Positions 1 through 64,000 of a stretch of 64,000 nt of DNA are shown in pieces (the first letter of the stretch is position 1; every line of letters begins with the position of its first letter). Origin of the DNA: Pseudobacter ginsenosidimutans (GTDB lineage Bacteria; Bacteroidota; Bacteroidia; Chitinophagales; Chitinophagaceae). The position numbers were made by a program, and so were the translations under genes. The notes beneath the pieces are model-generated. The model did no database searches, had not been told where the DNA came from, and saw only the letters and a list, made by a program, of their open reading frames with translations. The DNA is taken from positions 372,001 through 436,000 of the forward strand of contig NZ_CP042431.1 in NCBI RefSeq assembly GCF_007970185.1. The letters run 5' to 3'.

Positions 1-1
1 T

Positions 2-1147
2 CCATTGACCGGAGCTGTATCCGTGCCCATCTATCAGACTTCCACCTTCGTGCAGGATGCACCGGGTGTGAATAAAGGGTACGACTATGCGCGCAGCGGT
101 AATCCCACACGCGCCACACTGGAATCACTGATCGCGCAGCTCGAAGGCGGCGCAACCGGCCTCGCATTCGCATCAGGTCTCGCAGCCATCGACGCCGTTG
201 CCAAACTTCTCAAAACAGGAGACGAGATCGTTGCTGTAGATGATATCTATGGCGGCGCCTACCGCCTCTTCACACAGGTGTATGAACAATTCGGTATCAA
301 GATCAATTTTGTTGACACATCCGATCCCGCCAAAGTACTGGATGCCATCACACCAAAAACAAAACTGATCTGGCTGGAAACACCTACCAATCCCACTTTG
401 AAGATCTCAGACATCGAAGCCATTGCGAAGATCGCCAAAGCAAGCAATGCCTGGCTTTGTGTTGACAATACTTTCGCTACTCCCGCCCTGCAACAACCGC
501 TGTTGCTCGGAGCCGATATTGTTGTACACTCTGCCACAAAATATCTCGGAGGCCATAGCGATCTGATCGCCGGACTGGTAGTAACCAAGGATCCCGAGCT
601 CGGCGCACGCATCAAATTCTATCAGAATGCAACCGGTAATATCCTCGGGCCATTCGACAGCTGGCTGGTGATCCGCGGCATCGAAACATTACACCTCCGC
701 ATCCGCCAGCACAGTGAAAGCGCACTCGCAATTGCAAAATACCTGGAGCAGCATCCTGCAGTTGACAAAGTGTATTATCCCGGCCTCGCATCACATCCCA
801 ATCACGCAACAGCTAAAAAGCAATCTAAAGGTTTTGGCGGTATCGTAAGCTTCTCACTGAAGCAGGACCATCTCGATGCAGCCACTGCACTGGTTACATC
901 CACTAAATTATTCAAGCTGGCCGAAAGCCTCGGCGGCATCAAGAGCCTTGTGAGCCATCCGGCCAGCATGACGCATAAATCCATCCCCGCTGAAAAGCGC
1001 CAGGCGGCGGGTGTTTCAGACAGCCTCATCAGACTCAGTCTCGGACTCGAAGATGTTCAGGACCTGATCAGCGATCTCGATCAAGCATTCAATACCAGCG
1101 CTGCCAAACTCGAAAAATCAAATACTCATCAAGTAGCAGCCTGTTAA
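2..1147 (+). CDS. PLP-dependent trans-sulfuration enzyme (cystathionine gamma-synthase/lyase type), 5' end outside window
   Basis: Member of the Cys/Met metabolism PLP-dependent family, which makes or cleaves cystathionine, or adds sulfide to an activated homoserine. Visible family motifs, numbered from the first in-window TTG at position 5, are YARSGNPTR (28-36) for the PLP phosphate, ETPTNPT, DNTFATP and [13 protein letters not shown]179 in the last motif is the expected Schiff-base lysine. The frame is open to the left edge, and the N-terminus expected before TGAVSVPIY is missing, so the true start lies outside. The next genes, a QueF-like protein after 12 nt and homoserine dehydrogenase, run in the same direction, which suggests a homoserine-to-methionine operon. 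Motifs alone do not separate synthase, lyase and sulfhydrylase; the synthase is favoured by context. Confidence 0.9.
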
Positions 1148-1159
1148 GTTTCAAATATT

Positions 1160-1600
1160 ATGAGCCAGGAAATAATCAAAACGTACAAAGACATCGACCG
1201 GACCATTTTGAAAGGCATCCCGAACCCTACAGACCAGGCGTACGAGATCAAGATCAAAATCCCCGAATTCACCTTCCTCGGTGTAAAAGAGCAACCGGAC
1301 TTTGCAGTGATCTACCTCACCTTCTATCCCGGAAAAAAAGTGATAGAACTGAAATCACTCAAACAATACATCTTCCAGCTGCGAAACATCGTTGCCTCCT
1401 ACGAGCGACTGATCAATATCATTTATGATGATCTCCAGGCAGCTTACGAACCAGCGCGAATGCGGCTCGTAATGATCTGCAATCCCAGAGGCGGCATCAG
1501 CTCCAAGCTGACTATCGACTCAGACTGGAAGATCCGCGGCGGAAAAGAAGCCTTCAATGACTGGAAACTCATTGAAGACGAATGGGAAGTAACCATGTAA
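1160..1600 (+). CDS. QueF-like T-fold protein lacking the catalytic cysteine
   Basis: 146 aa. It resembles type I QueF, the NADPH-dependent nitrile reductase that turns preQ0 into preQ1 in queuosine synthesis. Matching blocks are PEFTFLG (35-41), QPDFA (45-49), ELKSLKQYIFQLRN (63-76) and NPRGGIS (108-114). In canonical QueF the first block reads FTSLCPKTGQPDFA and its Cys forms the thioimide with substrate. Here one residue is missing and Gly41 stands at the Cys position. The conserved His of the FHE motif is Tyr81, while the following Glu82 is kept. The only Cys is 107, beside PRGG. The protein may be a non-reducing paralog, for instance a binding or regulatory protein. It sits 12 nt after the trans-sulfuration gene and 39 nt before homoserine dehydrogenase. 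Confidence 0.75.
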   Translation: MSQEIIKTYKDIDRTILKGIPNPTDQAYEIKIKIPEFTFLGVKEQPDFAVIYLTFYPGKKVIELKSLKQYIFQLRNIVASYERLINIIYDDLQAAYEPARMRLVMICNPRGGISSKLTIDSDWKIRGGKEAFNDWKLIEDEWEVTM

Positions 1601-1639
1601 TCTGTATCTAATAAAACACTCAATATATAATCATCAACG

Positions 1640-2896
1640 ATGGACGCACACAAACAATTGACGATCGGCTTATTCGGTTTTGGCGTAGTGGGCGAAGGAC
1701 TTTACAAAGTGCTGCAGCAAACGCCTTCACTGAAAGCCAGCATAAAGAAGGTATGTATCAAGAACCCGGAAAAGAAACGCAACGCACCCGATTCTCTCTT
1801 CACAACAGATAAAGACGTTCTGCTCAATGATCCCGAGATCAATGTGATCGTGGAAGTGATCAATGAATCCGAGAATGCTTTCCATATCGTTTCCACTGCT
1901 CTGAAGAATGGAAAAGATGTTGTAAGCGCCAGCAAGAAAATGATTGCAGAACACCTGCCTGAATTGCTGGAACTGCAAAAACAAACAGACCGCTCCTTCC
2001 TCTGCGAAGCCGCCGCCTGTGCGTCTATTCCCGTGATCCGCAACCTGGAAGAGTATTACGATAACGATCTCCTCCATTCTATCAAGGCTATCGTGAATGG
2101 CTCAACCAACTTCATCCTCACCAAGATGTTCGAAGAAAACCTGAGCTTCCGCGATGCTCTCATCCTGGCGCAACAGCTCGGCTTTGCTGAATCCGATCCC
2201 ACACTGGATGTGGAAGGATATGACGCCGTGAACAAATGGGCCTTCCTTCTCACGCACGCTTATGGCATCATCGAACATCCCGACAATATCGTGTTCAATG
2301 GTATCCAGAACGTACAGGCAGGAGACGCCAATGTTGCCCGCGAAAAACATTACGATATCAAACTGGTAGCCCAGGCAAAAAAATTACAGAATGGAAAAGT
2401 GGCGGCCTTTGTACTGCCACAATTCATCAAACATGACGACCACCTCGCTTTCGTTAAGAACGAATACAATGGTGTGGTGATCGAGAGCGGATTTGCCGAC
2501 AAACAATTCTTCTACGGCAAAGGCGCAGGCAGCTTCCCTACAGCATCCGCTGTACTGAGCGACCTCTCCGCACTCCGCTACCAGTACAAATACGAATACA
2601 AAAAACTCTACCACCATACTCCGCAGGAACTCACCAACGATTTCTACGTGCGCGTATACGTTAGCTTCGACGACTGGAAATACATCCCCAAAGACAAGTT
2701 CGAGTGGATCGAAGAATGGCATGCAGAAACCGATCGAAAATACCTGGTTGGCGTGCTGAGCTTCGATGAGCTGCGCAGCAATAGCTGGTGGAGAGAAAAC
2801 AATACTTCATTGATCCTTTCGCCGGATGCCATCATCGAAGATGTGGAGATCAGGAAACTGAAAAAGAAAAGCCTGGAACTGGCAGGGATCGTATAG
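1640..2896 (+). CDS. hom: Stand-alone homoserine dehydrogenase
   Basis: 418 aa; reduces aspartate semialdehyde to homoserine with NAD(P)H. The N-terminal Rossmann motif GFGVVGEGL lies at residues 12-20. The catalytic region has the signature VNGSTNFILTKM and the ESDPTLDVEGYDAVNKWAF block with its conserved Asp and Lys. The usual GGGIP turn is replaced by AACASIP, so this is a divergent branch. The last 100 residues or so do not match the catalytic domain and are probably a small regulatory domain. A second homoserine dehydrogenase is fused in thrA at 23.0-25.4 kb. This copy, next to a trans-sulfuration enzyme, probably feeds methionine. A hairpin terminator follows 25 nt downstream. Confidence 0.88.
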   Translation: MDAHKQLTIGLFGFGVVGEGLYKVLQQTPSLKASIKKVCIKNPEKKRNAPDSLFTTDKDVLLNDPEINVIVEVINESENAFHIVSTALKNGKDVVSASKKMIAEHLPELLELQKQTDRSFLCEAAACASIPVIRNLEEYYDNDLLHSIKAIVNGSTNFILTKMFEENLSFRDALILAQQLGFAESDPTLDVEGYDAVNKWAFLLTHAYGIIEHPDNIVFNGIQNVQAGDANVAREKHYDIKLVAQAKKLQNGKVAAFVLPQFIKHDDHLAFVKNEYNGVVIESGFADKQFFYGKGAGSFPTASAVLSDLSALRYQYKYEYKKLYHHTPQELTNDFYVRVYVSFDDWKYIPKDKFEWIEEWHAETDRKYLVGVLSFDELRSNSWWRENNTSLILSPDAIIEDVEIRKLKKKSLELAGIV

Positions 2897-2920
2897 TGAT
2901 GTGATCGAATGATTGAATAA

Positions 2921-2949
2921 TAAAAGCCGGCAAGTTTTGCCGGCTTTTA
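2921..2949. terminator. Bidirectional intrinsic terminator between convergent genes
   Basis: Perfect 13-bp stem, 2921-2933 with 2937-2949, around the 3-nt loop GTT. The arm reads TAAAAGCCGGCAA, so both strands have A/T tracts flanking a GC core. It lies between the ends of hom (plus) and the thioredoxin gene (minus) and can serve both. Confidence 0.85.
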
Positions 2950-2961
2950 TGCTCTTCTCAA

Positions 2962-4200
2962 TTAATCACCGTACTTTTTTTTGTAGCCTTTGATCTGTTC
3001 GATCTGTCTTTCAATATTGGCAGTTGGTTTTCCTTCGCGTGCCATATAATCTTTCCACTCATGGCAGACAGCAAGGGCCTTTTCCCAATGATGATTCCTC
3101 CACAGGATATAGATGTATGTGCTGAAGTATTGTGGATTCCGGTTCCTGCTCAGCAACTCTTCCATCCATTGAATGCCTGCCAGCCCCTGGTCCTTTCCTC
3201 CGGTGTAATTGCCGAGCATACTTGAAAGCGAAACGGTGTAGCTATCATTTTTCTTTCCATATTTGGCAAGGAATGCCGATCCCCTTTTCATGTATTCATT
3301 GATGTCATCTTTTCCATTATTGTCCTTTGCATCGAATACATTATAGAATTCCGCATACTCATCATAGTAAGGATAATTCTTTGCTTTGAATTTCTTCATT
3401 TCAGCATTGAACTTTGTAAGATCCTTATTGATAAGCCCTGTATACTGAATTCCTTTGAAATACCAGAGATAAGTGGAAGCCAGAAAGCTGTCGATTGTTA
3501 CCTGACCAACGGACTTGTAAAAATCTTTCTTATTGTTTTCCATATACTCGAAAGGAACAGAGAAAGGCGCACTCTTCACCAATGCAAGCAAATCAAAAGT
3601 ATTTTTTGCAGCCTTCTCCTTTTTAGCCAGCGTTTTGAACCAGGTTTCAAAATCAGCAGTAGCTTTTTCGTTCCGGTAAGCCTTCTTCATTGTATTGAAG
3701 TAGTTCACCAGGAATGCATGCTCCCTATTGCCGTTCTCCCATTCATGTACCAGGGAAAGCTGATTGTTGTTGGGGTCCAGCGCTGTTTTGCCCAATTCGA
3801 TCAACCCTTTGCTATCCGGCGCACCAGCCATGGAATGGATATTGTTGCCTTCCGCATCCATGAACATCAAAGTAGGATATGCGTTGATCTTATATTTTTT
3901 CCCAACCAATTCTCCTGCGCCTTTATCATCACACTGCACTTTGCAGTTGATGAAATTGGAATTATAGTACGTTCCCACTTCAGGCAAAGGAAATACGGTA
4001 GTTGATAGTATTTTGCAGGGAGCACACCAGGAAGTATAAAAATCCACAAATACCATCTTCTTTTCAGACTTTGCTTTCGCCAGTGCGGAATCGAGGTTAT
4101 GCATGAATTCAATCCCCTGCGCATTTGATGCTGAGGAAATGAAAAGCAAGCTTGCTAAAAAAGCCAGCCTGCATTTTATGAAGTTGAAAGTAAGATTCAT
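2962..4200 (-). CDS. Secreted thioredoxin-fold protein
   Basis: 412 aa. The N-terminus is a signal peptide, with a hydrophobic run at about 10-25 and a likely cut after SNA. A thioredoxin domain follows (about 35-145) with the redox motif WCAPC (W58, C59, C62) and the cis-proline stretch NAYPTLMF. The C-terminal 250 residues are helical-looking and unassigned. It should act in the periplasm or at the envelope as a disulfide reductase or oxidase. It is the last gene of the first cassette downstream of SusC and SusD, 12 nt after the SusD stop. The second cassette ends in a different thioredoxin-type protein, so envelope redox proteins recur with these transporters. The client protein is unknown. 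Confidence 0.8.
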   Translation of the reverse strand: MNLTFNFIKCRLAFLASLLFISSASNAQGIEFMHNLDSALAKAKSEKKMVFVDFYTSWCAPCKILSTTVFPLPEVGTYYNSNFINCKVQCDDKGAGELVGKKYKINAYPTLMFMDAEGNNIHSMAGAPDSKGLIELGKTALDPNNNQLSLVHEWENGNREHAFLVNYFNTMKKAYRNEKATADFETWFKTLAKKEKAAKNTFDLLALVKSAPFSVPFEYMENNKKDFYKSVGQVTIDSFLASTYLWYFKGIQYTGLINKDLTKFNAEMKKFKAKNYPYYDEYAEFYNVFDAKDNNGKDDINEYMKRGSAFLAKYGKKNDSYTVSLSSMLGNYTGGKDQGLAGIQWMEELLSRNRNPQYFSTYIYILWRNHHWEKALAVCHEWKDYMAREGKPTANIERQIEQIKGYKKKYGD

Positions 4201-4212
4201 CTAATTCTCTTT

Positions 4213-5655
4213 TTACTTGTATGCTTCGTTCTGTTCCAGTTTAGGGTTTGCCATGATCTCGAGGCCTGGTATGGGGAACCATACATCACCGGCCTTCCAG
4301 GTGTTTGGCGGCGACACAGGTTTCAGTACAGCTTCTGCTTTATCCGTTCTTTTCAGATCGAACCAGCGATGACCGAATTCTGCAAAGAATTCAACACGGC
4401 GTTCCTGTTCGATAGCATTCAGCACTGCAGCCTGATCAGCAGCGATAGCAGGAAGCAGACCTGCACGTGTACGCACCACATCGAGATCCTGCTTTGCCGT
4501 CAGTAATTTCCCTGCACCCTGCCTTGCCCTCGCCTCACTGCGGATCAGGTACTGCTCGGCCAGTCTGAACATTACATAATATTCAGTTACTGCTCCGGTA
4601 GCAGCCTTATACTTTGCCGGGAAGGCCCATTTGGGATTATTCACGGGATCACTGAAGCCCACCCATTCCTGTTTGCGATCATCATCCGTTTCAAAAGCAT
4701 CGAGCATTGCCTGGGTGAGCTCGTAATTGGGACGGGTTGCACCCACTACCAGGAATTGCGAGCCCTCGGCAGTATTGAAATTGGCGCGTACCGGTTGCAA
4801 CTGCCAGATGGCTTCAGGACTGGCTTTTTTGAATACTTCATTCAAGGCAGGCAATCCTGTTCCGTATTTACCTGACTCAATGATCGCATTTGCTTCCATC
4901 TCTGCATCTTCCCATTTACCGAGATAGAGATAAGCGCGCGACAACAGTGCAGTGGCTGTATAAAGATTGGGACGCAGCCGCTCCGCAGTTGGATAAGTTT
5001 CTTTCAGCAAAGCTTTCGCATCTTTCAGATCTGTGATGATCTGTTCCCACACTCTTGCAGCGGGTGTTCTTGGCAGCAACATGTTTTCCTGGTAATTAGT
5101 CTGCAGTACCAGTGGCACATCTCCAAAGAGGTTCACGAAATAGAAATAACAGAAAGCGCGCATGAATTTCGCTTCTCCTTCCAACTGGGTTTTCACAGCA
5201 TCGGTCATACCTGTTGCATTAGTCAATCCCTGCAACACTTCATTGATACGATAAATATACCTGTAGCCATCTTTCCAGATGGTATGTACATAGATATTCT
5301 CCGGTGTCAGTTCATGATCTGTGTATTCCTGGAAAATGGGAGCCGTGGTATTGCTTTGTGTCCAGATCATTTCATTGGCCGACATGCCGGCGAGTGAGCT
5401 CATGGAGAAGCAAACGAAAGAGCCTGCATTACCATATTGATCGTTCATGATATCGATATAAACCGATAACATGGCGGAGGTAGCGGAATTATCGTTGGTG
5501 AATACCTTCTCTTTTGTAAGCTGATGCGGAGGGTCTTCCACTGCTACGAACTTCTCACAGGAACTGAGCAGCATTCCGGCAGCCAGGCAGGCAGCAAGCA
5601 GCCTGTTGCCGGCTCCGGAAAAAATATTATTGATGTTTGATGCTATTCTTTTCAT
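4213..5655 (-). CDS. SusD/RagB-type nutrient-binding outer-membrane lipoprotein
   Basis: 480 aa. The lipoprotein signal ends LLSSC with Cys33 as the lipidation site. The body has SusD/RagB features: a TPR-like helical N-terminal half and the C-terminal blocks RVEFFAEFGHRWFDLKRT and WFPIPGLEI followed by NPKLEQNEAY, which close most members. SusD proteins cap the SusC barrel from outside and bind the ligand. It lies 23 nt downstream of its SusC partner. Nothing in the sequence names the substrate; the locus has no glycoside hydrolase, so a glycan target should not be assumed. Confidence 0.9.
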   Translation of the reverse strand: MKRIASNINNIFSGAGNRLLAACLAAGMLLSSCEKFVAVEDPPHQLTKEKVFTNDNSATSAMLSVYIDIMNDQYGNAGSFVCFSMSSLAGMSANEMIWTQSNTTAPIFQEYTDHELTPENIYVHTIWKDGYRYIYRINEVLQGLTNATGMTDAVKTQLEGEAKFMRAFCYFYFVNLFGDVPLVLQTNYQENMLLPRTPAARVWEQIITDLKDAKALLKETYPTAERLRPNLYTATALLSRAYLYLGKWEDAEMEANAIIESGKYGTGLPALNEVFKKASPEAIWQLQPVRANFNTAEGSQFLVVGATRPNYELTQAMLDAFETDDDRKQEWVGFSDPVNNPKWAFPAKYKAATGAVTEYYVMFRLAEQYLIRSEARARQGAGKLLTAKQDLDVVRTRAGLLPAIAADQAAVLNAIEQERRVEFFAEFGHRWFDLKRTDKAEAVLKPVSPPNTWKAGDVWFPIPGLEIMANPKLEQNEAYK

Positions 5656-5678
5656 AATTGCAACTTGAATGGGTCTGA

Positions 5679-8600
5679 TTAAAAAACAACCTGTACGCCA
5701 ACAGTGATCAGTCTGATGGGAGGCATACTGGAAAGGTTCATCGTTTCAGGATCACTGATCTTGTATGATGTGAAAGTGAGCAGGTTCTGCCCCTGAACAT
5801 ACACTCTCAGATCCTGCGCTTTCATTTGCTGCACAATGGATTTATTGAAGCGATAGGAAAGCGAGAGATTCCTCAGTCTGATATAGGAAGCATCAACGAT
5901 ACGCGCTTCGGAATAGTTAGCATAATAGCTGTAGGTTGTTACAGCAGTGCCGGTTGTAGAGTATTTCTGAACATCAGTATTGTCGCCGGGCTTTTGCCAG
6001 CGGGCCAGCATTTCAACCGGCTGGTTGGTGCGGCCGCCCGGAGCCTGGAACAGCAGACTGCTTCTTCCTTTCTGTTTGTTGAAATGGAAAAAGAAGTCGA
6101 GTGAGAAACCTTTGTACTCGATGGTGTTCTGCAATCCTCCGTAGAATTTCGGCGCCATATTGTTGATGGCCGTCTGGTCCCTGGGGGTTGACATACCTGC
6201 TAATTTATAAATGCCTGTTTCCGGATCAACACCATACATTGGGATCGATTTGTTGATAGTGATGGGCAAACCAATTACCAGTGAATTTGCATAGGAAGTA
6301 TTCTCAAGTCCCGGATAAGCGATCAATTTATTCTTTGGTAAGGAGATATTGAAAGATGTTTTCCAGCTGAAATCTTTTTGCCGGATATTGGTAGTGTTCA
6401 ACATCAGCTCCCAGCCATTGTTCTGGATGATGGCGTCCCTGTTGGCAGTGATGTTCAGAAAGCCAACCTGTGCAGGCAGCACAAGACCTGTCAACTGATT
6501 ATCCGTTCTGTTGAGGTAGTAGTCGGCACTGAAGAAGATCCTGTCCTGCAAAAATGATAACTCGATGGCTGCTTCCCATTTCCTGTTCCGTTCCCAGGCA
6601 AAATCAGGATTGTATAATTTTGAAGGGAGCAATCCATTCAGATTTTGATAAGGAATAGCTGCAGTAGTAGCGCTCCATAAAGGCAGATACTGATAATCTC
6701 CGATACGGTCGTTGCCGGTAACACCCATACTTGCTCTTAACTTACCGAAATGCAGGAAATGGATATCTTTCATGAAGCCCTCTTCTGTGAAAACCCAGGC
6801 TGCGCCAACAGCGCCAAAATTACCGAACTGCTTGCCCGGACCGAACCTGCTGGAACCGTCGCGGCGGGCTGAGAAATTGAGCAGGTATTTACTATCCCAG
6901 TTGTAGTTGATACGTCCGAACAATGCTGCATAATGGTATTTGCTGAAAGAATTGGAAACTGCTTTGGAAGAAGCGAGTCCGGGGAATTCCATCAGGTCAT
7001 CATTGGAAAAGCCTGTGGCGGTAATGGAAGTACCTTCATTCAATTGTTCCTGGAAACTCGCACCTACCATTACCTGCAGTTTTCCCAATCCCAGTTTCTT
7101 AGTGTATTCTGCCTGTGGCTCGATGATCCAGTTCTTGTGGATCTGATCATAAAAATCAGCAGAGCTGGTAGGGTTAACGCCATAAGGACTTTGTGCTTTC
7201 AACGGATTGGCCGTACGCTGATCCAGGGTCATTGCTGTGTAACCCGCATCCAGCCTCAACTGCAGACCTTCCATCACATTGTACTTCAGGTTCAGGTTAC
7301 CGATCAGGTTGTCCGTTTTTCCAACATAGGTCTTATAGAGATTGGCCATCGGATTGAGGAAATTGATCCCTTTATCTCTCCAAACCAGATTGCCCTGCTC
7401 ATCATATGGTTGAGGGGAATTGGGCAGGGTATTGAGTAACTGCGTGAGATCAGTTGTGATGATATTATTCTTGTCTGAACTGTAACCAACATTGAAAGCA
7501 ACCTGGAACTTATTATCCTGTGAACGATGCTGGAAATTTGAACGGAAGCTAACCCTGTCGTCGTGCATATTGCCGGTAAAAACGGGAGATTCACGATGAT
7601 AGCCTGCCGCTATGGAGAATTGCGTTTGCTGGCTGCCGCCTGATAATCTCACCTGAGCATCTGTGCTTCTTGCTTTATTGCCCAGCAATGTTTTGCTCCA
7701 ATCTGTATAGCGTGTAGTATCCCAGAGCGTGAGATCCGGTGCATTGGTTTCATTGGGTGTGAGATTATCATTCTTCAAAGCTTCCAGCCTCATGGCCACA
7801 TATTCTTTTGTGTTCATGAACTCCGGCAGCCTGGTGGGCCTTCCCCACCCCGTATAGAAACTGGCATCTACTGAAGCCTTCCCGGATTTCGCTTTTCTGG
7901 TTGTGATCAATACCACACCGTTGGCGCCTCTTGAGCCGTAGATGGCCGTAGCATCGGCATCTTTCAATACTTCAATACTTTCAATATCTGCGGGATTGAT
8001 AGCAACGAAAGGATTGGTACGAACATTGGCATTGATCAAACCTCCGAGAGATTGTGCAGTAATGCCACTGGCGAATGTTACACTGGAAAGCGAGTGGGCA
8101 AAGGGAACTCCATCTATCACATACAATGGATCGGAAGACGCTCCCAATGAATTCTTACCACGGATCACCACACTAACGGGAGCCCCTGCCAACCCGCCTG
8201 TCTGTGCAATCTGCACCCCGGGCAATCTGCCACCCAGGGCCAGCAATGGATTGTCTACAGGCTGTTTGCGGATATCTTCCCCTTTCATTTTGGCAACAGT
8301 ACCAGTATTCATTCTTACCGTGGTAGTTCCATAAGCGATCACCTGAATTTCATCGAGCTTTGAATTGCTCAATGGCAGTTGAAAAGTGAGATCAGCTATT
8401 TCAGTTGCCGGGTCTTGTTTTGCTTTTTCGATAATCGCCGCAGATATTTTTAACTCACGGGTATCGTAGCCAACGAATGACACCAACAATACATCACCCT
8501 CTTTCACCTGGATCCTGAATCTTCCTTCCGCATCGGTCATTACCGATGATTTTCCATTCTTAACCATCACGGAAGCGCCGCCAAGCGGTTTACCATCGGC

Positions 8601-9038
8601 AGATAATACGCGTCCGGAAACAGGCTGCAGGTCCTGCACATACAGGAGTTCAGAGATCGGAGAACTGATCACAGGTTTTGCAGAGATGAAAATACTATTT
8701 CCTTTGATGATATACTTGAGGGGCTGGCCGCGGAATACATCAGCCAGGAATTTGTCGAGAGGAGTATTCACAGCTTTGATGCTTACAGGTTTGGCTGTAC
8801 GCAACAATTGTTCAGTATACATGAATACGAAGCTGGTCTGCTTTTCAACAGAGCCGATCACTTTTTCGAGAGAAACATCCTTACCCGAAAAACTGATCTG
8901 TTGCGAAACGGCATTCGCAGCAACAGACATGATTCCAGCCATTAGAAAGAATGCAGTTAGTTTCATTACTAACAGAAATTTGGTGACGCGCCGATACCTC
9001 CAGCAGGTTGCCGGCATGCAAATCGAGACATTTTGCAT
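5679..9038 (-). CDS. SusC/RagA-type TonB-dependent transporter with STN domain
   Basis: 1119 aa from the ATG at 9038. The frame is open upstream to 9098, but the start at MQNVSICMP matches the MQ... start of the paralog at 17445, and both read TTATGCAAAA. Order: signal region, STN/secretin-like domain (about 45-115), carboxypeptidase-regulatory-like fold, TonB plug with the segment DPLYVIDGVPF, and a 22-strand-type barrel ending in the aromatic VQVVF. The STN domain contacts FecR in the periplasm to signal ligand import. FecR and a (broken) sigma gene lie just upstream, in the usual order for an autoregulated transporter. It imports an unknown ligand with the SusD encoded next. Confidence 0.92.
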   Translation of the reverse strand: MQNVSICMPATCWRYRRVTKFLLVMKLTAFFLMAGIMSVAANAVSQQISFSGKDVSLEKVIGSVEKQTSFVFMYTEQLLRTAKPVSIKAVNTPLDKFLADVFRGQPLKYIIKGNSIFISAKPVISSPISELLYVQDLQPVSGRVLSADGKPLGGASVMVKNGKSSVMTDAEGRFRIQVKEGDVLLVSFVGYDTRELKISAAIIEKAKQDPATEIADLTFQLPLSNSKLDEIQVIAYGTTTVRMNTGTVAKMKGEDIRKQPVDNPLLALGGRLPGVQIAQTGGLAGAPVSVVIRGKNSLGASSDPLYVIDGVPFAHSLSSVTFASGITAQSLGGLINANVRTNPFVAINPADIESIEVLKDADATAIYGSRGANGVVLITTRKAKSGKASVDASFYTGWGRPTRLPEFMNTKEYVAMRLEALKNDNLTPNETNAPDLTLWDTTRYTDWSKTLLGNKARSTDAQVRLSGGSQQTQFSIAAGYHRESPVFTGNMHDDRVSFRSNFQHRSQDNKFQVAFNVGYSSDKNNIITTDLTQLLNTLPNSPQPYDEQGNLVWRDKGINFLNPMANLYKTYVGKTDNLIGNLNLKYNVMEGLQLRLDAGYTAMTLDQRTANPLKAQSPYGVNPTSSADFYDQIHKNWIIEPQAEYTKKLGLGKLQVMVGASFQEQLNEGTSITATGFSNDDLMEFPGLASSKAVSNSFSKYHYAALFGRINYNWDSKYLLNFSARRDGSSRFGPGKQFGNFGAVGAAWVFTEEGFMKDIHFLHFGKLRASMGVTGNDRIGDYQYLPLWSATTAAIPYQNLNGLLPSKLYNPDFAWERNRKWEAAIELSFLQDRIFFSADYYLNRTDNQLTGLVLPAQVGFLNITANRDAIIQNNGWELMLNTTNIRQKDFSWKTSFNISLPKNKLIAYPGLENTSYANSLVIGLPITINKSIPMYGVDPETGIYKLAGMSTPRDQTAINNMAPKFYGGLQNTIEYKGFSLDFFFHFNKQKGRSSLLFQAPGGRTNQPVEMLARWQKPGDNTDVQKYSTTGTAVTTYSYYANYSEARIVDASYIRLRNLSLSYRFNKSIVQQMKAQDLRVYVQGQNLLTFTSYKISDPETMNLSSMPPIRLITVGVQVVF

Positions 9039-9182
9039 AATTTTGCAATGTTTGGGTGATGAATAAGCAGTCCAGAAGACTATATATGAGTTGCCCAACC
9101 GCCGGCCAGAGATGTGACAGCATTTCTGGCTTTTTGTTGAACTACTGTTCTAACAACATTATTTCAAGGGATGGTATAATGA

Positions 9183-10400
9183 TTACTTGTTGTCCTTTGC
9201 GGACACGATCAGTTGCTTTCCTTCCAGTCTGAACCGGAGGCCCATTTCCTGCAGCACTTCCAGCACATCGGCGAGATTTACGTTCCTGTACATTTTTCCT
9301 TTGAAGGTGAAAGCTGGCAATCTGCCTTCATAAGCCACCGTGATGCCATACCAGTATTCGAGCTGGCGCATCACTGCAGGCAGATCTGATCCTTCGAAAT
9401 TGAAAAGACCATTCGTCCATGCCAGCACCTGGTCCATATTGGGATCATCAACCAGTGATACAGTTGAGCTATTGGTTACAACAGTTGCCTGCTGGCCTGG
9501 TTTCAGCATTAGCCCCTGCCCTCCTGCATTCACCATAACTGATCCTTCTACAAGCGTTGTACGGATATAAGGTTCTTCTTTGTATGCATTGATATTAAAA
9601 GCAGTGCCCAGCACCGTTATAGCCGTATTATTCACAGTCACCACAAAAGGCTGAAGCTGATCCTTTGTTACATCGAGAAAAATCTCTCCTGATACAGTCA
9701 CAGCGCGTGTTCTACCTGTAAAAGCCGCGGGGAATGTGATGGAGCTGCCTGCATTGAGCCTTGCCTTTGTACCATCTGGCAGCGTAACCTGGTATTGTCC
9801 ACCCGCCGGTGTACTGATGGTATTCATCATTATCTCCTTATTCTTTCCTGCTTCATATACCAGTTCACCATTTCCATTCTTCAGGATCTGTGTATTCCCC
9901 TGGCTGGCCAGCATTCCATCACCAGCGCTATCGAGCAGGATGATGCTTCCATCGGCCAGTGTCAATACAGCTTTATTACCGCCGGGTGCAAATTCACTGG
10001 CAGCCAGTGGTACAGAATTGTTGTTTTGCAGTTTTGCTGTACTTGTTCCTTCCTTTTTATTTCCCTGGCGCCACAAAAAAGTGGCGGCGCCTGCAAGAAC
10101 TATCACCGCTGCGGCCCAGCCTGTTCTGCGAAGCCATTTCAATCTTCTCACCCTGCCACTATCCTTCTGCATTGCTGACGACAAATGCAACTGGCTTTCC
10201 AAGCGCTGATAACTTTTGCTTTTCAGTTCTTCGTCCTCTTCCCCAATCAACGACCTCTGGTTGATATATTCTTCAATAAGCATCTCCAGTTCTCCCTCAT
10301 AGCCTTTATCCTCCAGCATTTTGCGGAAACCGACCTTCTCTTCCGGAGAAAGGGATTCGGACAGATACCTATCTAAAAGCTCACGAAGCGATTGTTGCAT
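9183..10400 (-). CDS. FecR-type anti-sigma regulator (cassette 1)
   Basis: 405 aa from the ATG at 10400 (MQQSLRELL). A longer open frame begins at 10448 with no better start. The cytoplasmic N-terminus (about 1-85) would hold the ECF sigma factor. A basic stretch RRLKWLRR precedes a membrane helix at about 92-108. The periplasmic part has the FecR domain, with ISTPAGGQYQVTLPDGTKARLNAGSSITFP and the TAFNINAY block, and then a C-terminal domain that meets the STN domain of SusC. It lies between the frameshifted sigma gene and SusC on the minus strand, with 144 nt to the SusC start. Confidence 0.88.
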   Translation of the reverse strand: MQQSLRELLDRYLSESLSPEEKVGFRKMLEDKGYEGELEMLIEEYINQRSLIGEEDEELKSKSYQRLESQLHLSSAMQKDSGRVRRLKWLRRTGWAAAVIVLAGAATFLWRQGNKKEGTSTAKLQNNNSVPLAASEFAPGGNKAVLTLADGSIILLDSAGDGMLASQGNTQILKNGNGELVYEAGKNKEIMMNTISTPAGGQYQVTLPDGTKARLNAGSSITFPAAFTGRTRAVTVSGEIFLDVTKDQLQPFVVTVNNTAITVLGTAFNINAYKEEPYIRTTLVEGSVMVNAGGQGLMLKPGQQATVVTNSSTVSLVDDPNMDQVLAWTNGLFNFEGSDLPAVMRQLEYWYGITVAYEGRLPAFTFKGKMYRNVNLADVLEVLQEMGLRFRLEGKQLIVSAKDNK

Positions 10401-10493
10401 ATTGCAGTGATTGACGGGAAAAATGAACCTCCCGGATTGAAGACGCAAAATATTCCGGGTACACCCGAAAAAAAATAAAGTATTTTTAAAAGG

Positions 10494-11083
10494 CTACATA
10501 GAGACGATGAAGTACCCTACCCCGGCCAGCAGGAGTTCATTTTTATAGAGCTGTTTCCTGATCAGCGCCAGAATAATAGTGATAGTATTGGACACTGTTT
10601 TCTTAGACAGATTCAGCCGGGCGGCAATGTCATCATGACTAAGTCCTTCTTCCCGGCTCATCCTGAAGATCTGTTGCTGTCGGTCTGGAAGTTTTGAAAT
10701 GGTTTTCGAAACGAGGCTGATGGCTTCCTTCACCTCCGGAGCAATCGAGTGCAATTCAACCGGATTGGCCGTATTGATGAAGGCCTGAAGGTCTTTTTCC
10801 TGTTTTTTATTTTTTCTCAGAGCAGATATCAGTTGGTTCCTGACCATTATCCTGAAAAAGGCGTTGAAATTTTCTACATGACCGAGTGCATCCCGCTTCA
10901 TCCACAATCTGATAAATACTTCCTGCACCATATCTTCTGCTACCTGGGGGATTTGGTGAATGCGATTGCCAGGGAGTATACCTCGTTCCAGTACAGATCG
11001 TGCAGCTCCCTGAATGCAGCTTCATCTCCGGCAGCTATCAGGGAAAGCAAAGTTCTTTCTTTATGGTGGGTACAGGAAGCAAT
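10494..11083 (-). pseudogene. ECF sigma factor (sigma-70 family) broken by a one-base frameshift
   Basis: The C-terminal part is open from 10931 to 10494 and holds the end of region 2 (MVQEVFIRLWMKRD) and region 4 (LPDRQQQIFRMSREEGLSHDDIAARL). The N-terminal part, RTLLSLIAAGDEAAFRELHDLYW, is in another frame and stops at 10940. The frames join if the G run at 10946-10950 (C run on the coding strand) had six bases instead of five; the junction would then read TKSPQVAEDMVQEVF, as in intact ECF factors. No ATG is visible for the N-terminal part, so the limit 11083 (an ATT) is a guess. A real mutation would uncouple cassette 1 from its own switch; an assembly error is equally possible. Confidence 0.8.
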
Positions 11084-11150
11084 TGGCTTTGGGTTCTGCG
11101 GTAAAACTAGAAAAACTTTGGGAACTAAACGCTGAATAGGTTTTGCCGCT

Positions 11151-11182
11151 AAAAAAAGAAAGGCCAGCCCTGCGGCCAGCCT
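11151..11182 (-). terminator. Intrinsic terminator after the TlpA-like gene
   Basis: On the minus strand a 9-bp stem with two G-U pairs and loop GCAG (11161-11182) is followed by TTCTTTTTTT (11151-11160). It lies 28 nt after the stop of the TlpA-like gene and separates cassette 2 from the sigma gene of cassette 1. Confidence 0.75.
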
Positions 11183-11209
11183 CTTCGTTTCCATAGCAAT
11201 ACCTTTCAA

Positions 11210-12331
11210 TTATTTTACAAACAGTTCATTGAGCTTCTGTTCTATTTTTCCATTTCCATTTTTATCGAATCCGATCTCTTTCATCAATATCTTTCCTTCC
11301 GGACTGATCAGGTATATGGTAGGAACACCTGTTACGGCAAACTCACTGATGTAGATCTTTTTGGTGTCCAGCAGCTGCGGCCATGGCAGTTGTTGCGTGT
11401 CCAGCTCTTTCAGCCAGGCATTTTTATCTTCATCGATCGATATGCCGAGGATCTCGAATTGATCGCTTCGATATTTCTTATATACTTCTTTCATGTGAGG
11501 AAATGATGCTTTGCAGGGACCGCACCAGCTGCTCCAGAAATCGATCAACACATATTTCCCGCGAAAACTGCTGAACGCGATCGGTTCATCCTTCGGCGTA
11601 TTCAATGTAAACTCGCCTACCTGATTTCCTATAACGGCTTTCCTCATTCCTTCCAAGCGAATGGCCACAGATGCTCCGGCAGCAGAATTCTTTTGGTCAG
11701 GACCCAGTTTGTTATACAATCTTTCCAGTTCATCCGATGCAATTACCGGCTGATAACGGGCAAGTATAAAGGTGCCGATATATGACCCGGCATTGGCATC
11801 CACAAAACGGCTGATATAGGGCATTAAGCACTCACGCGTCATTTCAAGATATGCCAGATTCCAGGCTGTATCAAGCTTTCCTCCACCTCCCTGCTTACGC
11901 GCGTCCATCACGGCTTTTATGGAATCCCTGAGTTTTACCCTTCCATATTCAAAATTTTGAAAAGCCATAGCAGAACGGCTTCCACTGATCTTTCCTGCAT
12001 TAAGCCCCTTCGTTACATCGTCCAGTTTTATGTGAACAGTTCCAGGACCATCCACCACTACAGGGAAGGAAGGAGGACCCTTTCTCAGTTTTGAATCGTA
12101 TTCGGAATAAATATAGGGAACTGCATCCTTTACCCAGGGGAAACTGATCTCAAAACGGCCATTCCTGATCTCAACAGAATCCTGTTCCATATTATCACCA
12201 AATACATACACTTTCTTACAATCTTTCAAATCTCCCTTTATGGTTCCTTTGATAATAACTTTCGGTTGTGCTATTACGGTAGTAACAGACCCTGTCAGTA
12301 AAAAGATCGATAATAGTTTTCGCTTATTCAT
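11210..12331 (-). CDS. TlpA-like secreted thiol-disulfide oxidoreductase
   Basis: 373 aa. A signal peptide (about 1-21, ending VIAQ) is followed by a DUF4369-like beta domain starting KVIIKGTIKG, a helical linker, and a C-terminal AhpC/TSA-Redoxin domain with WCGPC (C270, C273) and the cis-proline stretch VTGVPTIYLI. This layout is typical of Bacteroidota periplasmic TlpA-like reductases. It is the last gene of cassette 2, 10 nt after SusD, and is closed by a terminator. It parallels the thioredoxin protein that ends cassette 1 but is not simply a copy, since the domain order differs. The substrate is unknown. Confidence 0.88.
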   Translation of the reverse strand: MNKRKLLSIFLLTGSVTTVIAQPKVIIKGTIKGDLKDCKKVYVFGDNMEQDSVEIRNGRFEISFPWVKDAVPYIYSEYDSKLRKGPPSFPVVVDGPGTVHIKLDDVTKGLNAGKISGSRSAMAFQNFEYGRVKLRDSIKAVMDARKQGGGGKLDTAWNLAYLEMTRECLMPYISRFVDANAGSYIGTFILARYQPVIASDELERLYNKLGPDQKNSAAGASVAIRLEGMRKAVIGNQVGEFTLNTPKDEPIAFSSFRGKYVLIDFWSSWCGPCKASFPHMKEVYKKYRSDQFEILGISIDEDKNAWLKELDTQQLPWPQLLDTKKIYISEFAVTGVPTIYLISPEGKILMKEIGFDKNGNGKIEQKLNELFVK

Positions 12332-12341
12332 AGGGTATCAA

Positions 12342-13868
12342 TTAAAATGGACGGGTATCGAGCGGAATACCCCAATTCGGATTGAACTTCAGTACAACAT
12401 TGCTGATGGGCAGAATGAAATCTTTTGAATCGATCGTACCTGTGTAACTCTGGCCTCCAATCGTATGTGTGATCTGTGTTTTTGACCAGGGTTTACCAGC
12501 ATCCAGCGTAAAACGTTTGAGATCGAGGAATCTTTTGTAACCGCCCATGGGCAATTCACGTCTTCTTTCTTCCAGCACCCATTTGATCACTTCATCCTGC
12601 GTGCCGGCGGTCAAAGGCGGAGTACCGGTCTTGAACCTGTATTGACGAAGGGTATTGAGATCAGCAATAGCCAGGCCGGTCTCATTCATTCTTGCATAAG
12701 CCTCTGCCCTCATCAGCAGCACTTCAGGCCAGGAGAATCCTTCTGTCATTTTCGTTTTGCGGAAGCGATAATTGCTGATACGCATGCCATCATCGTACCC
12801 GCCGCCCAGTGGCGTTTTGTAGCCTGCTGAATTCAGGTAGAATAAATTGAATCGGAGATCTGTTGCCTGATCATACAATGCAATCAATTCGGCAGAAGGA
12901 TAGGAAAGCGATCCGCCGATTCCAGCATCCTTGTCGGTTCCCCGGAAGAACAGGATCTCCCTGCTGTTCACAGCGTTTGTATAGGTATCCTGCGGCGATA
13001 GTAAAAGTGTAGTTGTTCTCTTTGAGGGAGTTGAATCAGCCAACTTGTATTTATTGTAATCATAGATAACATTCGAGGCATTACCCACAGATGCCAATGC
13101 CAGATTTGTATAATGCAACACGCTATCGTACTTGCGGGTGAAAAGATGGTAATAGGCCAGCATAGCTTCACCCGTGGCCTTATTGGCGCGTGAAGGCCAG
13201 CCCGCTCTTGCAGGAAGATAAGGCAACGCTTCATGCAGTTCCTTCAATACTTTGTCAAACACTTCCTGAGTGGTTGACAGATTGGGAAGTTGCTGATTGA
13301 TATCTGTTCCCAAAAGGTAAGTGATCGTTTTAGCAGAATTGTCGGCGCCAGGTTTGTAAACCGGTCCATAGATCATACTGGCATTGAAATAACACCAGGC
13401 TCTTGCTACCAGCGCCTGCGCAATGGATCTTTTACCCGCCAATTCCTCTTCCTGTGTTTTCTGGCCAATGCCACGAATGCCTTCAATCAGGTTATTGAAA
13501 TAAGATACCTGTGGATAGATGCCCAATACGCCTGAGCTCCAGAATTGATCATGGTTGTTGGGGTCTTTATATGGCTGACGGAAAATGTAGCCATAATACC
13601 GCTCAACATTGGGATGGCTGTTGAGAATAAAGCCCACTTTGCCCTGTCCTTCGGTAATCTCGATATTGTCACCAAGGGAAGTGAGCATCGAACCCTTATT
13701 ATGGTCCAGGAAATTGGATTCAGCAGTATTCGTATTATCGAGCAGTTTATCAAATTCAGCTATCGTTGAGGGAATCAACCTCCCTTTAGGTTTTACATCC
13801 AGATACTTTTTGCAGGAACCCAGCATGAATGCTGCAGCGATGAATATATAATATTTTCGATTGAACAT
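12342..13868 (-). CDS. SusD/RagB-type nutrient-binding lipoprotein (cassette 2)
   Basis: 508 aa. Lipobox FMLGSC with Cys19, then KKYLDVKPKGRLIPSTIAEFD, a common SusD N-terminus. Later blocks AEAYARMNETGLAIADLNTLRQYRF and ERRRELPMGGYKRFLDLKRF are family signatures, and the end reads ILPISNVVLKFNPNWG. It is the surface partner of the SusC gene ending at 13879, from which it is separated by 10 nt. It is clearly a different subfamily from the SusD of cassette 1, so the two cassettes probably have different ligands. Confidence 0.9.
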   Translation of the reverse strand: MFNRKYYIFIAAAFMLGSCKKYLDVKPKGRLIPSTIAEFDKLLDNTNTAESNFLDHNKGSMLTSLGDNIEITEGQGKVGFILNSHPNVERYYGYIFRQPYKDPNNHDQFWSSGVLGIYPQVSYFNNLIEGIRGIGQKTQEEELAGKRSIAQALVARAWCYFNASMIYGPVYKPGADNSAKTITYLLGTDINQQLPNLSTTQEVFDKVLKELHEALPYLPARAGWPSRANKATGEAMLAYYHLFTRKYDSVLHYTNLALASVGNASNVIYDYNKYKLADSTPSKRTTTLLLSPQDTYTNAVNSREILFFRGTDKDAGIGGSLSYPSAELIALYDQATDLRFNLFYLNSAGYKTPLGGGYDDGMRISNYRFRKTKMTEGFSWPEVLLMRAEAYARMNETGLAIADLNTLRQYRFKTGTPPLTAGTQDEVIKWVLEERRRELPMGGYKRFLDLKRFTLDAGKPWSKTQITHTIGGQSYTGTIDSKDFILPISNVVLKFNPNWGIPLDTRPF

Positions 13869-13878
13869 AATAGTTAGA

Positions 13879-16800
13879 TTAGAGGTTTACAGAAAGTCCG
13901 ATGTACAGTTCGGGTCTGAGAGGAAGCTGCCTGTTGACAGAGAATCCGGCACCCTGCGCGATCGTTTCAGGGTCCACTCCCACTTTATTGGCCGTTACCG
14001 TTAAGAGATTGCGACCCTGGAAATAGATCCTGGCATTGTTAAGTCCGGAATTGCCCCATAATTTGTTATCGAGCCTGTAGGAAACTGTCACATCCCTCAG
14101 TTTCAGGAAGTCGGCTTTTTCAATCATCACATCAGAGTAAGGGAAGTACCAGGCGTCTGTACTGAATGCCGCCAGTTTGGGAAAAATTGTATGCGCTTCA
14201 TCTCCGGGTTTTCTCCAGCGATTGGCTACATCTTTATGCTCGATATTGTCGCCATTGAAACCATCCCTGCGGAATACAGCTCCCAGTTGAGAGATCATCA
14301 TGAAAGAGACGTCGAATCGATCCAGGGTGAATGTATTGGTAAGGCTGAGAATGAACTTAGGCCGGGCCGTACCGGAATTCTTCATATCATTTACTGCCAG
14401 ATCGTTTCCATACACCTTTTTATTCTCTGAAGAAAAATACTGAGGCGTACCGGTATTATCGAGCCCCGCAAAACGATGAGTGAATATTGCGTCCAGCGGA
14501 TAGCCTGTTTTCAGCACTGCTCCTGCATTGCTGCCCAGTACTGAAGCCGATGTACTGAAGGTGAGGAAATTTGGATTGAGATAATCATAATTGAACTGCA
14601 GCACTTTGCTCTTGTTGTAGCTTCCGTTGAAGAGTACATTCCATCCAAAGTTCCTGTTCCTGATGATGTCTGATTCCAGTGACAACTCAATACCTGTATT
14701 CCTGGCAGATCCTGCATTCCTGGTAACGGTGAACCTTCCGAATGTTGGATCGATGAAGTCAGGGGCCAGCAGGTCTTTGCTGAGTTTATTGTAGAAGTCG
14801 AGCGTAAGATTGAGCTTACCGCCGAACAGGCCCAGGTCTGCACCGATATTGGTAATGATGGTACGCTCCCATCTCAGGTTATTATCGGGCAGTGAAGCAA
14901 TGGTATAGTTGATAGCTCCGATAACAGGTGAGAATACATTGCCTGCCGATACCAGCAGAAAAGGTCCCTGCGTAAAGGAAATATTTCCGTTGATGCCATA
15001 AGACCCACGGATATTCAGTTTATCGATCCCGGGAATATTGAAGAATTTCTCCTGGCCCAGTTTATAAGTACCGCCTACAGACCAGTTGGGTTTGTACCTG
15101 TATTTGGGATTGGTGCCGAACAGGTTGCCCTGATCCATACGCACACTACCACTCAGGATGAAACGGTTATCGTATTCATAGGAACCATTGGAGTATACAG
15201 AAACAAACCTGTTATCACGTAATGAATAGCTTCCATTGATCACGGGCATCATACCATCCGGGAAGAGGAAATCAGGATAATAGGCCATGCTGCTGTAATC
15301 TCCATAATTGAAAGGCGAAAAAGTTCCGGCCTGTTCATTGTACCCCACTCTTGTTGGAGAAGTGTTGTTATCGATCAGGTCTTTGTTGATCTCACCTCCT
15401 GCAATAACCGAAATTCTGTGTATCCCGTTGAAGGTCTTTCCATAATTGGCCTGAGCCCTCAGGGTGTAAGCTTCGTTCTGGGCGCGGGACTCATACACCA
15501 TGGCGCCATCAGGCACATAGTGCTTTCCGGGAGTGGATACGGAAGAAGAGGCATTATAAAGTGAGCGTACATAGAAGGAATTGGCATCACGCAGGCTGCG
15601 GGTAAGACCGCTTCCTCTTGTCCAGGAGCCGCCTACTTCTGCCGTCAGTCCATCGATGATGTTCACAGAAACACTCGCGCCAAGTCTTGCCAGGAAGTTC
15701 TGGTTCTTCGTCATATTCAATCCGAGATCGTTAAGCGGATTGTACTCCATCGATTTGAGGCCGCCGTAGTTGGTATAAGTTTCGATCAGGTCTGGTCTTA
15801 CTGTTGGAATATTTTGCGCGTTCCCATGCTGGTCAACGATATTGTAGTAGGGCTTCATGATGTCCCAGTTGGAAAAACTCAGCATATCGCTTCCTTCCAT
15901 GGGCGTGGAGCTGTTATTGAAATTGATATTGGAGAACATTTTTACAGTCACTCCATTCAGTGGTTTCCAGTCGTTCTTCAGATCGAGGATCATCCTGTTA
16001 TCGCTGTTGTTCACCATATTGTTCTGATTGGTGATATAGCGAACCGCCGCATTGGTAGCGAACTTCTCTCCGCTGGCAGAGATAGAAAAATTGTGTTGCT
16101 GGGTGAACCTGCTTCTGAACAAATGACGTTCCAGCTGGTTGAGAGTATTGTTACTTCTCAGCTGATCAAGCTCTGCATTCACTTCCTCTTCTGTAAGCAG
16201 GCCCTGGTCCTTCATTACCATCAGCTGCGTTACACGGCCATAGGTTGCATAAGATTCATAGTCCCAGGCTACATTGGCGGCGTCACTGTTATAATAATCC
16301 ACTTCCGCGTCTACATAATCTTTGGCGCTTGCTTTATTGAGGTAAGACAATTGTGGACGAAGTTGTACACCTGTACTTCCCTTATAGCTCAACTGGAGTT
16401 TTCCTTTTTTCGCATTTTTGGTAGTGATCACGATCACGCCGTTGGAAGACCGGGCGCCATAGATCGAGGCGGCCACGGCATCTTTCAATACGGTAATGCT
16501 TTCTATATTGTCGATGTTCACAGTTTCAAGTCCTGCAGTAGTGGGAAAACCATCGATTACCAGCAAGGGATCTCCATTGGCAAGAAAGGTGGACCTTCCG
16601 CGCACTTCTACCCTTCCATCTTTTGTAACACTTACACCGGCAGCCTGTCCTTCCAGTGCAGTGAGTAAACTTGGCTGCAGTTTATTTTCGAGACGTTTTG
16701 TTTGAACAGAAGAATAGGAACCCGTCATCCTTTCCCTGGAAATGGTCTGGTAGCCTGTATTTACCGTAACGGCTACTTCTTCCAGTTTGGTTGTGATTGG

Positions 16801-17445
16801 GGTAAGCATAACTGTGAGAGGTTCTGTTCCTTTTACCATTGCGGCAGTAATGGTAATAAGCTGTGGTGCGTATCCAACAAATGAGAAAACGAGAATATCC
16901 CCTTCATTGGCGGGAATGGAAAAGCTGCCATTAGTAGTGGTGACAACTCCTTTGGAAGTACCTTTCACCAGGATATTCACGCCTCCCATCGGCGTACCAT
17001 CTGTGTCCGTCACCTTGCCGGTGATGGGAGCAATTGATTGAATGATGCGCAATTCAGGTACAACGGGAAGCTGGGGCTTGCGGCTCAGGATAATGGTCTT
17101 ACCCTGGATCACGTAATTAAGTCCCTGGTCTTTCAGGATCAGGTCAAGCGCATCTTTCAAGGGGCTGTTATTGACGGAAACAGAAACTTTGCCGGCTCCT
17201 GCAAGCAGTTCCTTATTGCTGAACAGCACATATCCTGTTTGTTTCTCGATCACAGAAAAAGCCTGTTTCAGTGTCAGGTTTTTTCCTGAGATGGTTACGG
17301 TCTGGGCATTGCCAGAGGCGTGGGCCGACATCATCGCTGCAAAAAGAAAGATCGATAGCAGTCTCATCACTCTTGAAATTTGTGCAGGCAACCTGCATCC
17401 GGCCAGGGCACGGAGATACAGGCAACCATTCGCAGTTTTTTGCAT
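13879..17445 (-). CDS. SusC/RagA-type TonB-dependent transporter with STN domain (cassette 2)
   Basis: 1188 aa from the ATG at 17445 (MQKTANGCLYL); the open frame reaches 17502. After the signal region comes an STN domain (TVTISGKNLTLKQAFSVIEKQ onward), then a carboxypeptidase-regulatory-like fold (ITGKVTDTDGTPMGGVNILV), the plug with DPLLVIDGFPTT, and a long barrel ending LYIGLSVNL. The order SusC-SusD-TlpA, preceded by FecR and an intact ECF sigma, makes a complete cell-surface signalling import system. The ligand cannot be read from the sequence. Its start context, TTATGCAAAA, is shared with the cassette 1 paralog and supports both starts. Confidence 0.92.
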   Translation of the reverse strand: MQKTANGCLYLRALAGCRLPAQISRVMRLLSIFLFAAMMSAHASGNAQTVTISGKNLTLKQAFSVIEKQTGYVLFSNKELLAGAGKVSVSVNNSPLKDALDLILKDQGLNYVIQGKTIILSRKPQLPVVPELRIIQSIAPITGKVTDTDGTPMGGVNILVKGTSKGVVTTTNGSFSIPANEGDILVFSFVGYAPQLITITAAMVKGTEPLTVMLTPITTKLEEVAVTVNTGYQTISRERMTGSYSSVQTKRLENKLQPSLLTALEGQAAGVSVTKDGRVEVRGRSTFLANGDPLLVIDGFPTTAGLETVNIDNIESITVLKDAVAASIYGARSSNGVIVITTKNAKKGKLQLSYKGSTGVQLRPQLSYLNKASAKDYVDAEVDYYNSDAANVAWDYESYATYGRVTQLMVMKDQGLLTEEEVNAELDQLRSNNTLNQLERHLFRSRFTQQHNFSISASGEKFATNAAVRYITNQNNMVNNSDNRMILDLKNDWKPLNGVTVKMFSNINFNNSSTPMEGSDMLSFSNWDIMKPYYNIVDQHGNAQNIPTVRPDLIETYTNYGGLKSMEYNPLNDLGLNMTKNQNFLARLGASVSVNIIDGLTAEVGGSWTRGSGLTRSLRDANSFYVRSLYNASSSVSTPGKHYVPDGAMVYESRAQNEAYTLRAQANYGKTFNGIHRISVIAGGEINKDLIDNNTSPTRVGYNEQAGTFSPFNYGDYSSMAYYPDFLFPDGMMPVINGSYSLRDNRFVSVYSNGSYEYDNRFILSGSVRMDQGNLFGTNPKYRYKPNWSVGGTYKLGQEKFFNIPGIDKLNIRGSYGINGNISFTQGPFLLVSAGNVFSPVIGAINYTIASLPDNNLRWERTIITNIGADLGLFGGKLNLTLDFYNKLSKDLLAPDFIDPTFGRFTVTRNAGSARNTGIELSLESDIIRNRNFGWNVLFNGSYNKSKVLQFNYDYLNPNFLTFSTSASVLGSNAGAVLKTGYPLDAIFTHRFAGLDNTGTPQYFSSENKKVYGNDLAVNDMKNSGTARPKFILSLTNTFTLDRFDVSFMMISQLGAVFRRDGFNGDNIEHKDVANRWRKPGDEAHTIFPKLAAFSTDAWYFPYSDVMIEKADFLKLRDVTVSYRLDNKLWGNSGLNNARIYFQGRNLLTVTANKVGVDPETIAQGAGFSVNRQLPLRPELYIGLSVNL

Positions 17446-17586
17446 AACTTGTGAACTGTTTTGGTTGTTAATAAAAGTGGTTGCGAAACCTTTTAGGATC
17501 AACTGAAATTTCAGCCGGCAACGGGGCCAACCGTTACCGGCCTTTTTATGTACATAGGAACCAAGGCGGATAAGTTATTTATTGTA

Positions 17587-18771
17587 TCAGGGAGTAACGA
17601 TAAGTGTTCTTCCTTCGAGGCGGAAATGCACGTTTGATTTTTTCAGTGCAATCAGTAATCCGTTCAGGGGAATATCACGGGTCATTTTTCCAACGAATTC
17701 AATGTCAGGAATACCGGATTCATACTTCACATCGATATCATACCAACGTTTGAGCTGGCGCATCACTTCGTCGATCCTGGCATCTTCAAAATCGAATACG
17801 CCGTTCTTCCAGGCCATCACCTTTCCGGCATCTGCTTTTCGAACGATCAGCTCACGGCTTGCACCGGCCTGGGTTTGCAATGATGCCTGTTCTCCCGGTT
17901 GCAGTACCACTTTCTCTCCACTGCGCGTACTGGTAACCGCTACCTTTCCTTCCAGCAAAGTGGTATTCAATACGGGTTCATCGGTATAGGCATTCACATT
18001 GAAATGAGTGCCCAGCACTTCCACTTCAAACCTGTTATCAGCATTCACCACCAGCGGCAGCTTCTTTCCGTTACGCATTACAGTGGCTGCTTCAAAATAT
18101 ACTTCTCCTGTGATCTCCACCCTGCGGACATCTTTTGTGAACCTGGTGGGGAATCTGATTGAACTGGCAGCATTCAGCCAGGCCACTGATCCATCCGGCA
18201 GCATGATGCGAAACTGTCTTCCCTTCGGTGTGTTCAGTGTATTGTATGTTTCTTCTCCGGCAGCTTCTCCTGCCAATTTGTATTCGAGTTGTCCGTTCGA
18301 GAGCATCAGGTCTGCTCCATTCTGGTGAGACAGGATTCCATTGCCCATCGAATCCAGAATCATTTTCGATCCATCTGCCAGTGTGAGTACAGCTCCCTCC
18401 TGTCCTGCCGGGATTTCTATTGCTGGTTTCGGTTGTTCCGCTACTATTTGCGTTGTTTTTTGGTTGCTGTTGAAGAACCAGACTCCTGCAACCAGCACAA
18501 CTACTGCCGCAGCCGCTGCCCACCAGAACCTGAACACCCTTGCAGGCTCAGGCTGAACGCGGCTTTGCAGCTCCCTGCGCATTGCATGGTAAGATTCCTC
18601 AAACTCTGCCTGCATTGCGTACCCCTGCTGTTGCTGCTCCTTCATGATAGCATCAAGCTGCTCCTGGTATTCAGGGAGCATCAGCAGTTTGCCCAGTTGT
18701 TTTCGACCCTCTTCATTTAAAGAGCCATCCAGCCAGGCGGTAATGATCTGTTTAAAGTCCACAGGATTCAT
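17587..18771 (-). CDS. FecR-type anti-sigma regulator (cassette 2)
   Basis: 394 aa from the ATG at 18771 (MNPVDFKQI); the open frame begins at 18810. The cytoplasmic sigma-binding part is about 1-95, the membrane helix about 100-117 (WWAAAAAVVVLVAGVWFF), and then the periplasmic FecR domain with LNTPKGRQFRIMLPDGSVAWLNAASSIRFP and VLGTHFNVNAY. The C-terminal domain should contact the STN domain of the SusC below. It is 75 nt downstream of the sigma gene stop and in the same direction, so the pair forms a sigma/anti-sigma switch that is triggered when ligand occupies the transporter. Confidence 0.9.
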   Translation of the reverse strand: MNPVDFKQIITAWLDGSLNEEGRKQLGKLLMLPEYQEQLDAIMKEQQQQGYAMQAEFEESYHAMRRELQSRVQPEPARVFRFWWAAAAAVVVLVAGVWFFNSNQKTTQIVAEQPKPAIEIPAGQEGAVLTLADGSKMILDSMGNGILSHQNGADLMLSNGQLEYKLAGEAAGEETYNTLNTPKGRQFRIMLPDGSVAWLNAASSIRFPTRFTKDVRRVEITGEVYFEAATVMRNGKKLPLVVNADNRFEVEVLGTHFNVNAYTDEPVLNTTLLEGKVAVTSTRSGEKVVLQPGEQASLQTQAGASRELIVRKADAGKVMAWKNGVFDFEDARIDEVMRQLKRWYDIDVKYESGIPDIEFVGKMTRDIPLNGLLIALKKSNVHFRLEGRTLIVTP

Positions 18772-18846
18772 ATTTACATCAGTTGAGCATGCGCTATTGA
18801 AAGGACGCATGAAAAATGAAGGATAAGGGGTGTTGCCGAAAAAAAA

Positions 18847-19446
18847 TTATTTTCTTCCCAGCCAGCAATCTGAGATGAGGAGTAAGGCGCTGAAGAGGCC
18901 CGGATAAGCGGCCAGTTTCGATTTCAAAAAGGATAATGCCTCGGTGATATGTTCGTTCACCGTGGATTTGGAGATCTGTAATTGTTCGGCAATTTCCTGG
19001 TGAGTGAGGCCTTCCTGCCTGCTCAGCTGGAAAACCTGCCGTCGGCGGGGAGGTAATTGATCGATGGCCTGCTGCAACAGTTCGCGTGATTGTTTGAAAT
19101 CGAGCTGACTTACCGGTGTATCTCCCGGCATGGCAGCCAGTTCCGGAACAATGCCGGAAATACCATTATCTGACTCCTTCAATAATTTACGGAGACCGGA
19201 GATAGTGCGATTGCGTGTAACAACATGCAACCAGGGCTCAAAATCCTCTACAGTGGCCAATTTGGTGCGATTGAGCCAGATACCGAAGAAAATATCCTGG
19301 GTGAGATCCTCTGCCTGTGATCTGTCTTTAATGTAATTACGCACATGGGCAAATACCTGCAGCCAGTATTGATCGAACAACTGCGTAAACGCTTTTGTAT
19401 CGTCTTCAGCAATACGGATCAACAGTTCCCTGGGGTTATATGCCAT
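18847..19446 (-). CDS. ECF RNA polymerase sigma factor (cassette 2)
   Basis: 199 aa from the ATG at 19446 (MAYNPRELL). Region 2: AFTQLFDQYWLQVFAHVRNYIKDRSQAEDLTQDIFFGIW, with the DLTQDIF segment that binds core polymerase and melts the -10. Region 4: LPPRRRQVFQLSRQEGLTHQEIAEQLQISKSTVNEHI, a helix-turn-helix for -35 contact. A hydrophobic tail (YPGLFSALLLI) closes the protein, as in the cassette 1 sigma. It is the first gene of the cassette and probably drives its own FecR/SusCD genes. Since the cassette 1 sigma is broken, cross-activation by this intact copy is conceivable. Confidence 0.92.
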   Translation of the reverse strand: MAYNPRELLIRIAEDDTKAFTQLFDQYWLQVFAHVRNYIKDRSQAEDLTQDIFFGIWLNRTKLATVEDFEPWLHVVTRNRTISGLRKLLKESDNGISGIVPELAAMPGDTPVSQLDFKQSRELLQQAIDQLPPRRRQVFQLSRQEGLTHQEIAEQLQISKSTVNEHITEALSFLKSKLAAYPGLFSALLLISDCWLGRK

Positions 19447-19523
19447 GTTAGTAGACAACTGCTGCAAACTAAAATAAAAAATGCATTGCGAAAGCAATTT
19501 GAATATATGAATGGCACCGGAGC

Positions 19524-19554
19524 AAAAAAATCAGGGCCGGCAAAATGCCGGCCC
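19524..19554 (-). terminator. Intrinsic terminator after the DUF2167 gene
   Basis: Minus-strand stem of GGGCCGGCA type (19534-19542 with 19546-19554, 9 bp, loop of 3) followed by a T7 run at 19524-19530. It lies 24 nt after the DUF2167 stop. Confidence 0.8.
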
Positions 19555-19578
19555 CGGTTATATTTTTAGCGTCTGCGG

Positions 19579-20580
19579 CTATTTCTGATCTGTTCCGCCC
19601 TGGGGAGCTTCGGGCGACTGCGGCGTTTCAGGAGCTTGTGCAACTTCGGCTACTGCCGGCACAGCCTCTGCTTCCTGAATATATTCTTCGGTTTGCTCTT
19701 CTTTCTTTTTGCGGAACCTGCTGAACAACCAGCCGCCGATGGCGATGATGCCCAGCACGATGAATTTGCCGAACTTGGCAATCACAGCCCAGAGGCCCAC
19801 TTTGGTCAGGATCTTACCGGCAACCAGGCCGCCGATGGTCCAGGCAGCCACTTCATCCACATCAGGATTGAAATCGCTGTAAGTATTGCCACTGGTAAAA
19901 TTGGCGATATGGATCACTTTCGGAATATCGGCTTTTACCAAATTGAGCTCATCCATGGTTGCCACTGCATTCAACACCAGAACACCTTTTCTTCCGAGGA
20001 TACGAACACCATAATTCAATGTATGATCAGTGCTTGTTCCGAATTGCAGTTCTTTTGCCCAGTGAAGGATCTTGTTCTCTTTATCATAGAAAGGTTTGGA
20101 AGCCCAGCCGATCATGTGAATGGCTTCATAGCCTGCCTTTTTGCGTTCTTCATTCTCTGCTTTCTCTCCCTCGCGCAGATCTTTCAGGAGATCGTCATAA
20201 TTGATCTTGTCTGCATCTTCATCTTTTACATAACCGATGGATTCATAGCTCACCACAAATGCGTAGCTGCCTTCAGTCATGGGACCACCGTTCTCCGGGA
20301 AGATCATTCCCAGGGTTTCCTTACTGGGAGGGTTACCCCAGAATTCAGTCAGTACTTTCTGGGATTGTGCCGCATCGAGGAATTTGAAACCGGCAGGAAC
20401 TTTCAGTTCTATAGTGCCATCAGGCAGCTTAATGGTTCCGGTGCTGTATTTCATACTGGCATTGATAGAGTCGTACACTTGCTTCATCAATGCTTTTTCC
20501 ATTGCCAGTGAATCTTCTTCATTTGCCCAAACGGCAATGGAAAAGAAGACGGCGATAAGGGATAAAATAGCCTTTTTCAT
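19579..20580 (-). CDS. DUF2167 family membrane protein
   Basis: 333 aa. Signal peptide (1-19, ends VWA), then a DUF2167-like body with TIKLPDGTIELKVPAGFKFL, the stretch ESIGYVKDEDADKINYDDLLKDLREG and IGWASKPFYD. A membrane segment sits near 260-285 (GLWAVIAKFGKFIVLGIIAIGGWLF), followed by a positively charged RFRKKKEEQ and an acidic, proline-rich tail. Most of the chain should therefore be outside the inner membrane. The family has no established function. It stands alone between the cassette 2 sigma gene and thrC, with its own terminator; its context gives no clue. Confidence 0.8.
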   Translation of the reverse strand: MKKAILSLIAVFFSIAVWANEEDSLAMEKALMKQVYDSINASMKYSTGTIKLPDGTIELKVPAGFKFLDAAQSQKVLTEFWGNPPSKETLGMIFPENGGPMTEGSYAFVVSYESIGYVKDEDADKINYDDLLKDLREGEKAENEERKKAGYEAIHMIGWASKPFYDKENKILHWAKELQFGTSTDHTLNYGVRILGRKGVLVLNAVATMDELNLVKADIPKVIHIANFTSGNTYSDFNPDVDEVAAWTIGGLVAGKILTKVGLWAVIAKFGKFIVLGIIAIGGWLFSRFRKKKEEQTEEYIQEAEAVPAVAEVAQAPETPQSPEAPQGGTDQK

Positions 20581-20719
20581 ATTAGTTTTTTCGGGTTTCG
20601 GTAAAAGAACAACCTTTTCCCGGTATTCAAAAATCCCGCTGCCTTATATTTTTCCACTTTTCAATAAACAGGAATGGCGCCCCATACTGAGACGCCATCC
20701 ATTCATAACAAATCCATTT

Positions 20720-22036
20720 CTATCGTTCCACTTCCTGTTTCAATAACAATAATTGTGCTTTCAATTCTTCATAATTTTTATCTATCTGAACACTATGCTT
20801 CGGTAAATGCATCACTCCGCGAACCGCATCCGGCAGCGGAATATTGCTATGTATAACCGGTTCAACCACATCATAGAACTTAACAGGATGCGCTGTTTCC
20901 AGGAAAAATCCCTTATTACCGGGATGTTCCTGCAGGTATTGCTGCAAAGCCTTATATCCAACAGCCCCGTGCGGATCAGGAAGATAGCCGTAAGAGCTGT
21001 ACACTTCCCTGATGGTCTTTTTCGTTTCCACATCACTCACGCTGTAGCTGGTGAGTACATTCTTCAATGGGCCCAGTTCCTGGTTGAAAAGTTCAAGCAC
21101 ACGAACGAAATTGCTGGGATCGCCCACGTCCATCGCATTGGAAATAGTTGCTACGGCAGGTTTCGGCTGGTATTCGCCCGTCTTGAGAAACTCAGGCACC
21201 ACCGCATTGGCATTACAGGCTGCAATGAAATGTTGTACCGGCATGCCTGAAACATGCGCCAGCAGCCCCGCACAGATATTCCCGAAATTGCCGCTGGGTA
21301 CAGAGATCACGGGAGGATTGCTTTTGTCCACCCATTGCTGCCAGGCAAAAAGATAATAGAACTGCTGTGGCAGCCAGCGCGCCACATTGATGGAATTGGC
21401 GGAAGTGAGGAACAATTGTTCTGTCAGCGATGTATCGGCAAATGCCTGCTTCACCAGTTTCTGGCAATCATCAAAACTGCCATTCACTTCCAATGCACGA
21501 ATATTCTTACCCAATGTGGTGAGCTGTTTTTCCTGCACGGAACTTACTTTACCGGAGGGATAGAGGATCACCACTTCCACACCAGGCACATCATAGAACC
21601 CATGCGCCACTGCGCCACCGGTATCACCGGAAGTAGCTACCAGCACCACCACTTTTTCTGAAATGCTTTTGGAAAAATAACCAAGGCAGCGGCTCATGAA
21701 CCTGGCGCCCACATCCTTGAAGGCCAGTGTGGGGCCATGGAACAATTCCAGCGTGCTGATATTTTCGTTTATACGTACCAGTGGTATGTCGAAGTTGACG
21801 GTCTCGCTCACGATCCTCCGGAGATCTGCTTCGCGAATGGCATCTCCAACGTATGGACTGATCACATTGAACGCAATCTCCTCTTTGCTGAAAGCTTCAA
21901 TATTATCGATGAAGGATTTTTCAAACACCGGAATGCTTTCAGGGAAGTACAAGCCTTTATCGGGCGCTTGTCCCCTGATAGCTGCTTCTTTGAAGCCAAC
22001 TGCCGGTGATTGCCTGTTGAGACTATAGTATTGCAT
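20720..22036 (-). CDS. thrC: Threonine synthase
   Basis: 438 aa; converts O-phosphohomoserine to threonine with PLP. The motif LELFHGPTLAFKDVGARF carries the Schiff-base lysine K107. VLVATSGDTGGAV and VPSGNFGNICAGLLA bind cofactor and phosphate. Length fits the class of enteric-type threonine synthases. It is the last gene of the thrABC operon, 9 nt after thrB. A bulged hairpin at 20671-20700 follows, but with no T run. Confidence 0.96.
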   Translation of the reverse strand: MQYYSLNRQSPAVGFKEAAIRGQAPDKGLYFPESIPVFEKSFIDNIEAFSKEEIAFNVISPYVGDAIREADLRRIVSETVNFDIPLVRINENISTLELFHGPTLAFKDVGARFMSRCLGYFSKSISEKVVVLVATSGDTGGAVAHGFYDVPGVEVVILYPSGKVSSVQEKQLTTLGKNIRALEVNGSFDDCQKLVKQAFADTSLTEQLFLTSANSINVARWLPQQFYYLFAWQQWVDKSNPPVISVPSGNFGNICAGLLAHVSGMPVQHFIAACNANAVVPEFLKTGEYQPKPAVATISNAMDVGDPSNFVRVLELFNQELGPLKNVLTSYSVSDVETKKTIREVYSSYGYLPDPHGAVGYKALQQYLQEHPGNKGFFLETAHPVKFYDVVEPVIHSNIPLPDAVRGVMHLPKHSVQIDKNYEELKAQLLLLKQEVER

Positions 22037-22045
22037 GATGATTGA

Positions 22046-22987
22046 TTAAGGTTGATGAACCGTTACAGGCGATACACGCACGCCTTCGTAACTGATACTG
22101 GTTACATAAGTTTTGAAATCGATGCCCAGTTTGGTATATACATCCTGCATCAGCTGCTCTACTGCATTGGCAGTGGATTCTTTCTCACTGAGCATGAAGA
22201 TGGATGGACCGGATCCGGAAATACCACCGCCCAGTGCGCCTGCTTCGCGGCTCTGTGATTTCACGTCGTCGAAACCGGGAATGAGGATGCTGCGTACGGG
22301 CTCGATGATCACATCTTCCAGTGAACGACCAATGAGTGCATAATCCTGTTTGAGCAGTCCGGCAACCAGTCCTGCAATATTGCCCCATTGTTTGATGGCG
22401 CTCTTCAGTTGCACTTCCTTGCGCAGGATCTGCCTGGCATCTGCTGTGCGCACTTCTATCTGCGGATGCACAACAGTTACAAAGAGCGGAGGCCCGCTGA
22501 GCTGCACAATGTCCAATGGGAAAATGGAACGGATCAGGGTGATGCCTCCATAAATTGCCGGCGCGATATTGTCTGCATGCTTCACACCGCTGGCTACTTT
22601 TTCTCCGTTCATTGCGAATCGTACCAGGTCTTCATTGGAGAAAGGTTTGCCCAGTAATTCATTGGCCGCAACTACTGCACCGGCAGAGCTGGCTGCGCTG
22701 GAGCCCAGTCCGCTTCCGGGTTTGATTCGTTTATCCGTTACCAGGTGAAAGCCCGGAGGATGATCCAGCTCTTCCAGCATAGCCAGCAAAGCTGCGCCGG
22801 CCACATTCTTTTCCGGCTCTGTGGGCAACTGGTAAATATCTGTATGTTCGATGGTGATGCCGGGCTCTTCCTTCAGGGTAAGGGTCATTACATCATCCGG
22901 ACGATGCAGCGCCATACCCAACACGTCGAATCCGCAAACGAGATTGGCCACAGTGGCGGGAGCATGTACCTGAACTGATTTACTCAT
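22046..22987 (-). CDS. thrB: Homoserine kinase
   Basis: 313 aa GHMP-family kinase; phosphorylates homoserine to O-phosphohomoserine with ATP. The start is HAPATVANLVCGFDVLG, and the GHMP phosphate loop PGSGLGSSAASS lies at 90-101. A late glycine-rich GALGGGISGSGPSIF block completes the family signature. It is the middle gene of thrABC, 21 nt after thrA and 9 nt before thrC. Confidence 0.96.
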   Translation of the reverse strand: MSKSVQVHAPATVANLVCGFDVLGMALHRPDDVMTLTLKEEPGITIEHTDIYQLPTEPEKNVAGAALLAMLEELDHPPGFHLVTDKRIKPGSGLGSSAASSAGAVVAANELLGKPFSNEDLVRFAMNGEKVASGVKHADNIAPAIYGGITLIRSIFPLDIVQLSGPPLFVTVVHPQIEVRTADARQILRKEVQLKSAIKQWGNIAGLVAGLLKQDYALIGRSLEDVIIEPVRSILIPGFDDVKSQSREAGALGGGISGSGPSIFMLSEKESTANAVEQLMQDVYTKLGIDFKTYVTSISYEGVRVSPVTVHQP

Positions 22988-23008
22988 GGGTTGTTTGTTT
23001 TAGATGTG

Positions 23009-25444
23009 TTAATGAGCTGCGCGAAGGATATCTGCAAATACACCTGAAGCAGTTACTTCAGCGCCGGCCCCTGCACCCTTGATCACCATCGGTTGATCAG
23101 GATAACGATTGGTGTAGAACAACACCACATTGTCTTTTCCATAGAGATGATACAGGTTATGCTCCGGCCCGATATGTTGCAATCCTACAGCTGCCCTGCC
23201 ATTATCATAGCTCGCCACAAATTTTAGTTTCTTCCCTTCTTTGGCAGCTTTAGCGTACAGCGCCTTGAAATGCGCTTCCTGATTAGCCATCTCTTTATAG
23301 AAATCAGCCACGCTTCCTTCCATACAACTGGCAGGCATAAACGATTCATTGGAAATATCTTCCATTTCCAGTTGCTCACCGGACTCGCGCGCCAGGATCA
23401 TGATCTTGCGCATCACATCGGTACCACTGAGATCCAGGCGTGGATCGGGCTCGGTATAACCTTCGTCCTGCGCCTGTTTCACTACTTCGGCAAATGGCTT
23501 CTCTCCATTGTAATTATTGAAAACGAAATTGAGGGTTCCGCTGAGCACCGCTTCGATCCTGTTCACCACATCACCGGTACGCTTAAGATCATTCAAAGTT
23601 CCGATCACCGGCAATCCTGCTCCCACATTGGTTTCGAAGAGGAAACTTGCATTGAACTCGCGGGCCAGGTCCTTCAGTTTGCGATAGTACTCAAATGAAG
23701 AGGAACAGGCCACTTTATTGCAGGCCACAACAGAAATACTTTTCGACAACAGCTGATCATAGACTGTTGCCACTTCACCATTGGCGGTAACATCCACAAA
23801 TACGGAGTTGCGGAGGTTGCGGGCGCGGGCCTGATCAACAAATTGCTGAAGGCTCATGGGCTCTCCGGCTTCGAGCGCTTCTTTCCAGTTGGCCAGATCG
23901 ATGCCTTCCTCTTTGAAAAGCATTTTACGGCTATTGGCCATTCCTATAACCCTCAACTGTAAGCGAAGGTTTTCCTGCAGGTATTTTTGCTGCTGTTGTA
24001 ACTGTGCAATCAGTTTTCCTCCTACATTGCCGGTACCGGCCAGGAAGAGGTTCACCTGCTTGTAAGTGGTTTCGAAGAATTCCTCATGCAATACGTTGAT
24101 GGCTTTGCGCACATCCGACGCTGCCACCACGGAAGTGATATTCCTTTCAGAAGATCCCTGTGCGATGGCGCGCACGTTCACACCGTTGCGGCCCATCGCT
24201 CCAAACATCTTACCACTTACACCGGGATGGCTCTTCATATTATCGCCCACCAGCGCCACTACTGCGAGGTCTTTTTCCACTACCAGCGGGTCCACTTTTC
24301 CTGATTGTATCTCAAAACGGAAAGTATCGTCGATTACCTGTTTTGCTTTTTCAGCCAGTGCATCTTCGATGCCCACACAGATGCTGTGCTCTGAAGAGCT
24401 TTGTGTGATGAGGATCACATTGATCTGTTCACTGGCCAGTGCTTCGAAAAGTCTTTTCGAAAAACCGGGAATGCCCACCATGCCGCCACCTTCGAGACTT
24501 AGCAGCGTGATCTTGTTGATGCTGGCGATACCACGGATATGATTACCATTGAGCATCACTTCCCTTTCAATCAAAGTTCCATAGGCGTCCGGATCGAAAG
24601 TATTCTTCACCCAAACCGGGATATTCTTTTTCATTACAGGCTGAATGGTAGGCGGGTAGATCACTTTGGCGCCGAAATGCGAAAGCTCCATGGCCTCCTG
24701 GTAAGAGATATGCGGTAATGCCTTTGCATGCGGCACCAGGCGCGGATCTGCGGTCATCATGCCACTCACGTCGGTCCATATTTCCAACAGGCCTGCATCC
24801 AGTGCAGCAGCGAAAATAGCGGCAGTGTAATCCGAACCGCCACGACCGAGCGTAGTGGTTTGACGTTCAGCATTGGAAGCAATGAAACCGGGAACAACAA
24901 AAAGCTGATCATTAACAGAAGCAAAGTATTGTTGTATTGCATGATCAGTTACATCGCGCACTACTGCTGCATTGCTGTAATTGGAATCGGTAAGGATCAA
25001 CTCACGTGAATCTTTCCACACAGCACCGTGCTCGTTCATACGTGCAGCAATGAGATGTGAGCTCATGAGCTCGCCGAATGCTGCAATGCGGTCTTTGGTC
25101 CTTGCACTTAATTCACCGAGCAGGAAAACGCCGTTGCAAATATCTTCGATCTCATTGCATCGCTGTTTCATCCAGCTGAGCACACTGCTCTGTTTTGCAA
25201 CGGGGATCAACGCTTTCACGGCTTCGAGATGACGCTGTTCTATAACCTGTAAAACATTCTTGTATTGTTCATCGCCTGCGGCAGCCAGGGCGCCGCTCTG
25301 CAACAGCAGGTCTGTAACGCCTCCCAGTGCAGAAACCACTACCACCGTTCTGTCTTTTTTCAGCGCCTCTTGAACTATACCCACTACTTTATTGATGTTG
25401 ACGGCATTGGCTACTGAACTGCCACCAAATTTCAGGACCTGCAT
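23009..25444 (-). CDS. thrA: Bifunctional aspartokinase / homoserine dehydrogenase
   Basis: 811 aa fusion catalysing the first and third steps from aspartate to threonine. The aspartokinase half (about 1-290) begins QVLKFGGSSV and has TTLGRGGSDYTAA. Two ACT-type regulatory segments follow (about 310-460), including GGGMVGIPGFSKRLFEALA. The homoserine dehydrogenase half starts near 465 with FLAGTGNVGGKLIAQL and has VLSGTLNFVF and EPDPRLDLSGTDVMRKI. Such fusions are usually inhibited by threonine. It is the first gene of thrABC; 106 nt separate it from a threonine-rich leader ORF upstream. Confidence 0.97.
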   Translation of the reverse strand: MQVLKFGGSSVANAVNINKVVGIVQEALKKDRTVVVVSALGGVTDLLLQSGALAAAGDEQYKNVLQVIEQRHLEAVKALIPVAKQSSVLSWMKQRCNEIEDICNGVFLLGELSARTKDRIAAFGELMSSHLIAARMNEHGAVWKDSRELILTDSNYSNAAVVRDVTDHAIQQYFASVNDQLFVVPGFIASNAERQTTTLGRGGSDYTAAIFAAALDAGLLEIWTDVSGMMTADPRLVPHAKALPHISYQEAMELSHFGAKVIYPPTIQPVMKKNIPVWVKNTFDPDAYGTLIEREVMLNGNHIRGIASINKITLLSLEGGGMVGIPGFSKRLFEALASEQINVILITQSSSEHSICVGIEDALAEKAKQVIDDTFRFEIQSGKVDPLVVEKDLAVVALVGDNMKSHPGVSGKMFGAMGRNGVNVRAIAQGSSERNITSVVAASDVRKAINVLHEEFFETTYKQVNLFLAGTGNVGGKLIAQLQQQQKYLQENLRLQLRVIGMANSRKMLFKEEGIDLANWKEALEAGEPMSLQQFVDQARARNLRNSVFVDVTANGEVATVYDQLLSKSISVVACNKVACSSSFEYYRKLKDLAREFNASFLFETNVGAGLPVIGTLNDLKRTGDVVNRIEAVLSGTLNFVFNNYNGEKPFAEVVKQAQDEGYTEPDPRLDLSGTDVMRKIMILARESGEQLEMEDISNESFMPASCMEGSVADFYKEMANQEAHFKALYAKAAKEGKKLKFVASYDNGRAAVGLQHIGPEHNLYHLYGKDNVVLFYTNRYPDQPMVIKGAGAGAEVTASGVFADILRAAH

Positions 25445-25550
25445 ATATTGATTGTTGAAATGATTGAATGATAAATGAATAAAGAATAACCTTTTCGGTA
25501 TCGATGTGTAGCTAAAAAAGCCCAGAAGGTAATATGGAATATGACAACCC
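25445..25550 (-). promoter_or_regulatory. Spacer between threonine leader ORF and thrA
   Basis: This transcribed gap holds the downstream half of the hairpin at 25544-25562 and, on the minus strand, TCTGGGC followed by a T6 run at 25514-25519. That run would fit the U tract of an attenuator, but I cannot find a strong stem that ends directly against it. The read-through mechanism is therefore not resolved. Confidence 0.4.
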
Positions 25551-25562
25551 TTAGCGGGTTGT
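25544..25562 (-). promoter_or_regulatory. Hairpin spanning the leader-ORF stop codon
   Basis: Perfect 7-bp stem ACAACCC/GGGTTGT with the leader TAA stop in its 5-nt loop. A second perfect 6-bp stem, CGTAGC/GCTACG (25584-25602), lies inside the leader ORF. A ribosome stalled at the Thr codons or parked at the stop would change which of these can form. Confidence 0.5.
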
Positions 25563-25637
25563 TGTAATCGTAATAATAGTGGACGTAGCCGTGGAAGCTA
25601 CGGAGGCAGAAGAGATGATATGGTTGATAATTGCCAC
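25551..25637 (-). CDS. Predicted threonine/isoleucine-rich leader peptide of thrABC
   Basis: 28 codons from a GTG at 25637 to TAA at 25551-25553. The last 14 residues are STATSTIITITTTR, with 7 Thr and 3 Ile; the whole peptide has 7 Thr and 7 Ile. This mirrors the enteric thrL leader, where Thr and Ile codons sense charged tRNA levels. It lies just below a -7 promoter match and above thrA on the same strand, and its stop codon sits in a hairpin loop. The start is uncertain: there is no ATG in frame and no clear Shine-Dalgarno, but the frame is closed upstream by a stop near 25680. It was too short for ordinary gene calling. Confidence 0.7.
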   Translation of the reverse strand: MAIINHIISSASVASTATSTIITITTTR

Positions 25638-25657
25638 TATTATTCTACTAGATAGGT

Positions 25658-25665
25658 CAAATATA
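25658..25665 (-). promoter_or_regulatory. Predicted thr operon promoter, -7 element
   Basis: TATATTTG matches the Bacteroidota -7 consensus TAnnTTTG exactly. Transcription would start near 25651, about 14 nt before the leader GTG. I do not see a good -33 TTG at the usual distance. Confidence 0.5.
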
Positions 25666-25776
25666 CAAAGGGCCTTTCATAACATCTGTTAGTTTCAAAA
25701 AATAATTTTCAGAGAAGGGCCGAATAAATTTTATGGCGTAATTTCAGCACCCATCAATTCTAAAATGCTTTAAAAC

Positions 25777-28356
25777 ATGGATCATCAGTCGTCGAGAGGG
25801 TTGCAGCAATTCAAGAACTATGTAGGAATCAAGTTCCAGTTATACAACAGCTTATTCACTTCACTGCCCTTTCACCGCATCGAAAAGACCGGTATTCTTC
25901 TTTCTCTCTTACTCAATAACTGTGAAGAAGGTTTCAAGCGAAAGCTGAGCCCTGTTCAGATCATCGACGAATTCTTCGAGAAACATACATCATACATAAA
26001 GGAACAGGAGAAGATCGATCTTCTCTTCCGATTCATTCAATATGTAGAACGCCAGGTAGTGTTGTTCGATGCATTGGAAGATGCGGCTTTCCGCGATGTG
26101 AACGATATGAACGGCATCGGTACACTCAAGCATCTCGAATCAGAAGTGTTGCAGGAAAATGCGCAGGAACAACTGGTGGAGAAACTGAAAGACTTCTCTA
26201 TCCGCCTCGTGCTTACCGCTCACCCCACACAGTTCTATCCCGGCACCGTACTTGGTATCATCAATGATCTCTCCCGCGCATTGCAGGAAAACAATGCAGC
26301 ACAGATCAATACATACTTACAACAGTTGGGCAAAACACCTTTCTTTAAAAAGAATAAGCCCACGCCGTATGATGAAGCCATCAGCCTGGTTTGGTATCTG
26401 GAAAATGTTTTCTACCAGGCAGCTGGCCGCATCATCAATTTCATGAAGCAGCAGTTCCCGGATGCAGTGCCTGGCCATAACCCCGTGATCACAATGGGCT
26501 TCTGGCCCGGTGGCGACCGCGACGGCAACCCGAATGTAAAAGTGGACACCACCCTTAAAGTAGCAGACGTGCTCCGCGGCAGCATCATCAAATGCTATTA
26601 CCTCGATGTGCGCAAACTCAAACGCAGGCTCACTTTCAAAGGGGTTGACACTATCCTCAACGAACTGGAAAGACAACTCTATAACAATATCTTCATTCCC
26701 GGTCAGCGCACCGCACTCATCAAACAGGGCTTACTGGATGAGTTGTTCAAGATCCGCGATATCCTCGTGTATCAACACAATGGCCTGTTTCAGCATTTGG
26801 TTGACAGCCTGATCAACAAGATCCAGGTATTCGGTCTGCACTTCGCCTCACTTGATATCAGGCAGGACAGCTCCGTGCACAACACAGTACTGGAAGCCAT
26901 TGCAGAAAAAGGCGACGGACTTCCGGAGAATTATGCATCCCTCAGCAATGATGAAAAAATGGAAGTACTAACGCATCTGAATACACGAAGCACCCCTTCC
27001 AACTATGAAGAAGGTGTTGTGAAAGACACACTCGATACCATTGCTGCTGTAAGAACTATTCAGGAATATAATGGACAGGAAGGTTGCAACCGCTACATCA
27101 TCAGCCAGTGCAACAGCGTGCTGAATGTGTTGGAAGTGTTTGCACTTTTCAATCTATGCGGATGGGAAAAAGATAACCTGAGCATCGATATCGTTCCACT
27201 TTTTGAAACCATCGATGATCTGCAAAAAGCAGGAGATATCATGGTGGCCCTGTACAAGAACCCGGTATACAAAGCGCACCTGGATAAACGCAAGAGCCGT
27301 CAGACCATCATGCTTGGTTTCTCTGATGGCACTAAAGATGGCGGCTACCTGATGGCCAACTGGAGCATCTTCAAAGCAAAAGAAGAGCTTACGCGGCTCT
27401 CCAAAGAATATGAGATCGATGTGGTGTTCTTCGATGGCCGCGGCGGCCCCCCCGCACGCGGTGGTGGCAAAACGCATAAGTTCTATGCGAGTATGGGAAG
27501 GAATATCTCCAACCAGGAGATCCAGCTCACTATCCAGGGACAGACAGTCAGCTCCAATTTCGGCACCATCGATTCTGCGCAGTTCAATATCGAGCAATTG
27601 CTGAATGCAGGGATCTCCAATGATCTCTTCTCCACCAAAGAAAGAACGCTGGATGCTGCAGAAGAAGAACTGCTGAAAGAACTGGCAAGGGAAAGCCTTG
27701 ATTCTTACAAGGAACTGAAAGACCATCCTGATTTCCTGGAATACCTGAGCCATGTGAGCCCGCTGAAATTCTACAGCGAGACCAATATCGGTAGTCGTCC
27801 TGCCAAGCGCGGCAGCGGCGGCAAACTTAGTCTGAAGGATCTTCGCGCCATTCCATTCGTTGGCGCCTGGAGCCAGCTGAAACAGAACGTAACTGGTTAT
27901 TACGGCGTAGGCACTGCCTTGCAGGTGCTGGACAAAAAGGGGAAGACGTCAGAGTTACGTCAACTCTATCAGAATTCTCTTTTCTTTAAAACGCTTATAG
28001 ATAACTGTGAGATGGCGATGAAAAAATGTTTCTTCCCGCTCACTGAATTCCTTTCACAGGATCCGCGCTACGGGGAGATCTGGAATAAGATCTACAATGA
28101 GTACGAGCTCACGCAACGTTTCATCTTCCAGTTGACCGGCAAGAAGGAGCTGATGGCAGATTATCCTGTTGAACAACTGAGTATCATGATGCGCGAGCGC
28201 ATTGTATTACCACTGACCACCATTCAGCAATATGCGCTTTGCAGGATCCGTCAGATGGAAGAGGAATTAGCACCTGCACAACACCGTGAGATCCTGGAGA
28301 AACTGGTGATCAGAAGTGCATTCGGTATTATCAATGCGGGTCGGAATTCAGCGTAA
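25777..28356 (+). CDS. ppc: Phosphoenolpyruvate carboxylase
   Basis: 859 aa, the usual size. It carboxylates PEP to oxaloacetate, the source of aspartate. The active-site histidine is H149 in LTAHPTQ. The other family signatures are FWPGGDRDGNPNV, LDIRQDSS, IMLGFSDGTKDGGYLMANW and the glycine loop FFDGRGGPPARGGG. The C-terminus is INAGRNSA, a variant of the usual AGMRNTG ending. It is divergent from thrABC with 330 bp between them, a meaningful pairing since its product feeds aspartokinase. No terminator is evident downstream on the plus strand. Confidence 0.95.
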   Translation: MDHQSSRGLQQFKNYVGIKFQLYNSLFTSLPFHRIEKTGILLSLLLNNCEEGFKRKLSPVQIIDEFFEKHTSYIKEQEKIDLLFRFIQYVERQVVLFDALEDAAFRDVNDMNGIGTLKHLESEVLQENAQEQLVEKLKDFSIRLVLTAHPTQFYPGTVLGIINDLSRALQENNAAQINTYLQQLGKTPFFKKNKPTPYDEAISLVWYLENVFYQAAGRIINFMKQQFPDAVPGHNPVITMGFWPGGDRDGNPNVKVDTTLKVADVLRGSIIKCYYLDVRKLKRRLTFKGVDTILNELERQLYNNIFIPGQRTALIKQGLLDELFKIRDILVYQHNGLFQHLVDSLINKIQVFGLHFASLDIRQDSSVHNTVLEAIAEKGDGLPENYASLSNDEKMEVLTHLNTRSTPSNYEEGVVKDTLDTIAAVRTIQEYNGQEGCNRYIISQCNSVLNVLEVFALFNLCGWEKDNLSIDIVPLFETIDDLQKAGDIMVALYKNPVYKAHLDKRKSRQTIMLGFSDGTKDGGYLMANWSIFKAKEELTRLSKEYEIDVVFFDGRGGPPARGGGKTHKFYASMGRNISNQEIQLTIQGQTVSSNFGTIDSAQFNIEQLLNAGISNDLFSTKERTLDAAEEELLKELARESLDSYKELKDHPDFLEYLSHVSPLKFYSETNIGSRPAKRGSGGKLSLKDLRAIPFVGAWSQLKQNVTGYYGVGTALQVLDKKGKTSELRQLYQNSLFFKTLIDNCEMAMKKCFFPLTEFLSQDPRYGEIWNKIYNEYELTQRFIFQLTGKKELMADYPVEQLSIMMRERIVLPLTTIQQYALCRIRQMEEELAPAQHREILEKLVIRSAFGIINAGRNSA

Positions 28357-28431
28357 CAGACCTTAAAAAGGCACCACGTTTGCAGTTCCCCGATACCGGA
28401 CTGATAAATTATTCCCTCGGGATACAAGCAT

Positions 28432-28465
28432 ATAAAAGAAAAGGCACCGGAGACCCGGCACCTTT
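28432..28465 (-). terminator. Intrinsic terminator after the porin gene
   Basis: Minus-strand 10-bp stem with two G-U pairs, AAAGGTGCCG / CGGTGCCTTT (28440-28465), followed by TCTTTTAT. The G-U pairs become mismatches on the plus strand, so it works only for the minus-strand porin, about 100 nt upstream. Confidence 0.7.
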
Positions 28466-28566
28466 CATTCTTAACAAAACAACACAAGAGATTTTAAGCA
28501 GTAAGTAGTGGTTGTTTTGTTAGTGAGCTGTAGTTGTAGTTACTATTACGTATCGTTAATCCATGT

Positions 28567-29691
28567 TTAGAATTTGTAGATCGCTGCGATCAGGAAACTG
28601 GCAGTTGATTTTGTTGGCGCCAGGTCTTTGTCAACAAAGAGGTCTTTATTCGCATTGTCGAACCTGATCTCGGGAATGAATGTGAATCCTTCCACTTTGA
28701 AATTGGCTGATAGTGTGGTTGCAATGATGGAGCCTCCTTCAGGAGAAGCAGCATACACTTTCATTTGGTCTTTATCATCGAAATATTCACCGCGCAATGT
28801 GAGACCAAACCAGGGTTTGGGATCCAGGTTCAGGTAAACAGCGGAGCCCCACCAGTTTTTGGCATCGATATTCTTTGTGCCATCCCAAAGTTTTGTACTG
28901 TTGTACGTTGCGTTGAAGCCTACATTGAATTTATCGCTCACTTTGGCCGTGGCTACAAAATCCACCTGGTTCACTTTGGCAGTATCCGGTCCTTTTCCGC
29001 CAACATAGTTGAGGAAGAACTTGATATCTTCTGTTGCAGCCAGGCTATATTGTGCAAGAACGAACTTCTTGTTGATCTGCTCATCCGGAGGAATACGATA
29101 GTCTGTTGCATTGGCAACACCGAGCATGAAACCATGTTTTCCTTTGGTGATTTCAGCTTTGAGGCCGGTATGTCCGAATGGTCCATTCGTGAACATATAG
29201 CTCATGCTGTAGTTGCGATTGAGATATGGGTCCAGCACTTCGTAGCCCACATGCGTGCCCCAGGTGCCGGCGCTGAACTTCAGCCAGTCTGTGGGCGCAT
29301 ATGTGATATAAAGCTGTTTTACAGCAGCCAGCAAAGTGCCTTTATCGTTGTAGGCGAATTCTTCGGCGCGTGGTCCAAAACCCAGATCAGCCACCACTCC
29401 TACTTTACCGGCAGTATGTTCCAGTTTGATGGATGCCATACCCAATGCAAAGCTGTTATGTGTGCCGGTGAAGGAAGTGAGGTTGTTATAACCCACAGCC
29501 TTTGTGGGTTTAGCGAAATTGTACCTGTAATAAACATCAGCATATCCTGAAATTACAGTTGCCGGCTTTGGTTCTTCCGGGGCGGAAGCAGCCTGCGTTG
29601 CGGGTGTGGTTGTGGGAGCTGAAGCTTCCTGTGCAATCGCAGGGATAAAACAAGCCATAGCAAGGCCTGTTGCAAAAAATTTTTGTAACAT
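28567..29691 (-). CDS. Outer-membrane beta-barrel porin (OmpL-like, BBP2 type)
   Basis: 374 aa. Signal peptide (1-20, AIAQ), then a low-complexity Ala/Pro/Thr spacer (about 22-45). The rest is a predicted barrel of alternating strands, starting VISGYADVYYRYNF and ending with the aromatic IAAIYKF. It resembles putative beta-barrel porin-2 proteins. It lies 87 nt downstream of the ammonium transporter in the same direction, with a forked hairpin between. The pairing suggests an outer-membrane pore for small nitrogen compounds, which is inference from context only. Confidence 0.8.
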   Translation of the reverse strand: MLQKFFATGLAMACFIPAIAQEASAPTTTPATQAASAPEEPKPATVISGYADVYYRYNFAKPTKAVGYNNLTSFTGTHNSFALGMASIKLEHTAGKVGVVADLGFGPRAEEFAYNDKGTLLAAVKQLYITYAPTDWLKFSAGTWGTHVGYEVLDPYLNRNYSMSYMFTNGPFGHTGLKAEITKGKHGFMLGVANATDYRIPPDEQINKKFVLAQYSLAATEDIKFFLNYVGGKGPDTAKVNQVDFVATAKVSDKFNVGFNATYNSTKLWDGTKNIDAKNWWGSAVYLNLDPKPWFGLTLRGEYFDDKDQMKVYAASPEGGSIIATTLSANFKVEGFTFIPEIRFDNANKDLFVDKDLAPTKSTASFLIAAIYKF

Positions 29692-29716
29692 TGCGATAGA
29701 TTTTAAGTGTTAAAGG

Positions 29717-29772
29717 AAAAGGGTACGGCGGTCAGCGTGTTCCAGACGCTGGTCAATCATCCGTACCTTTTT
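29717..29772 (-). terminator. Forked hairpin between amt and porin genes
   Basis: Outer 12-bp stem, 29717-29728 with 29761-29772, enclosing a separate 6-bp hairpin (29733-29738 with 29746-29751). On the minus strand the outer stem ends CCTTTTCC, a modest U tract. It may act as a partial terminator or mRNA-stabilising element, giving unequal expression of transporter and porin. Confidence 0.55.
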
Positions 29773-29778
29773 CTATTT

Positions 29779-31176
29779 TTAGTGAGCTTCTGTTTCGATG
29801 ATTTTTTCTTCCTTGATATTTCCATTGCTGTGAACCAGCAAAGTTCCCTGCAGATACTTCTCGTTATGCTGAGTAGCATCCAGACCGAGCTCTTCTTCTT
29901 CAGAAGTTACACGAAGAGGGAGGATGAAGTTGATGAATTTGAAGATGAGCCAGGAAGCAACAAAGCTGTAGGTCACAGCAATCAGCATTCCTTTCAGCTG
30001 CGTGAACAGGAAAGCGCCATTGCCGAGCCAGAGGCCATCGGCGCCTGCGCCATTCACAGCCTTGGTAGCAAATACGCCGGTGAGCAGCATACCTACCATA
30101 CCGCCGATACCATGACAGGGGAATACATCCAGGGTATCATCCAGTCTGGATTTCTGTTTGTAGTAAACAGCTATATTGGAGATCAGTGCAGCAACCACAC
30201 CGATAGTGATACTTTGAGGGATTGCAACAAAACCTGCAGCAGGAGTGATAGCCACCAGCCCTACTACTGCGCCGATACAAAAGCCCAGCACAGAAGGTTT
30301 CTTACCACGAAGCACATCAAAGAACATCCAGCTCAGACCTGCAGCAGCAGCGGCTGTATTGGTAGTAAAGAACGCAGACACAGCCAGTGCATTGGCGGCG
30401 AGAGCAGACCCTGCATTGAATCCGAACCAGCCAAACCAAAGCAGCCCTGTACCGATCAATACATAAGGAATATTGGCAGGAGGAATTTCCTTGTGCTCCT
30501 TATGCACCTGGCGGCGCTTCAGCACAAGAACTCCAGCCAATGCGGCCATACCGGCAGAGATATGCACTACAGTACCACCGGCAAAGTCAAGTACGCCCAT
30601 CTTGAAGAGGAAGCCTTCAGAATTCCAGGTCCAGTGTGCAAGCGGAGCATACACCAAAAGGCTGAAGAGCGCAATGAAAAGAATGTAAGAAGTGAAACGG
30701 ATACGTTCAGCCACTGCACCTACTACAAGACCAGGTGTGATGATGGCGAACATGAGCTGGAATACAGCAAAGAGTGAACGCGGGATCGTTCCCCAGGGTT
30801 CACCCGAAGCAACTCCCTTGAAGAAGAAATGTGCAGTAGGGTCGCCGATGAATCCGGCGCCGCCGACACTTGGACCAAAGCAAAGACTGTAACCAACAAC
30901 CACCCAGAGTACGCTAACCACACCTGCGGCAGCCACACTCTTGATCATGGTGGAGATCACGTTCTTCCTGTGCACCATGCCGCCATAGAAAAAGGCCAGG
31001 CCCGGTGTCATCAAAAACACCAATGCAGCAGCAACAAGTACCCATGTTGTGTCCGCAGCATTATACGCTCCCTTGGAATCCACGAAGTCGGGAACCGAAG
31101 GAACAAATATCGCAGCTATAGCCACTCCTGCAAGAACCAGGAATGGAGCTACCGATTTAATCGTGATCTTTTTCAT
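29779..31176 (-). CDS. amt: Ammonium transporter
   Basis: 465 aa Amt/Rh channel. An N-terminal hydrophobic segment (about 8-25) looks like a signal, as in other Amt proteins. About 11 membrane helices follow, starting DTTWVLVAAALVFLMTPGLAFFYGGM. The twin pore histidines are in FAGGTVVHISAGMAAL and FPCHGIGGMVGML. The C-terminal tail after LPLRVTSEEEELGLD is cytoplasmic and would meet a PII protein, although no glnB/glnK gene is visible here. The tail is unusually long and charged. With gltBD nearby it imports and assimilates ammonium. Confidence 0.95.
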   Translation of the reverse strand: MKKITIKSVAPFLVLAGVAIAAIFVPSVPDFVDSKGAYNAADTTWVLVAAALVFLMTPGLAFFYGGMVHRKNVISTMIKSVAAAGVVSVLWVVVGYSLCFGPSVGGAGFIGDPTAHFFFKGVASGEPWGTIPRSLFAVFQLMFAIITPGLVVGAVAERIRFTSYILFIALFSLLVYAPLAHWTWNSEGFLFKMGVLDFAGGTVVHISAGMAALAGVLVLKRRQVHKEHKEIPPANIPYVLIGTGLLWFGWFGFNAGSALAANALAVSAFFTTNTAAAAAGLSWMFFDVLRGKKPSVLGFCIGAVVGLVAITPAAGFVAIPQSITIGVVAALISNIAVYYKQKSRLDDTLDVFPCHGIGGMVGMLLTGVFATKAVNGAGADGLWLGNGAFLFTQLKGMLIAVTYSFVASWLIFKFINFILPLRVTSEEEELGLDATQHNEKYLQGTLLVHSNGNIKEEKIIETEAH

Positions 31177-31423
31177 ACCAGTTGATTTTAGTGTTGTTAT
31201 TAAGAATAATTATATGTGTGTTGTTTAGTTAAAAATACCGCTAAATCCTTTCGAAATCAAGCATACTATTTAAATAACAAATATTAATAATATTAACATT
31301 TATTAGTTTTTAATGCTTGAAAACAACGATCCTGTCTGAATTCTATAGATTTTTCAAAACAGAAAAGCAAAAACATGCAGTTATTGCATGCCTTCTAAAA
31401 AAACTTTTTTTCAACTATTTTTT

Positions 31424-32560
31424 TCACATGCCATTATTGGTGAATACGGGGCTCATGGCATTGAATGAAACCGCAGGAGCTGCGGTAACTGAATACGCCC
31501 TGGCGGGCATTTTTGTATGTATCGGGATATGAAAAGAGAAATGTAAACAATCTTCGGTGCGGCTCACTTCCAGGTTTTCATTGTAAAGTTTCCGCAATCG
31601 CATCTGGATATTACGGAGCCCTACGCCCCTCGTATTAAACATCAGGTTCAGGTCCTTATTCCGTACCAGGCCGGTATTACTCACCCTGATCAGCAGTTTT
31701 TGCGCATGCCTGGTAAGAGAAAGTACAATCACGCCGCCTTCCACGGATGGTTCGATCCCATGTTTCAGTGCGTTTTCGATCAGTGGCTGAAATAAAAGTG
31801 TTGGCACCATCACATCTTCCATTCCTTCTTCCATATGGATCACCACCTGGAGGCGTTCACCAAAGCGATGCTGCTCCAGGCTCAGATAGGTGCGGATAAA
31901 ATCCACTTCCTGTTTCAATGGCACCCTGTCTTCCTGCGAAGCCATCAGCGCATACCTGAATATATCGGCCAGCCTTGCAATCAATTCGCGGGTGAACTCC
32001 TGTTGCGCAGGCACAGAACCACTGATGCTGTTGAGCGTATTAAAAAGGAAATGCGGTTGTATCTGCGCTTTGAGACCAGCGATCTCGGTCTCATATGCGA
32101 TCCGGCGCAACTCTTTCTCGCGCACCACCTGCTCTTCCCTTTGCCTGAAATAATGGAAAAGGTGCAGGAAGGAGAATCCCTGTACATAGAAGAGGATATT
32201 ATGCCATAGGTTTTGCAGAACCTGAGAGGCCGTCATTACGGGAAGGTTCATGAAAGAGTTATAGAAAAGATAGCCCAGCAACCATACGCCATAATAAACG
32301 GCAGCAGTAAAAACGTGCAGGAGTATACGCTTTTGCCAGTTCGCATTCTTAAAGATCCTGAAATGCAGATACCATCCGGGAATGCAGGCCAGGCTCATGA
32401 TCAGGGTATCGGTGAGCACTTCTTTAATAATCCGCGCCGGAAAGCCATGATGCACCAGCTGAGGCATCGCGTAGATGAACTCAGTCACCAGGATGGTAAT
32501 CACCAGCACGGCTGGCTCCTTCCAGGCAGTATGGGCATACATTGTTCTCTTTTGATTCAT
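31424..32560 (-). CDS. LytS/YehU-type sensor histidine kinase
   Basis: 378 aa. About four membrane helices in the first 135 residues, a short coiled segment (FRQREEQVVREKELRR), then the His_kinase domain with phospho-acceptor H170 in QPHFLFNTLNSISG. The ATP-binding region has PLIENALKHGI and GVGLRNIQMRL. Such kinases normally pair with a LytTR response regulator encoded next door. None is adjacent: the only LytTR gene in view is 8 kb away and has no receiver domain. It is divergent from a Crp-like regulator gene. The C-terminal 30 residues are an unconserved tail. Confidence 0.88.
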   Translation of the reverse strand: MNQKRTMYAHTAWKEPAVLVITILVTEFIYAMPQLVHHGFPARIIKEVLTDTLIMSLACIPGWYLHFRIFKNANWQKRILLHVFTAAVYYGVWLLGYLFYNSFMNLPVMTASQVLQNLWHNILFYVQGFSFLHLFHYFRQREEQVVREKELRRIAYETEIAGLKAQIQPHFLFNTLNSISGSVPAQQEFTRELIARLADIFRYALMASQEDRVPLKQEVDFIRTYLSLEQHRFGERLQVVIHMEEGMEDVMVPTLLFQPLIENALKHGIEPSVEGGVIVLSLTRHAQKLLIRVSNTGLVRNKDLNLMFNTRGVGLRNIQMRLRKLYNENLEVSRTEDCLHFSFHIPIHTKMPARAYSVTAAPAVSFNAMSPVFTNNGM

Positions 32561-32711
32561 GGCTAACTCATTTCATGCATCGGACCGATCCGCACTTTCA
32601 ATACAAATGTAATTGCTGCCGGTTCCTCCCGGTAATTTGCCGGCTACCATTCGCCATTATCCGACATAGGTCAGAATTTTAATAACTTACCACATCATTA
32701 ATCATACAACC

Positions 32712-33320
32712 ATGGATCCTTTTGAACCTGTACTAAATTGGCTGAACAGCAGAAATATCTTTCTCACCAGACGGCAAAAGGCCCTGATCCGGCAATACAC
32801 CGTACCGAGAACTGCAAAAGCAAAAGAGATACTGATGGCCCAGGACAATACTGTGCATAAATTCTATTTTCTCAACAGCGGAATCGTACGACTATTCAGA
32901 ATGGAAGAAGGGAATGATTATACGCTTGGACTGATCAGTAGTCGCGATTTCCTCTCGGCCCCTCAACTCATTTTTTCCGGCTGGATCTCTACCTGCAGCC
33001 TGGAAACCCTTACTGATGCGGATCTGCTGGAATGGGACAGTGAGGCACTGCATCTCATCAAATCCCAGGCGCCTGAATTATATAATATCGAACTGATGCA
33101 TATGATGCGGTTACTGGATTGGGTGCAACAGAACCAGATAGAACAGATCTGTTTTCCGGCAGAGAAAAGATATCAATTGCTATTGGAGCGGCAACCAGAA
33201 GTTGTACTGACGATCCCTCTGAAATATATCGCGTCCTATCTAGGCATTCATACGGATAGCCTGAGCCGGATACGCAAGAGCCATCAGTCAGAGAGCAATC
33301 GTTCGCGCCCCCGCGAGTAA
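32712..33320 (+). CDS. Crp/Fnr-family transcription regulator
   Basis: 202 aa. The N-terminal cyclic-nucleotide-binding fold is about 1-130 (ILMAQDNTVHKFYFLNSGIVRLF and so on). The long dimer helix is about 110-145, and the C-terminal helix-turn-helix is in IPLKYIASYLGIHTDSLSRIRKSH. The cNMP pocket signature (GE...RSA) is absent, so it probably binds another ligand or none, as is common in Bacteroidota. It is divergent from the histidine kinase with about 150 bp between. Targets are unknown; gltBD and amt nearby are candidates. Confidence 0.85.
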   Translation: MDPFEPVLNWLNSRNIFLTRRQKALIRQYTVPRTAKAKEILMAQDNTVHKFYFLNSGIVRLFRMEEGNDYTLGLISSRDFLSAPQLIFSGWISTCSLETLTDADLLEWDSEALHLIKSQAPELYNIELMHMMRLLDWVQQNQIEQICFPAEKRYQLLLERQPEVVLTIPLKYIASYLGIHTDSLSRIRKSHQSESNRSRPRE

Positions 33321-33333
33321 CCGAAAACAGAAA

Positions 33334-33351
33334 CGGTCCCTTACGGGACCG
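33334..33351. terminator. Hairpin between convergent Crp-like gene and gltD
   Basis: Perfect 7-bp stem CGGTCCC/GGGACCG with loop TTAC, in the 65-bp gap between two convergent genes. There is no strong T run on either side, so termination strength is uncertain. Confidence 0.5.
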
Positions 33352-33385
33352 CCTCTACACTAAAACATTACGATCTATAGCGTAA

Positions 33386-34891
33386 TCACATTGTTGCCAA
33401 TACTGTGTTATGGTCTTTGCTTTCGAGCATGGACGATCCCATAAGGAACTCATCCACTTTGCGTGCAGCTTCGCGTCCTTCGCTGATGGCCCAAACCACC
33501 AGGCTCTGCCCTCTTCTCACATCGCCGGCCGCAAAGATCTTTTGAATGCTTGTCTGATAATCTTTTTCAGTGGCCTGCACATTGCCACGATTGTCCAGTT
33601 CAACGCCCAGTTCCTGGATAAGTCCTGTATGCTCAGGATGCACGAAGCCCATTGCCAGCAGCGCAAGCTCGCAGGGTATCTGCCTTTCACTGCCGGGGAT
33701 CTCCACAAAATGAGCGGGTCTTCCGTCTTCAGTGATCTTCCATTCCAGGTCAACAATACTGAGGGCTTTGAGTTTTCCTTTTCCATCCCCGATAAATGCT
33801 TTGGTAGCGATGGCCCATTGGCGTTGTACACCTTCCTCGTGCGAAGTACTTGTTTTCAGCGTCATGGGATAGCTGGGCCAGGGCATGTAGGCAGTGCGCT
33901 TTTCAGGCGGCATCGGCATCAGCTCGAACTGGAAAATTGATTTTGCCTCCTGACGATTGGAGGTACCCACGCAATCGGAACCAGTATCTCCCCCACCGAT
34001 CACTACTACATTCTTACCTGTGGCGAGGAGGTCTTTACTGAAAATATTGCTTTCGATAGTCGCATTGGCCAGCGGGTCCCTGCCGGCATTGCGCTTGTTC
34101 TGTTGTTTGAGGAACTGCATGGCGAAGTGAACGCCGTCCAGCTCACGGCCGGGGATCTCCAGGTCGCGGGGCTTTGTTGAGCCGCAGGCCAGTACAATGG
34201 CCTGATATTCGCGCAGCAACTCATTGATACTAACGTTAACGCCTATGTGCGAATTACATTTGAAAGTGATGCCTTCCTCTTCCAGGAGTTTGATGCGGCG
34301 CTCCACTACAGATTTCTCCAGTTTGAAATCAGGGATGCCGTAACGCAGCAATCCGCCGGGTGCATCATCGCGCTCATACACAGTAACGGTGTGTCCCGCA
34401 TAGTTGAGCTGGGCAGCGGCGGCCATGCCTGCAGGGCCGGAACCCACTACAGCTATTTTCTTTCCCGTGCGTACATTGGGAATGCGTGGCTTCACAAATC
34501 CTTTATCGAATGCGATCTCGATGATATGCTTTTCAATTTCCTCGATCGCAACCGGAGGCTGATTGATCCCCAGCACACAGGCAGACTCACAGGGAGCAGG
34601 ACAAATACGACCGGTGAACTCGGGGAAATTATTGGTTGAAGTAAGTATCTCATATGCTTCGAGCCAGTTCTTGCGATAAACGGCATCATTGAACTCAGGG
34701 ATCACATTGCCGAGAGGGCAACCATTGTGACAAAAAGGAACGCCACAATTCATACAGCGCGCAGACTGCTCATTCAGCTTGGCTTCTGAATAGCGCTCCA
34801 CAAATTCATCGTAGTGCTTCAAACGTTGCTCTACAGCAGTTTTGCCGGGAAGGGCACGGGTGAATTCCAAAAATCCGGTTGGCTTTGCCAT
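33386..34891 (-). CDS. gltD: Glutamate synthase, small subunit
   Basis: 501 aa NADPH-dependent subunit that passes electrons to GltB. The N-terminal Fe-S region has C46, C49, C54 and C58 (CMNCGVPFCHNGCPL) and a second Cys group, CPAPCESAC. The FAD-binding motif is VAVVGSGPAGMAAAAQL and the NADPH-binding motif is VVVIGGGDTGSDCVG. GDVRRGQSLVVWAISEGREAA is the terminal FAD block. It follows gltB by 40 nt in the same operon. Confidence 0.96.
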   Translation of the reverse strand: MAKPTGFLEFTRALPGKTAVEQRLKHYDEFVERYSEAKLNEQSARCMNCGVPFCHNGCPLGNVIPEFNDAVYRKNWLEAYEILTSTNNFPEFTGRICPAPCESACVLGINQPPVAIEEIEKHIIEIAFDKGFVKPRIPNVRTGKKIAVVGSGPAGMAAAAQLNYAGHTVTVYERDDAPGGLLRYGIPDFKLEKSVVERRIKLLEEEGITFKCNSHIGVNVSINELLREYQAIVLACGSTKPRDLEIPGRELDGVHFAMQFLKQQNKRNAGRDPLANATIESNIFSKDLLATGKNVVVIGGGDTGSDCVGTSNRQEAKSIFQFELMPMPPEKRTAYMPWPSYPMTLKTSTSHEEGVQRQWAIATKAFIGDGKGKLKALSIVDLEWKITEDGRPAHFVEIPGSERQIPCELALLAMGFVHPEHTGLIQELGVELDNRGNVQATEKDYQTSIQKIFAAGDVRRGQSLVVWAISEGREAARKVDEFLMGSSMLESKDHNTVLATM

Positions 34892-34931
34892 ATTGTAATT
34901 CGTTGACGAGGTGAGTAGTGATTGTTTAGGA

Positions 34932-37900
34932 TCAGGAAGGTTTTACATTCCTGACCTTCGCTTTCTGCTGCAGGGCTTTCTTGTAATCAGCAGGGAATAC
35001 TTTCACGAAATTCCTGGTCTGGTTCTCCAGATCATCCAGCACAAATTTCGCTACGGTGCTTCCGGTGTAAGCGTAATGCTTCGTGATCATATCCTGCAGG
35101 TACTTTATATCTTCCTGGTCCAACGGATCCAGCTCCACCATTTCGCGGTTCACACGTCCAGAGAACTGTCCTTTCACATCGTACACATAAGCGATACCAC
35201 CACTCATGCCTGCTGCGAAATTGCGACCTGTTTCACCGAGGATCACCACGCGGCCGCCGGTCATGTATTCACAACCGTGATCGCCGGTTCCTTCCACCAC
35301 CACTTCCGCGCCGGAGTTGCGCACACAGAAACGCTCGCCTGCTTTCCCCCTGATAAAAGCTTCACCAGCAGTAGCGCCATAGAAAGCCGTATTACCGATA
35401 ATGATATTCTCTTCCGGTACAAAGGTTCCCTGACGATGCGGATACACGATCAGCTTAGCACCACTGAGGCCCTTCCCAAAGTAATCATTCGCATCGCCTT
35501 CCAGTTCCAGCGTAACACCTTTGGTATTGAAGGCGCCGAAGCTTTGACCGGCTGTACCTGTGAAATTGAAGTGGATGGTATCTTCCGGCAATCCTTCCCC
35601 TTTGTACACTTTCGTGATCTCGTTGGAAAGAATGGTGCCAATGGTACGGTCGATATTCCTGACAGGGAAAGAAGCGGTTATACGTTCCCGTGAGACAATG
35701 GCAGGTTTGGCAGCTTCCAGCAGTTTCCAGTCCAGCACTTCCGCCAGCCCATGGTCCTGGTCTTCCATATGATACAATCCAGTGAATGGAGAGGCAGGCT
35801 CTTTGTACAGGATGGGAGAAAGATCCAGTTTGCTGTATTTCCAGTGATCGATATTATCACGCATTTCAAGATTCTCCACTTGTCCAACCATTTCATTCAC
35901 GGTCTTGTAACCGAGCTCAGCCATGATCTCGCGGAGTTCCTGCACAATGAATTTGAAGAAGTTCACTACATGGTCTGCATCGCCGGTAAAGCGTTTGCGC
36001 AGTTCAGGGTCTTGTGTGGCCACTCCAACAGGACAGGTATTGAGATGGCATTTGCGCATCATGATACAACCTTCCACCACCAGCGCCGCAGTAGCAACGC
36101 CCCATTCTTCTGCACCAAGCAATGTGGCAATGGCGATATCACGGCCTGTTTTCATCTGACCGTCTGCCTGCAGCACTACCCTGCTGCGTAATTTATTTTT
36201 CACCAGTGTCTGATGGGATTCAGCCAGACCGAGCTCCCAGGGCAGACCTGCATGTTTGATAGAACTGAGTGGCGATGCGCCGGTGCCGCCATCATGGCCG
36301 CTCACGAGGATCACATCGGCCTTTGCTTTGGCAACACCTGCTGCGATAGTGCCAACACCTGCTTTGGACACCAGCTTCACATTGATGCGCGCAGCGCGGT
36401 TAGCATTCTTCAGATCGAAGATCAGTTGCGCCAGGTCTTCGATAGAATAAATATCGTGGTGCGGCGGCGGAGAGATCAGACCAACACCAGGTGTGGAGTG
36501 ACGGGTCTTACCGATCCATTCGTCCACTTTATGACCGGGTAATTGTCCACCTTCACCAGGCTTCGCTCCCTGCGCCATCTTGATCTGCAGCTCATCGGCT
36601 TCAGTGAGATAATAACTGGTCACACCAAATCGCGCAGATGCAACCTGCTTGATGGCACTGCGCATGCTATCGCCATTCTTCATCGGCAGATACCTGCTTT
36701 CATCTTCCCCTCCTTCACCGGTATTGCTTTTTCCTCCGAGGCGATTCATTGCGATAGCCAGTGTAGTATGGGCTTCCCATGAAATAGATCCGAAACTCAT
36801 AGCGCCGGTAGCAAAACGGCGATAGATATTTTCTGCCGGTTCCACTTCGTCTATTGAAATGGCCGGACGTGTTCTCTTGAATTGGAACAGACCGCGCAGT
36901 GTAGCTGCTTTCTCGGCCTGATCGTTCACCAGTTTTGAATATTTCTTGAATGTGTTGTATTCATTCATCCTGGTGGAATACTGCAGCAGGTGGATGGTCT
37001 GTGGATTGAAGAGGTGGAATTCACCTTTGCGTTTCCACTGGTACACTCCGCCCGCCATCAGTCTGTCAACAGGAACATTCTTCCTGCTGAATGAATAAAG
37101 ATGCTTGGCCAACGCTTCCTTAGCGATCTCATCCAGGCCCATGCCTTCAATACGGCTGGTTGCGCCGGAGAAATATTTGTCTACCACTTCGTGATTGATA
37201 CCGATGATCTCGAAGATCTGCGCGCCCTGGTACGACTGCAGCGTACTGATCCCCATTTTGGAGAACACTTTCAGCAGGCCTTCATTCACAGCCTTGATAT
37301 AATTCTTTTTCAGGTATTCTGCATCGAGGTTGGATTCGAGCTTTCCGGACAGCTTCATGTCGCGGATGGAGCTGAGCGCCAGGTATGGGTTGATAGCAGT
37401 AGCGCCAAACCCTAACAGACATGCGAAATGATGCACTTCCCAAACATCTCCTGCTTCCACCACGATGCCTACCTGGCCACGAAGTCCTTTCCGGATCAGG
37501 TGGTGATGAACTGCGGCTGTGGCTAACAGTGAGGGAATGGGCGCGTGATCGGAATCGATGGCGCGATCCTGCAATACAAGCACTTCAAATCCGTCTTCAA
37601 CAGCATCCACGGCATAGCGGCAAATGCGGTCCAGCGCGGCTTTCAGCCTTCCTGGCTTTCCGTCTGCACGGAAATAGCACTGCAAGGTTTTTGCCTGGAA
37701 GATGCCCGTATCGATACTACGGATCTTTTCAAGTTCGTGATTGGTAAGTACAGGATGTTTCAGCGCAACAGTATGACAGCTCAGCGGATCTTCCTGCAGC
37801 AGGTTACCATTGTTTCCCACGAAAGTGGCAAGGCTCATTACCATTCTTTCTCGTATGGGATCGATGGGCGGATTGGTCACCTGTGCAAACAATTGTTTGA

Positions 37901-39461
37901 AGTAACTGCTGAGGTGTTGCGGCTGATCGCTGAGTACAGCCAGCGGCGCATCGGTGCCCATAGAACCGATCGGTTCTTTGCCATCGATGGCCATTGGCGC
38001 AATGATGGTTTCCAGGTCTTCTGTGGAATAGCCGAATGCTTTCTGGTATTTGAATACCTGCTCATGTTCCAGGTGCGTGAACATCACGCGTGGCTCCGGC
38101 AGTTCATTCAAACGGATCTTGTATTTGTTGAGCCATTCTGCGTATGGCTTTTGAGAAGTGATCTGTGCTTTCAATTCATCATCGCTGATGATGCGGCCCT
38201 GCTCCATATCCACCACAAACATCTTTCCGGGCTGCAGTCTTCCCTTCTCTTTTACGAGTGTGGGATGTACTGGCAGCGCGCCGGTCTCGGAAGCCATGAT
38301 CACACGGTCATCCGTGGTAACGCAGTAGCGTGAAGGGCGGAGACCGTTACGGTCCAGCGTTGCACCGATCATCTTTCCGTCTGTGAACGAGATGGAAGCC
38401 GGACCATCCCAGGGTTCCATCATGGCGGCGTGGAATTCGTAGAATGCTTTCTTCACAGGGTCCATGTCTTCATTACCATCCCATGCTTCGGGGATGAGCA
38501 TCATCATCACATGCGGCAGTGAGCGTCCGGAGAGCGTGAGCAGTTCGATCATATTATCGAGACAGGCGGAATCCGACTGACCTTCCGTTACAATGGGCAG
38601 CAGCATTTCCATTTCTTCTTTGGTGAAGAGATTGGAAGTGAAACCTTTCTCGGAAGTTTTGAGCCAGTTGAGATTTCCCTGCAGCGTATTGATCTCACCG
38701 TTATGAGCGATATAGCGGAAAGGCTGCGCCAGTTTCCAGCTGGGAAATGTATTGGTAGCAAAGCGTGAGTGTACCAGTCCGAAAGCGCTCACTACTCTTT
38801 TGTTGCTCAGGTCCGGGAAATAACCGCGAACCTGGTTACTGGTGAGCTGTCCTTTGTAAACAACCGTTTTGTATGAGAGGGAAGCGATATAGAAGCCGAT
38901 GGCATCGCGCTTCACGGTATTGTTGATAGTATGGCTGGCATAGTTGCGCAGCACGAATAATTTGCGTTCGAATTCCTCAGGGTTGGTAATATGATCTGGG
39001 CAGGCAATGAATACATGTTCCATTTCCGGTTCCACACTGAGGGCTGTGGCGCCGATCCCATCGGGATTCACAGGCACTTTGCGATACGCGATCACTTCCA
39101 GTCCCATCTTTTCTACCGAGCGGTTGAAAATATCGCGGCATTCTTCACGGAGACGGATCTCGCGCGGGAAGAAGATCACACCAACGCCGTACCTTCCAAA
39201 AGCAGGCAGGGGAACGCCAAGGCGGATACATTCGTCGAAGAAGAATTCGTGGGGAGTCTGGATCATGATACCAGCACCATCGCCAGTATTGCTTTCACAT
39301 CCACAGGCACCGCGATGCTCCATGTTTTCCAGAACAGTGAGGGCATCGGAGATGTGCTGGTGGGACTTATGCCCTTTGATATTGGCTACGAAACCGATAC
39401 CACAGGCATCACGCTCAAAAGAAGGATGGTATAAACCCTGGTTGCTTGCCATCGTTGACAA
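34932..39461 (-). CDS. gltB: Glutamate synthase, large subunit
   Basis: 1509 aa. It hydrolyses glutamine at its N-terminus and transfers ammonia to 2-oxoglutarate. Cys20 in [12 protein letters not shown] is the expected N-terminal nucleophile after propeptide removal, so the first 19 residues are cut. The central and FMN-binding synthase domains contain [10 protein letters not shown] and [14 protein letters not shown], with the 3Fe-4S cysteines near [15 protein letters not shown]. The C-terminal domain is a glycine-rich beta-helix ([17 protein letters not shown]). It is the first gene of gltBD. With amt close by this is the high-affinity ammonium route. Confidence 0.97.
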
Positions 39462-39614
39462 TTAGTTTTTGGAGATTATCTAATAATAAACGCACTTTTT
39501 AAAACGAATCTTAAAAAGCGGACAAGCAACTGCTTGAAATTACAACAAAAACATAATAATACCGTTGTTTTATTCAATTAATTTTTACATACAAACACTT
39601 GTTTGTATGGCCAA

Positions 39615-40412
39615 TTATTGCAGGTCTGGAATGTCAAAAGAATGCAGGATGGTCAGATCATCTTCTTCTCTCTCGCCCAATAACTGAATAAAATATTCTC
39701 CGATATCCCATTGCTTCGAGCCCAGCATTGCAGACCAGTCTTTGAAGGTTTCGTCATCGGCGATATTTCCATTGCCGTCATAGCAATCACCCTGGCATTC
39801 AAAAGACATTGCACCCAGACTGGTTCTGTTATCGCCTGCGCCTTTTTTGTAAGCCACTCTTTCTATGTAGAAATATTTCCATCGGTCATCGTTCACATAC
39901 ACTTCGAAATAAGGATCTGTACAATCGAGTGGAATGGTGATATGAACGGATTTTACATTATCAGTCATCACGGTGTAGATCTTCCAGTCTTTCTTCAGTT
40001 CATTCACCGGTCCCTTGATCACAACGCCTGATTTGAGCACCTGTAAATCCTGCTCGTATCGGAACTGCCGCCAGATTGCACCATTGCCGTTTTTCATTTT
40101 TACATTGAGATGGATGGTGGTTCTGTATTTTCCTTCCTGCAGGTCATCGATATCGATCTTGAGGAATTTGTTTCCCTTCACAAAGCGTTTCAGGTATTGG
40201 TTACCGGTACCTTCCCTTTGCATCACTACAAAGCCTGAATCGTATCGTGCAAAATCCACTGTTGAATTATCGAAATAAATTTTTAGCTGGTTGGCAACTG
40301 GTGTATCCTGTTCATCCTGATCATTGTTACCGTCCCCGTTTTTCTTACAGGCGGTAAGCAGCAAGCCAAGGGTAGTAGCAAGCACCATAAATGTTCTGAT
40401 TTGTTTTAACAT
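39615..40412 (-). CDS. Hypothetical lipoprotein
   Basis: 265 aa; not recognised. The lipobox LLLTAC gives Cys22 as lipidation site, followed by an acidic linker (NGDGNNDQDEQD) and a mainly beta body. Two clustered cysteines appear late, in FECQGDCYDGNG. The tail is acidic (EREEDDLTILHS). It stands alone between gltB and the LytTR gene, with its own upstream gap. A weak palindrome (ATACAAACACTTGTTTGTAT, 39589-39608) lies just beyond its stop. It is probably at the outer membrane; its role is unknown. Confidence 0.7.
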   Translation of the reverse strand: MLKQIRTFMVLATTLGLLLTACKKNGDGNNDQDEQDTPVANQLKIYFDNSTVDFARYDSGFVVMQREGTGNQYLKRFVKGNKFLKIDIDDLQEGKYRTTIHLNVKMKNGNGAIWRQFRYEQDLQVLKSGVVIKGPVNELKKDWKIYTVMTDNVKSVHITIPLDCTDPYFEVYVNDDRWKYFYIERVAYKKGAGDNRTSLGAMSFECQGDCYDGNGNIADDETFKDWSAMLGSKQWDIGEYFIQLLGEREEDDLTILHSFDIPDLQ

Positions 40413-40561
40413 GGTTGTTGATTGTTTAGGTATGACAAAAAAATGGGAACCGGCGCAGCAGGTGCAACCGGGCCAGTGTTCCCGATGATGAATTAAGGTT
40501 CCCCGGATGAAGCAGCAGGGTGCTGAACAGGAAAAAATCAGGGCCGGGATTGGGATGAAAT

Positions 40562-41011
40562 TTACTCGCCCATCCAGGTTTTGAAAGCAGGCACTCTTTC
40601 ACGGCTGATGATGATGGGGTCCGGATGGAGTGGCTTTACTTCCACCCGCAGTTTGCCGTGTGTACTGACCAGTACTTTTTCGATGGCCTCATGACTGATG
40701 ATGAACTGGCGGCTCACGCGGAAGAAGCGTTCCGGAGAGATCAGTCTTTCAATTTCAGTGATGGTATAATCGAGAATATGTTCCCTGTTGTCTGCCATCT
40801 TCACGAAAGTGAGTTTATCGCGGAGATAGAAATACCTGATCTCACTTACTGCAAGTGAGATGAGTTGATGGCCTTTCTTTACAAGGAATCTTGATTTGTA
40901 ATCAGGCAATACTTTTTCTGGAAAGTATTCCTGGAAGAATTGTTTCCAGGCGGTTTCGGAATCGGGCACAGCCTGGTTGAGTTGTTGCATAGCTGCGTGC
41001 ATTGCATTCAT
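40562..41011 (-). CDS. Stand-alone LytTR DNA-binding protein without receiver domain
   Basis: 149 aa. The LytTR domain covers about 45-147, starting YKSRFLVKKGHQLISLAVSEI and including ERFFRVSRQFIISHEAIEKV and the end IIISRERVPAFKTWMG. Normal response regulators carry a 120-residue receiver domain before this; here only a 40-residue helical lead remains (MNAMHAAMQQLNQAVPDSETAWKQFF). The upstream DNA has no open frame encoding a receiver, so this is not a simple truncation. It may be constitutively active or controlled at the level of synthesis. It lies 144 nt from the terminator of RNA unit A. Confidence 0.85.
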   Translation of the reverse strand: MNAMHAAMQQLNQAVPDSETAWKQFFQEYFPEKVLPDYKSRFLVKKGHQLISLAVSEIRYFYLRDKLTFVKMADNREHILDYTITEIERLISPERFFRVSRQFIISHEAIEKVLVSTHGKLRVEVKPLHPDPIIISRERVPAFKTWMGE

Positions 41012-41154
41012 GACTATTAGGTTTGTTGGTGATCAGAATCTGACAACAAATTTGCAGAGAACGTTTCCAATCCACCTTGCCATTCGGCCAAAACCACATG
41101 AATATGCGATCTCAAACGGTGAATTCAGCCTGTCTATCACACATTCCGGTACAT

Positions 41155-41183
41155 AAAAAAAGCAGGTGGTAGAAACCACCTGC
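41155..41183 (-). terminator. Intrinsic terminator of RNA unit A
   Basis: Minus-strand perfect 9-bp stem GCAGGTGGT / ACCACCTGC with loop TTCT, directly followed by a T7 run. This is a textbook intrinsic terminator, yet no protein gene ends here. Confidence 0.85.
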
Positions 41184-41266
41184 GAGTCACATGAGAAAAA
41201 TTCTATACCGCAACTAGGTTAATGATCCAGGGATGAGTTGCGTAAGAAGTAGCATAAGGGAAATCC
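41155..41266 (-). ncRNA. Predicted small RNA, unit A, with antisense match to a susC start
   Basis: About 110 nt. From 5' to 3': a short leader with GGGGATTTCCC, a 7-bp stem (41209-41215 with 41236-41242), the single-stranded linker AGAATTTTTCTCATGTGACT (41204-41185), and the terminator hairpin. Unit B, exactly 300 bp upstream, has the same order and nearly the same linker. Both stems differ between units by compensating changes, and both terminator loops are TTCT. A promoter fits 6 nt upstream of the proposed start. The linker is perfectly complementary to 54946-54965, which covers the start codon of the STN-less susC. No known Rfam family was recognised. Confidence 0.65.
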
Positions 41267-41271
41267 CCGGA

Positions 41272-41300
41272 GAAATATATCAAATAAAATAATTATTCAA
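41272..41300 (-). promoter_or_regulatory. Predicted promoter of RNA unit A
   Basis: On the minus strand, TTTTG (TTG at 41300-41298), an 18-bp spacer and TATATTTC (41279-41272). The -7 box differs from TAnnTTTG only in the last base. The spacing equals that of the susC promoter at 54989-55017. Confidence 0.5.
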
Positions 41301-41450
41301 AATCAGGAAGGAAAGGTTCGGCAGGTATAAGGCGAAGGTGTAGCAGCATACCACATGCAAAAAAAGATTTTTTTTGATCGTGGCAAACGTTAAAATGTGC
41401 GAATTGTCCTTTTATCTCTATCAACAGATCAAAAGCATATCTGATGAAGT

Positions 41451-41483
41451 TAAAAATAGGCAGTTCCGAAGAATCGGAACTGC
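41451..41483 (-). terminator. Intrinsic terminator of RNA unit B / transposase gene
   Basis: Minus-strand perfect 10-bp stem GCAGTTCCGA / TCGGAACTGC with loop TTCT, then CTATTTTTA. It ends transcripts from the transposase gene as well as unit B. Confidence 0.8.
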
Positions 41484-41542
41484 GAGTCACATGAGAAAAT
41501 TCGAATGCAGCAACCAATACACCGGGTGGTTGCGAGTGATTA
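41451..41542 (-). ncRNA. Predicted small RNA, unit B, in the 3' region of the transposase gene
   Basis: This unit has the same order as unit A: a 7-bp stem GCAACCA/TGGTTGC (41510-41533), a linker GAATTTTCTCATGTGACTC with one T fewer than unit A, and a terminator hairpin. It starts at the transposase stop codon (41540-41542), so it could be a 3'-UTR-derived RNA cut from that mRNA. I see no convincing promoter of its own; TATGGTTG inside the gene end is a one-mismatch -7 box. It matches the susC start over 15 contiguous nt. Confidence 0.55.
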
Positions 41543-42247
41543 TTTTCCCGGAATGCTTTCTCTTGCAACCATAGCTTTGGACGTATGCAATGGTTGCTGA
41601 TGCAATATGTCCAACAGCATTTCATAAATGTCTGATGAACGGTAATTGTATCTGAATTCAGTTTCTTTTACGTGCAGGTAAAGGGTGCTTCCATTGAGGC
41701 CGCGGAATTTCACGAGTCTCGACTTCAACATATTCCAGAACAGATCGATCTCATCCTGGCTGTTCTTATTGGAGATAGCGCCATTGATACGATGCAATCT
41801 GATATTGTTGAAATCCGCGATGCCTTTATAAATATGCAGACTATGTTTCTCTGCAATTGTTGTACCTTCTTCTATTCGTCCCTTCATCCAATCAGACAGC
41901 CATTCACTCTCAAGATCAGGCAACTTGTCTGCATGGATATGATCATCTTTACGATAGATCCCATAGAAAGGCTTCCTGTTTCCGTCACCGGAATTTTCAA
42001 GGCCGAGGGCTGTATTGTCGATTGGGATAAAAGCCAGTGTTCCTTTTGATATATGCAGGGGATTACGTTCTTCGCAGAACCTGGCAATATGCGTTCGGAT
42101 CAGTTTGAAATAGGCATTCACCGTAATACGGCTGATGCCTGTAATGCTGGCGATCTGTGTGGCTGTCAGATCATCGCAGAATAGTTTAATAAGTTCCCTT
42201 ACCTTCCTTTCGGAAAGGTGGGCACCTTTCAGGTATTTGTTCTTCAT
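41540..42247 (-). CDS. ISXO2/IS1595-type transposase-like protein
   Basis: 235 aa. The N-terminal helix-turn-helix, KYLKGAHLSERKVRELIKLFCDDLTATQIASITGISRITVNAYFK, is typical of ISXO2-like transposases. The core has FIPIDNTALG near the first catalytic Asp position, and the C-terminal block IDLFWNMLKSRLVKFRGL followed by LYLHVKETEFRYNYR. In classical members the late acidic residue is Glu (HINGIExFW); here Asp stands there. I find no terminal inverted repeats or target duplication around the gene, so it may be a stranded or domesticated copy. Unit B lies directly after its stop. Confidence 0.75.
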   Translation of the reverse strand: MKNKYLKGAHLSERKVRELIKLFCDDLTATQIASITGISRITVNAYFKLIRTHIARFCEERNPLHISKGTLAFIPIDNTALGLENSGDGNRKPFYGIYRKDDHIHADKLPDLESEWLSDWMKGRIEEGTTIAEKHSLHIYKGIADFNNIRLHRINGAISNKNSQDEIDLFWNMLKSRLVKFRGLNGSTLYLHVKETEFRYNYRSSDIYEMLLDILHQQPLHTSKAMVARESIPGK

Positions 42248-42421
42248 GGCGGCGCGAGGTGGTTAAGTACGATACTTTACGTAAATAAGGACATTTTTAT
42301 GCGATTGGCATTGTTAAAATTTTACGAGCGGCCAATGGATGGGATGTATGAATTGGAAAGATAATATACTTATCTAGTCAGGTTCAACCAATTGGGTAGT
42401 ATATCATTACAGGAAGCTTAT

Positions 42422-44491
42422 TCAACAGTTCAGCAACTGATTGATGATGCTTGCAACCTTTGAGGGGTTGGGAAGCATCGCCTGCTCCAGCACCATATTC
42501 ATGGGAACTGCGGGCAGATTGCGTGCGCCCAGCACTTCCACAGGTGCGTCGAGCCATTGGAAACAGTTGCGTGAGATCCTTCCTGCCAGCGCTTCTGCAA
42601 AGGAATTGTTCTGTTGTTCCTCCGTCAGCACCAGGCATTTTCCATGTTTCTTCACTGTGCTGTACACCAGCTCTTCATCCAGCGGGAAGAGTGTGCGGAG
42701 ATCGATGATCTCCACCTGCCCGGGATATTGTCTGGCTGCTGCTTTCGCCCAGTAAACACCCATTCCGTATGTAATGATACAGCAGGAGCTGCCTTCATTC
42801 ACTTTTGCTGTATCCGCTTCTGCTACAACCATGCCTTTTCCGAAAGGAAGTACATAATCACGGGAAGGCTCATACGCTTTTGCATCTTCAGTCCCCGGAA
42901 CTTTACTCCAGTAAAGACCTTTATGCTCCAGCATTACAACAGGGTTAGGGTCCAGGAACGCTGCTTTCATCAGACCTTTCATGTCTGCAGCGTTGGAAGG
43001 ATAGGCTATTTTGATGCCTTTGATGGATAACAGGGTGGTTTCAATACTGCCACTGTGGTAAGGGCCACCACCTCCATAAGCTCCTATCGGAATGCGGATC
43101 ACGGTTTGCACCGGAAATTTACCACAACTCAGGTAAGAAGACTTGGAGATTTCTGTTACCAATTGGTTAAGGCCGGGATAGATATAGTCTGCGAACTGTA
43201 CTTCAACAATGGGCTTAAGGCCAACAGCGCTCATTCCCACGGTTGAACCGATGATATAGGCTTCCTGGATAGCAGTATTGAAAACACGATGATCTCCAAA
43301 CTGCTCGGCTAATGTGGCGGCTTCACGGAATACGCCTCCCAGCCTTCTGCCCACGTCCTGGCCATAGAGTACTGCTTCAGGAAAATCTTCCATCAGTTCC
43401 CTGATGGCAAAGAGGGCTGCATCCACCATGATGATCTTGTCGCCTTTTCCATTTCCTGTTCTGTCGCCTTTCTCTTCAGTTACTGTTGCTGGAACAAATA
43501 CGTGGTCGGCAACGGTGGCAGGATCAGGCTCGGGGCTTTGTACCGCGAGAGCAAACTGATTGTCTACAAATTGAGCAGCATCTGTTTCGATCTGCTGCAA
43601 ATCAAGATCAGACACGCCGGACTCCAGTAATCGCCTGCGGAGTTTGGGACCGGGATCATCCTGGAGATGTTTGTTCCAGTCTTCCTGCGATCTATAGAAT
43701 TCTTTTCTCACGCCACTGGTATGATGGCCCAGCAGCGGCACTTTGGCCTGCACGAGGTATGGACTGCGATGCTGACGAACATACTGGATGATGCGGCGCA
43801 TATTATCAAAGCTCTCTTCGAAGTTACTACCGTCTATGCGTACGCGCCCCATGCCGGGAAATCCTGCGGCATAATCGTAGGCATCCATGGCGCGGGCTTC
43901 ATCGGAACTAACGGAGATGCCCCAGTTATTATCCTGCACCAGGTAAATGATGGGCAGTTTTTTGAGAATGGCGAACTGGAATGCTTCGCTCACCTCACCT
44001 TCGGTAACGCTGGCATCGCCGAGTGAACAGATCACAACGGGTAATTCGCCGGCGGGGCCGAGCGGTAAAGAATCTGCATGGATATTTTCCAGGAACTGCA
44101 GCCCCTGTGCCACACCTGTAGTTGGGATCACCTGCATGCCTGTGGCGCTGCTTTGGTGAATGATAGTTGGTTTATCGTTGCCCCTGTAGTTGGGGTGACT
44201 GTAATATTCGCGTCCACCAGTGAAGATGTCGTCGCGTTTGGCGAGCAATTGCAGCATCAATTGGTAGGGAGTGAATCCCAGGCCGAGGAGAATGCTCTCA
44301 TCGCGATAATACGGGCTTACATAATCACAGGGAAGGAGCTGGAAGGCAGTGGCGAGTTGAATGGCTTCATGCCCGCGTGATGTGGAGTGTACATATTTAC
44401 AAACCTGTCTGTTAGCTTCATATTTTTCAGCCATCGCCCTGGCAGTGCACATGAGGCGATAAGCTTTCATCATGGTGTCTATACTGGTCAT
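42422..44491 (-). CDS. Branched-chain 2-oxo acid dehydrogenase E1, fused alpha and beta subunits
   Basis: 689 aa from the ATG at 44491 (MTSIDTMMKAY); the open frame reaches 44533 only through a TTG. The alpha part is about 1-330 with the ThDP motif GDASVTEGEVSEAFQFAILKKLP...DNN. The beta part is about 355-689 with LYGQDVGRRLGGVFREA, AIQEAYIIGSTVGMSAVGLKP and TYGMGVYWA. A charged linker (VTEEKGDRTGNGKGDK) joins them. It decarboxylates 2-oxo acids and transfers the acyl group to E2 lipoamide. E2 and E3 are not in this window. Substrate type (branched-chain rather than pyruvate) is inferred from overall resemblance. Confidence 0.88.
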   Translation of the reverse strand: MTSIDTMMKAYRLMCTARAMAEKYEANRQVCKYVHSTSRGHEAIQLATAFQLLPCDYVSPYYRDESILLGLGFTPYQLMLQLLAKRDDIFTGGREYYSHPNYRGNDKPTIIHQSSATGMQVIPTTGVAQGLQFLENIHADSLPLGPAGELPVVICSLGDASVTEGEVSEAFQFAILKKLPIIYLVQDNNWGISVSSDEARAMDAYDYAAGFPGMGRVRIDGSNFEESFDNMRRIIQYVRQHRSPYLVQAKVPLLGHHTSGVRKEFYRSQEDWNKHLQDDPGPKLRRRLLESGVSDLDLQQIETDAAQFVDNQFALAVQSPEPDPATVADHVFVPATVTEEKGDRTGNGKGDKIIMVDAALFAIRELMEDFPEAVLYGQDVGRRLGGVFREAATLAEQFGDHRVFNTAIQEAYIIGSTVGMSAVGLKPIVEVQFADYIYPGLNQLVTEISKSSYLSCGKFPVQTVIRIPIGAYGGGGPYHSGSIETTLLSIKGIKIAYPSNAADMKGLMKAAFLDPNPVVMLEHKGLYWSKVPGTEDAKAYEPSRDYVLPFGKGMVVAEADTAKVNEGSSCCIITYGMGVYWAKAAARQYPGQVEIIDLRTLFPLDEELVYSTVKKHGKCLVLTEEQQNNSFAEALAGRISRNCFQWLDAPVEVLGARNLPAVPMNMVLEQAMLPNPSKVASIINQLLNC

Positions 44492-44568
44492 AAAGTTGAA
44501 AGCGGGTATATCGGGCAAATGTAACAAAAACAATAACGATTGTTAGTTTGGTTTGGAATAAAACATAA

Positions 44569-44602
44569 AAAAAGCCATCCCGCAGAAGCGGAACGGCTTT
44601 TT
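44569..44602 (-). terminator. Intrinsic terminator after the FAH-family gene
   Basis: Minus-strand outer stem AAAAAGCC/GGCTTTTT (44569-44576 with 44595-44602) with an inner CCGC/GCGG helix, followed by a T run. It lies 22 nt beyond the FAH-family stop. Confidence 0.75.
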
Positions 44603-44623
44603 CCTTGTAGTGATCTATAACTG

Positions 44624-45235
44624 TTATTTGATCTCGAGATTCAACATGCTTTCATCTTCGATGAATGCTTCCAACTCGTCTCCTACCACACACTCTCCTA
44701 CTCCTGCAGGCGTGCCGGTGAAAACAAGATCCCCGATGTTCACTGAAAAATAATTCGAAATGTGAGCGATCACTTTGTCGAAATTATTGATCATGAGATT
44801 GGAGTTGCCTTGCTGAACAAGTTCTTTGTTTTTATAGAGGCAGAAGTTCAGGTCTTTTTTATTCTTGACATTTTGAAAGGGGACCCATTTGCCGATCACG
44901 GCGGAGTTGTCCCAGGCTTTCGCTTTTTCCCACGGTAAACCTTTCGATTGCAGGTCGCGTTGCACATCGCGTGCAGTGAAATCGATACCGGCTGTAACTG
45001 CGTCGTAGTATTTGTTGGCAAACCTTTCCTGGATGTATTTTCCGTTCTTTGATATTCTTAACACCAGTTCGCATTCGTAATCCAGCTCGTTTGTGAATTC
45101 AGGATAGTAGAATGGAGTGTGTGCCTGCAACAGAGCACTTTTAGGTTTCAGAAAAATAATCGGCTCATCTGGTACTTCGTTTCCCAATTCGTTTGCGTGT
45201 GCCACGTAGTTACGGCCTACACAGAATATTTTCAT
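44624..45235 (-). CDS. Fumarylacetoacetate hydrolase-family protein
   Basis: 203 aa from the ATG at 45235 (MKIFCVGRNY); three extra residues upstream are less likely. It has the small FAH fold with IFCVGRNYVAHANELGN, the metal-binding Glu pair in YECELVLRI, the Asp in TAGIDFTARDVQRDLQSKGLPWEKAK, and VFTGTPAGVG near the end. Members act on acylpyruvates or decarboxylate oxaloacetate; the sequence alone does not decide. It is flanked by a terminator and by pth, and it is transcribed separately. Confidence 0.88.
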   Translation of the reverse strand: MKIFCVGRNYVAHANELGNEVPDEPIIFLKPKSALLQAHTPFYYPEFTNELDYECELVLRISKNGKYIQERFANKYYDAVTAGIDFTARDVQRDLQSKGLPWEKAKAWDNSAVIGKWVPFQNVKNKKDLNFCLYKNKELVQQGNSNLMINNFDKVIAHISNYFSVNIGDLVFTGTPAGVGECVVGDELEAFIEDESMLNLEIK

Positions 45236-45382
45236 ACACAACAAAGGGTTTAACTGTGATAATTGTTTTCAAGTTTCATAACCTGGACAGGTGTGGGTAC
45301 AGTTGCATAGAAATATTGAATATCAAATTATTAGTGGCTATTCCGGGATATTATTGCGAAAATAAAGATTCAAATTAACAAA

Positions 45383-45961
45383 TCATAGTGGAAACTCCAA
45401 TTTATTCACTTCGTTCATGGTGCGTTCAATGCCAATGTGGGCAACGTTTTCAATAATTTCAACGCACTTTTCGATCTTGCGTAGAACTACTGGAATTTCT
45501 TCTTTCCACCACTTCCCGAGTACGAATTCAGCTTGCATTCCTTTGGGATAATTATTACCGATTCCAAATCTCAATCTTGGATATTGATCGGTTCCCAATG
45601 CTGCCTGAATGCTTCTTAAACCATTATGACCTCCATCACTACCCGAAGGTCTGAGTCGAAGTTTCGACAATGGTAATGCAAGCTCATCGAGTATCACCAA
45701 TACGTTTGAGGTTGCGATCTTTTCTTTATCCAGCCAATATTTAACCGCCTTACCACTAAGGTTCATATAGGTGGTGGGCTTGATTATTATCAACTGTTTT
45801 CCACGATACTTAACTTCTGCAAGGTCTGCTAACCTGTCTGGCCGGAATGATGCGCCATGTTTGATTGCAAGTGCATCCGCCACTTCAAATCCAATATTGT
45901 GGCGGGTTCCTGCGTATTCTATGCCAATATTGCCTAAACCTACGATGAGGAATTTTGACAT
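45383..45961 (-). CDS. pth: Peptidyl-tRNA hydrolase
   Basis: 192 aa; frees tRNA from stalled peptidyl-tRNA. FLIVGLGNIG opens the protein, the catalytic His21 is in GTRHNIGFEV, Asn is in TYMNLSGKAV, and the block DELALPLSKLRLRPSGSDGGHNGLRSI is diagnostic. It is the third gene of a prs-rplY-pth group on the minus strand, separated from rplY by a terminator hairpin. Confidence 0.97.
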   Translation of the reverse strand: MSKFLIVGLGNIGIEYAGTRHNIGFEVADALAIKHGASFRPDRLADLAEVKYRGKQLIIIKPTTYMNLSGKAVKYWLDKEKIATSNVLVILDELALPLSKLRLRPSGSDGGHNGLRSIQAALGTDQYPRLRFGIGNNYPKGMQAEFVLGKWWKEEIPVVLRKIEKCVEIIENVAHIGIERTMNEVNKLEFPL

Positions 45962-46081
45962 ACCTGAATCTTTAAAATCTGCCCCTGTTACTGATGATGT
46001 GTAAAGGTTATGTGGGAACGACTAGTGGTTTCGAGAGCAGGATCAAAAGGATCTTTCAGTAACAGGAAATTCAACCGGAAA

Positions 46082-46114
46082 CAAAATAAAGCCCGGCATT
46101 GGTTTTCCGGGCTT
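46082..46114 (-). terminator. Intrinsic terminator after rplY
   Basis: 8-bp stem AAGCCCGG/CCGGGCTT (46089-46114, loop of 10) followed on the minus strand by TATTTTGT. It lies 31 nt past the rplY stop and so partly insulates pth. Confidence 0.75.
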
Positions 46115-46145
46115 GGATCAATATCTCAGTTCTTTCTTTTCTGGA

Positions 46146-46757
46146 TTACTTCTTGGCTGCAGGTTTAGCTGCGGCTGCGCCTTTGGCAGGAGCTGCTGCT
46201 TCTTCCTGTTTCAGTTGACGTGTCATCACCACAGAAGCGATAGGAATACGTGGAGAGTTCAGGATCTCGATATTATCGGCCTTCACGTCTTCTACACGGA
46301 TATTACCGTTCAGTTCCAGGTTGGTCAGGTCTACTTCGATGTTCTCGCTCAGATGCTCGGGAGCAGCCTTCACTTTGAGTGATTTGATCTTTGTGATCAG
46401 TTTACCACCCGCTTTCACACCAGCAGAAGATCCTGTGAACTTGATAGGAATAGTGGCAACAACAGGTCGGCCAGCTACCAGTTCAAGGAAGTCGATATGG
46501 TTCAGCTCATCAGTAACCTTGTCGAATTGAATGTCTTTCAGGATAGTCCTGTAAGTCTTTCCATCCACTTTAATTTCTGCTACCTGAAATTCCGGAGTGT
46601 ACACCAGCGTTTTAAAAGCCAGCACGGGAGCTGAAAAACTAACTTCCTGTGCACCGCCATAAATTACACCAGGCACCAGGCCCTGAGAGCGAAGTTGGCG
46701 GGTGGCTTTTTTCCCGGTTTCGGTCCTCAGTTGTCCTTCGATTGTAATTGCTTTCAT
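46146..46757 (-). CDS. rplY: Large-subunit ribosomal protein L25 (Ctc form)
   Basis: 203 aa, the long two-domain form. The N-terminal 5S-rRNA-binding domain is about 1-95 (TETGKKATRQLRSQGLVPGVIYGG). The C-terminal TL5/CTC domain follows to about 180 (VEVDLTNLELNGNIRVEDV region). It ends with an Ala/Lys-rich tail (AAAAKPAAKK). It sits 40 nt after prs in the same direction, a frequent neighbour of pth. Confidence 0.96.
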   Translation of the reverse strand: MKAITIEGQLRTETGKKATRQLRSQGLVPGVIYGGAQEVSFSAPVLAFKTLVYTPEFQVAEIKVDGKTYRTILKDIQFDKVTDELNHIDFLELVAGRPVVATIPIKFTGSSAGVKAGGKLITKIKSLKVKAAPEHLSENIEVDLTNLELNGNIRVEDVKADNIEILNSPRIPIASVVMTRQLKQEEAAAPAKGAAAAKPAAKK

Positions 46758-46797
46758 TTTTTATGTTTGTTTAAATTGAACGCTTGGTTCTGTCAGG

Positions 46798-47748
46798 CTA
46801 TTTATTCCTCATCTGACTATGGATGAAGAGGCCTGTGATACTTCTGTTCTCATATGCATTGCGGATGGCCACTGCAAAAAGCTCGGCTACGCTCAGCACT
46901 TTGATCTTTTGGATCTTCTGCTTCAGGGGGATGGTATCGCAAACCACCAGCTCATCCAGCACACTGTTCTCGATATTGGAGTAGGCATTGCCACTCAATA
47001 CGGGGTGTGTACACAAGGCCCTTACACTTCTTGCTCCCTTTTCCATCAGCAGTCCTGCTGATTTAGCAAGGGTGCCGCCTGTATCGCAGATATCATCAAT
47101 AAGAACTACATCCCTGTCTGTAACATCACCTATCACTACCATGCTGGCGATCTCATTGGCACGTTTACGGTGCTTATCGCAGATCACCATATCTGCATTG
47201 AAGTAGGTGGCAATTTCACGGATCCTGTTGGCGCTGCCTACGTCAGGGGCCGCAAAGGTAAGATTTTCCAGTTGAAGTTGCTGTATGTAGGGAATAAATA
47301 TCGCGGAACTGTCCAGGTGGTCCACAGGGATGTCGAAATAGCCCTGAATCTGGGGAGCGTGGAGGTCCATCGTGATCACCCTGTCCGCCCCTGCTGCCAC
47401 TAACATATTGGCAATCAATTTAGAACCGATCGCCACACGAGGCTTATCCTTCCTGTCCTGACGGGCATATCCATAATAAGGCATCACCACCACTACTTTG
47501 TAGGCGGAAGCCCTTCTGGCTGCATCGATCATCAGGAGCAGTTCAAGAATGTTCTCGGCGGGGGCGAAAGTGGATTGAACCAGGAAAACCATATCTCCAC
47601 GGATACTTTCCTGGAAAACTGGCTGAATTTCACCATCACTGAATTTAGAGATCGTGATTTTGCCCAGCGTGGTGCCATATTGCTGCGCTATTTTTTCGGC
47701 GAGGTACTGCGACCCGGTGCCTGAAAAGATCTTGACAGTTGTTTCCAT
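46798..47748 (-). CDS. prs: Ribose-phosphate pyrophosphokinase
   Basis: 316 aa; makes PRPP from ribose 5-phosphate and ATP. Family motifs are KISKFSDGEIQP, MPYYGYARQDRKDKPR and DLHAPQIQGYFDIPVD, with the PRPP loop VVLIDDICDTGGTL. Length is standard. It is the first gene of prs-rplY-pth. Confidence 0.97.
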   Translation of the reverse strand: METTVKIFSGTGSQYLAEKIAQQYGTTLGKITISKFSDGEIQPVFQESIRGDMVFLVQSTFAPAENILELLLMIDAARRASAYKVVVVMPYYGYARQDRKDKPRVAIGSKLIANMLVAAGADRVITMDLHAPQIQGYFDIPVDHLDSSAIFIPYIQQLQLENLTFAAPDVGSANRIREIATYFNADMVICDKHRKRANEIASMVVIGDVTDRDVVLIDDICDTGGTLAKSAGLLMEKGARSVRALCTHPVLSGNAYSNIENSVLDELVVCDTIPLKQKIQKIKVLSVAELFAVAIRNAYENRSITGLFIHSQMRNK

Positions 47749-47883
47749 ACCGCATTAAAAATGTGCGGCGAAGATAAAGCTAAGGTTGGGATTAGGGGTT
47801 ATTCAGGGCAATAATAATTTTTCACCCCTGAACAAGAGAATAGGGTACGGATCAGCAGCAGGGCGCCGCTAAAAAGAATATAG

Positions 47884-47913
47884 AAAAAAAGAGCCGGCCG
47901 TGTTTCAGACCGG
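47884..47913 (-). terminator. Intrinsic terminator below a small ORF
   Basis: Minus-strand 6-bp stem CCGGTC/GGCCGG (one G-U pair) at 47894-47913, followed by CTC and a T7 run (47884-47890). It lies 11 nt past the small ORF and supports transcription of that strand. Confidence 0.55.
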
Positions 47914-47923
47914 TTATTGATTA

Positions 47924-48133
47924 TTACTGATTGGTAACGGTAAGCAATACCTGACGCCCGCCGGATCTTTCAACGGTAGTTTTCTTTTCTGCCATAGACT
48001 TTTTAGGATTGGCAGCATGAAAAATGGCAGAACAGATAAAGATGGAGAAGAAGAGCGCAACGAAATACATGCCTGCGCAAAATAAGAACGGTTGATAGCC
48101 ACCGATGGCAGAGAGTGTAGTTTTTCGCTTCAT
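47924..48133 (-). CDS. Small hypothetical membrane protein
   Basis: 69 aa, no recognised family. A basic start (MKRKTTLS) is followed by one hydrophobic segment at about 14-41 (FLFCAGMYFVALFFSIFICSAIFHAA) and a charged, polar tail (KKSMAEKKTTVERSGG). The predicted topology is one membrane helix. A terminator 11 nt downstream and an ATG preceded by a purine-rich stretch favour a real gene. It is divergent from radC. A second frame (47914-48102) overlaps it but lacks this profile. Confidence 0.5.
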   Translation of the reverse strand: MKRKTTLSAIGGYQPFLFCAGMYFVALFFSIFICSAIFHAANPKKSMAEKKTTVERSGGRQVLLTVTNQ

Positions 48134-48262
48134 GGATAAAAGATTTTAAGGGCTTCTGAAAAAGTATTGGATTTTCTACTGAAATATAAACGCGGGAATG
48201 GGACAATTAGTATTTCCGCTGTTTATATTAATTGGGGTAAAATTAACAACCCGCGGTGAAGT

Positions 48263-48976
48263 ATGCAAGCGAAAAAATACGCAAAGAGGAAGAAAATTTA
48301 TGGGATCCAAAAATGGGCCATGGAAGAGCGGCCCAGGGAAAAACTACTTAGTAAAAGCCCGCATCATCTTTCCAATGCAGAATTGCTGGCCCTGATCCTG
48401 AACAGTGGGGCTTCTCAAAAAACTTCTGTCGATCTGGCAACCGAGATCCTGAAATTGACGGAGAACAATCTCGCAGCATTGCAGCGAATAACCGTTCAGC
48501 AACTCATGGCCATCAAGGGCGTGGGACCTGCCAAGGCCGCGAAAGTGGCCGCCAGCCTTGAATTGGCGAGACGCATGCAGGCAGCCTTACCCGATCGGTT
48601 AGCCGAAGTGGATGGCATCAAGGATGCCGCGTATTATTTACAGAAACGCTTCAGCTATTATTCCCATGAAATATTCGGGGTAATGTTCCTGAACAATGCC
48701 AATAAAGTGAAAGCGTTCTCCGTGATCAGTGAAGGGGGCATCACCGGTACTACCGTAGATGTACGATTGATCCTGAAAAAAGCGCTGGAAACAGAAGCTA
48801 CCAAACTGATACTGGGGCATAATCATCCTTCCGGCAATATGCAACCGAGCAAGGCAGACGAGGAACTGACCGCCAGGATCAGGAATGCCGCTAATCAATT
48901 AGACATTGAAGTGCTGGACCACCTGATCATCACCCAACAGGGTTATTTCAGTTTTGCCAATGAAGGAATGATATAG
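48263..48976 (+). CDS. radC: RadC-family JAB-domain protein
   Basis: 237 aa. The N-terminal helix-hairpin-helix region has PREKLLSKSPHHLSNAELLALIL and IKGVGPAKAAKVAASLELARR. The JAB/MPN metalloprotease-like domain follows, with the zinc motif GHNHPSGNMQPSKAD. RadC was once linked to DNA repair, but its activity is unsettled. It ends 3 nt before the stop of the convergent DUF3467 gene, so the two messages must overlap at their 3' ends. Confidence 0.94.
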   Translation: MQAKKYAKRKKIYGIQKWAMEERPREKLLSKSPHHLSNAELLALILNSGASQKTSVDLATEILKLTENNLAALQRITVQQLMAIKGVGPAKAAKVAASLELARRMQAALPDRLAEVDGIKDAAYYLQKRFSYYSHEIFGVMFLNNANKVKAFSVISEGGITGTTVDVRLILKKALETEATKLILGHNHPSGNMQPSKADEELTARIRNAANQLDIEVLDHLIITQQGYFSFANEGMI

Positions 48977-48979
48977 GTA

Positions 48980-49294
48980 TTAAGCCTGAGCAGTAGGGCC
49001 GCCGAAGTTCATGGGAAGCTGGGTTTCCTCCAGGTCCTGGATCTTGCCATTGATGCTTTCAAATCGGCTGATGTTCTCCGTTAGGGCCTTCATAAAACGC
49101 TTGGCATGCTGGGGTGTGAGGATCACCCTGCTCTTGACCTTGCTTTTGGGAGTTCCGGGCATCACATTCACGAAGTCCACTACAAACTCTGCATGAGAAT
49201 GTGTAATGATAACGAGGTTGGCATATTGACCTTCAGCTATCTCTTCCGAGATCTCGATATTCAACTGATTGTTTTGTTCCTGCTGTTCTTGCAT
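48980..49294 (-). CDS. DUF3467 family protein
   Basis: 104 aa. The conserved core is EGQYANLVIITHSHAEFVVDFVNVMPG followed by KSRVILTPQHAKRFMKAL, typical of DUF3467. There is no signal peptide or membrane segment, so it is cytoplasmic. The family has no known function. It is convergent with radC, with only 3 bp between. Confidence 0.88.
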   Translation of the reverse strand: MQEQQEQNNQLNIEISEEIAEGQYANLVIITHSHAEFVVDFVNVMPGTPKSKVKSRVILTPQHAKRFMKALTENISRFESINGKIQDLEETQLPMNFGGPTAQA

Positions 49295-49363
49295 AAGTGT
49301 AGTATTGCTGCGAAGATAACTATCAGGCTGTTTTGAATAAAAATTGGGGATATTTAAAATGAT

Positions 49364-49393
49364 GAGGGCGGCATCTCGTGGATGACCGCCCTC
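49364..49393 (-). terminator. Hairpin after the third SusCD operon
   Basis: Perfect 8-bp stem GAGGGCGG/CCGCCCTC with an inner CATC/GATG helix. On the minus strand it is followed by ATCATTTTAAAT, a weak U tract. It lies 19 nt past the DUF1735 gene. Confidence 0.6.
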
Positions 49394-49411
49394 AATTGTT
49401 GGTTGAAAGGA

Positions 49412-50278
49412 TTATTTAAGTGCAATCTTTTCCCGAACGATCCTCGGCCCCCCTGCTCCATTATAGGAATAATTGAGCGTAAAGGTCTTTGTTGCCGGAT
49501 CATATGTATTCGGACCCTGGTAATCGATATTGGGAGTAGCTCCGAATTTGGCAATGGAAACGGTATTGTCGGGATTGATGGTAAGGATCATCTGGTAGCC
49601 GCTGCCCCCCAAATCTCCCAGGTTAGCCTGCACTGAGTTGGGCTCTACAGTCACCAGTTCCTTATCTTCATCGATATCCCTTGTACCGGCAGTGGGGTGA
49701 ATGAATTTACCGGTAGCATGATACAGGCCATGGTATTTGTTCTTCACGCGCAATGCAATTACCTGTTTGCCGTAATTGCCACTGATTGGATAGTTGGGTG
49801 AAGTGGAAGCGATCTTCATCCCCAACGCAAACTTGCCTGTTTCAAGAAAAGCAGGATTAATGATCTTTCCACTGAGTTCAGCTTCCCTGCTACCTTTTGG
49901 AATAGTGATCTGCAAAGTCTGGAAATTGTAATTATTGGCAGGAAGCGGTGAAAGCTGTGTCAGTGTTGGGTTCCGTTCATTATACTCAGTGATCACCGCA
50001 GGATCCACCACCAGCGTTACCTGGATATCTTCAGTAGCTGGCTGCTCTGATGCCAGGTTCACTGTTACCATCTTGAAAGAAGTGTCTCCAGTGCTGAAAT
50101 TGAGCACCTGTCCATAAGCCCCGATGATGGGTCCCATCACTTCAATTACTTTACTGTTCTTATCGATCACAACATTGGCCATGTGATCATCATAAGCCTC
50201 GTCTTTCAGGCAACCTGTTCCGGCAACTATCAATAATCCGGCACAGGAGAAAGCAAGGAATTTATTTAGTGTGTTCAT
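49412..50278 (-). CDS. DUF1735-domain surface lipoprotein
   Basis: 288 aa. The lipobox is VAGTGC (Cys23). Residues about 35-170 form a DUF1735-type beta domain (NVVIDKNSKVIEVMG and TLQITIPKGSREAELSGKIINP); the second half is another beta domain (YHGLYHATGKFIHP to the end). Such proteins are often encoded after SusCD and are thought to help bind ligand at the surface. It is the third gene of the operon, 22 nt after SusD. Confidence 0.82.
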   Translation of the reverse strand: MNTLNKFLAFSCAGLLIVAGTGCLKDEAYDDHMANVVIDKNSKVIEVMGPIIGAYGQVLNFSTGDTSFKMVTVNLASEQPATEDIQVTLVVDPAVITEYNERNPTLTQLSPLPANNYNFQTLQITIPKGSREAELSGKIINPAFLETGKFALGMKIASTSPNYPISGNYGKQVIALRVKNKYHGLYHATGKFIHPTAGTRDIDEDKELVTVEPNSVQANLGDLGGSGYQMILTINPDNTVSIAKFGATPNIDYQGPNTYDPATKTFTLNYSYNGAGGPRIVREKIALK

Positions 50279-50300
50279 ATCAGTAAGATTTTAGCGTTGT

Positions 50301-51794
50301 TTATTTATCCCAGAACACTGGTGTCATGGGTGTAATATTTCCCTGTGCCTGAACATTGGCGCTGTTCACGGCATATTCCGCAGAAGGATAGATCAGCCGC
50401 AATGGAATCACCCTGGATCCTCTTGCAGCGTTCACAGAGAGCGGAACATTGGCAGGTACGCCCAATCTCCTGTAATCGTTCCATGCTTCCAGCGGATTGA
50501 TGCCGATCAGGGCAATATATTTTTGTCTGACGATGAATCTCACTTTTGAATCCACTGTAGCGCCAGCATTGGCCCAGTCGGCGCCTTCTGTTTCAAGGAA
50601 GGTGGCAGCTTCGTCATCCGCATCTTCCACACCTAACCAGTAGAAAGATTCATACACAGCATCTTCATAAGCTTCCTGTGCATCACCTGCCAGCCATCCC
50701 CTTGCCACTGCTTCAGCGCGCAGGAAAAGACTTTCAACAGAAGTGATGATCCATTGGTCCTGGTCAAATCCTTTCACCAGTCCTTCTCCGATATTTGAAG
50801 TACGGTCTCCATTGAAATTCACATCCGGGTCTCTTCCATATACGTTACCCACATAAGGCACTGAAGGGTTCAATGGTGAAGGTGCAGGTTTGAAGAAGTA
50901 TCCCAGCCTTGGATCTGCGCCATTTCTCAGCACATCAATGATATAAGCATTGGCACGGAAATATTCGTTGGCCTGGTTACCGGAAGGTGTAAGTCCATAA
51001 GCGCCATAAAAAGGGCTTTGCTTATTGTTATCATTTAAATATCCCGGATTCACAGAAGCGCTTTCATCGAAACTCAACACACCGCCTTTGGCTTCGATCT
51101 TGGCCAGCTCAGCTGTTGGGTTGGGGTTGTTGAGGCTGTTGCGGATCAGCAGGCGCAATTTGATGGTATTGGCAAACTTCTCCCATAATGTATGTTCACC
51201 ATGAAACACGATATCTACTTTTTCATCAACAGCAGTAGGAGAAGCTGCTTCCATCAGACTGATGGCAGTGTCCAGCTTAGCCTGAAGTGAAGCATATATA
51301 TCTTCACCTTTATCATAAGCCGGCGTAGGGAATTCAAGTGCCTTGAAAGTTTGAGAGTACGGAACATTTCCATACAGGTCTACCAGGTTCTGGAAGAGGT
51401 GTGCTTTGGCGATCATCGCCATGGCGCGCATATAGGTCTGGCCTTTTTCACTGGCCTTCCTTTCTGCTACATCCAGGTCGAAAAGCACGTTATAAATGTT
51501 GGCCCATTTCGTTTCCTGGAAAGAGCTGGTGATATTATAGGTAGACTCTTCCGTATTCGGGTTATAGGATCCTGACGGTGACCAGTAACCCATCCAGTTG
51601 GCGAGCCAGCCATAAGCCAGTGCAGTTTGTGCTCCTGTACCGCTCAAAGCATTTGGGATGATCAGGTCTGCAGTGATATTGGATTCGGTCACCGCATTGG
51701 GATTCTTGTTGATGTCCAGTTGTTTCTTACATCCCGCCAAACCCGCTGAGAGCAAAGCAACAGGCAGTATTATTTTATAAATAGAATGTTTCAT
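50301..51794 (-). CDS. SusD/RagB-type lipoprotein (SusD-like 2 group)
   Basis: 497 aa. Lipobox LLSAGLAGC (Cys22), then KKQLDINKNPNAVTESN, the usual opening of the SusD-like 2 group. Late blocks are SVESLFLRAEAVARGWL, QKYIALIGINPLEAWNDYRRLG and PLRLIYPSAEYAVNSANV. It lies 12 nt downstream of its SusC. With the DUF1735 protein it forms a surface complex for an unidentified ligand. Confidence 0.9.
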   Translation of the reverse strand: MKHSIYKIILPVALLSAGLAGCKKQLDINKNPNAVTESNITADLIIPNALSGTGAQTALAYGWLANWMGYWSPSGSYNPNTEESTYNITSSFQETKWANIYNVLFDLDVAERKASEKGQTYMRAMAMIAKAHLFQNLVDLYGNVPYSQTFKALEFPTPAYDKGEDIYASLQAKLDTAISLMEAASPTAVDEKVDIVFHGEHTLWEKFANTIKLRLLIRNSLNNPNPTAELAKIEAKGGVLSFDESASVNPGYLNDNNKQSPFYGAYGLTPSGNQANEYFRANAYIIDVLRNGADPRLGYFFKPAPSPLNPSVPYVGNVYGRDPDVNFNGDRTSNIGEGLVKGFDQDQWIITSVESLFLRAEAVARGWLAGDAQEAYEDAVYESFYWLGVEDADDEAATFLETEGADWANAGATVDSKVRFIVRQKYIALIGINPLEAWNDYRRLGVPANVPLSVNAARGSRVIPLRLIYPSAEYAVNSANVQAQGNITPMTPVFWDK

Positions 51795-51806
51795 TGTAAT
51801 TATAAT

Positions 51807-54800
51807 TTAGAAGGTCAGCGTAATGTATCCTCCAAAAGTTCTGGCAGGTGGCGTAGAGAACACGTTGTTCAAACCGAAAGTGTTACCCGCAGCAGTATAG
51901 TTGAACTCAGGGTCAGTCCACTGGTTGGATGATGGTATGAATGCAAACAGGTTACGTCCGGTAAAACCAACTACAGCTTTTTTGATCACCTGTCCTTCTC
52001 CCACAAACTTGAAAGGAAGTGAGTAAGAGATGGCTATTTCGCGCAGTTTCCAATAGGCAGCGCTGGAGAAATAGTTGGTGCCAATTGAAGTGTTGGTGGC
52101 ACCCACAGCCCAGAAGCTGCGGTTACCGCTGGATGTAGTTACGGTTTGATTTTCTACCATCTTGCCGGTACCATCGTCATACACTGAATTAGGGAATACG
52201 AAACGTTGACGGCCGAATTGTGCACTGCGTTGGGAGATACCGGTGAAGTCCATGTCGGAACCGATACCATGATAAGCGTAGTGACCTCCTTTATAATCCC
52301 AGGTCATGGAGATGGTAAGTCCTTTCCAGGAGAAACTCGGATTGAAACCGAGTGTCCACAGCGGCATCGATCTTCCACGAACTACCAGACTGTCTTCCAG
52401 GCTTGGGTCCCCGGTGATCCTGTCTACAATTACACGGCCCTGTTCATCACGCACATAGTCGCTGAGTTTGAACACGAATGCAGGTTTGCCCACAATAGCA
52501 TAGTTGAAGGCATCTGGAGAGCTGGCAGCGATCTGCGTGAAAAAGTTGGTGCCTCCGATAGAAAGCTCATTGATACCGGGAAAGAGAGATATAATTTTAT
52601 TGTCGTTATACGTAGCATTGAATCCGAAATTGAGTCTTCCGGATCCGATCTTCACTAGCGGTGTAAGATTAAGATCGATCTCAACTCCATAGTTTTTGAA
52701 GTCGGCAGTATTGGTCCTGTATAAAGTAGGTCCGGCAGCTGCAGATTGCTGTACATCCAGGATCTGGTCTGTATTTTTCTGCGTGTAATAAGTTACATCC
52801 ACATTGAACCTGTTCTTCATGAATCCGAGCTCGATACCTATTTCTTTTGAATTTACTTTTTCGGGCTGGATCAGCGGATTGGTAACGAAATTATCTGCAC
52901 CGAATCCGCCAAGGTTACCGAATGGGAATCCCCCTGACTGGCTGAATGTGGGTTCCAGCGCATATGTAAGGAGGTTCACGTTCGCTGATTTGGACCATGA
53001 TCCGCGGAGTTTGGCGTAAGAAAGGATCTTGCTTTCTCCGAGAGCAGGTATCGCATCGGTGAGTAAGAGTGAGGCACTGACTGCAGGATAGAAGTAGGAA
53101 TTGTTATCGATGTTGAGGCGGCTGTCCCAATCATTGGCTGCGGAGAATTCCAGATTGGCCCATCCCTTATAGTTCAGACTTGCCTGACCAAATAGGGAAA
53201 CCAGCCTGTTCTTTGTATTGCTCTCAAAACCTACCGCCTCACCTGATCTGTTGCTCAGGTTATAGAGATAAGGAACCACCAGGTTATTACCCGTGGTGGT
53301 CATATTCTTGGTGCGGTTCTCGCGATACCGTCCACCAACGATATAATTCAAAGTGAAATCAGCTGGTAATTCTTTTCTGCCATTGAGGAAGAACTCATGT
53401 GTGATACGGCTGGCGAAATCACTTCCATCAGCCATACTGCCTGGCGCAGCATCAAATTGCTGACCACGATGATCCTGTGCAAACTGTGTTGTTTCGATGG
53501 GCTGGTTCTCGTTCTTGAAAGTGCCATAAGAAAAAGATGTACCCACACGGTAAGTGGCCTGCAGCCATTCAAAGAAATTGTAGTTGAGCTCCAGGGCGCC
53601 GAGCAGGTTATCGGTCCTTCCTTTGGAGCGATGTGCTTCAATAGCCCAGTATGGATTCACAAAATACTCATTGTAATAATTGGAGTATTGTGCATACTTG
53701 TTGTTCTTGATATCCTTGTAAGATGTGAGGGGCACATGCATCGGCGTATTGAGAACGGTGAAATATACGCTACCATTGTAACTGCTGGCGAAGCGGCCTG
53801 CATAGGCTGCATTATTCACCACATTGTAATTGCTCTGAACATAGTTGAGGTTGAGGGTTGCCTTGAGCTTTCCGTATTCCCTGCTGGTGTTGATACGCAG
53901 AGAGTTCCTCTTGTTCTGGTCTTTCGGCATCAGACCTTTCAGATCTGCAAGCTGAGCGGACATGTAGAAGTCTTTTGCAGAGAAGGCCACATCGGTCTGT
54001 AGCGTAAGACCATTGTTCCAGAATTTTTTCTTTTCGTTTTTGAGCGGGCTGTAGCGTACTCTTTGTACGTCGCCGTCTTCCAGTTCAGGACCGAGATCCA
54101 CCATTTCGCCATTGAATTCCGGACCGAATTGCTGGTTCTCGATGGGGTCGTACAACGGACGTCCCAACGCATCTTCGGAAGTACCACCACCGAAGCGGGA
54201 TTGCATTTTGGGCAGGAAGCTTACCCTGGCAAGCTGAACAGACTGGCCTACCTGGAGATAAGGTTTGGAGGAACCTCTTTTGGTAGTTACCAGGATCACA
54301 CCGTTCACACCATCAGGACCATACAAGGCAGCGGCGGATGCGCCTTTGAGCACGTTCACATCCTCCACATCGTTCGGGTTCAGTACTGAGATGAAGCTGA
54401 GCGAAATGGGGATATTGTCCACCACCAGCAAGGGCTGGTTGTTACCCGTAAGGGAACGGAGACCGCGGAGATTGATCTTGGTTTCTTCAAACACACCGCT
54501 GTTCACCGTGGTGATGCTTAAGCCGGAAACCTTACCGGTAAGACCGTTCTGCAGATTAACGGTCTTTGCCTGGGTGATCTCACTGTTACGCACACGCGCA
54601 GTTGAGTATCCCAGCTCTTTGGCCTGACGGCGTACACCCAATGCCGTTACCACTACTTCCTGGAGATTGCCTGTTTTGGTGAGTGTAACAGAAAGAATGT
54701 CGCTGGAGCCGACAGTTACTTCGGTAGATTCGGTTCCCACCGCCGTGAAAACCAAAACATCCCCGGTAGCCGCTAAGATTCTGAAATTTCCGTTGACGTC

Positions 54801-54959
54801 TGAGGTGACGCCCTTTCCTGAAGATTTGAGAGTGACTGAAGTAAAAGGTACGGGTTCTCCCTGATTATCCCGGACCTGACCGGTTATATACCGGCTTTGG
54901 GCAGTTGCCGATACATATAATAGTACCAGCACTGCGAGCAGTGACAGAATTTTTCTCAT
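51807..54959 (-). CDS. SusC/RagA-type TonB-dependent transporter without STN domain
   Basis: 1050 aa from the ATG at 54959 (MRKILSLLAVLVLLYVSATAQ, a signal peptide). The open frame runs to 55196, but the extra 79 residues look like no signal or domain. After the signal comes the carboxypeptidase-regulatory-like fold directly (YITGQVRDNQGEPVPFTSV), then plug and barrel, ending GGYITLTF. No STN domain and no sigma/FecR genes are present, so it cannot use the switch of cassettes 1 and 2. Its start region is fully complementary to RNA unit A, and its promoter has a palindromic spacer. Operon: SusC-SusD-DUF1735. Confidence 0.92.
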   Translation of the reverse strand: MRKILSLLAVLVLLYVSATAQSRYITGQVRDNQGEPVPFTSVTLKSSGKGVTSDVNGNFRILAATGDVLVFTAVGTESTEVTVGSSDILSVTLTKTGNLQEVVVTALGVRRQAKELGYSTARVRNSEITQAKTVNLQNGLTGKVSGLSITTVNSGVFEETKINLRGLRSLTGNNQPLLVVDNIPISLSFISVLNPNDVEDVNVLKGASAAALYGPDGVNGVILVTTKRGSSKPYLQVGQSVQLARVSFLPKMQSRFGGGTSEDALGRPLYDPIENQQFGPEFNGEMVDLGPELEDGDVQRVRYSPLKNEKKKFWNNGLTLQTDVAFSAKDFYMSAQLADLKGLMPKDQNKRNSLRINTSREYGKLKATLNLNYVQSNYNVVNNAAYAGRFASSYNGSVYFTVLNTPMHVPLTSYKDIKNNKYAQYSNYYNEYFVNPYWAIEAHRSKGRTDNLLGALELNYNFFEWLQATYRVGTSFSYGTFKNENQPIETTQFAQDHRGQQFDAAPGSMADGSDFASRITHEFFLNGRKELPADFTLNYIVGGRYRENRTKNMTTTGNNLVVPYLYNLSNRSGEAVGFESNTKNRLVSLFGQASLNYKGWANLEFSAANDWDSRLNIDNNSYFYPAVSASLLLTDAIPALGESKILSYAKLRGSWSKSANVNLLTYALEPTFSQSGGFPFGNLGGFGADNFVTNPLIQPEKVNSKEIGIELGFMKNRFNVDVTYYTQKNTDQILDVQQSAAAGPTLYRTNTADFKNYGVEIDLNLTPLVKIGSGRLNFGFNATYNDNKIISLFPGINELSIGGTNFFTQIAASSPDAFNYAIVGKPAFVFKLSDYVRDEQGRVIVDRITGDPSLEDSLVVRGRSMPLWTLGFNPSFSWKGLTISMTWDYKGGHYAYHGIGSDMDFTGISQRSAQFGRQRFVFPNSVYDDGTGKMVENQTVTTSSGNRSFWAVGATNTSIGTNYFSSAAYWKLREIAISYSLPFKFVGEGQVIKKAVVGFTGRNLFAFIPSSNQWTDPEFNYTAAGNTFGLNNVFSTPPARTFGGYITLTF

Positions 54960-54965
54960 GTGACT
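54946..54965 (-). promoter_or_regulatory. Predicted small-RNA target at susC translation start
   Basis: The mRNA reads AGTCACATGAGAAAAAUUCU here (as DNA AGTCACATGAGAAAAATTCT), from -6 to +14 of the susC start codon. It is the exact reverse complement of the linker of RNA unit A (41185-41204), and 15 contiguous nt also match unit B. Pairing would hide the start codon. Confidence 0.5.
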
Positions 54966-54988
54966 AGTGAGTTTAGATTTGAACTGTG

Positions 54989-55017
54989 TAAATATAGGAA
55001 GTTTTAAAACTTCCCAA
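54989..55017 (-). promoter_or_regulatory. Predicted susC promoter with palindromic operator
   Basis: On the minus strand, TTG (55017-55015), an 18-bp spacer and TATATTTA (54996-54989). The spacer (54997-55014) is the perfect palindrome GGAAGTTTTAAAACTTCC. A dimeric repressor or activator bound there would sit between the two promoter boxes. The predicted start gives a 5' leader of about 24 nt. Confidence 0.55.
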
Positions 55018-55211
55018 AAAAATGTTAAAACAGGGAGCGGATAATTTGGTAGACAATCAGAAAAATGAAAATGCTGCCATAAATCCAAAATGTTTTTAAA
55101 AAGAAAAGCCGGCTGCGGTCCGCCACAGTAAAGGCTCCCGGCGTTTACGAATAACCGAATGATTGATAATTCGTTACACACTGCGGTTACCTGCATCCAC
55201 TTATTCCGCCA

Positions 55212-57226
55212 TTAATGAAGTTGGAACAGCCATTGAATCCGGAACTCGTTTGAAACTCCGTTTTCTTCGGGTTCTTCCGGCATTCTTACTCCTGAAGGGC
55301 GCAAAGCGAACGCATATTTGATCCAGCATTCCGCTGATAGTTTTTTCTTCATCCCCTGCGAATGCCGTCTTTCTAATTTATAACGTATAAGCGCATATGA
55401 ACGAATTGCATTACCCGCGAATGCAGGCATGGAATAACTATACAGCAGATCACGTTCATAACTATAGATCCTGCTCTGGTAGCCACCGGTTTCATAGAAA
55501 TGGAGCCTTGCATTGAACATCCATTTCCTGCCCGGTTTGTAACTGCCTTCCAGCCAGCAACTGAAACCAGTTTCCTCCAATGCATCTTTGCTGCCAGCCA
55601 CCAGGTATTCTGTTCGCTGCGCGATTACACAACGGGAACTCATCTCCCAGCGCCATTGCAATCGCCACTGCCTGCGCTGCTGCCAGGCAGGGAACTTCAA
55701 AGCCAGGCTATCTGATTGATTCACAGGCTTGGAGGATAACTGGTACCTGCATTGCAGGCTGATCTTTTTGGAAGGCTGGTGGAGCACCAAAAACAGGTGT
55801 TCGTATCCGTTAGCCGGTGCATCGATCCTGTATTTCAACCAGGGAAAACGGAAAATATCCATTGTGGCCTGTACTTTCCACCGGCGTGCAGGCTGCCATT
55901 CAAAACGCAGGCCGATCCCTTCCTCATTGGATACTGCAGCGCTTTGTGAAACAGCAGTGCTGAACATGCTCTGGAATTCTTTACTGAAATAACGGTAGCT
56001 CAGTCCCAGTTGCAAAGCCGGATGCAGACTGCACAGCAGGCCATTGGTAAAAGCCAGCGCATTCCTTCTGTCGATCGCAGCTTCCCCGAAAAAATGAATA
56101 TTACGGATCGTGACGCTATAATCAACACTGGCATTGGACCATCGATTGCCTTCGATGGCAAACAGTTTGTATAGCGGTGCAGGTTTCCGCATCGGAAATC
56201 CGAAATGATACTGAACTGCATTCAATCCCAGTTGCCAGGCTGTTTTCCGCCAGCGCAGGCTGGCCCCGGCAACGAGTATTGGCACGGATTGCCTTGCTTT
56301 TTGTTCTGATGGTGTACGATGATAACCGCTGCTGACAAAGTTGTTGAAATAAGTTCCGGCACTGTCCTGCTTCAGATGCGCCGATAATTTTCTGTGCGAT
56401 ACAAATGAAGTGAATTGCAAAGCCCGATGCTCAATGGTAAACCCTGCACCACGATGAAAATTGAATTCACCCGCGGAACTGTAAGGCTGCAAAACATCTG
56501 TTTGCTTTTTGAGCGAAAGCACTGCTCCAAAAGCATAGCTCATCCCCTGCCACTGGATCAGCCCCTGCCCCATATTCACCTGAAAATCGCCCAGTGCCAA
56601 CACTTTGAAAGGGCCGGCCCTTCTGGCATAGAGATGAATGGAATAGAAATCGAAGCCATTCCGTTGTACGCCCTGAAAGAATGCTTCGCCTGCATCCTTC
56701 TCTGCTGTAAAACCCATTGAAGCTGCCTTTCCATTTTATAACGATACCGGATGAACGAAGATGGACTTTCTGTACTGAACAATTTCCCGCTTCTTACCAG
56801 CAGGTTCTTCTCCCCTCCCCGGAACCTATGAAAAAAGGGAAGATCAGCAGCTTCATCCGCTGCAATACTGAGAAATGGCAAGACCCTAAGGATGGTTTCA
56901 TGGTCCCATCCCGGAACAGCCTGCAATTCATAAACGCTTAGTAGTTTACCGAATGTTTTCCGGTAAAGCAGCAGGCTCCTGATCTGCCAGGGCTGCAACA
57001 ACTGAAGGCTTTGCAATTCTTCTTCACCGGCTCTGTTCAGTTGAAGGGGCCGCCTGCGGTATGCCGCGGCTTCCTGCCATTGTCCGTCATCTTCCGGGAT
57101 CGTTTCTTCGCGGACCAGTTGCTGCTCCAGTTGCATCTCCTGGATCTCCAATTGTTCTTCTTCTTCCTGGCTCCATCCCCGGAAGCCGAGGACCATCAAT
57201 AAAAGGAGGTGGATCATCTTTTTCAT
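55212..57226 (-). pseudogene. Helix-hairpin-helix plus outer-membrane protein, split by a one-base frameshift
   Basis: Two open frames overlap. The upstream one (57226-56576, 216 aa) has a signal peptide, an acidic stretch and a ComEA-like helix-hairpin-helix region (LNRAGEEELQSLQLLQPWQIRSLL and YELQAVPGWDHETI). It becomes senseless after ERQLQW. The downstream one (56717-55212, 501 aa) begins GFTAEKDAGEAFFQG and looks like an outer-membrane beta structure to its end. They join as QLQWGFTAEKDAGE if the C run at 56713-56715 had four bases. The full product would be about 671 aa. The mutation may be real, or a homopolymer error in the assembly. Function is unknown. Confidence 0.78.
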
Positions 57227-58065
57227 AACCCTCCTTTTTGGGTACCTGAAACAATCAGTAATAAGCCGGGTGAAAATCCCAGCAAGGCGTGATAACTACC
57301 GGTGACGCCTACTTGAAAGATACCGGCCTGCCATTTTACCCGGACAGATGGCCTTGTATCCGTCAGCTCCAGGAAACAGCTGGCCATCAGGTGATGATCC
57401 GCTTTATAATGAATAGCAGCCTGAAAAGATGCAGGCTGAGTTTCATATTTGAGGAAACTGCCTTCCATCAGTATTGAAGGCGCCAGCAAAAACCCTAACC
57501 CTGCCGAGTAACCGTAAGCAACTCTTTCACCCTGCCCGGCGCCCAACAATTTTCCGGAAAGATGATACAATTGCCAGCCGGCAGAAAGCGCAGAGCTCAG
57601 TTGCCAGATTGCGCCGATACCGGCGCTGAGCCATCCTTTATTGCCATAGCCATCAGTACTTTGTGCAGTGTAATTCATTTGTGCGCCCATTGAAATCTTC
57701 CCTAATTTTTTTCCAAAAGCAAGGCAGCCCTGCCATTGATGGTATACAGGCAAACCGGAATAATCCATCGAGAAAGCCCACCCTCCACCAGCGGCGGGTG
57801 CCCCTGTAACAATTGAATATTGTCTGAGTTCTTCCAGCAGGAATTTCTTTTCAACCCATGCGCCGCTATGGAACTGTGTGATGCCGGCGAGTGCAGCGGG
57901 GTTAATTTTAGATGAAAATATATCAGCAAACTGTTGATTATAAGCAGCGGCATGCATCGGTTGCAGTGCTGCAGGACGGATGATTTGGGCTACAGAACGC
58001 ACGCTCAGCGTACATAACAGGCCCCAGAGGAGTGTTTTCAAATAGTAGATTTTCCATGGAAACAA
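57223..58065 (-). CDS. Predicted outer-membrane protein, PorV/PorQ-like
   Basis: 280 aa. Signal peptide (about 1-26, RSVAQ), then a body of alternating strands with [12 protein letters not shown], the NPA-type motif seen near the start of PorV/PorQ proteins. It ends in [21 protein letters not shown], a likely final strand. Its stop overlaps the start of the next gene by 4 nt (ATGA), so it is translationally coupled to the helix-hairpin-helix protein. It may belong to the type IX secretion or gliding group, but similarity is limited. Confidence 0.6.
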
Positions 58066-58111
58066 AAAACGAGGAAAGTTTTACTATTCGTTCCATTTAA
58101 ATTTCTTCAAT

Positions 58112-58119
58112 TACCTTTG
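58112..58119 (+). promoter_or_regulatory. Predicted -7 promoter element of folD
   Basis: TACCTTTG matches TAnnTTTG and ends 4 nt before the folD ATG, so the message would have almost no leader. Confidence 0.5.
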
Positions 58120-58123
58120 CGCC

Positions 58124-58999
58124 ATGCAAATCTTAGACGGACAAGTTGTATCCCAGGCCACAAAGGACGAACTCAAAATGAAAGTAGGCCAGTTGACCGC
58201 AGCAGGAAAAAAAGTGCCCCACCTCGCAGCAGTACTGGTTGGAAGTAATGGCGCCAGTGAAACTTATGTTGGTTCCAAAGTGAAGACCTGCGAAGAGATC
58301 GGATATAAATCCACCCTGCTCCGCCTCCCGGAAGACATCAGTGAATTCAAACTGTTGCAGGCCATCGAAGACCTGAACAATGATCCGGATGTTGATGGTA
58401 TCCTGGTACAACTGCCGCTCCCAAAACATATTTCTGAAGCCAAAGTGATTGAAACCATCGACCCTTCCAAAGACGTGGACGGTTTCCATCCCATGAGTGC
58501 AGGAAAATTGGTTCAGGGACTTCCCACATTCGTTTCCGCAACGCCGCACGGCATCATGCTGATGCTGGAACATTATAAGATCGATACCAAAGGCAAACAT
58601 GCCGTGGTGATCGGACGCAGCAATATCGTTGGCCGTCCCATGAGTATCCTGCTCAGCGCCAATACCAATCCCGGTAACTGTACCGTAACCGTTTGCCATT
58701 CGCAAACAAAGAACCTGAAAGAGATCTGCCTGCAGGCCGACATTATCGTAGCTGCATTGGGCAGACCTGAATTCGTTACTGCTGATATGGTGAAAGAAGG
58801 CGCCGTAGTAATTGACGTTGGCATCACCCGCGTAGCTGACACTACCAAAAAAAGAGGTTACTCCATCAAAGGTGATGTAGACTTTCAGAACGTATCGCCA
58901 AAGTGCAGCTATATCACGCCCGTTCCCGGCGGTGTAGGCCCCATGACCATCGCAGCGCTGATGGCCAATACCTACCGCGCCTGCATGGAAAGGAACTAG
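58124..58999 (+). CDS. folD: Bifunctional methylene-THF dehydrogenase / methenyl-THF cyclohydrolase
   Basis: 291 aa; interconverts 5,10-methylene- and 10-formyl-tetrahydrofolate. [16 protein letters not shown] holds the Tyr and Lys of the active site. [13 protein letters not shown] and the NADP-binding [17 protein letters not shown] are diagnostic, and [19 protein letters not shown] closes the fold. Length is standard. queE follows after 30 bp but has its own -7 element. Confidence 0.97.
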
Positions 59000-59017
59000 C
59001 ATTGTTCATCATTACCC

Positions 59018-59025
59018 TAACTTTG
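59018..59025 (+). promoter_or_regulatory. Predicted -7 promoter element of queE
   Basis: TAACTTTG matches TAnnTTTG and ends 4 nt before the queE ATG. Confidence 0.45.
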
Positions 59026-59029
59026 CATC

Positions 59030-59644
59030 ATGTCTACCATTGTTACCACCCAGCTTCCTGTGATGGAATATTTCTACACCCTGCAGGGTGAGGGCTATCA
59101 CCAGGGAAGAGCCGCTTACTTCATCCGCCTTGGCGGTTGTGATGTAGGCTGCGTATGGTGTGATGTGAAAGAAAGTTGGGACGCTTCCAAACATCCTTTA
59201 CTGAGCCTGGAAACCATAGTGGAAGGTGCAGCTCAGTTCCCCGGCCGCATTGCCATCATTACCGGCGGCGAACCGCTGATGCATGATCTCGGCCCCCTCA
59301 CGGATGCCCTGCACGATGCCGGCTTCCAAACACATATCGAAACCTCCGGCGCCCATCCGCTCAGCGGAGAATGGGACTGGATCTGCCTTTCGCCCAAAAA
59401 ATTCAAAACCCCTCTTCCGGAGATACTCCCCCTGGCCAATGAATTGAAAGTAGTGGTATATAATAAAAGCGATTTCGAGTGGGCTGAAAAATATGCAGCA
59501 CAGGTTGGCCCGAATTGCAAGCTCTACCTGCAACCGGAATGGAGCAAAAGCCAGCAGGTGACCCCGCTCATTATCGACTATATCAAGGACCATCCCCAAT
59601 GGGAGTTCTCACTGCAACTGCACAAATACATTCATGTACCCTGA
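59030..59644 (+). CDS. queE: 7-carboxy-7-deazaguanine synthase
   Basis: 204 aa radical SAM enzyme of the queuosine/preQ0 pathway. The N-terminal YTLQGEGYHQGRAAYFIRLGGCDVGCVWCD has the Cx3Cx2C cluster motif for 4Fe-4S and SAM. ITGGEPLMHDLGPL follows, then the core HIETSGAHPL and CLSPKKFK. It makes the precursor of preQ0, which QueF would reduce; the only QueF-like gene in view (1.2 kb) has lost the catalytic Cys, so a true QueF should be elsewhere. Confidence 0.95.
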   Translation: MSTIVTTQLPVMEYFYTLQGEGYHQGRAAYFIRLGGCDVGCVWCDVKESWDASKHPLLSLETIVEGAAQFPGRIAIITGGEPLMHDLGPLTDALHDAGFQTHIETSGAHPLSGEWDWICLSPKKFKTPLPEILPLANELKVVVYNKSDFEWAEKYAAQVGPNCKLYLQPEWSKSQQVTPLIIDYIKDHPQWEFSLQLHKYIHVP

Positions 59645-59745
59645 TCCCAAAGGAATTATCCTTTCTGTAGAATAAACCGCATACACATACGTTTTTAATT
59701 TTTGGCATTATCTTTCCATCAGGAACTGACATTAAAAACACCGTC

Positions 59746-61662
59746 ATGGGTTTCAAGCAACTCTGTACCATATCAATCGCCTTTGTATTCACTATCCAGA
59801 TCAGTCAGGCTCAGTATGATCCGGAAAAGATCAATAAGAAAGTGGTAGCGCTCTACGAGCAGGCCATCACCACAGCCCAGGACGGAAATTTCAATGAGGC
59901 TCTCAAGATCCTGCAAAATGCCATTGCCAGAGAGCCAAAGTTCCTCGACGCCTGGCTCAGTATCGGCGGCCTCCATGGCGAAATGAAACAATACCAGCAG
60001 GCCATCGATGCCTACGAAAAAGCAAAATCTATCGACAGTATTTATTTCAGGGACTACAATCTTCCCTACTCCATCAATCTCGCAGGCAAAGGTGATTTTG
60101 AGAAAGCTGTTGCCGCCATCAACGATTTTCTCGGCATCAACAACCTCAGCGATAAAAGCAGGATGGTGGGTGAATACAGAAAGAAAAGCTACCAGTTCGC
60201 CATCAACTACGCAAAACAAAAGCCATTGGGCGCTTACCGTTTCGAGCCCACGAACCTTGGCGACAGTATCAACTCATCCAATTCGGAATATTATCCCACT
60301 ATCACTATCGACGGAAAGGAACTGATCTTCACCCGCCGTGTGAACGGCATCAATGAAGACTTCTATGGCGCCAGCAGGAACGGTTCCGGCTGGCATGCCG
60401 CACAACCACTCAGCGGCAATATCAATACCCAGAGCAATGAGGGCGCTCAGAATATTTCACAGGATGGTCAATGGCTGATCTTCACCGGTTGTAATTTTCC
60501 CGGTGGCGCCGGCAGTTGCGATCTGTACATTTCCTATCTCACACCCAATGGCTGGAGTGAACCTCAAAGCCTCGGTAATCGCATCAACACGGAAGCATGG
60601 GAATCCGCTCCCTCGCTTTCGCCCGATAAAAAAGAATTGTATTTCGCCAGTAACCGTCCCGGCGGATTTGGTGGCAGTGATATCTGGGTGAGCCGACTCC
60701 TCCCCAACGGAAGATGGGGCGAGCCCGAGAACCTCGGCCCCGTCATCAATACAGCAGGAGAAGAAAGTTGTCCATTCATCCATGCAGACAACCATACATT
60801 CTACTTCACTTCGAATGGGCATCTGGGTTATGGAGGCGATGATCTTTTCATTTCCCGCAAGCAGGCCGATGGTCAATGGAGCAAACCCGTAAATCTCGGT
60901 TATCCCATCAACACCATCGAGAATGAAGGCAGCCTGGTAGTGTCTGCCGATGGCAAAACCGCCTGGTATGCCAGTGATCGCAGCGATAGTCGTGGTGGTC
61001 TCGATCTTTACACTTTCGAACTGCGCAGCGATATCCGTCCTGCACGCACACTCTGGGTCAAAGGCAAAGTGTTCGACAAGAAAACCGGCAAAGGCCTTCC
61101 TTCCGCAGTTGAATTAACAGATCTCAGCACACAAGCACTGCTCAGCAAAGTGCAGACAGATGAAACCGGTCATTACCTGGTAACGCTTCCTGTAGGAAAA
61201 GATTATGCTTTCAACGTAAACCGCAAGGGCTATCTCTTCTACTCTGAAAATTTCTCTCTGAGCCAGCAATCCGATTCTGTTTTCAATATCGATATCCCGC
61301 TTCAACCGATCGAAGCTGATGCCACCATCGTGCTTCGCAATGTATTCTTCGATGTAAATAAATTCGATCTCAAACCCGAATCCACTTCTGAGCTCGACAA
61401 ACTTGCAGCATTACTCCACGACAATCCAACAGTCCGCATCCAGCTTAGCGGTCATACAGACAATGTAGGCAAAGCGGAAGACAACCTGGTACTTTCCAAC
61501 AACCGTGCGCAGGCCGTAGTGAAATACCTTGTATCAAAAGGCATCGATCAGCAGCGCCTCACCTTCAAAGGCTATGGCGCAACGCAACCTGTTGCCGGCA
61601 ATGATACCGAAGAAGGCCGTGCAAAGAACAGGAGAACCGAGCTCAAAGTAATCAGCCAATAA
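59746..61662 (+). CDS. PorE-like OmpA-family protein (TPR, beta-propeller, CRD, OmpA)
   Basis: 638 aa. Signal peptide (1-23, QISQAQ), TPR helices about 30-150, a WD40/PD40-type propeller about 165-425 with repeats such as LYFASNRPGGFGGSDIWVS, a carboxypeptidase-regulatory-like domain about 430-525, and a C-terminal OmpA domain with LSGHTDNVGKAEDNLVLSNNRAQAV. This order is that of PorE, a peptidoglycan-anchored protein of the type IX secretion system. The OmpA domain should bind diaminopimelate in the cell wall. No other Por genes are adjacent apart from the weak candidate at 57.2 kb, so assignment to T9SS is by architecture. Confidence 0.85.
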   Translation: MGFKQLCTISIAFVFTIQISQAQYDPEKINKKVVALYEQAITTAQDGNFNEALKILQNAIAREPKFLDAWLSIGGLHGEMKQYQQAIDAYEKAKSIDSIYFRDYNLPYSINLAGKGDFEKAVAAINDFLGINNLSDKSRMVGEYRKKSYQFAINYAKQKPLGAYRFEPTNLGDSINSSNSEYYPTITIDGKELIFTRRVNGINEDFYGASRNGSGWHAAQPLSGNINTQSNEGAQNISQDGQWLIFTGCNFPGGAGSCDLYISYLTPNGWSEPQSLGNRINTEAWESAPSLSPDKKELYFASNRPGGFGGSDIWVSRLLPNGRWGEPENLGPVINTAGEESCPFIHADNHTFYFTSNGHLGYGGDDLFISRKQADGQWSKPVNLGYPINTIENEGSLVVSADGKTAWYASDRSDSRGGLDLYTFELRSDIRPARTLWVKGKVFDKKTGKGLPSAVELTDLSTQALLSKVQTDETGHYLVTLPVGKDYAFNVNRKGYLFYSENFSLSQQSDSVFNIDIPLQPIEADATIVLRNVFFDVNKFDLKPESTSELDKLAALLHDNPTVRIQLSGHTDNVGKAEDNLVLSNNRAQAVVKYLVSKGIDQQRLTFKGYGATQPVAGNDTEEGRAKNRRTELKVISQ

Positions 61663-61686
61663 TAGCTTTAGGCCGTTAGATGGGTA

Positions 61687-61840
61687 GGCCGGTGAGGGGT
61701 TATGAAACGCTGGCTGTAAAATATACCGCCGCGGGAGAATATTTGTTGAGCTGTGGATATATTGGATTGAGCTTTGGTAATTCTATTGATCTTCTTCGCT
61801 TATATTTTGAAGGCCAGGTTTTCATAACCCCTCACCGGCC
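61687..61840. repeat. Short element with perfect 21-bp terminal inverted repeats (copy 1)
   Basis: 154 bp. Its ends are exact inverted repeats of 21 bp (61687-61707 and 61820-61840) beginning GGCCGGTGAGGGG, and pairing continues imperfectly inward. The core (61715-61810) is homologous to copy 2 in reverse orientation. There is no transposase inside. It is MITE-like or a structured repeat; no target duplication is visible. It begins 24 bp after the PorE-like stop, so it may also act at the 3' end of that message. Confidence 0.7.
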
Positions 61841-62156
61841 CCGGCACCTTGAATGTGATGCATTTTTCTGATCATAGGAATTTCGATTGCTGATCTCTTT
61901 TTTCTTCAGCTCCCTCAATACATCCAAATTTCTCCTCCTAATGTTCTCCTGGCATTTCTTTGCCAACTATATTCGCATATCGCTATCCGTTACCATGCAA
62001 GTCAGATCCGTAATTCATCACGCATCCCGAAGCTTCCCCCCTCTCTCTCCCCTTAGCTGCTAAGTGCCGGCATCCGGAGACTCAAACTTCCATCATCAAT
62101 GTGCCTGCTAATTGTGCAGCTGATGCACTATATCCGTTGCACATCCACAATGATCG
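61841..62156. other. Gene-free spacer between the two repeat copies
   Basis: 316 bp. I see no gene, RNA motif or repeat here beyond scattered pyrimidine-rich stretches. Confidence 0.5.
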
Positions 62157-62313
62157 GGCTGTTGCAAAGGTGGTATGAACAAGGCGCCTTCAAAACATAA
62201 GCGCAACAGCCCAATAGAATTACAAAAGCCCAATCCAATATATCCACAGCTCAAAAAAATCCTCCCGCGGCGGTATGTTTTACAGCGCCGTTTCATACCC
62301 CTTTGCAGCAGCC
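62157..62313. repeat. Short element with terminal inverted repeats (copy 2, inverted)
   Basis: 157 bp, related to copy 1 on the opposite strand. The shared core includes GAGCTGTGGATATATTGGAT and the GC block ACCGCCGCGGGAG. Its termini pair with each other (GGCTGTTGCAAAGG with GGCTGCTGCAAAGG) but differ from those of copy 1, so pairing is kept while sequence changes. It ends 66 bp before dprA. Confidence 0.7.
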
Positions 62314-62378
62314 GAAGCAAAAAAAATAAATCTACTGAGACAGTAAATTCGTAAATAGCAACTCAACTCAATAGTCAC

Positions 62379-63482
62379 ATGAAGAAGGATTTGATCTACC
62401 AGCTGGCACTCAGCAGCGTCCCCCATATCGGTTATGTTCATGCGAAAAATTTGATACAGCATTTTCATTCGGCAGAAGCGATCTTCAAAGCTCCGATGAG
62501 ACTACTGGAGAAAGTGGAGGGCATCGGAATGGCGAGAGCCAGAAGTATTGCAGGGTTCCGCGATTTTGCCGAAGCCGAACAGGAGATCAGGTTCCTGGAA
62601 AAATACCAGGTAACGCCGCTCTTCCTGAATGATGCGGCCTATCCGAAAAGATTATTGCAATGTTACGATCCGCCGACGTTGCTGTTTTACAAAGGCCAGG
62701 CGGATCTGAATGCACAAAGGATGGTGGCAGTGGTGGGTACACGCATCAGTTCGGGTTATGGGAAGAGGGTGACGGAAGAATTGATCCGCGATCTGTCTGA
62801 CAGCATGCCCGGTGCCTGCATTGTAAGCGGCCTCGCTTTCGGGATCGATGCGGAGGCGCACAAGGCGGCGATGCGATATGGCCTGCCAACCATCGGCGTG
62901 CTGGCGCATGGGATGGGCACTATCTACCCGAAAGAACATGCAGGTCTGGCCAAAGAGATGATGCAGCAGGGCGCCTTACTAACGGAGTTCAGCAGCCGAA
63001 AGCAGCCCGACAAACATCATTTTCCTACCCGCAACAGGATAGTGGCCGGTTGTTGCGATGCAGTGGTGGTGATCGAAACAGGCATTAAAGGCGGTAGTAT
63101 GATCACGGCGGAACTGGCCAATGGCTATAACAGGGATGTTTTTGCCGTTCCCGGCCGGATATCCGATCCGCAAAGTGCAGGATGCAACCAACTCATAAAG
63201 GAAAATAAAGCAGCATTATTACAGTCTTCAGAAGATCTGATGCAATGGATGGGATGGAAGGCAGTGGAAAAGAAAACCGTGACGCAGCCCCGGCTATTCC
63301 CCGAGCTTAATGAAACAGAATCCGTACTGGTGGAGCTCCTGCGAACAAAAGATTCCGTTCATATGGAAGAGATCTGCGTCCGTAGCGGATTTACACCCGG
63401 TACACTGGCAGGAGCCCTGCTGAACCTGGAGCTGCAGCAGGTGATAGAATCCCTGCCGGGAAAGATGTACCGGCTCCGGTAA
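62379..63482 (+). CDS. dprA: DNA-processing protein DprA
   Basis: 367 aa; binds incoming single-stranded DNA and loads RecA during natural transformation. An N-terminal helix-hairpin-helix-like part (about 1-75) precedes the Rossmann core with VVGTRISSGYGKRVTEEL, IVSGLAFGIDAEAHKAAM, FPTRNRIVAGCCDAVVVIE and KGGSMITAELANGYNRDVFAVPG. A C-terminal winged-helix part (about 305-367) follows. The neighbouring inverted repeats lie upstream. guaB starts 114 bp downstream. Confidence 0.95.
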   Translation: MKKDLIYQLALSSVPHIGYVHAKNLIQHFHSAEAIFKAPMRLLEKVEGIGMARARSIAGFRDFAEAEQEIRFLEKYQVTPLFLNDAAYPKRLLQCYDPPTLLFYKGQADLNAQRMVAVVGTRISSGYGKRVTEELIRDLSDSMPGACIVSGLAFGIDAEAHKAAMRYGLPTIGVLAHGMGTIYPKEHAGLAKEMMQQGALLTEFSSRKQPDKHHFPTRNRIVAGCCDAVVVIETGIKGGSMITAELANGYNRDVFAVPGRISDPQSAGCNQLIKENKAALLQSSEDLMQWMGWKAVEKKTVTQPRLFPELNETESVLVELLRTKDSVHMEEICVRSGFTPGTLAGALLNLELQQVIESLPGKMYRLR

Positions 63483-63586
63483 CAATTCACCACCGGAAAA
63501 AGTTTTTGGTTCAACCAAACCCGCTACCGGACTACATTGTGTGTGTTTAACAAAATTTCATTTGGAGCATATGGTTTTGTCACCAT

Positions 63587-63594
63587 ACCTTTGC
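63587..63594 (+). promoter_or_regulatory. Predicted -7 promoter element of guaB
   Basis: TACCTTTG matches TAnnTTTG and ends 2 nt before the guaB ATG; a TTTG lies about 21 bp upstream as a possible -33. Transcription would begin at or inside the start codon. Confidence 0.5.
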
Positions 63595-63596
63595 AC

Positions 63597-64000
63597 ATGG
63601 CAAGAATAAATAACGCTCCCGGAACAAAATCCCCCCAATCAGGTAAGTTTTTTGGCGATGGTTTAACGTTCGACGACGTTTTACTGGTACCCGCGTACTC
63701 GCAGGTTCTCCCCCGAGATGTGAATATCTCAACCCATCTCACCAAAAATATCGTACTGAATATTCCCATGTTATCTGCGGCAATGGATACGGTCACTGAG
63801 GCCAATTTAGCTATTGCACTGGCCCGCGAAGGCGGCATCGGTATCCTCCACAAGAACATGAGCATTGAAAAGCAGGTTGAGCAGGTCCGTAAAGTGAAGC
63901 GTAGTGAAAGCGGTCTGATCATTGACCCCATCACCCTTCACAAAGATGCCACCATCGGCGATGCACTTCGCCTGATGAAAGACAACAAGATCGGTGGTAT
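63597..64000 (+). CDS. guaB: IMP dehydrogenase, 3' end outside window
   Basis: The first 134 codons of guaB, from an ATG at 63597, run to the window edge. The protein begins [13 protein letters not shown] and enters the family at [22 protein letters not shown], followed by [35 protein letters not shown], all diagnostic for IMPDH. It oxidises IMP to XMP in GMP synthesis. The first CBS domain begins near [16 protein letters not shown], where the window ends. There is no earlier in-frame ATG close by, and the start is consistent with the -7 box just before it. Confidence 0.95.

Follow-up and report, generated by a model that had tools for sequence, protein, structure and literature searches.

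The closest described systems come from Bacteroides. In Bacteroides thetaiotaomicron, a family of small RNAs (sRNAs) named FopS blocks the start of SusC translation, as demonstrated by experiment; the family is also marked by binding to RbpB, one member is derived from a 3' untranslated region (UTR), and the FopS seed occupies the single-stranded 5' end, with the terminator immediately after it (PMC11697453). In the same species, GibS is a trans-encoded sRNA with extended seed pairing around the start codons of its targets; in PMC7366714 it is presented as a single RNA with its seed at the 5' end and with targets other than susC starts. The DonS-type cis-antisense RNAs of Bacteroides, treated in the same paper, act negatively on susC homologues and are encoded opposite them.

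Here, we describe two paralogous RNA units, A and B, in a 64-kb stretch of the chromosome of Pseudobacter ginsenosidimutans (the window), a member of the Chitinophagaceae. Unit A shares with GibS an extended complementarity around a start codon; unlike a DonS-type RNA, it lies 13.7 kb from its predicted target, a susC gene. The likeness to FopS is closer: the seed is complementary to a susC translation initiation region, and several scaffolds in the genome, of types A to D, share it as FopS paralogues share theirs. The layout is different. A pseudoknot and a hairpin stand 5' of the seed in units A and B, whereas FopS consists of a 5' seed and a terminator hairpin and nothing else (PMC11697453); scaffold C looks closer to that plan. 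The host group, the linkage to an IS1595-transposase-like gene, the lineage-specific seeds, and leaders in which GUCACAUGAGAAAA precedes a terminator also set the present system apart, and FopS action is known from experiment (PMC11697453) whereas units A and B are known from sequence alone. The units may thus be called FopS-like in predicted action, though not in layout. At gathering score, Rfam gave no match to a FopS model in the window or at the units of 8 loci, in a copy that may not contain such a model. We found no report of an RNA of this kind in Chitinophagaceae within a search whose scope excluded most subscription papers.

Complementarity at a susC start codon

The target gene, susC (51807..54959, minus strand), encodes a SusC/RagA TonB-dependent receptor of 1050 aa (TIGR04056, 505 bits; Pfam), and susD (50301..51794, minus strand; PF12771) lies 3' of it. 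A preliminary description of this DNA had noted that the linker of unit A matches the susC mRNA from -6 to +14 in perfect antisense, and both copies proved exact: the 20-mer AGTCACATGAGAAAAATTCT reads on the minus strand at 54965-54946, the target site (54946..54965), and on the plus strand at 41185-41204, within unit A. Its judgment that chance was a very unlikely source of the match was borne out, with 0.02 matches of at most 3 mismatches expected in the window and 2 found. That description also named, as a refuting outcome, a match that is unique or that lies away from susC starts in related strains. The outcome is divided: in the 7.8-Mb genome itself the exact 20-mer is confined to unit A and this susC, but in relatives the site does lie at SusC starts (see below). 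Three further sites in the genome each carry 3 mismatches. At 2216665 the site falls on the start of a second SusC-type gene with a Plug domain, at 4415257 it is within the 5' leader of yet another gene with that domain, and at 731930 it is at an ORF of 114 aa that has no Pfam match.

The absence of other control layers had been part of the initial argument. The STN domain is indeed missing, as judged by the lack of a Pfam match in this SusC; sigma factor and FecR families did not turn up among the neighboring proteins scanned, several of which have no Pfam match of any kind.

Units A and B have the seed core in common and differ in predicted pairing strength to this susC, with duplex energies of -39.4 kcal/mol for unit A and -24.4 kcal/mol for unit B. 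Unit A was also paired with 51 SusC starts of the genome (that of the window and 50 of the at least 56 listed, with start codons set by a script rule and some of them doubtful). Only the start in the window paired strongly, at -38.2 kcal/mol in this comparison; the next best reached -19.9 kcal/mol, and 200 shuffled seeds run against the 51 start regions gave best energies that averaged -20.3 kcal/mol, the lowest being -30.4 kcal/mol. Because strong pairing is restricted to 1 of the 51 tested starts, the earlier suggestion that one RNA silences the whole SusC class is unsupported in this genome, and we rejected it for strong pairing.

Two side observations concern SusC starts. About 17-31 nt into susC there is a hairpin, CACTG-CTCG-CAGTG (window 54929-54945, minus strand), that is conserved between genera and appears once as CACTG/CGGTG with a G:U pair. 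Separately, a TTGC-type motif ([AC]TTG[CT], CTGCT, or TTGTT) lies at most 14 nt before the ATG in 22/51 SusC starts vs 0/30 other ORFs of the window, with a pattern that was chosen after inspection of the SusC starts; it is maybe the mark of a second SusC-class regulator.

Structure of the RNA units

Unit A as a whole (41155..41272, minus strand) comprises a pseudoknot, a hairpin, the seed, and a terminator, as delimited by folding, the terminator, and a match to our covariance model R1 at 413151-413286 of the contig. Its pseudoknot pairs a 5' arm, CCGGGGAU (41263..41270), with a 3' arm, AUCCCUGG (41227..41234), which sits inside the loop of hairpin P1 (41210..41241; GCAACU...AGUUGC); both arms were identified by comparison of units. 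The seed linker follows (41185..41209), and then the intrinsic terminator (41155..41183), formed by a stem at 41183-41162 and a U run. Unit B (41455..41551), also on the minus strand, has the seed linker GAATTTTCTCATGTGACTC (41485..41503) and a terminator stem at 41460..41483. Each unit thus has an intrinsic terminator on the minus strand, which is the RNA strand, and folding z scores against shuffled sequence are -4.3 for A and -4.2 for B.

The seed had been proposed to be single-stranded between two hairpins. Hairpin P1 and the terminator do flank it, and when unit A is folded without pseudoknots, the 20-nt complement is unpaired with a mean probability of 0.74. An H-type pseudoknot of 5-11 bp between the 5' arm and the P1 loop is present in 35/35 units from this and related genomes. 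Its arms covary, as in the pairs CCGGGGAU/AUCCCUGG, ACCGGAGC/GCUCCGGU, and CCGGGAAU/AUUCCCGG: over 17 distinct arm pairs, 140/170 cells pair, a count that retains one row aligned to the wrong CCGG; column shuffles average 125.6 (sd 3.1), and 0/10000 scored as high. This covariation argues that the RNA is under selection. The seed UUUUCUCAUGUGAC is invariant across the compared units, a set chosen by this seed, and the terminator stems vary in sequence. With a pseudoknot and a terminator hairpin on either side of an exposed seed, and with a conserved structure, the units have the general features of trans-acting sRNAs.

At gathering score, Rfam gave no match in the window; at 8 loci it gave none at the units themselves, the sole matches in those loci, one SAM riboswitch and two tRNAs, lying elsewhere. 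A lax threshold applied to the units returned two weak matches (E 0.31 and 1.1). The SAM riboswitch lies near a scaffold C unit (locus L195, 1916-2063, minus strand).

The neighboring IS1595-like gene

Unit B is the 3' UTR of an IS1595-transposase-like gene of 235 aa (41540..42247, minus strand): the 5' arm of its pseudoknot (41547-41551) extends into the final codons of that gene, and unit A stands 300 nt further on. The arrangement recurs. The seed core is at most 700 nt past the stop codon of the IS1595-like gene, on the same strand, in 27/30 loci that encode this protein, and in several of them the pseudoknot starts within about 10 bases of the stop codon. Among 20 further loci with a model match, the gene is in the fetched stretch in 12 and absent there in 8.

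The assignment of the protein is approximate. Its match to NF033547 (E 6e-12) is under the cut-off, at 45.8 bits where NCBIfam sets 75, so that the curated score is not reached; the Pfam match to HTH_23 is weak, and a PDB search with the predicted structure (mean pLDDT 77) gave nothing at E <= 0.001. Across 31 IS1595-like sequences, the HTH part is strongly conserved, and the first and third of the three columns that we take to be catalytic vary. Because the HTH part is kept and two of the three putative catalytic columns are not, the protein looks domesticated.

Conservation in relatives

The 15-mer AGTCACATGAGAAAA is found at a SusC-type start in 6/6 genomes of the genus, this one included. 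In the five relatives it marks the syntenic SusC in 4, where the same 29 nt stand at the orthologous susC start, and another SusC in the fifth, which has a fragmented assembly. Such placement favors the initial reading, an exposed seed in a trans-acting sRNA aimed at the susC start, which we regard as the best one. Three genomes of the genus have an additional SusC-type gene in whose 5' leader AGTCACATGAGAAAA lies where a short ORF (35-40 aa) begins.

The pairing of unit and target extends beyond the genus. In 13 loci from three genera, about 13-14 kb separate the unit from a site-bearing SusC start, and a conserved block of genes occupies the interval. Proteins in this block are IS1595-like, E1 dehydrogenase, FAA hydrolase, peptidyl-tRNA hydrolase, L25, PRPP synthetase, RadC, and DUF3467, and different susCD sets follow it in different genera. 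The syntenic SusC proteins of other genera are 27-37% identical to that of the window; in four inter-genus pairs, the DNA from -7 to +35 of the syntenic susC is 81-95% identical, and about 50% on either side. In one genome (G098) the unit is present, but the adjoining 18-kb stretch that was fetched lacks ACATGAGAA on that strand.

Scaffolds and sites across the family

Within the genome, scaffolds of types A, B, C, and D all carry CTCATGTGAC with a terminator downstream. Scaffold C adjoins ilvA and is conserved in 6/6 genomes of the genus; in scaffold D, the seed is partly inside a hairpin. A fifth candidate, scaffold E (2939594 of the genome), was rejected as an RNA unit and is better read as a leader with a target sequence, because its terminator and a conserved gene are on the opposite strand.

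Across the family, a 14-mer core is present in 47/394 genomes, with up to 11 copies in one genome, and its reversed-pattern control in at most 2 copies in any genome; model R1 matches 62/394 genomes at E <= 0.01, by a rough E-value. The inspected 14-mer sites, drawn from the matches listed and the fetched stretches and with identical contexts merged, gave 152 distinct contexts. These comprise 53 RNA units, 63 sites whose ATG opens an ORF of at least 100 aa, and 36 others. Among the RNA units, a script placed a terminator on the seed strand in 52 (background, 35/1500 random positions), and 1 was assigned by hand.

At the start sites, 49/63 proteins have the Plug domain of TonB receptors; M12B peptidase-like proteins and molybdopterin oxidoreductases are among the 14/63 that do not. 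Because most target sets were collected by searching for the seed complement, the match in the start region is itself a selected property of these sets. Genomes of the Niastella/Paraflavitalea type each have several SusC starts with the site.

In 25/36 of the other sites, a terminator on the opposite, target-like strand comes straight after GTCACATGAGAAAA, the background again being 35/1500 random positions. These 25 leaders precede recurring genes, among them those for an M14 peptidase, a formyltetrahydrofolate deformylase-like (PurU-like) protein, and products without a Pfam match, and they may be decoys or attenuators. They often begin a mini-ORF, MRK-stop.

Lineages with a changed seed

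In genera g28, g98, g122, g29, and g57, the units have other bases beside a CTCATGT core, and sites in these genera were sought with the upstream bases left free in the pattern. In three genera, 15/21 profiled proteins at the starts so found have the Plug domain; in g98, there was no Plug-protein start among the sites found. The three bases before ACATG fit the RNA of their own genus with a score of 30.5/45, vs a permuted mean of 21.3 (27/20000 permutations as high); the triplets of this test were entered by hand for 15 genes from related genomes, those for g122 coming in part from a second scaffold (CTG). Three SusC starts of g122 pair with the pseudoknot RNA via U:G wobble.

Chitinophaga goes further, with an IS1595-like gene that has a different seed in the same slot. 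The complement of this seed, taken as a prediction, gave 45 sites in 5 genomes vs 10 for the reversed control. Among the 30 sites inspected, 6 lie 22-57 nt upstream of a Plug-protein start, 5 are the IS1595 slot (5/5 genomes), and 5 are a second terminator-bearing scaffold (5/5 genomes). In three Chitinophaga genomes, the seed complement also occurs a few bases upstream of the ATG that opens an ORF of fewer than 100 aa. In Flavihumibacter there were 23 sites vs 1 in the control; among them, the IS1595 slot accounts for 6, another recurring scaffold for 6, and Plug starts for only 1. The scaffolds of one lineage thus share its seed, and the SusC start regions of several lineages fit it; Flavihumibacter and g98 add little support on the target side.

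Proposed mechanism and its rivals

We consider it probable that units A and B encode trans-acting antisense sRNAs that repress this SusC by covering its start codon. Each unit would be a gene, or part of a 3' UTR, for such an RNA, whose H-type pseudoknot and terminator hairpin would present the exposed seed with its UUUUCUCAUGUGAC core. The seed would pair with the susC mRNA across the start codon, and the duplex would shut out the initiating ribosome; by analogy with FopS in Bacteroides, ribosome exclusion is the most likely mode of action. SusC would be repressed and susD probably as well, by polarity. The sequences themselves show the complementarity, the covarying RNA structure, its broad conservation, and the position of the sites at SusC starts; we infer that the units are transcribed, that the duplex forms in the cell, and that SusC levels fall. 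At the level of the genome, several unrelated scaffolds would share one lineage-specific seed, with SusC start regions changing along. A wider picture is put forward tentatively, as a possibility that we doubt more than we believe: a family-wide network in which lineages switch the seed of all their unrelated scaffolds jointly with their SusC starts, the GUCACAUGAGAAAA-terminator leaders serve as decoys or as attenuators switched by the sRNA, and a domesticated IS1595 gene, whose protein is maybe a dedicated RNA partner, gave rise to the core scaffold through its 3' UTR.

The setting of the units invites comparison with TldR, an RNA-guided repressor derived from TnpB (a dead TnpB) that uses a guide RNA. 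Here too, a domesticated mobile-element protein would stand beside a structured RNA with a guide-like stretch that matches a surface-protein gene. The IS1595-like protein might accordingly bind the pseudoknot RNA of its own 3' UTR and be guided by the seed to susC DNA; the RNA follows its stop codon closely, often by a few bases, and its HTH part is conserved while catalytic columns vary. Yet the protein is IS1595-like and not TnpB-like, the RNA is found without the gene in the fetched stretch of 8 of the 20 further loci, the seed recurs in scaffolds that lack that gene (the ilvA-side C type and the D type), the sites are at start codons rather than promoters, and the U:G wobble at the three g122 starts suits RNA:RNA pairing, so that we hold this reading to be very unlikely. 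Similarly improbable, in our estimate, is that GTCACATGAGAAAA is a protein-binding DNA operator to which RNA pairing is irrelevant. The motif does occur in both orientations and in three types of place (RNA units, gene starts, and pre-terminator leaders), but strand and spacing are fixed, with the terminator on the seed strand in 52/53 units; the sites at genes line up with ATG codons that begin long ORFs; covariation of the pseudoknot indicates selection on an RNA; and the switch of the whole seed in Chitinophaga retains complementarity to SusC leaders.

A cis-acting role is suggested by position: a pseudoknot and then a terminator stand about 150 nt upstream of the start codon of a LytTR protein gene (40562-41011), on the same strand, as they would in a leader or attenuator by which units A and B regulate that gene. 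We rejected a riboswitch or leader of the LytTR gene because the unit lacks a constant downstream neighbor, the genes there differing across the 13 loci compared and further model-match loci, while the seed and the IS1595-like gene upstream are retained. Inspection by eye showed no pairing of the antiterminator kind, and the cis reading retains a slight probability. The match could, finally, be due to chance or be the leftover of a duplicated, inverted fragment, as its full length at only one susC of the genome might suggest. Pure chance was rejected on the evidence of relatives, in which the pair of RNA and target is conserved in several genera and jointly changed in others, and we regard this explanation as extremely improbable; a neutral origin of the match with later selection is possible. 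The antisense sRNA reading is thus the one that we prefer.

Significance

Control of SusC-type import after transcription is proven in Bacteroides through FopS; the evidence here, drawn from sequence, points to a system of different construction in related bacteria of soil and fresh water. With the RNA located in a transposase-like gene's 3' UTR, one may ask whether a regulatory RNA was acquired by a domesticated transposase or whether the protein of the latter acts as a partner. Since seed and target change together between genera, the family offers a natural mutagenesis series for the evolution of sRNAs and their targets.
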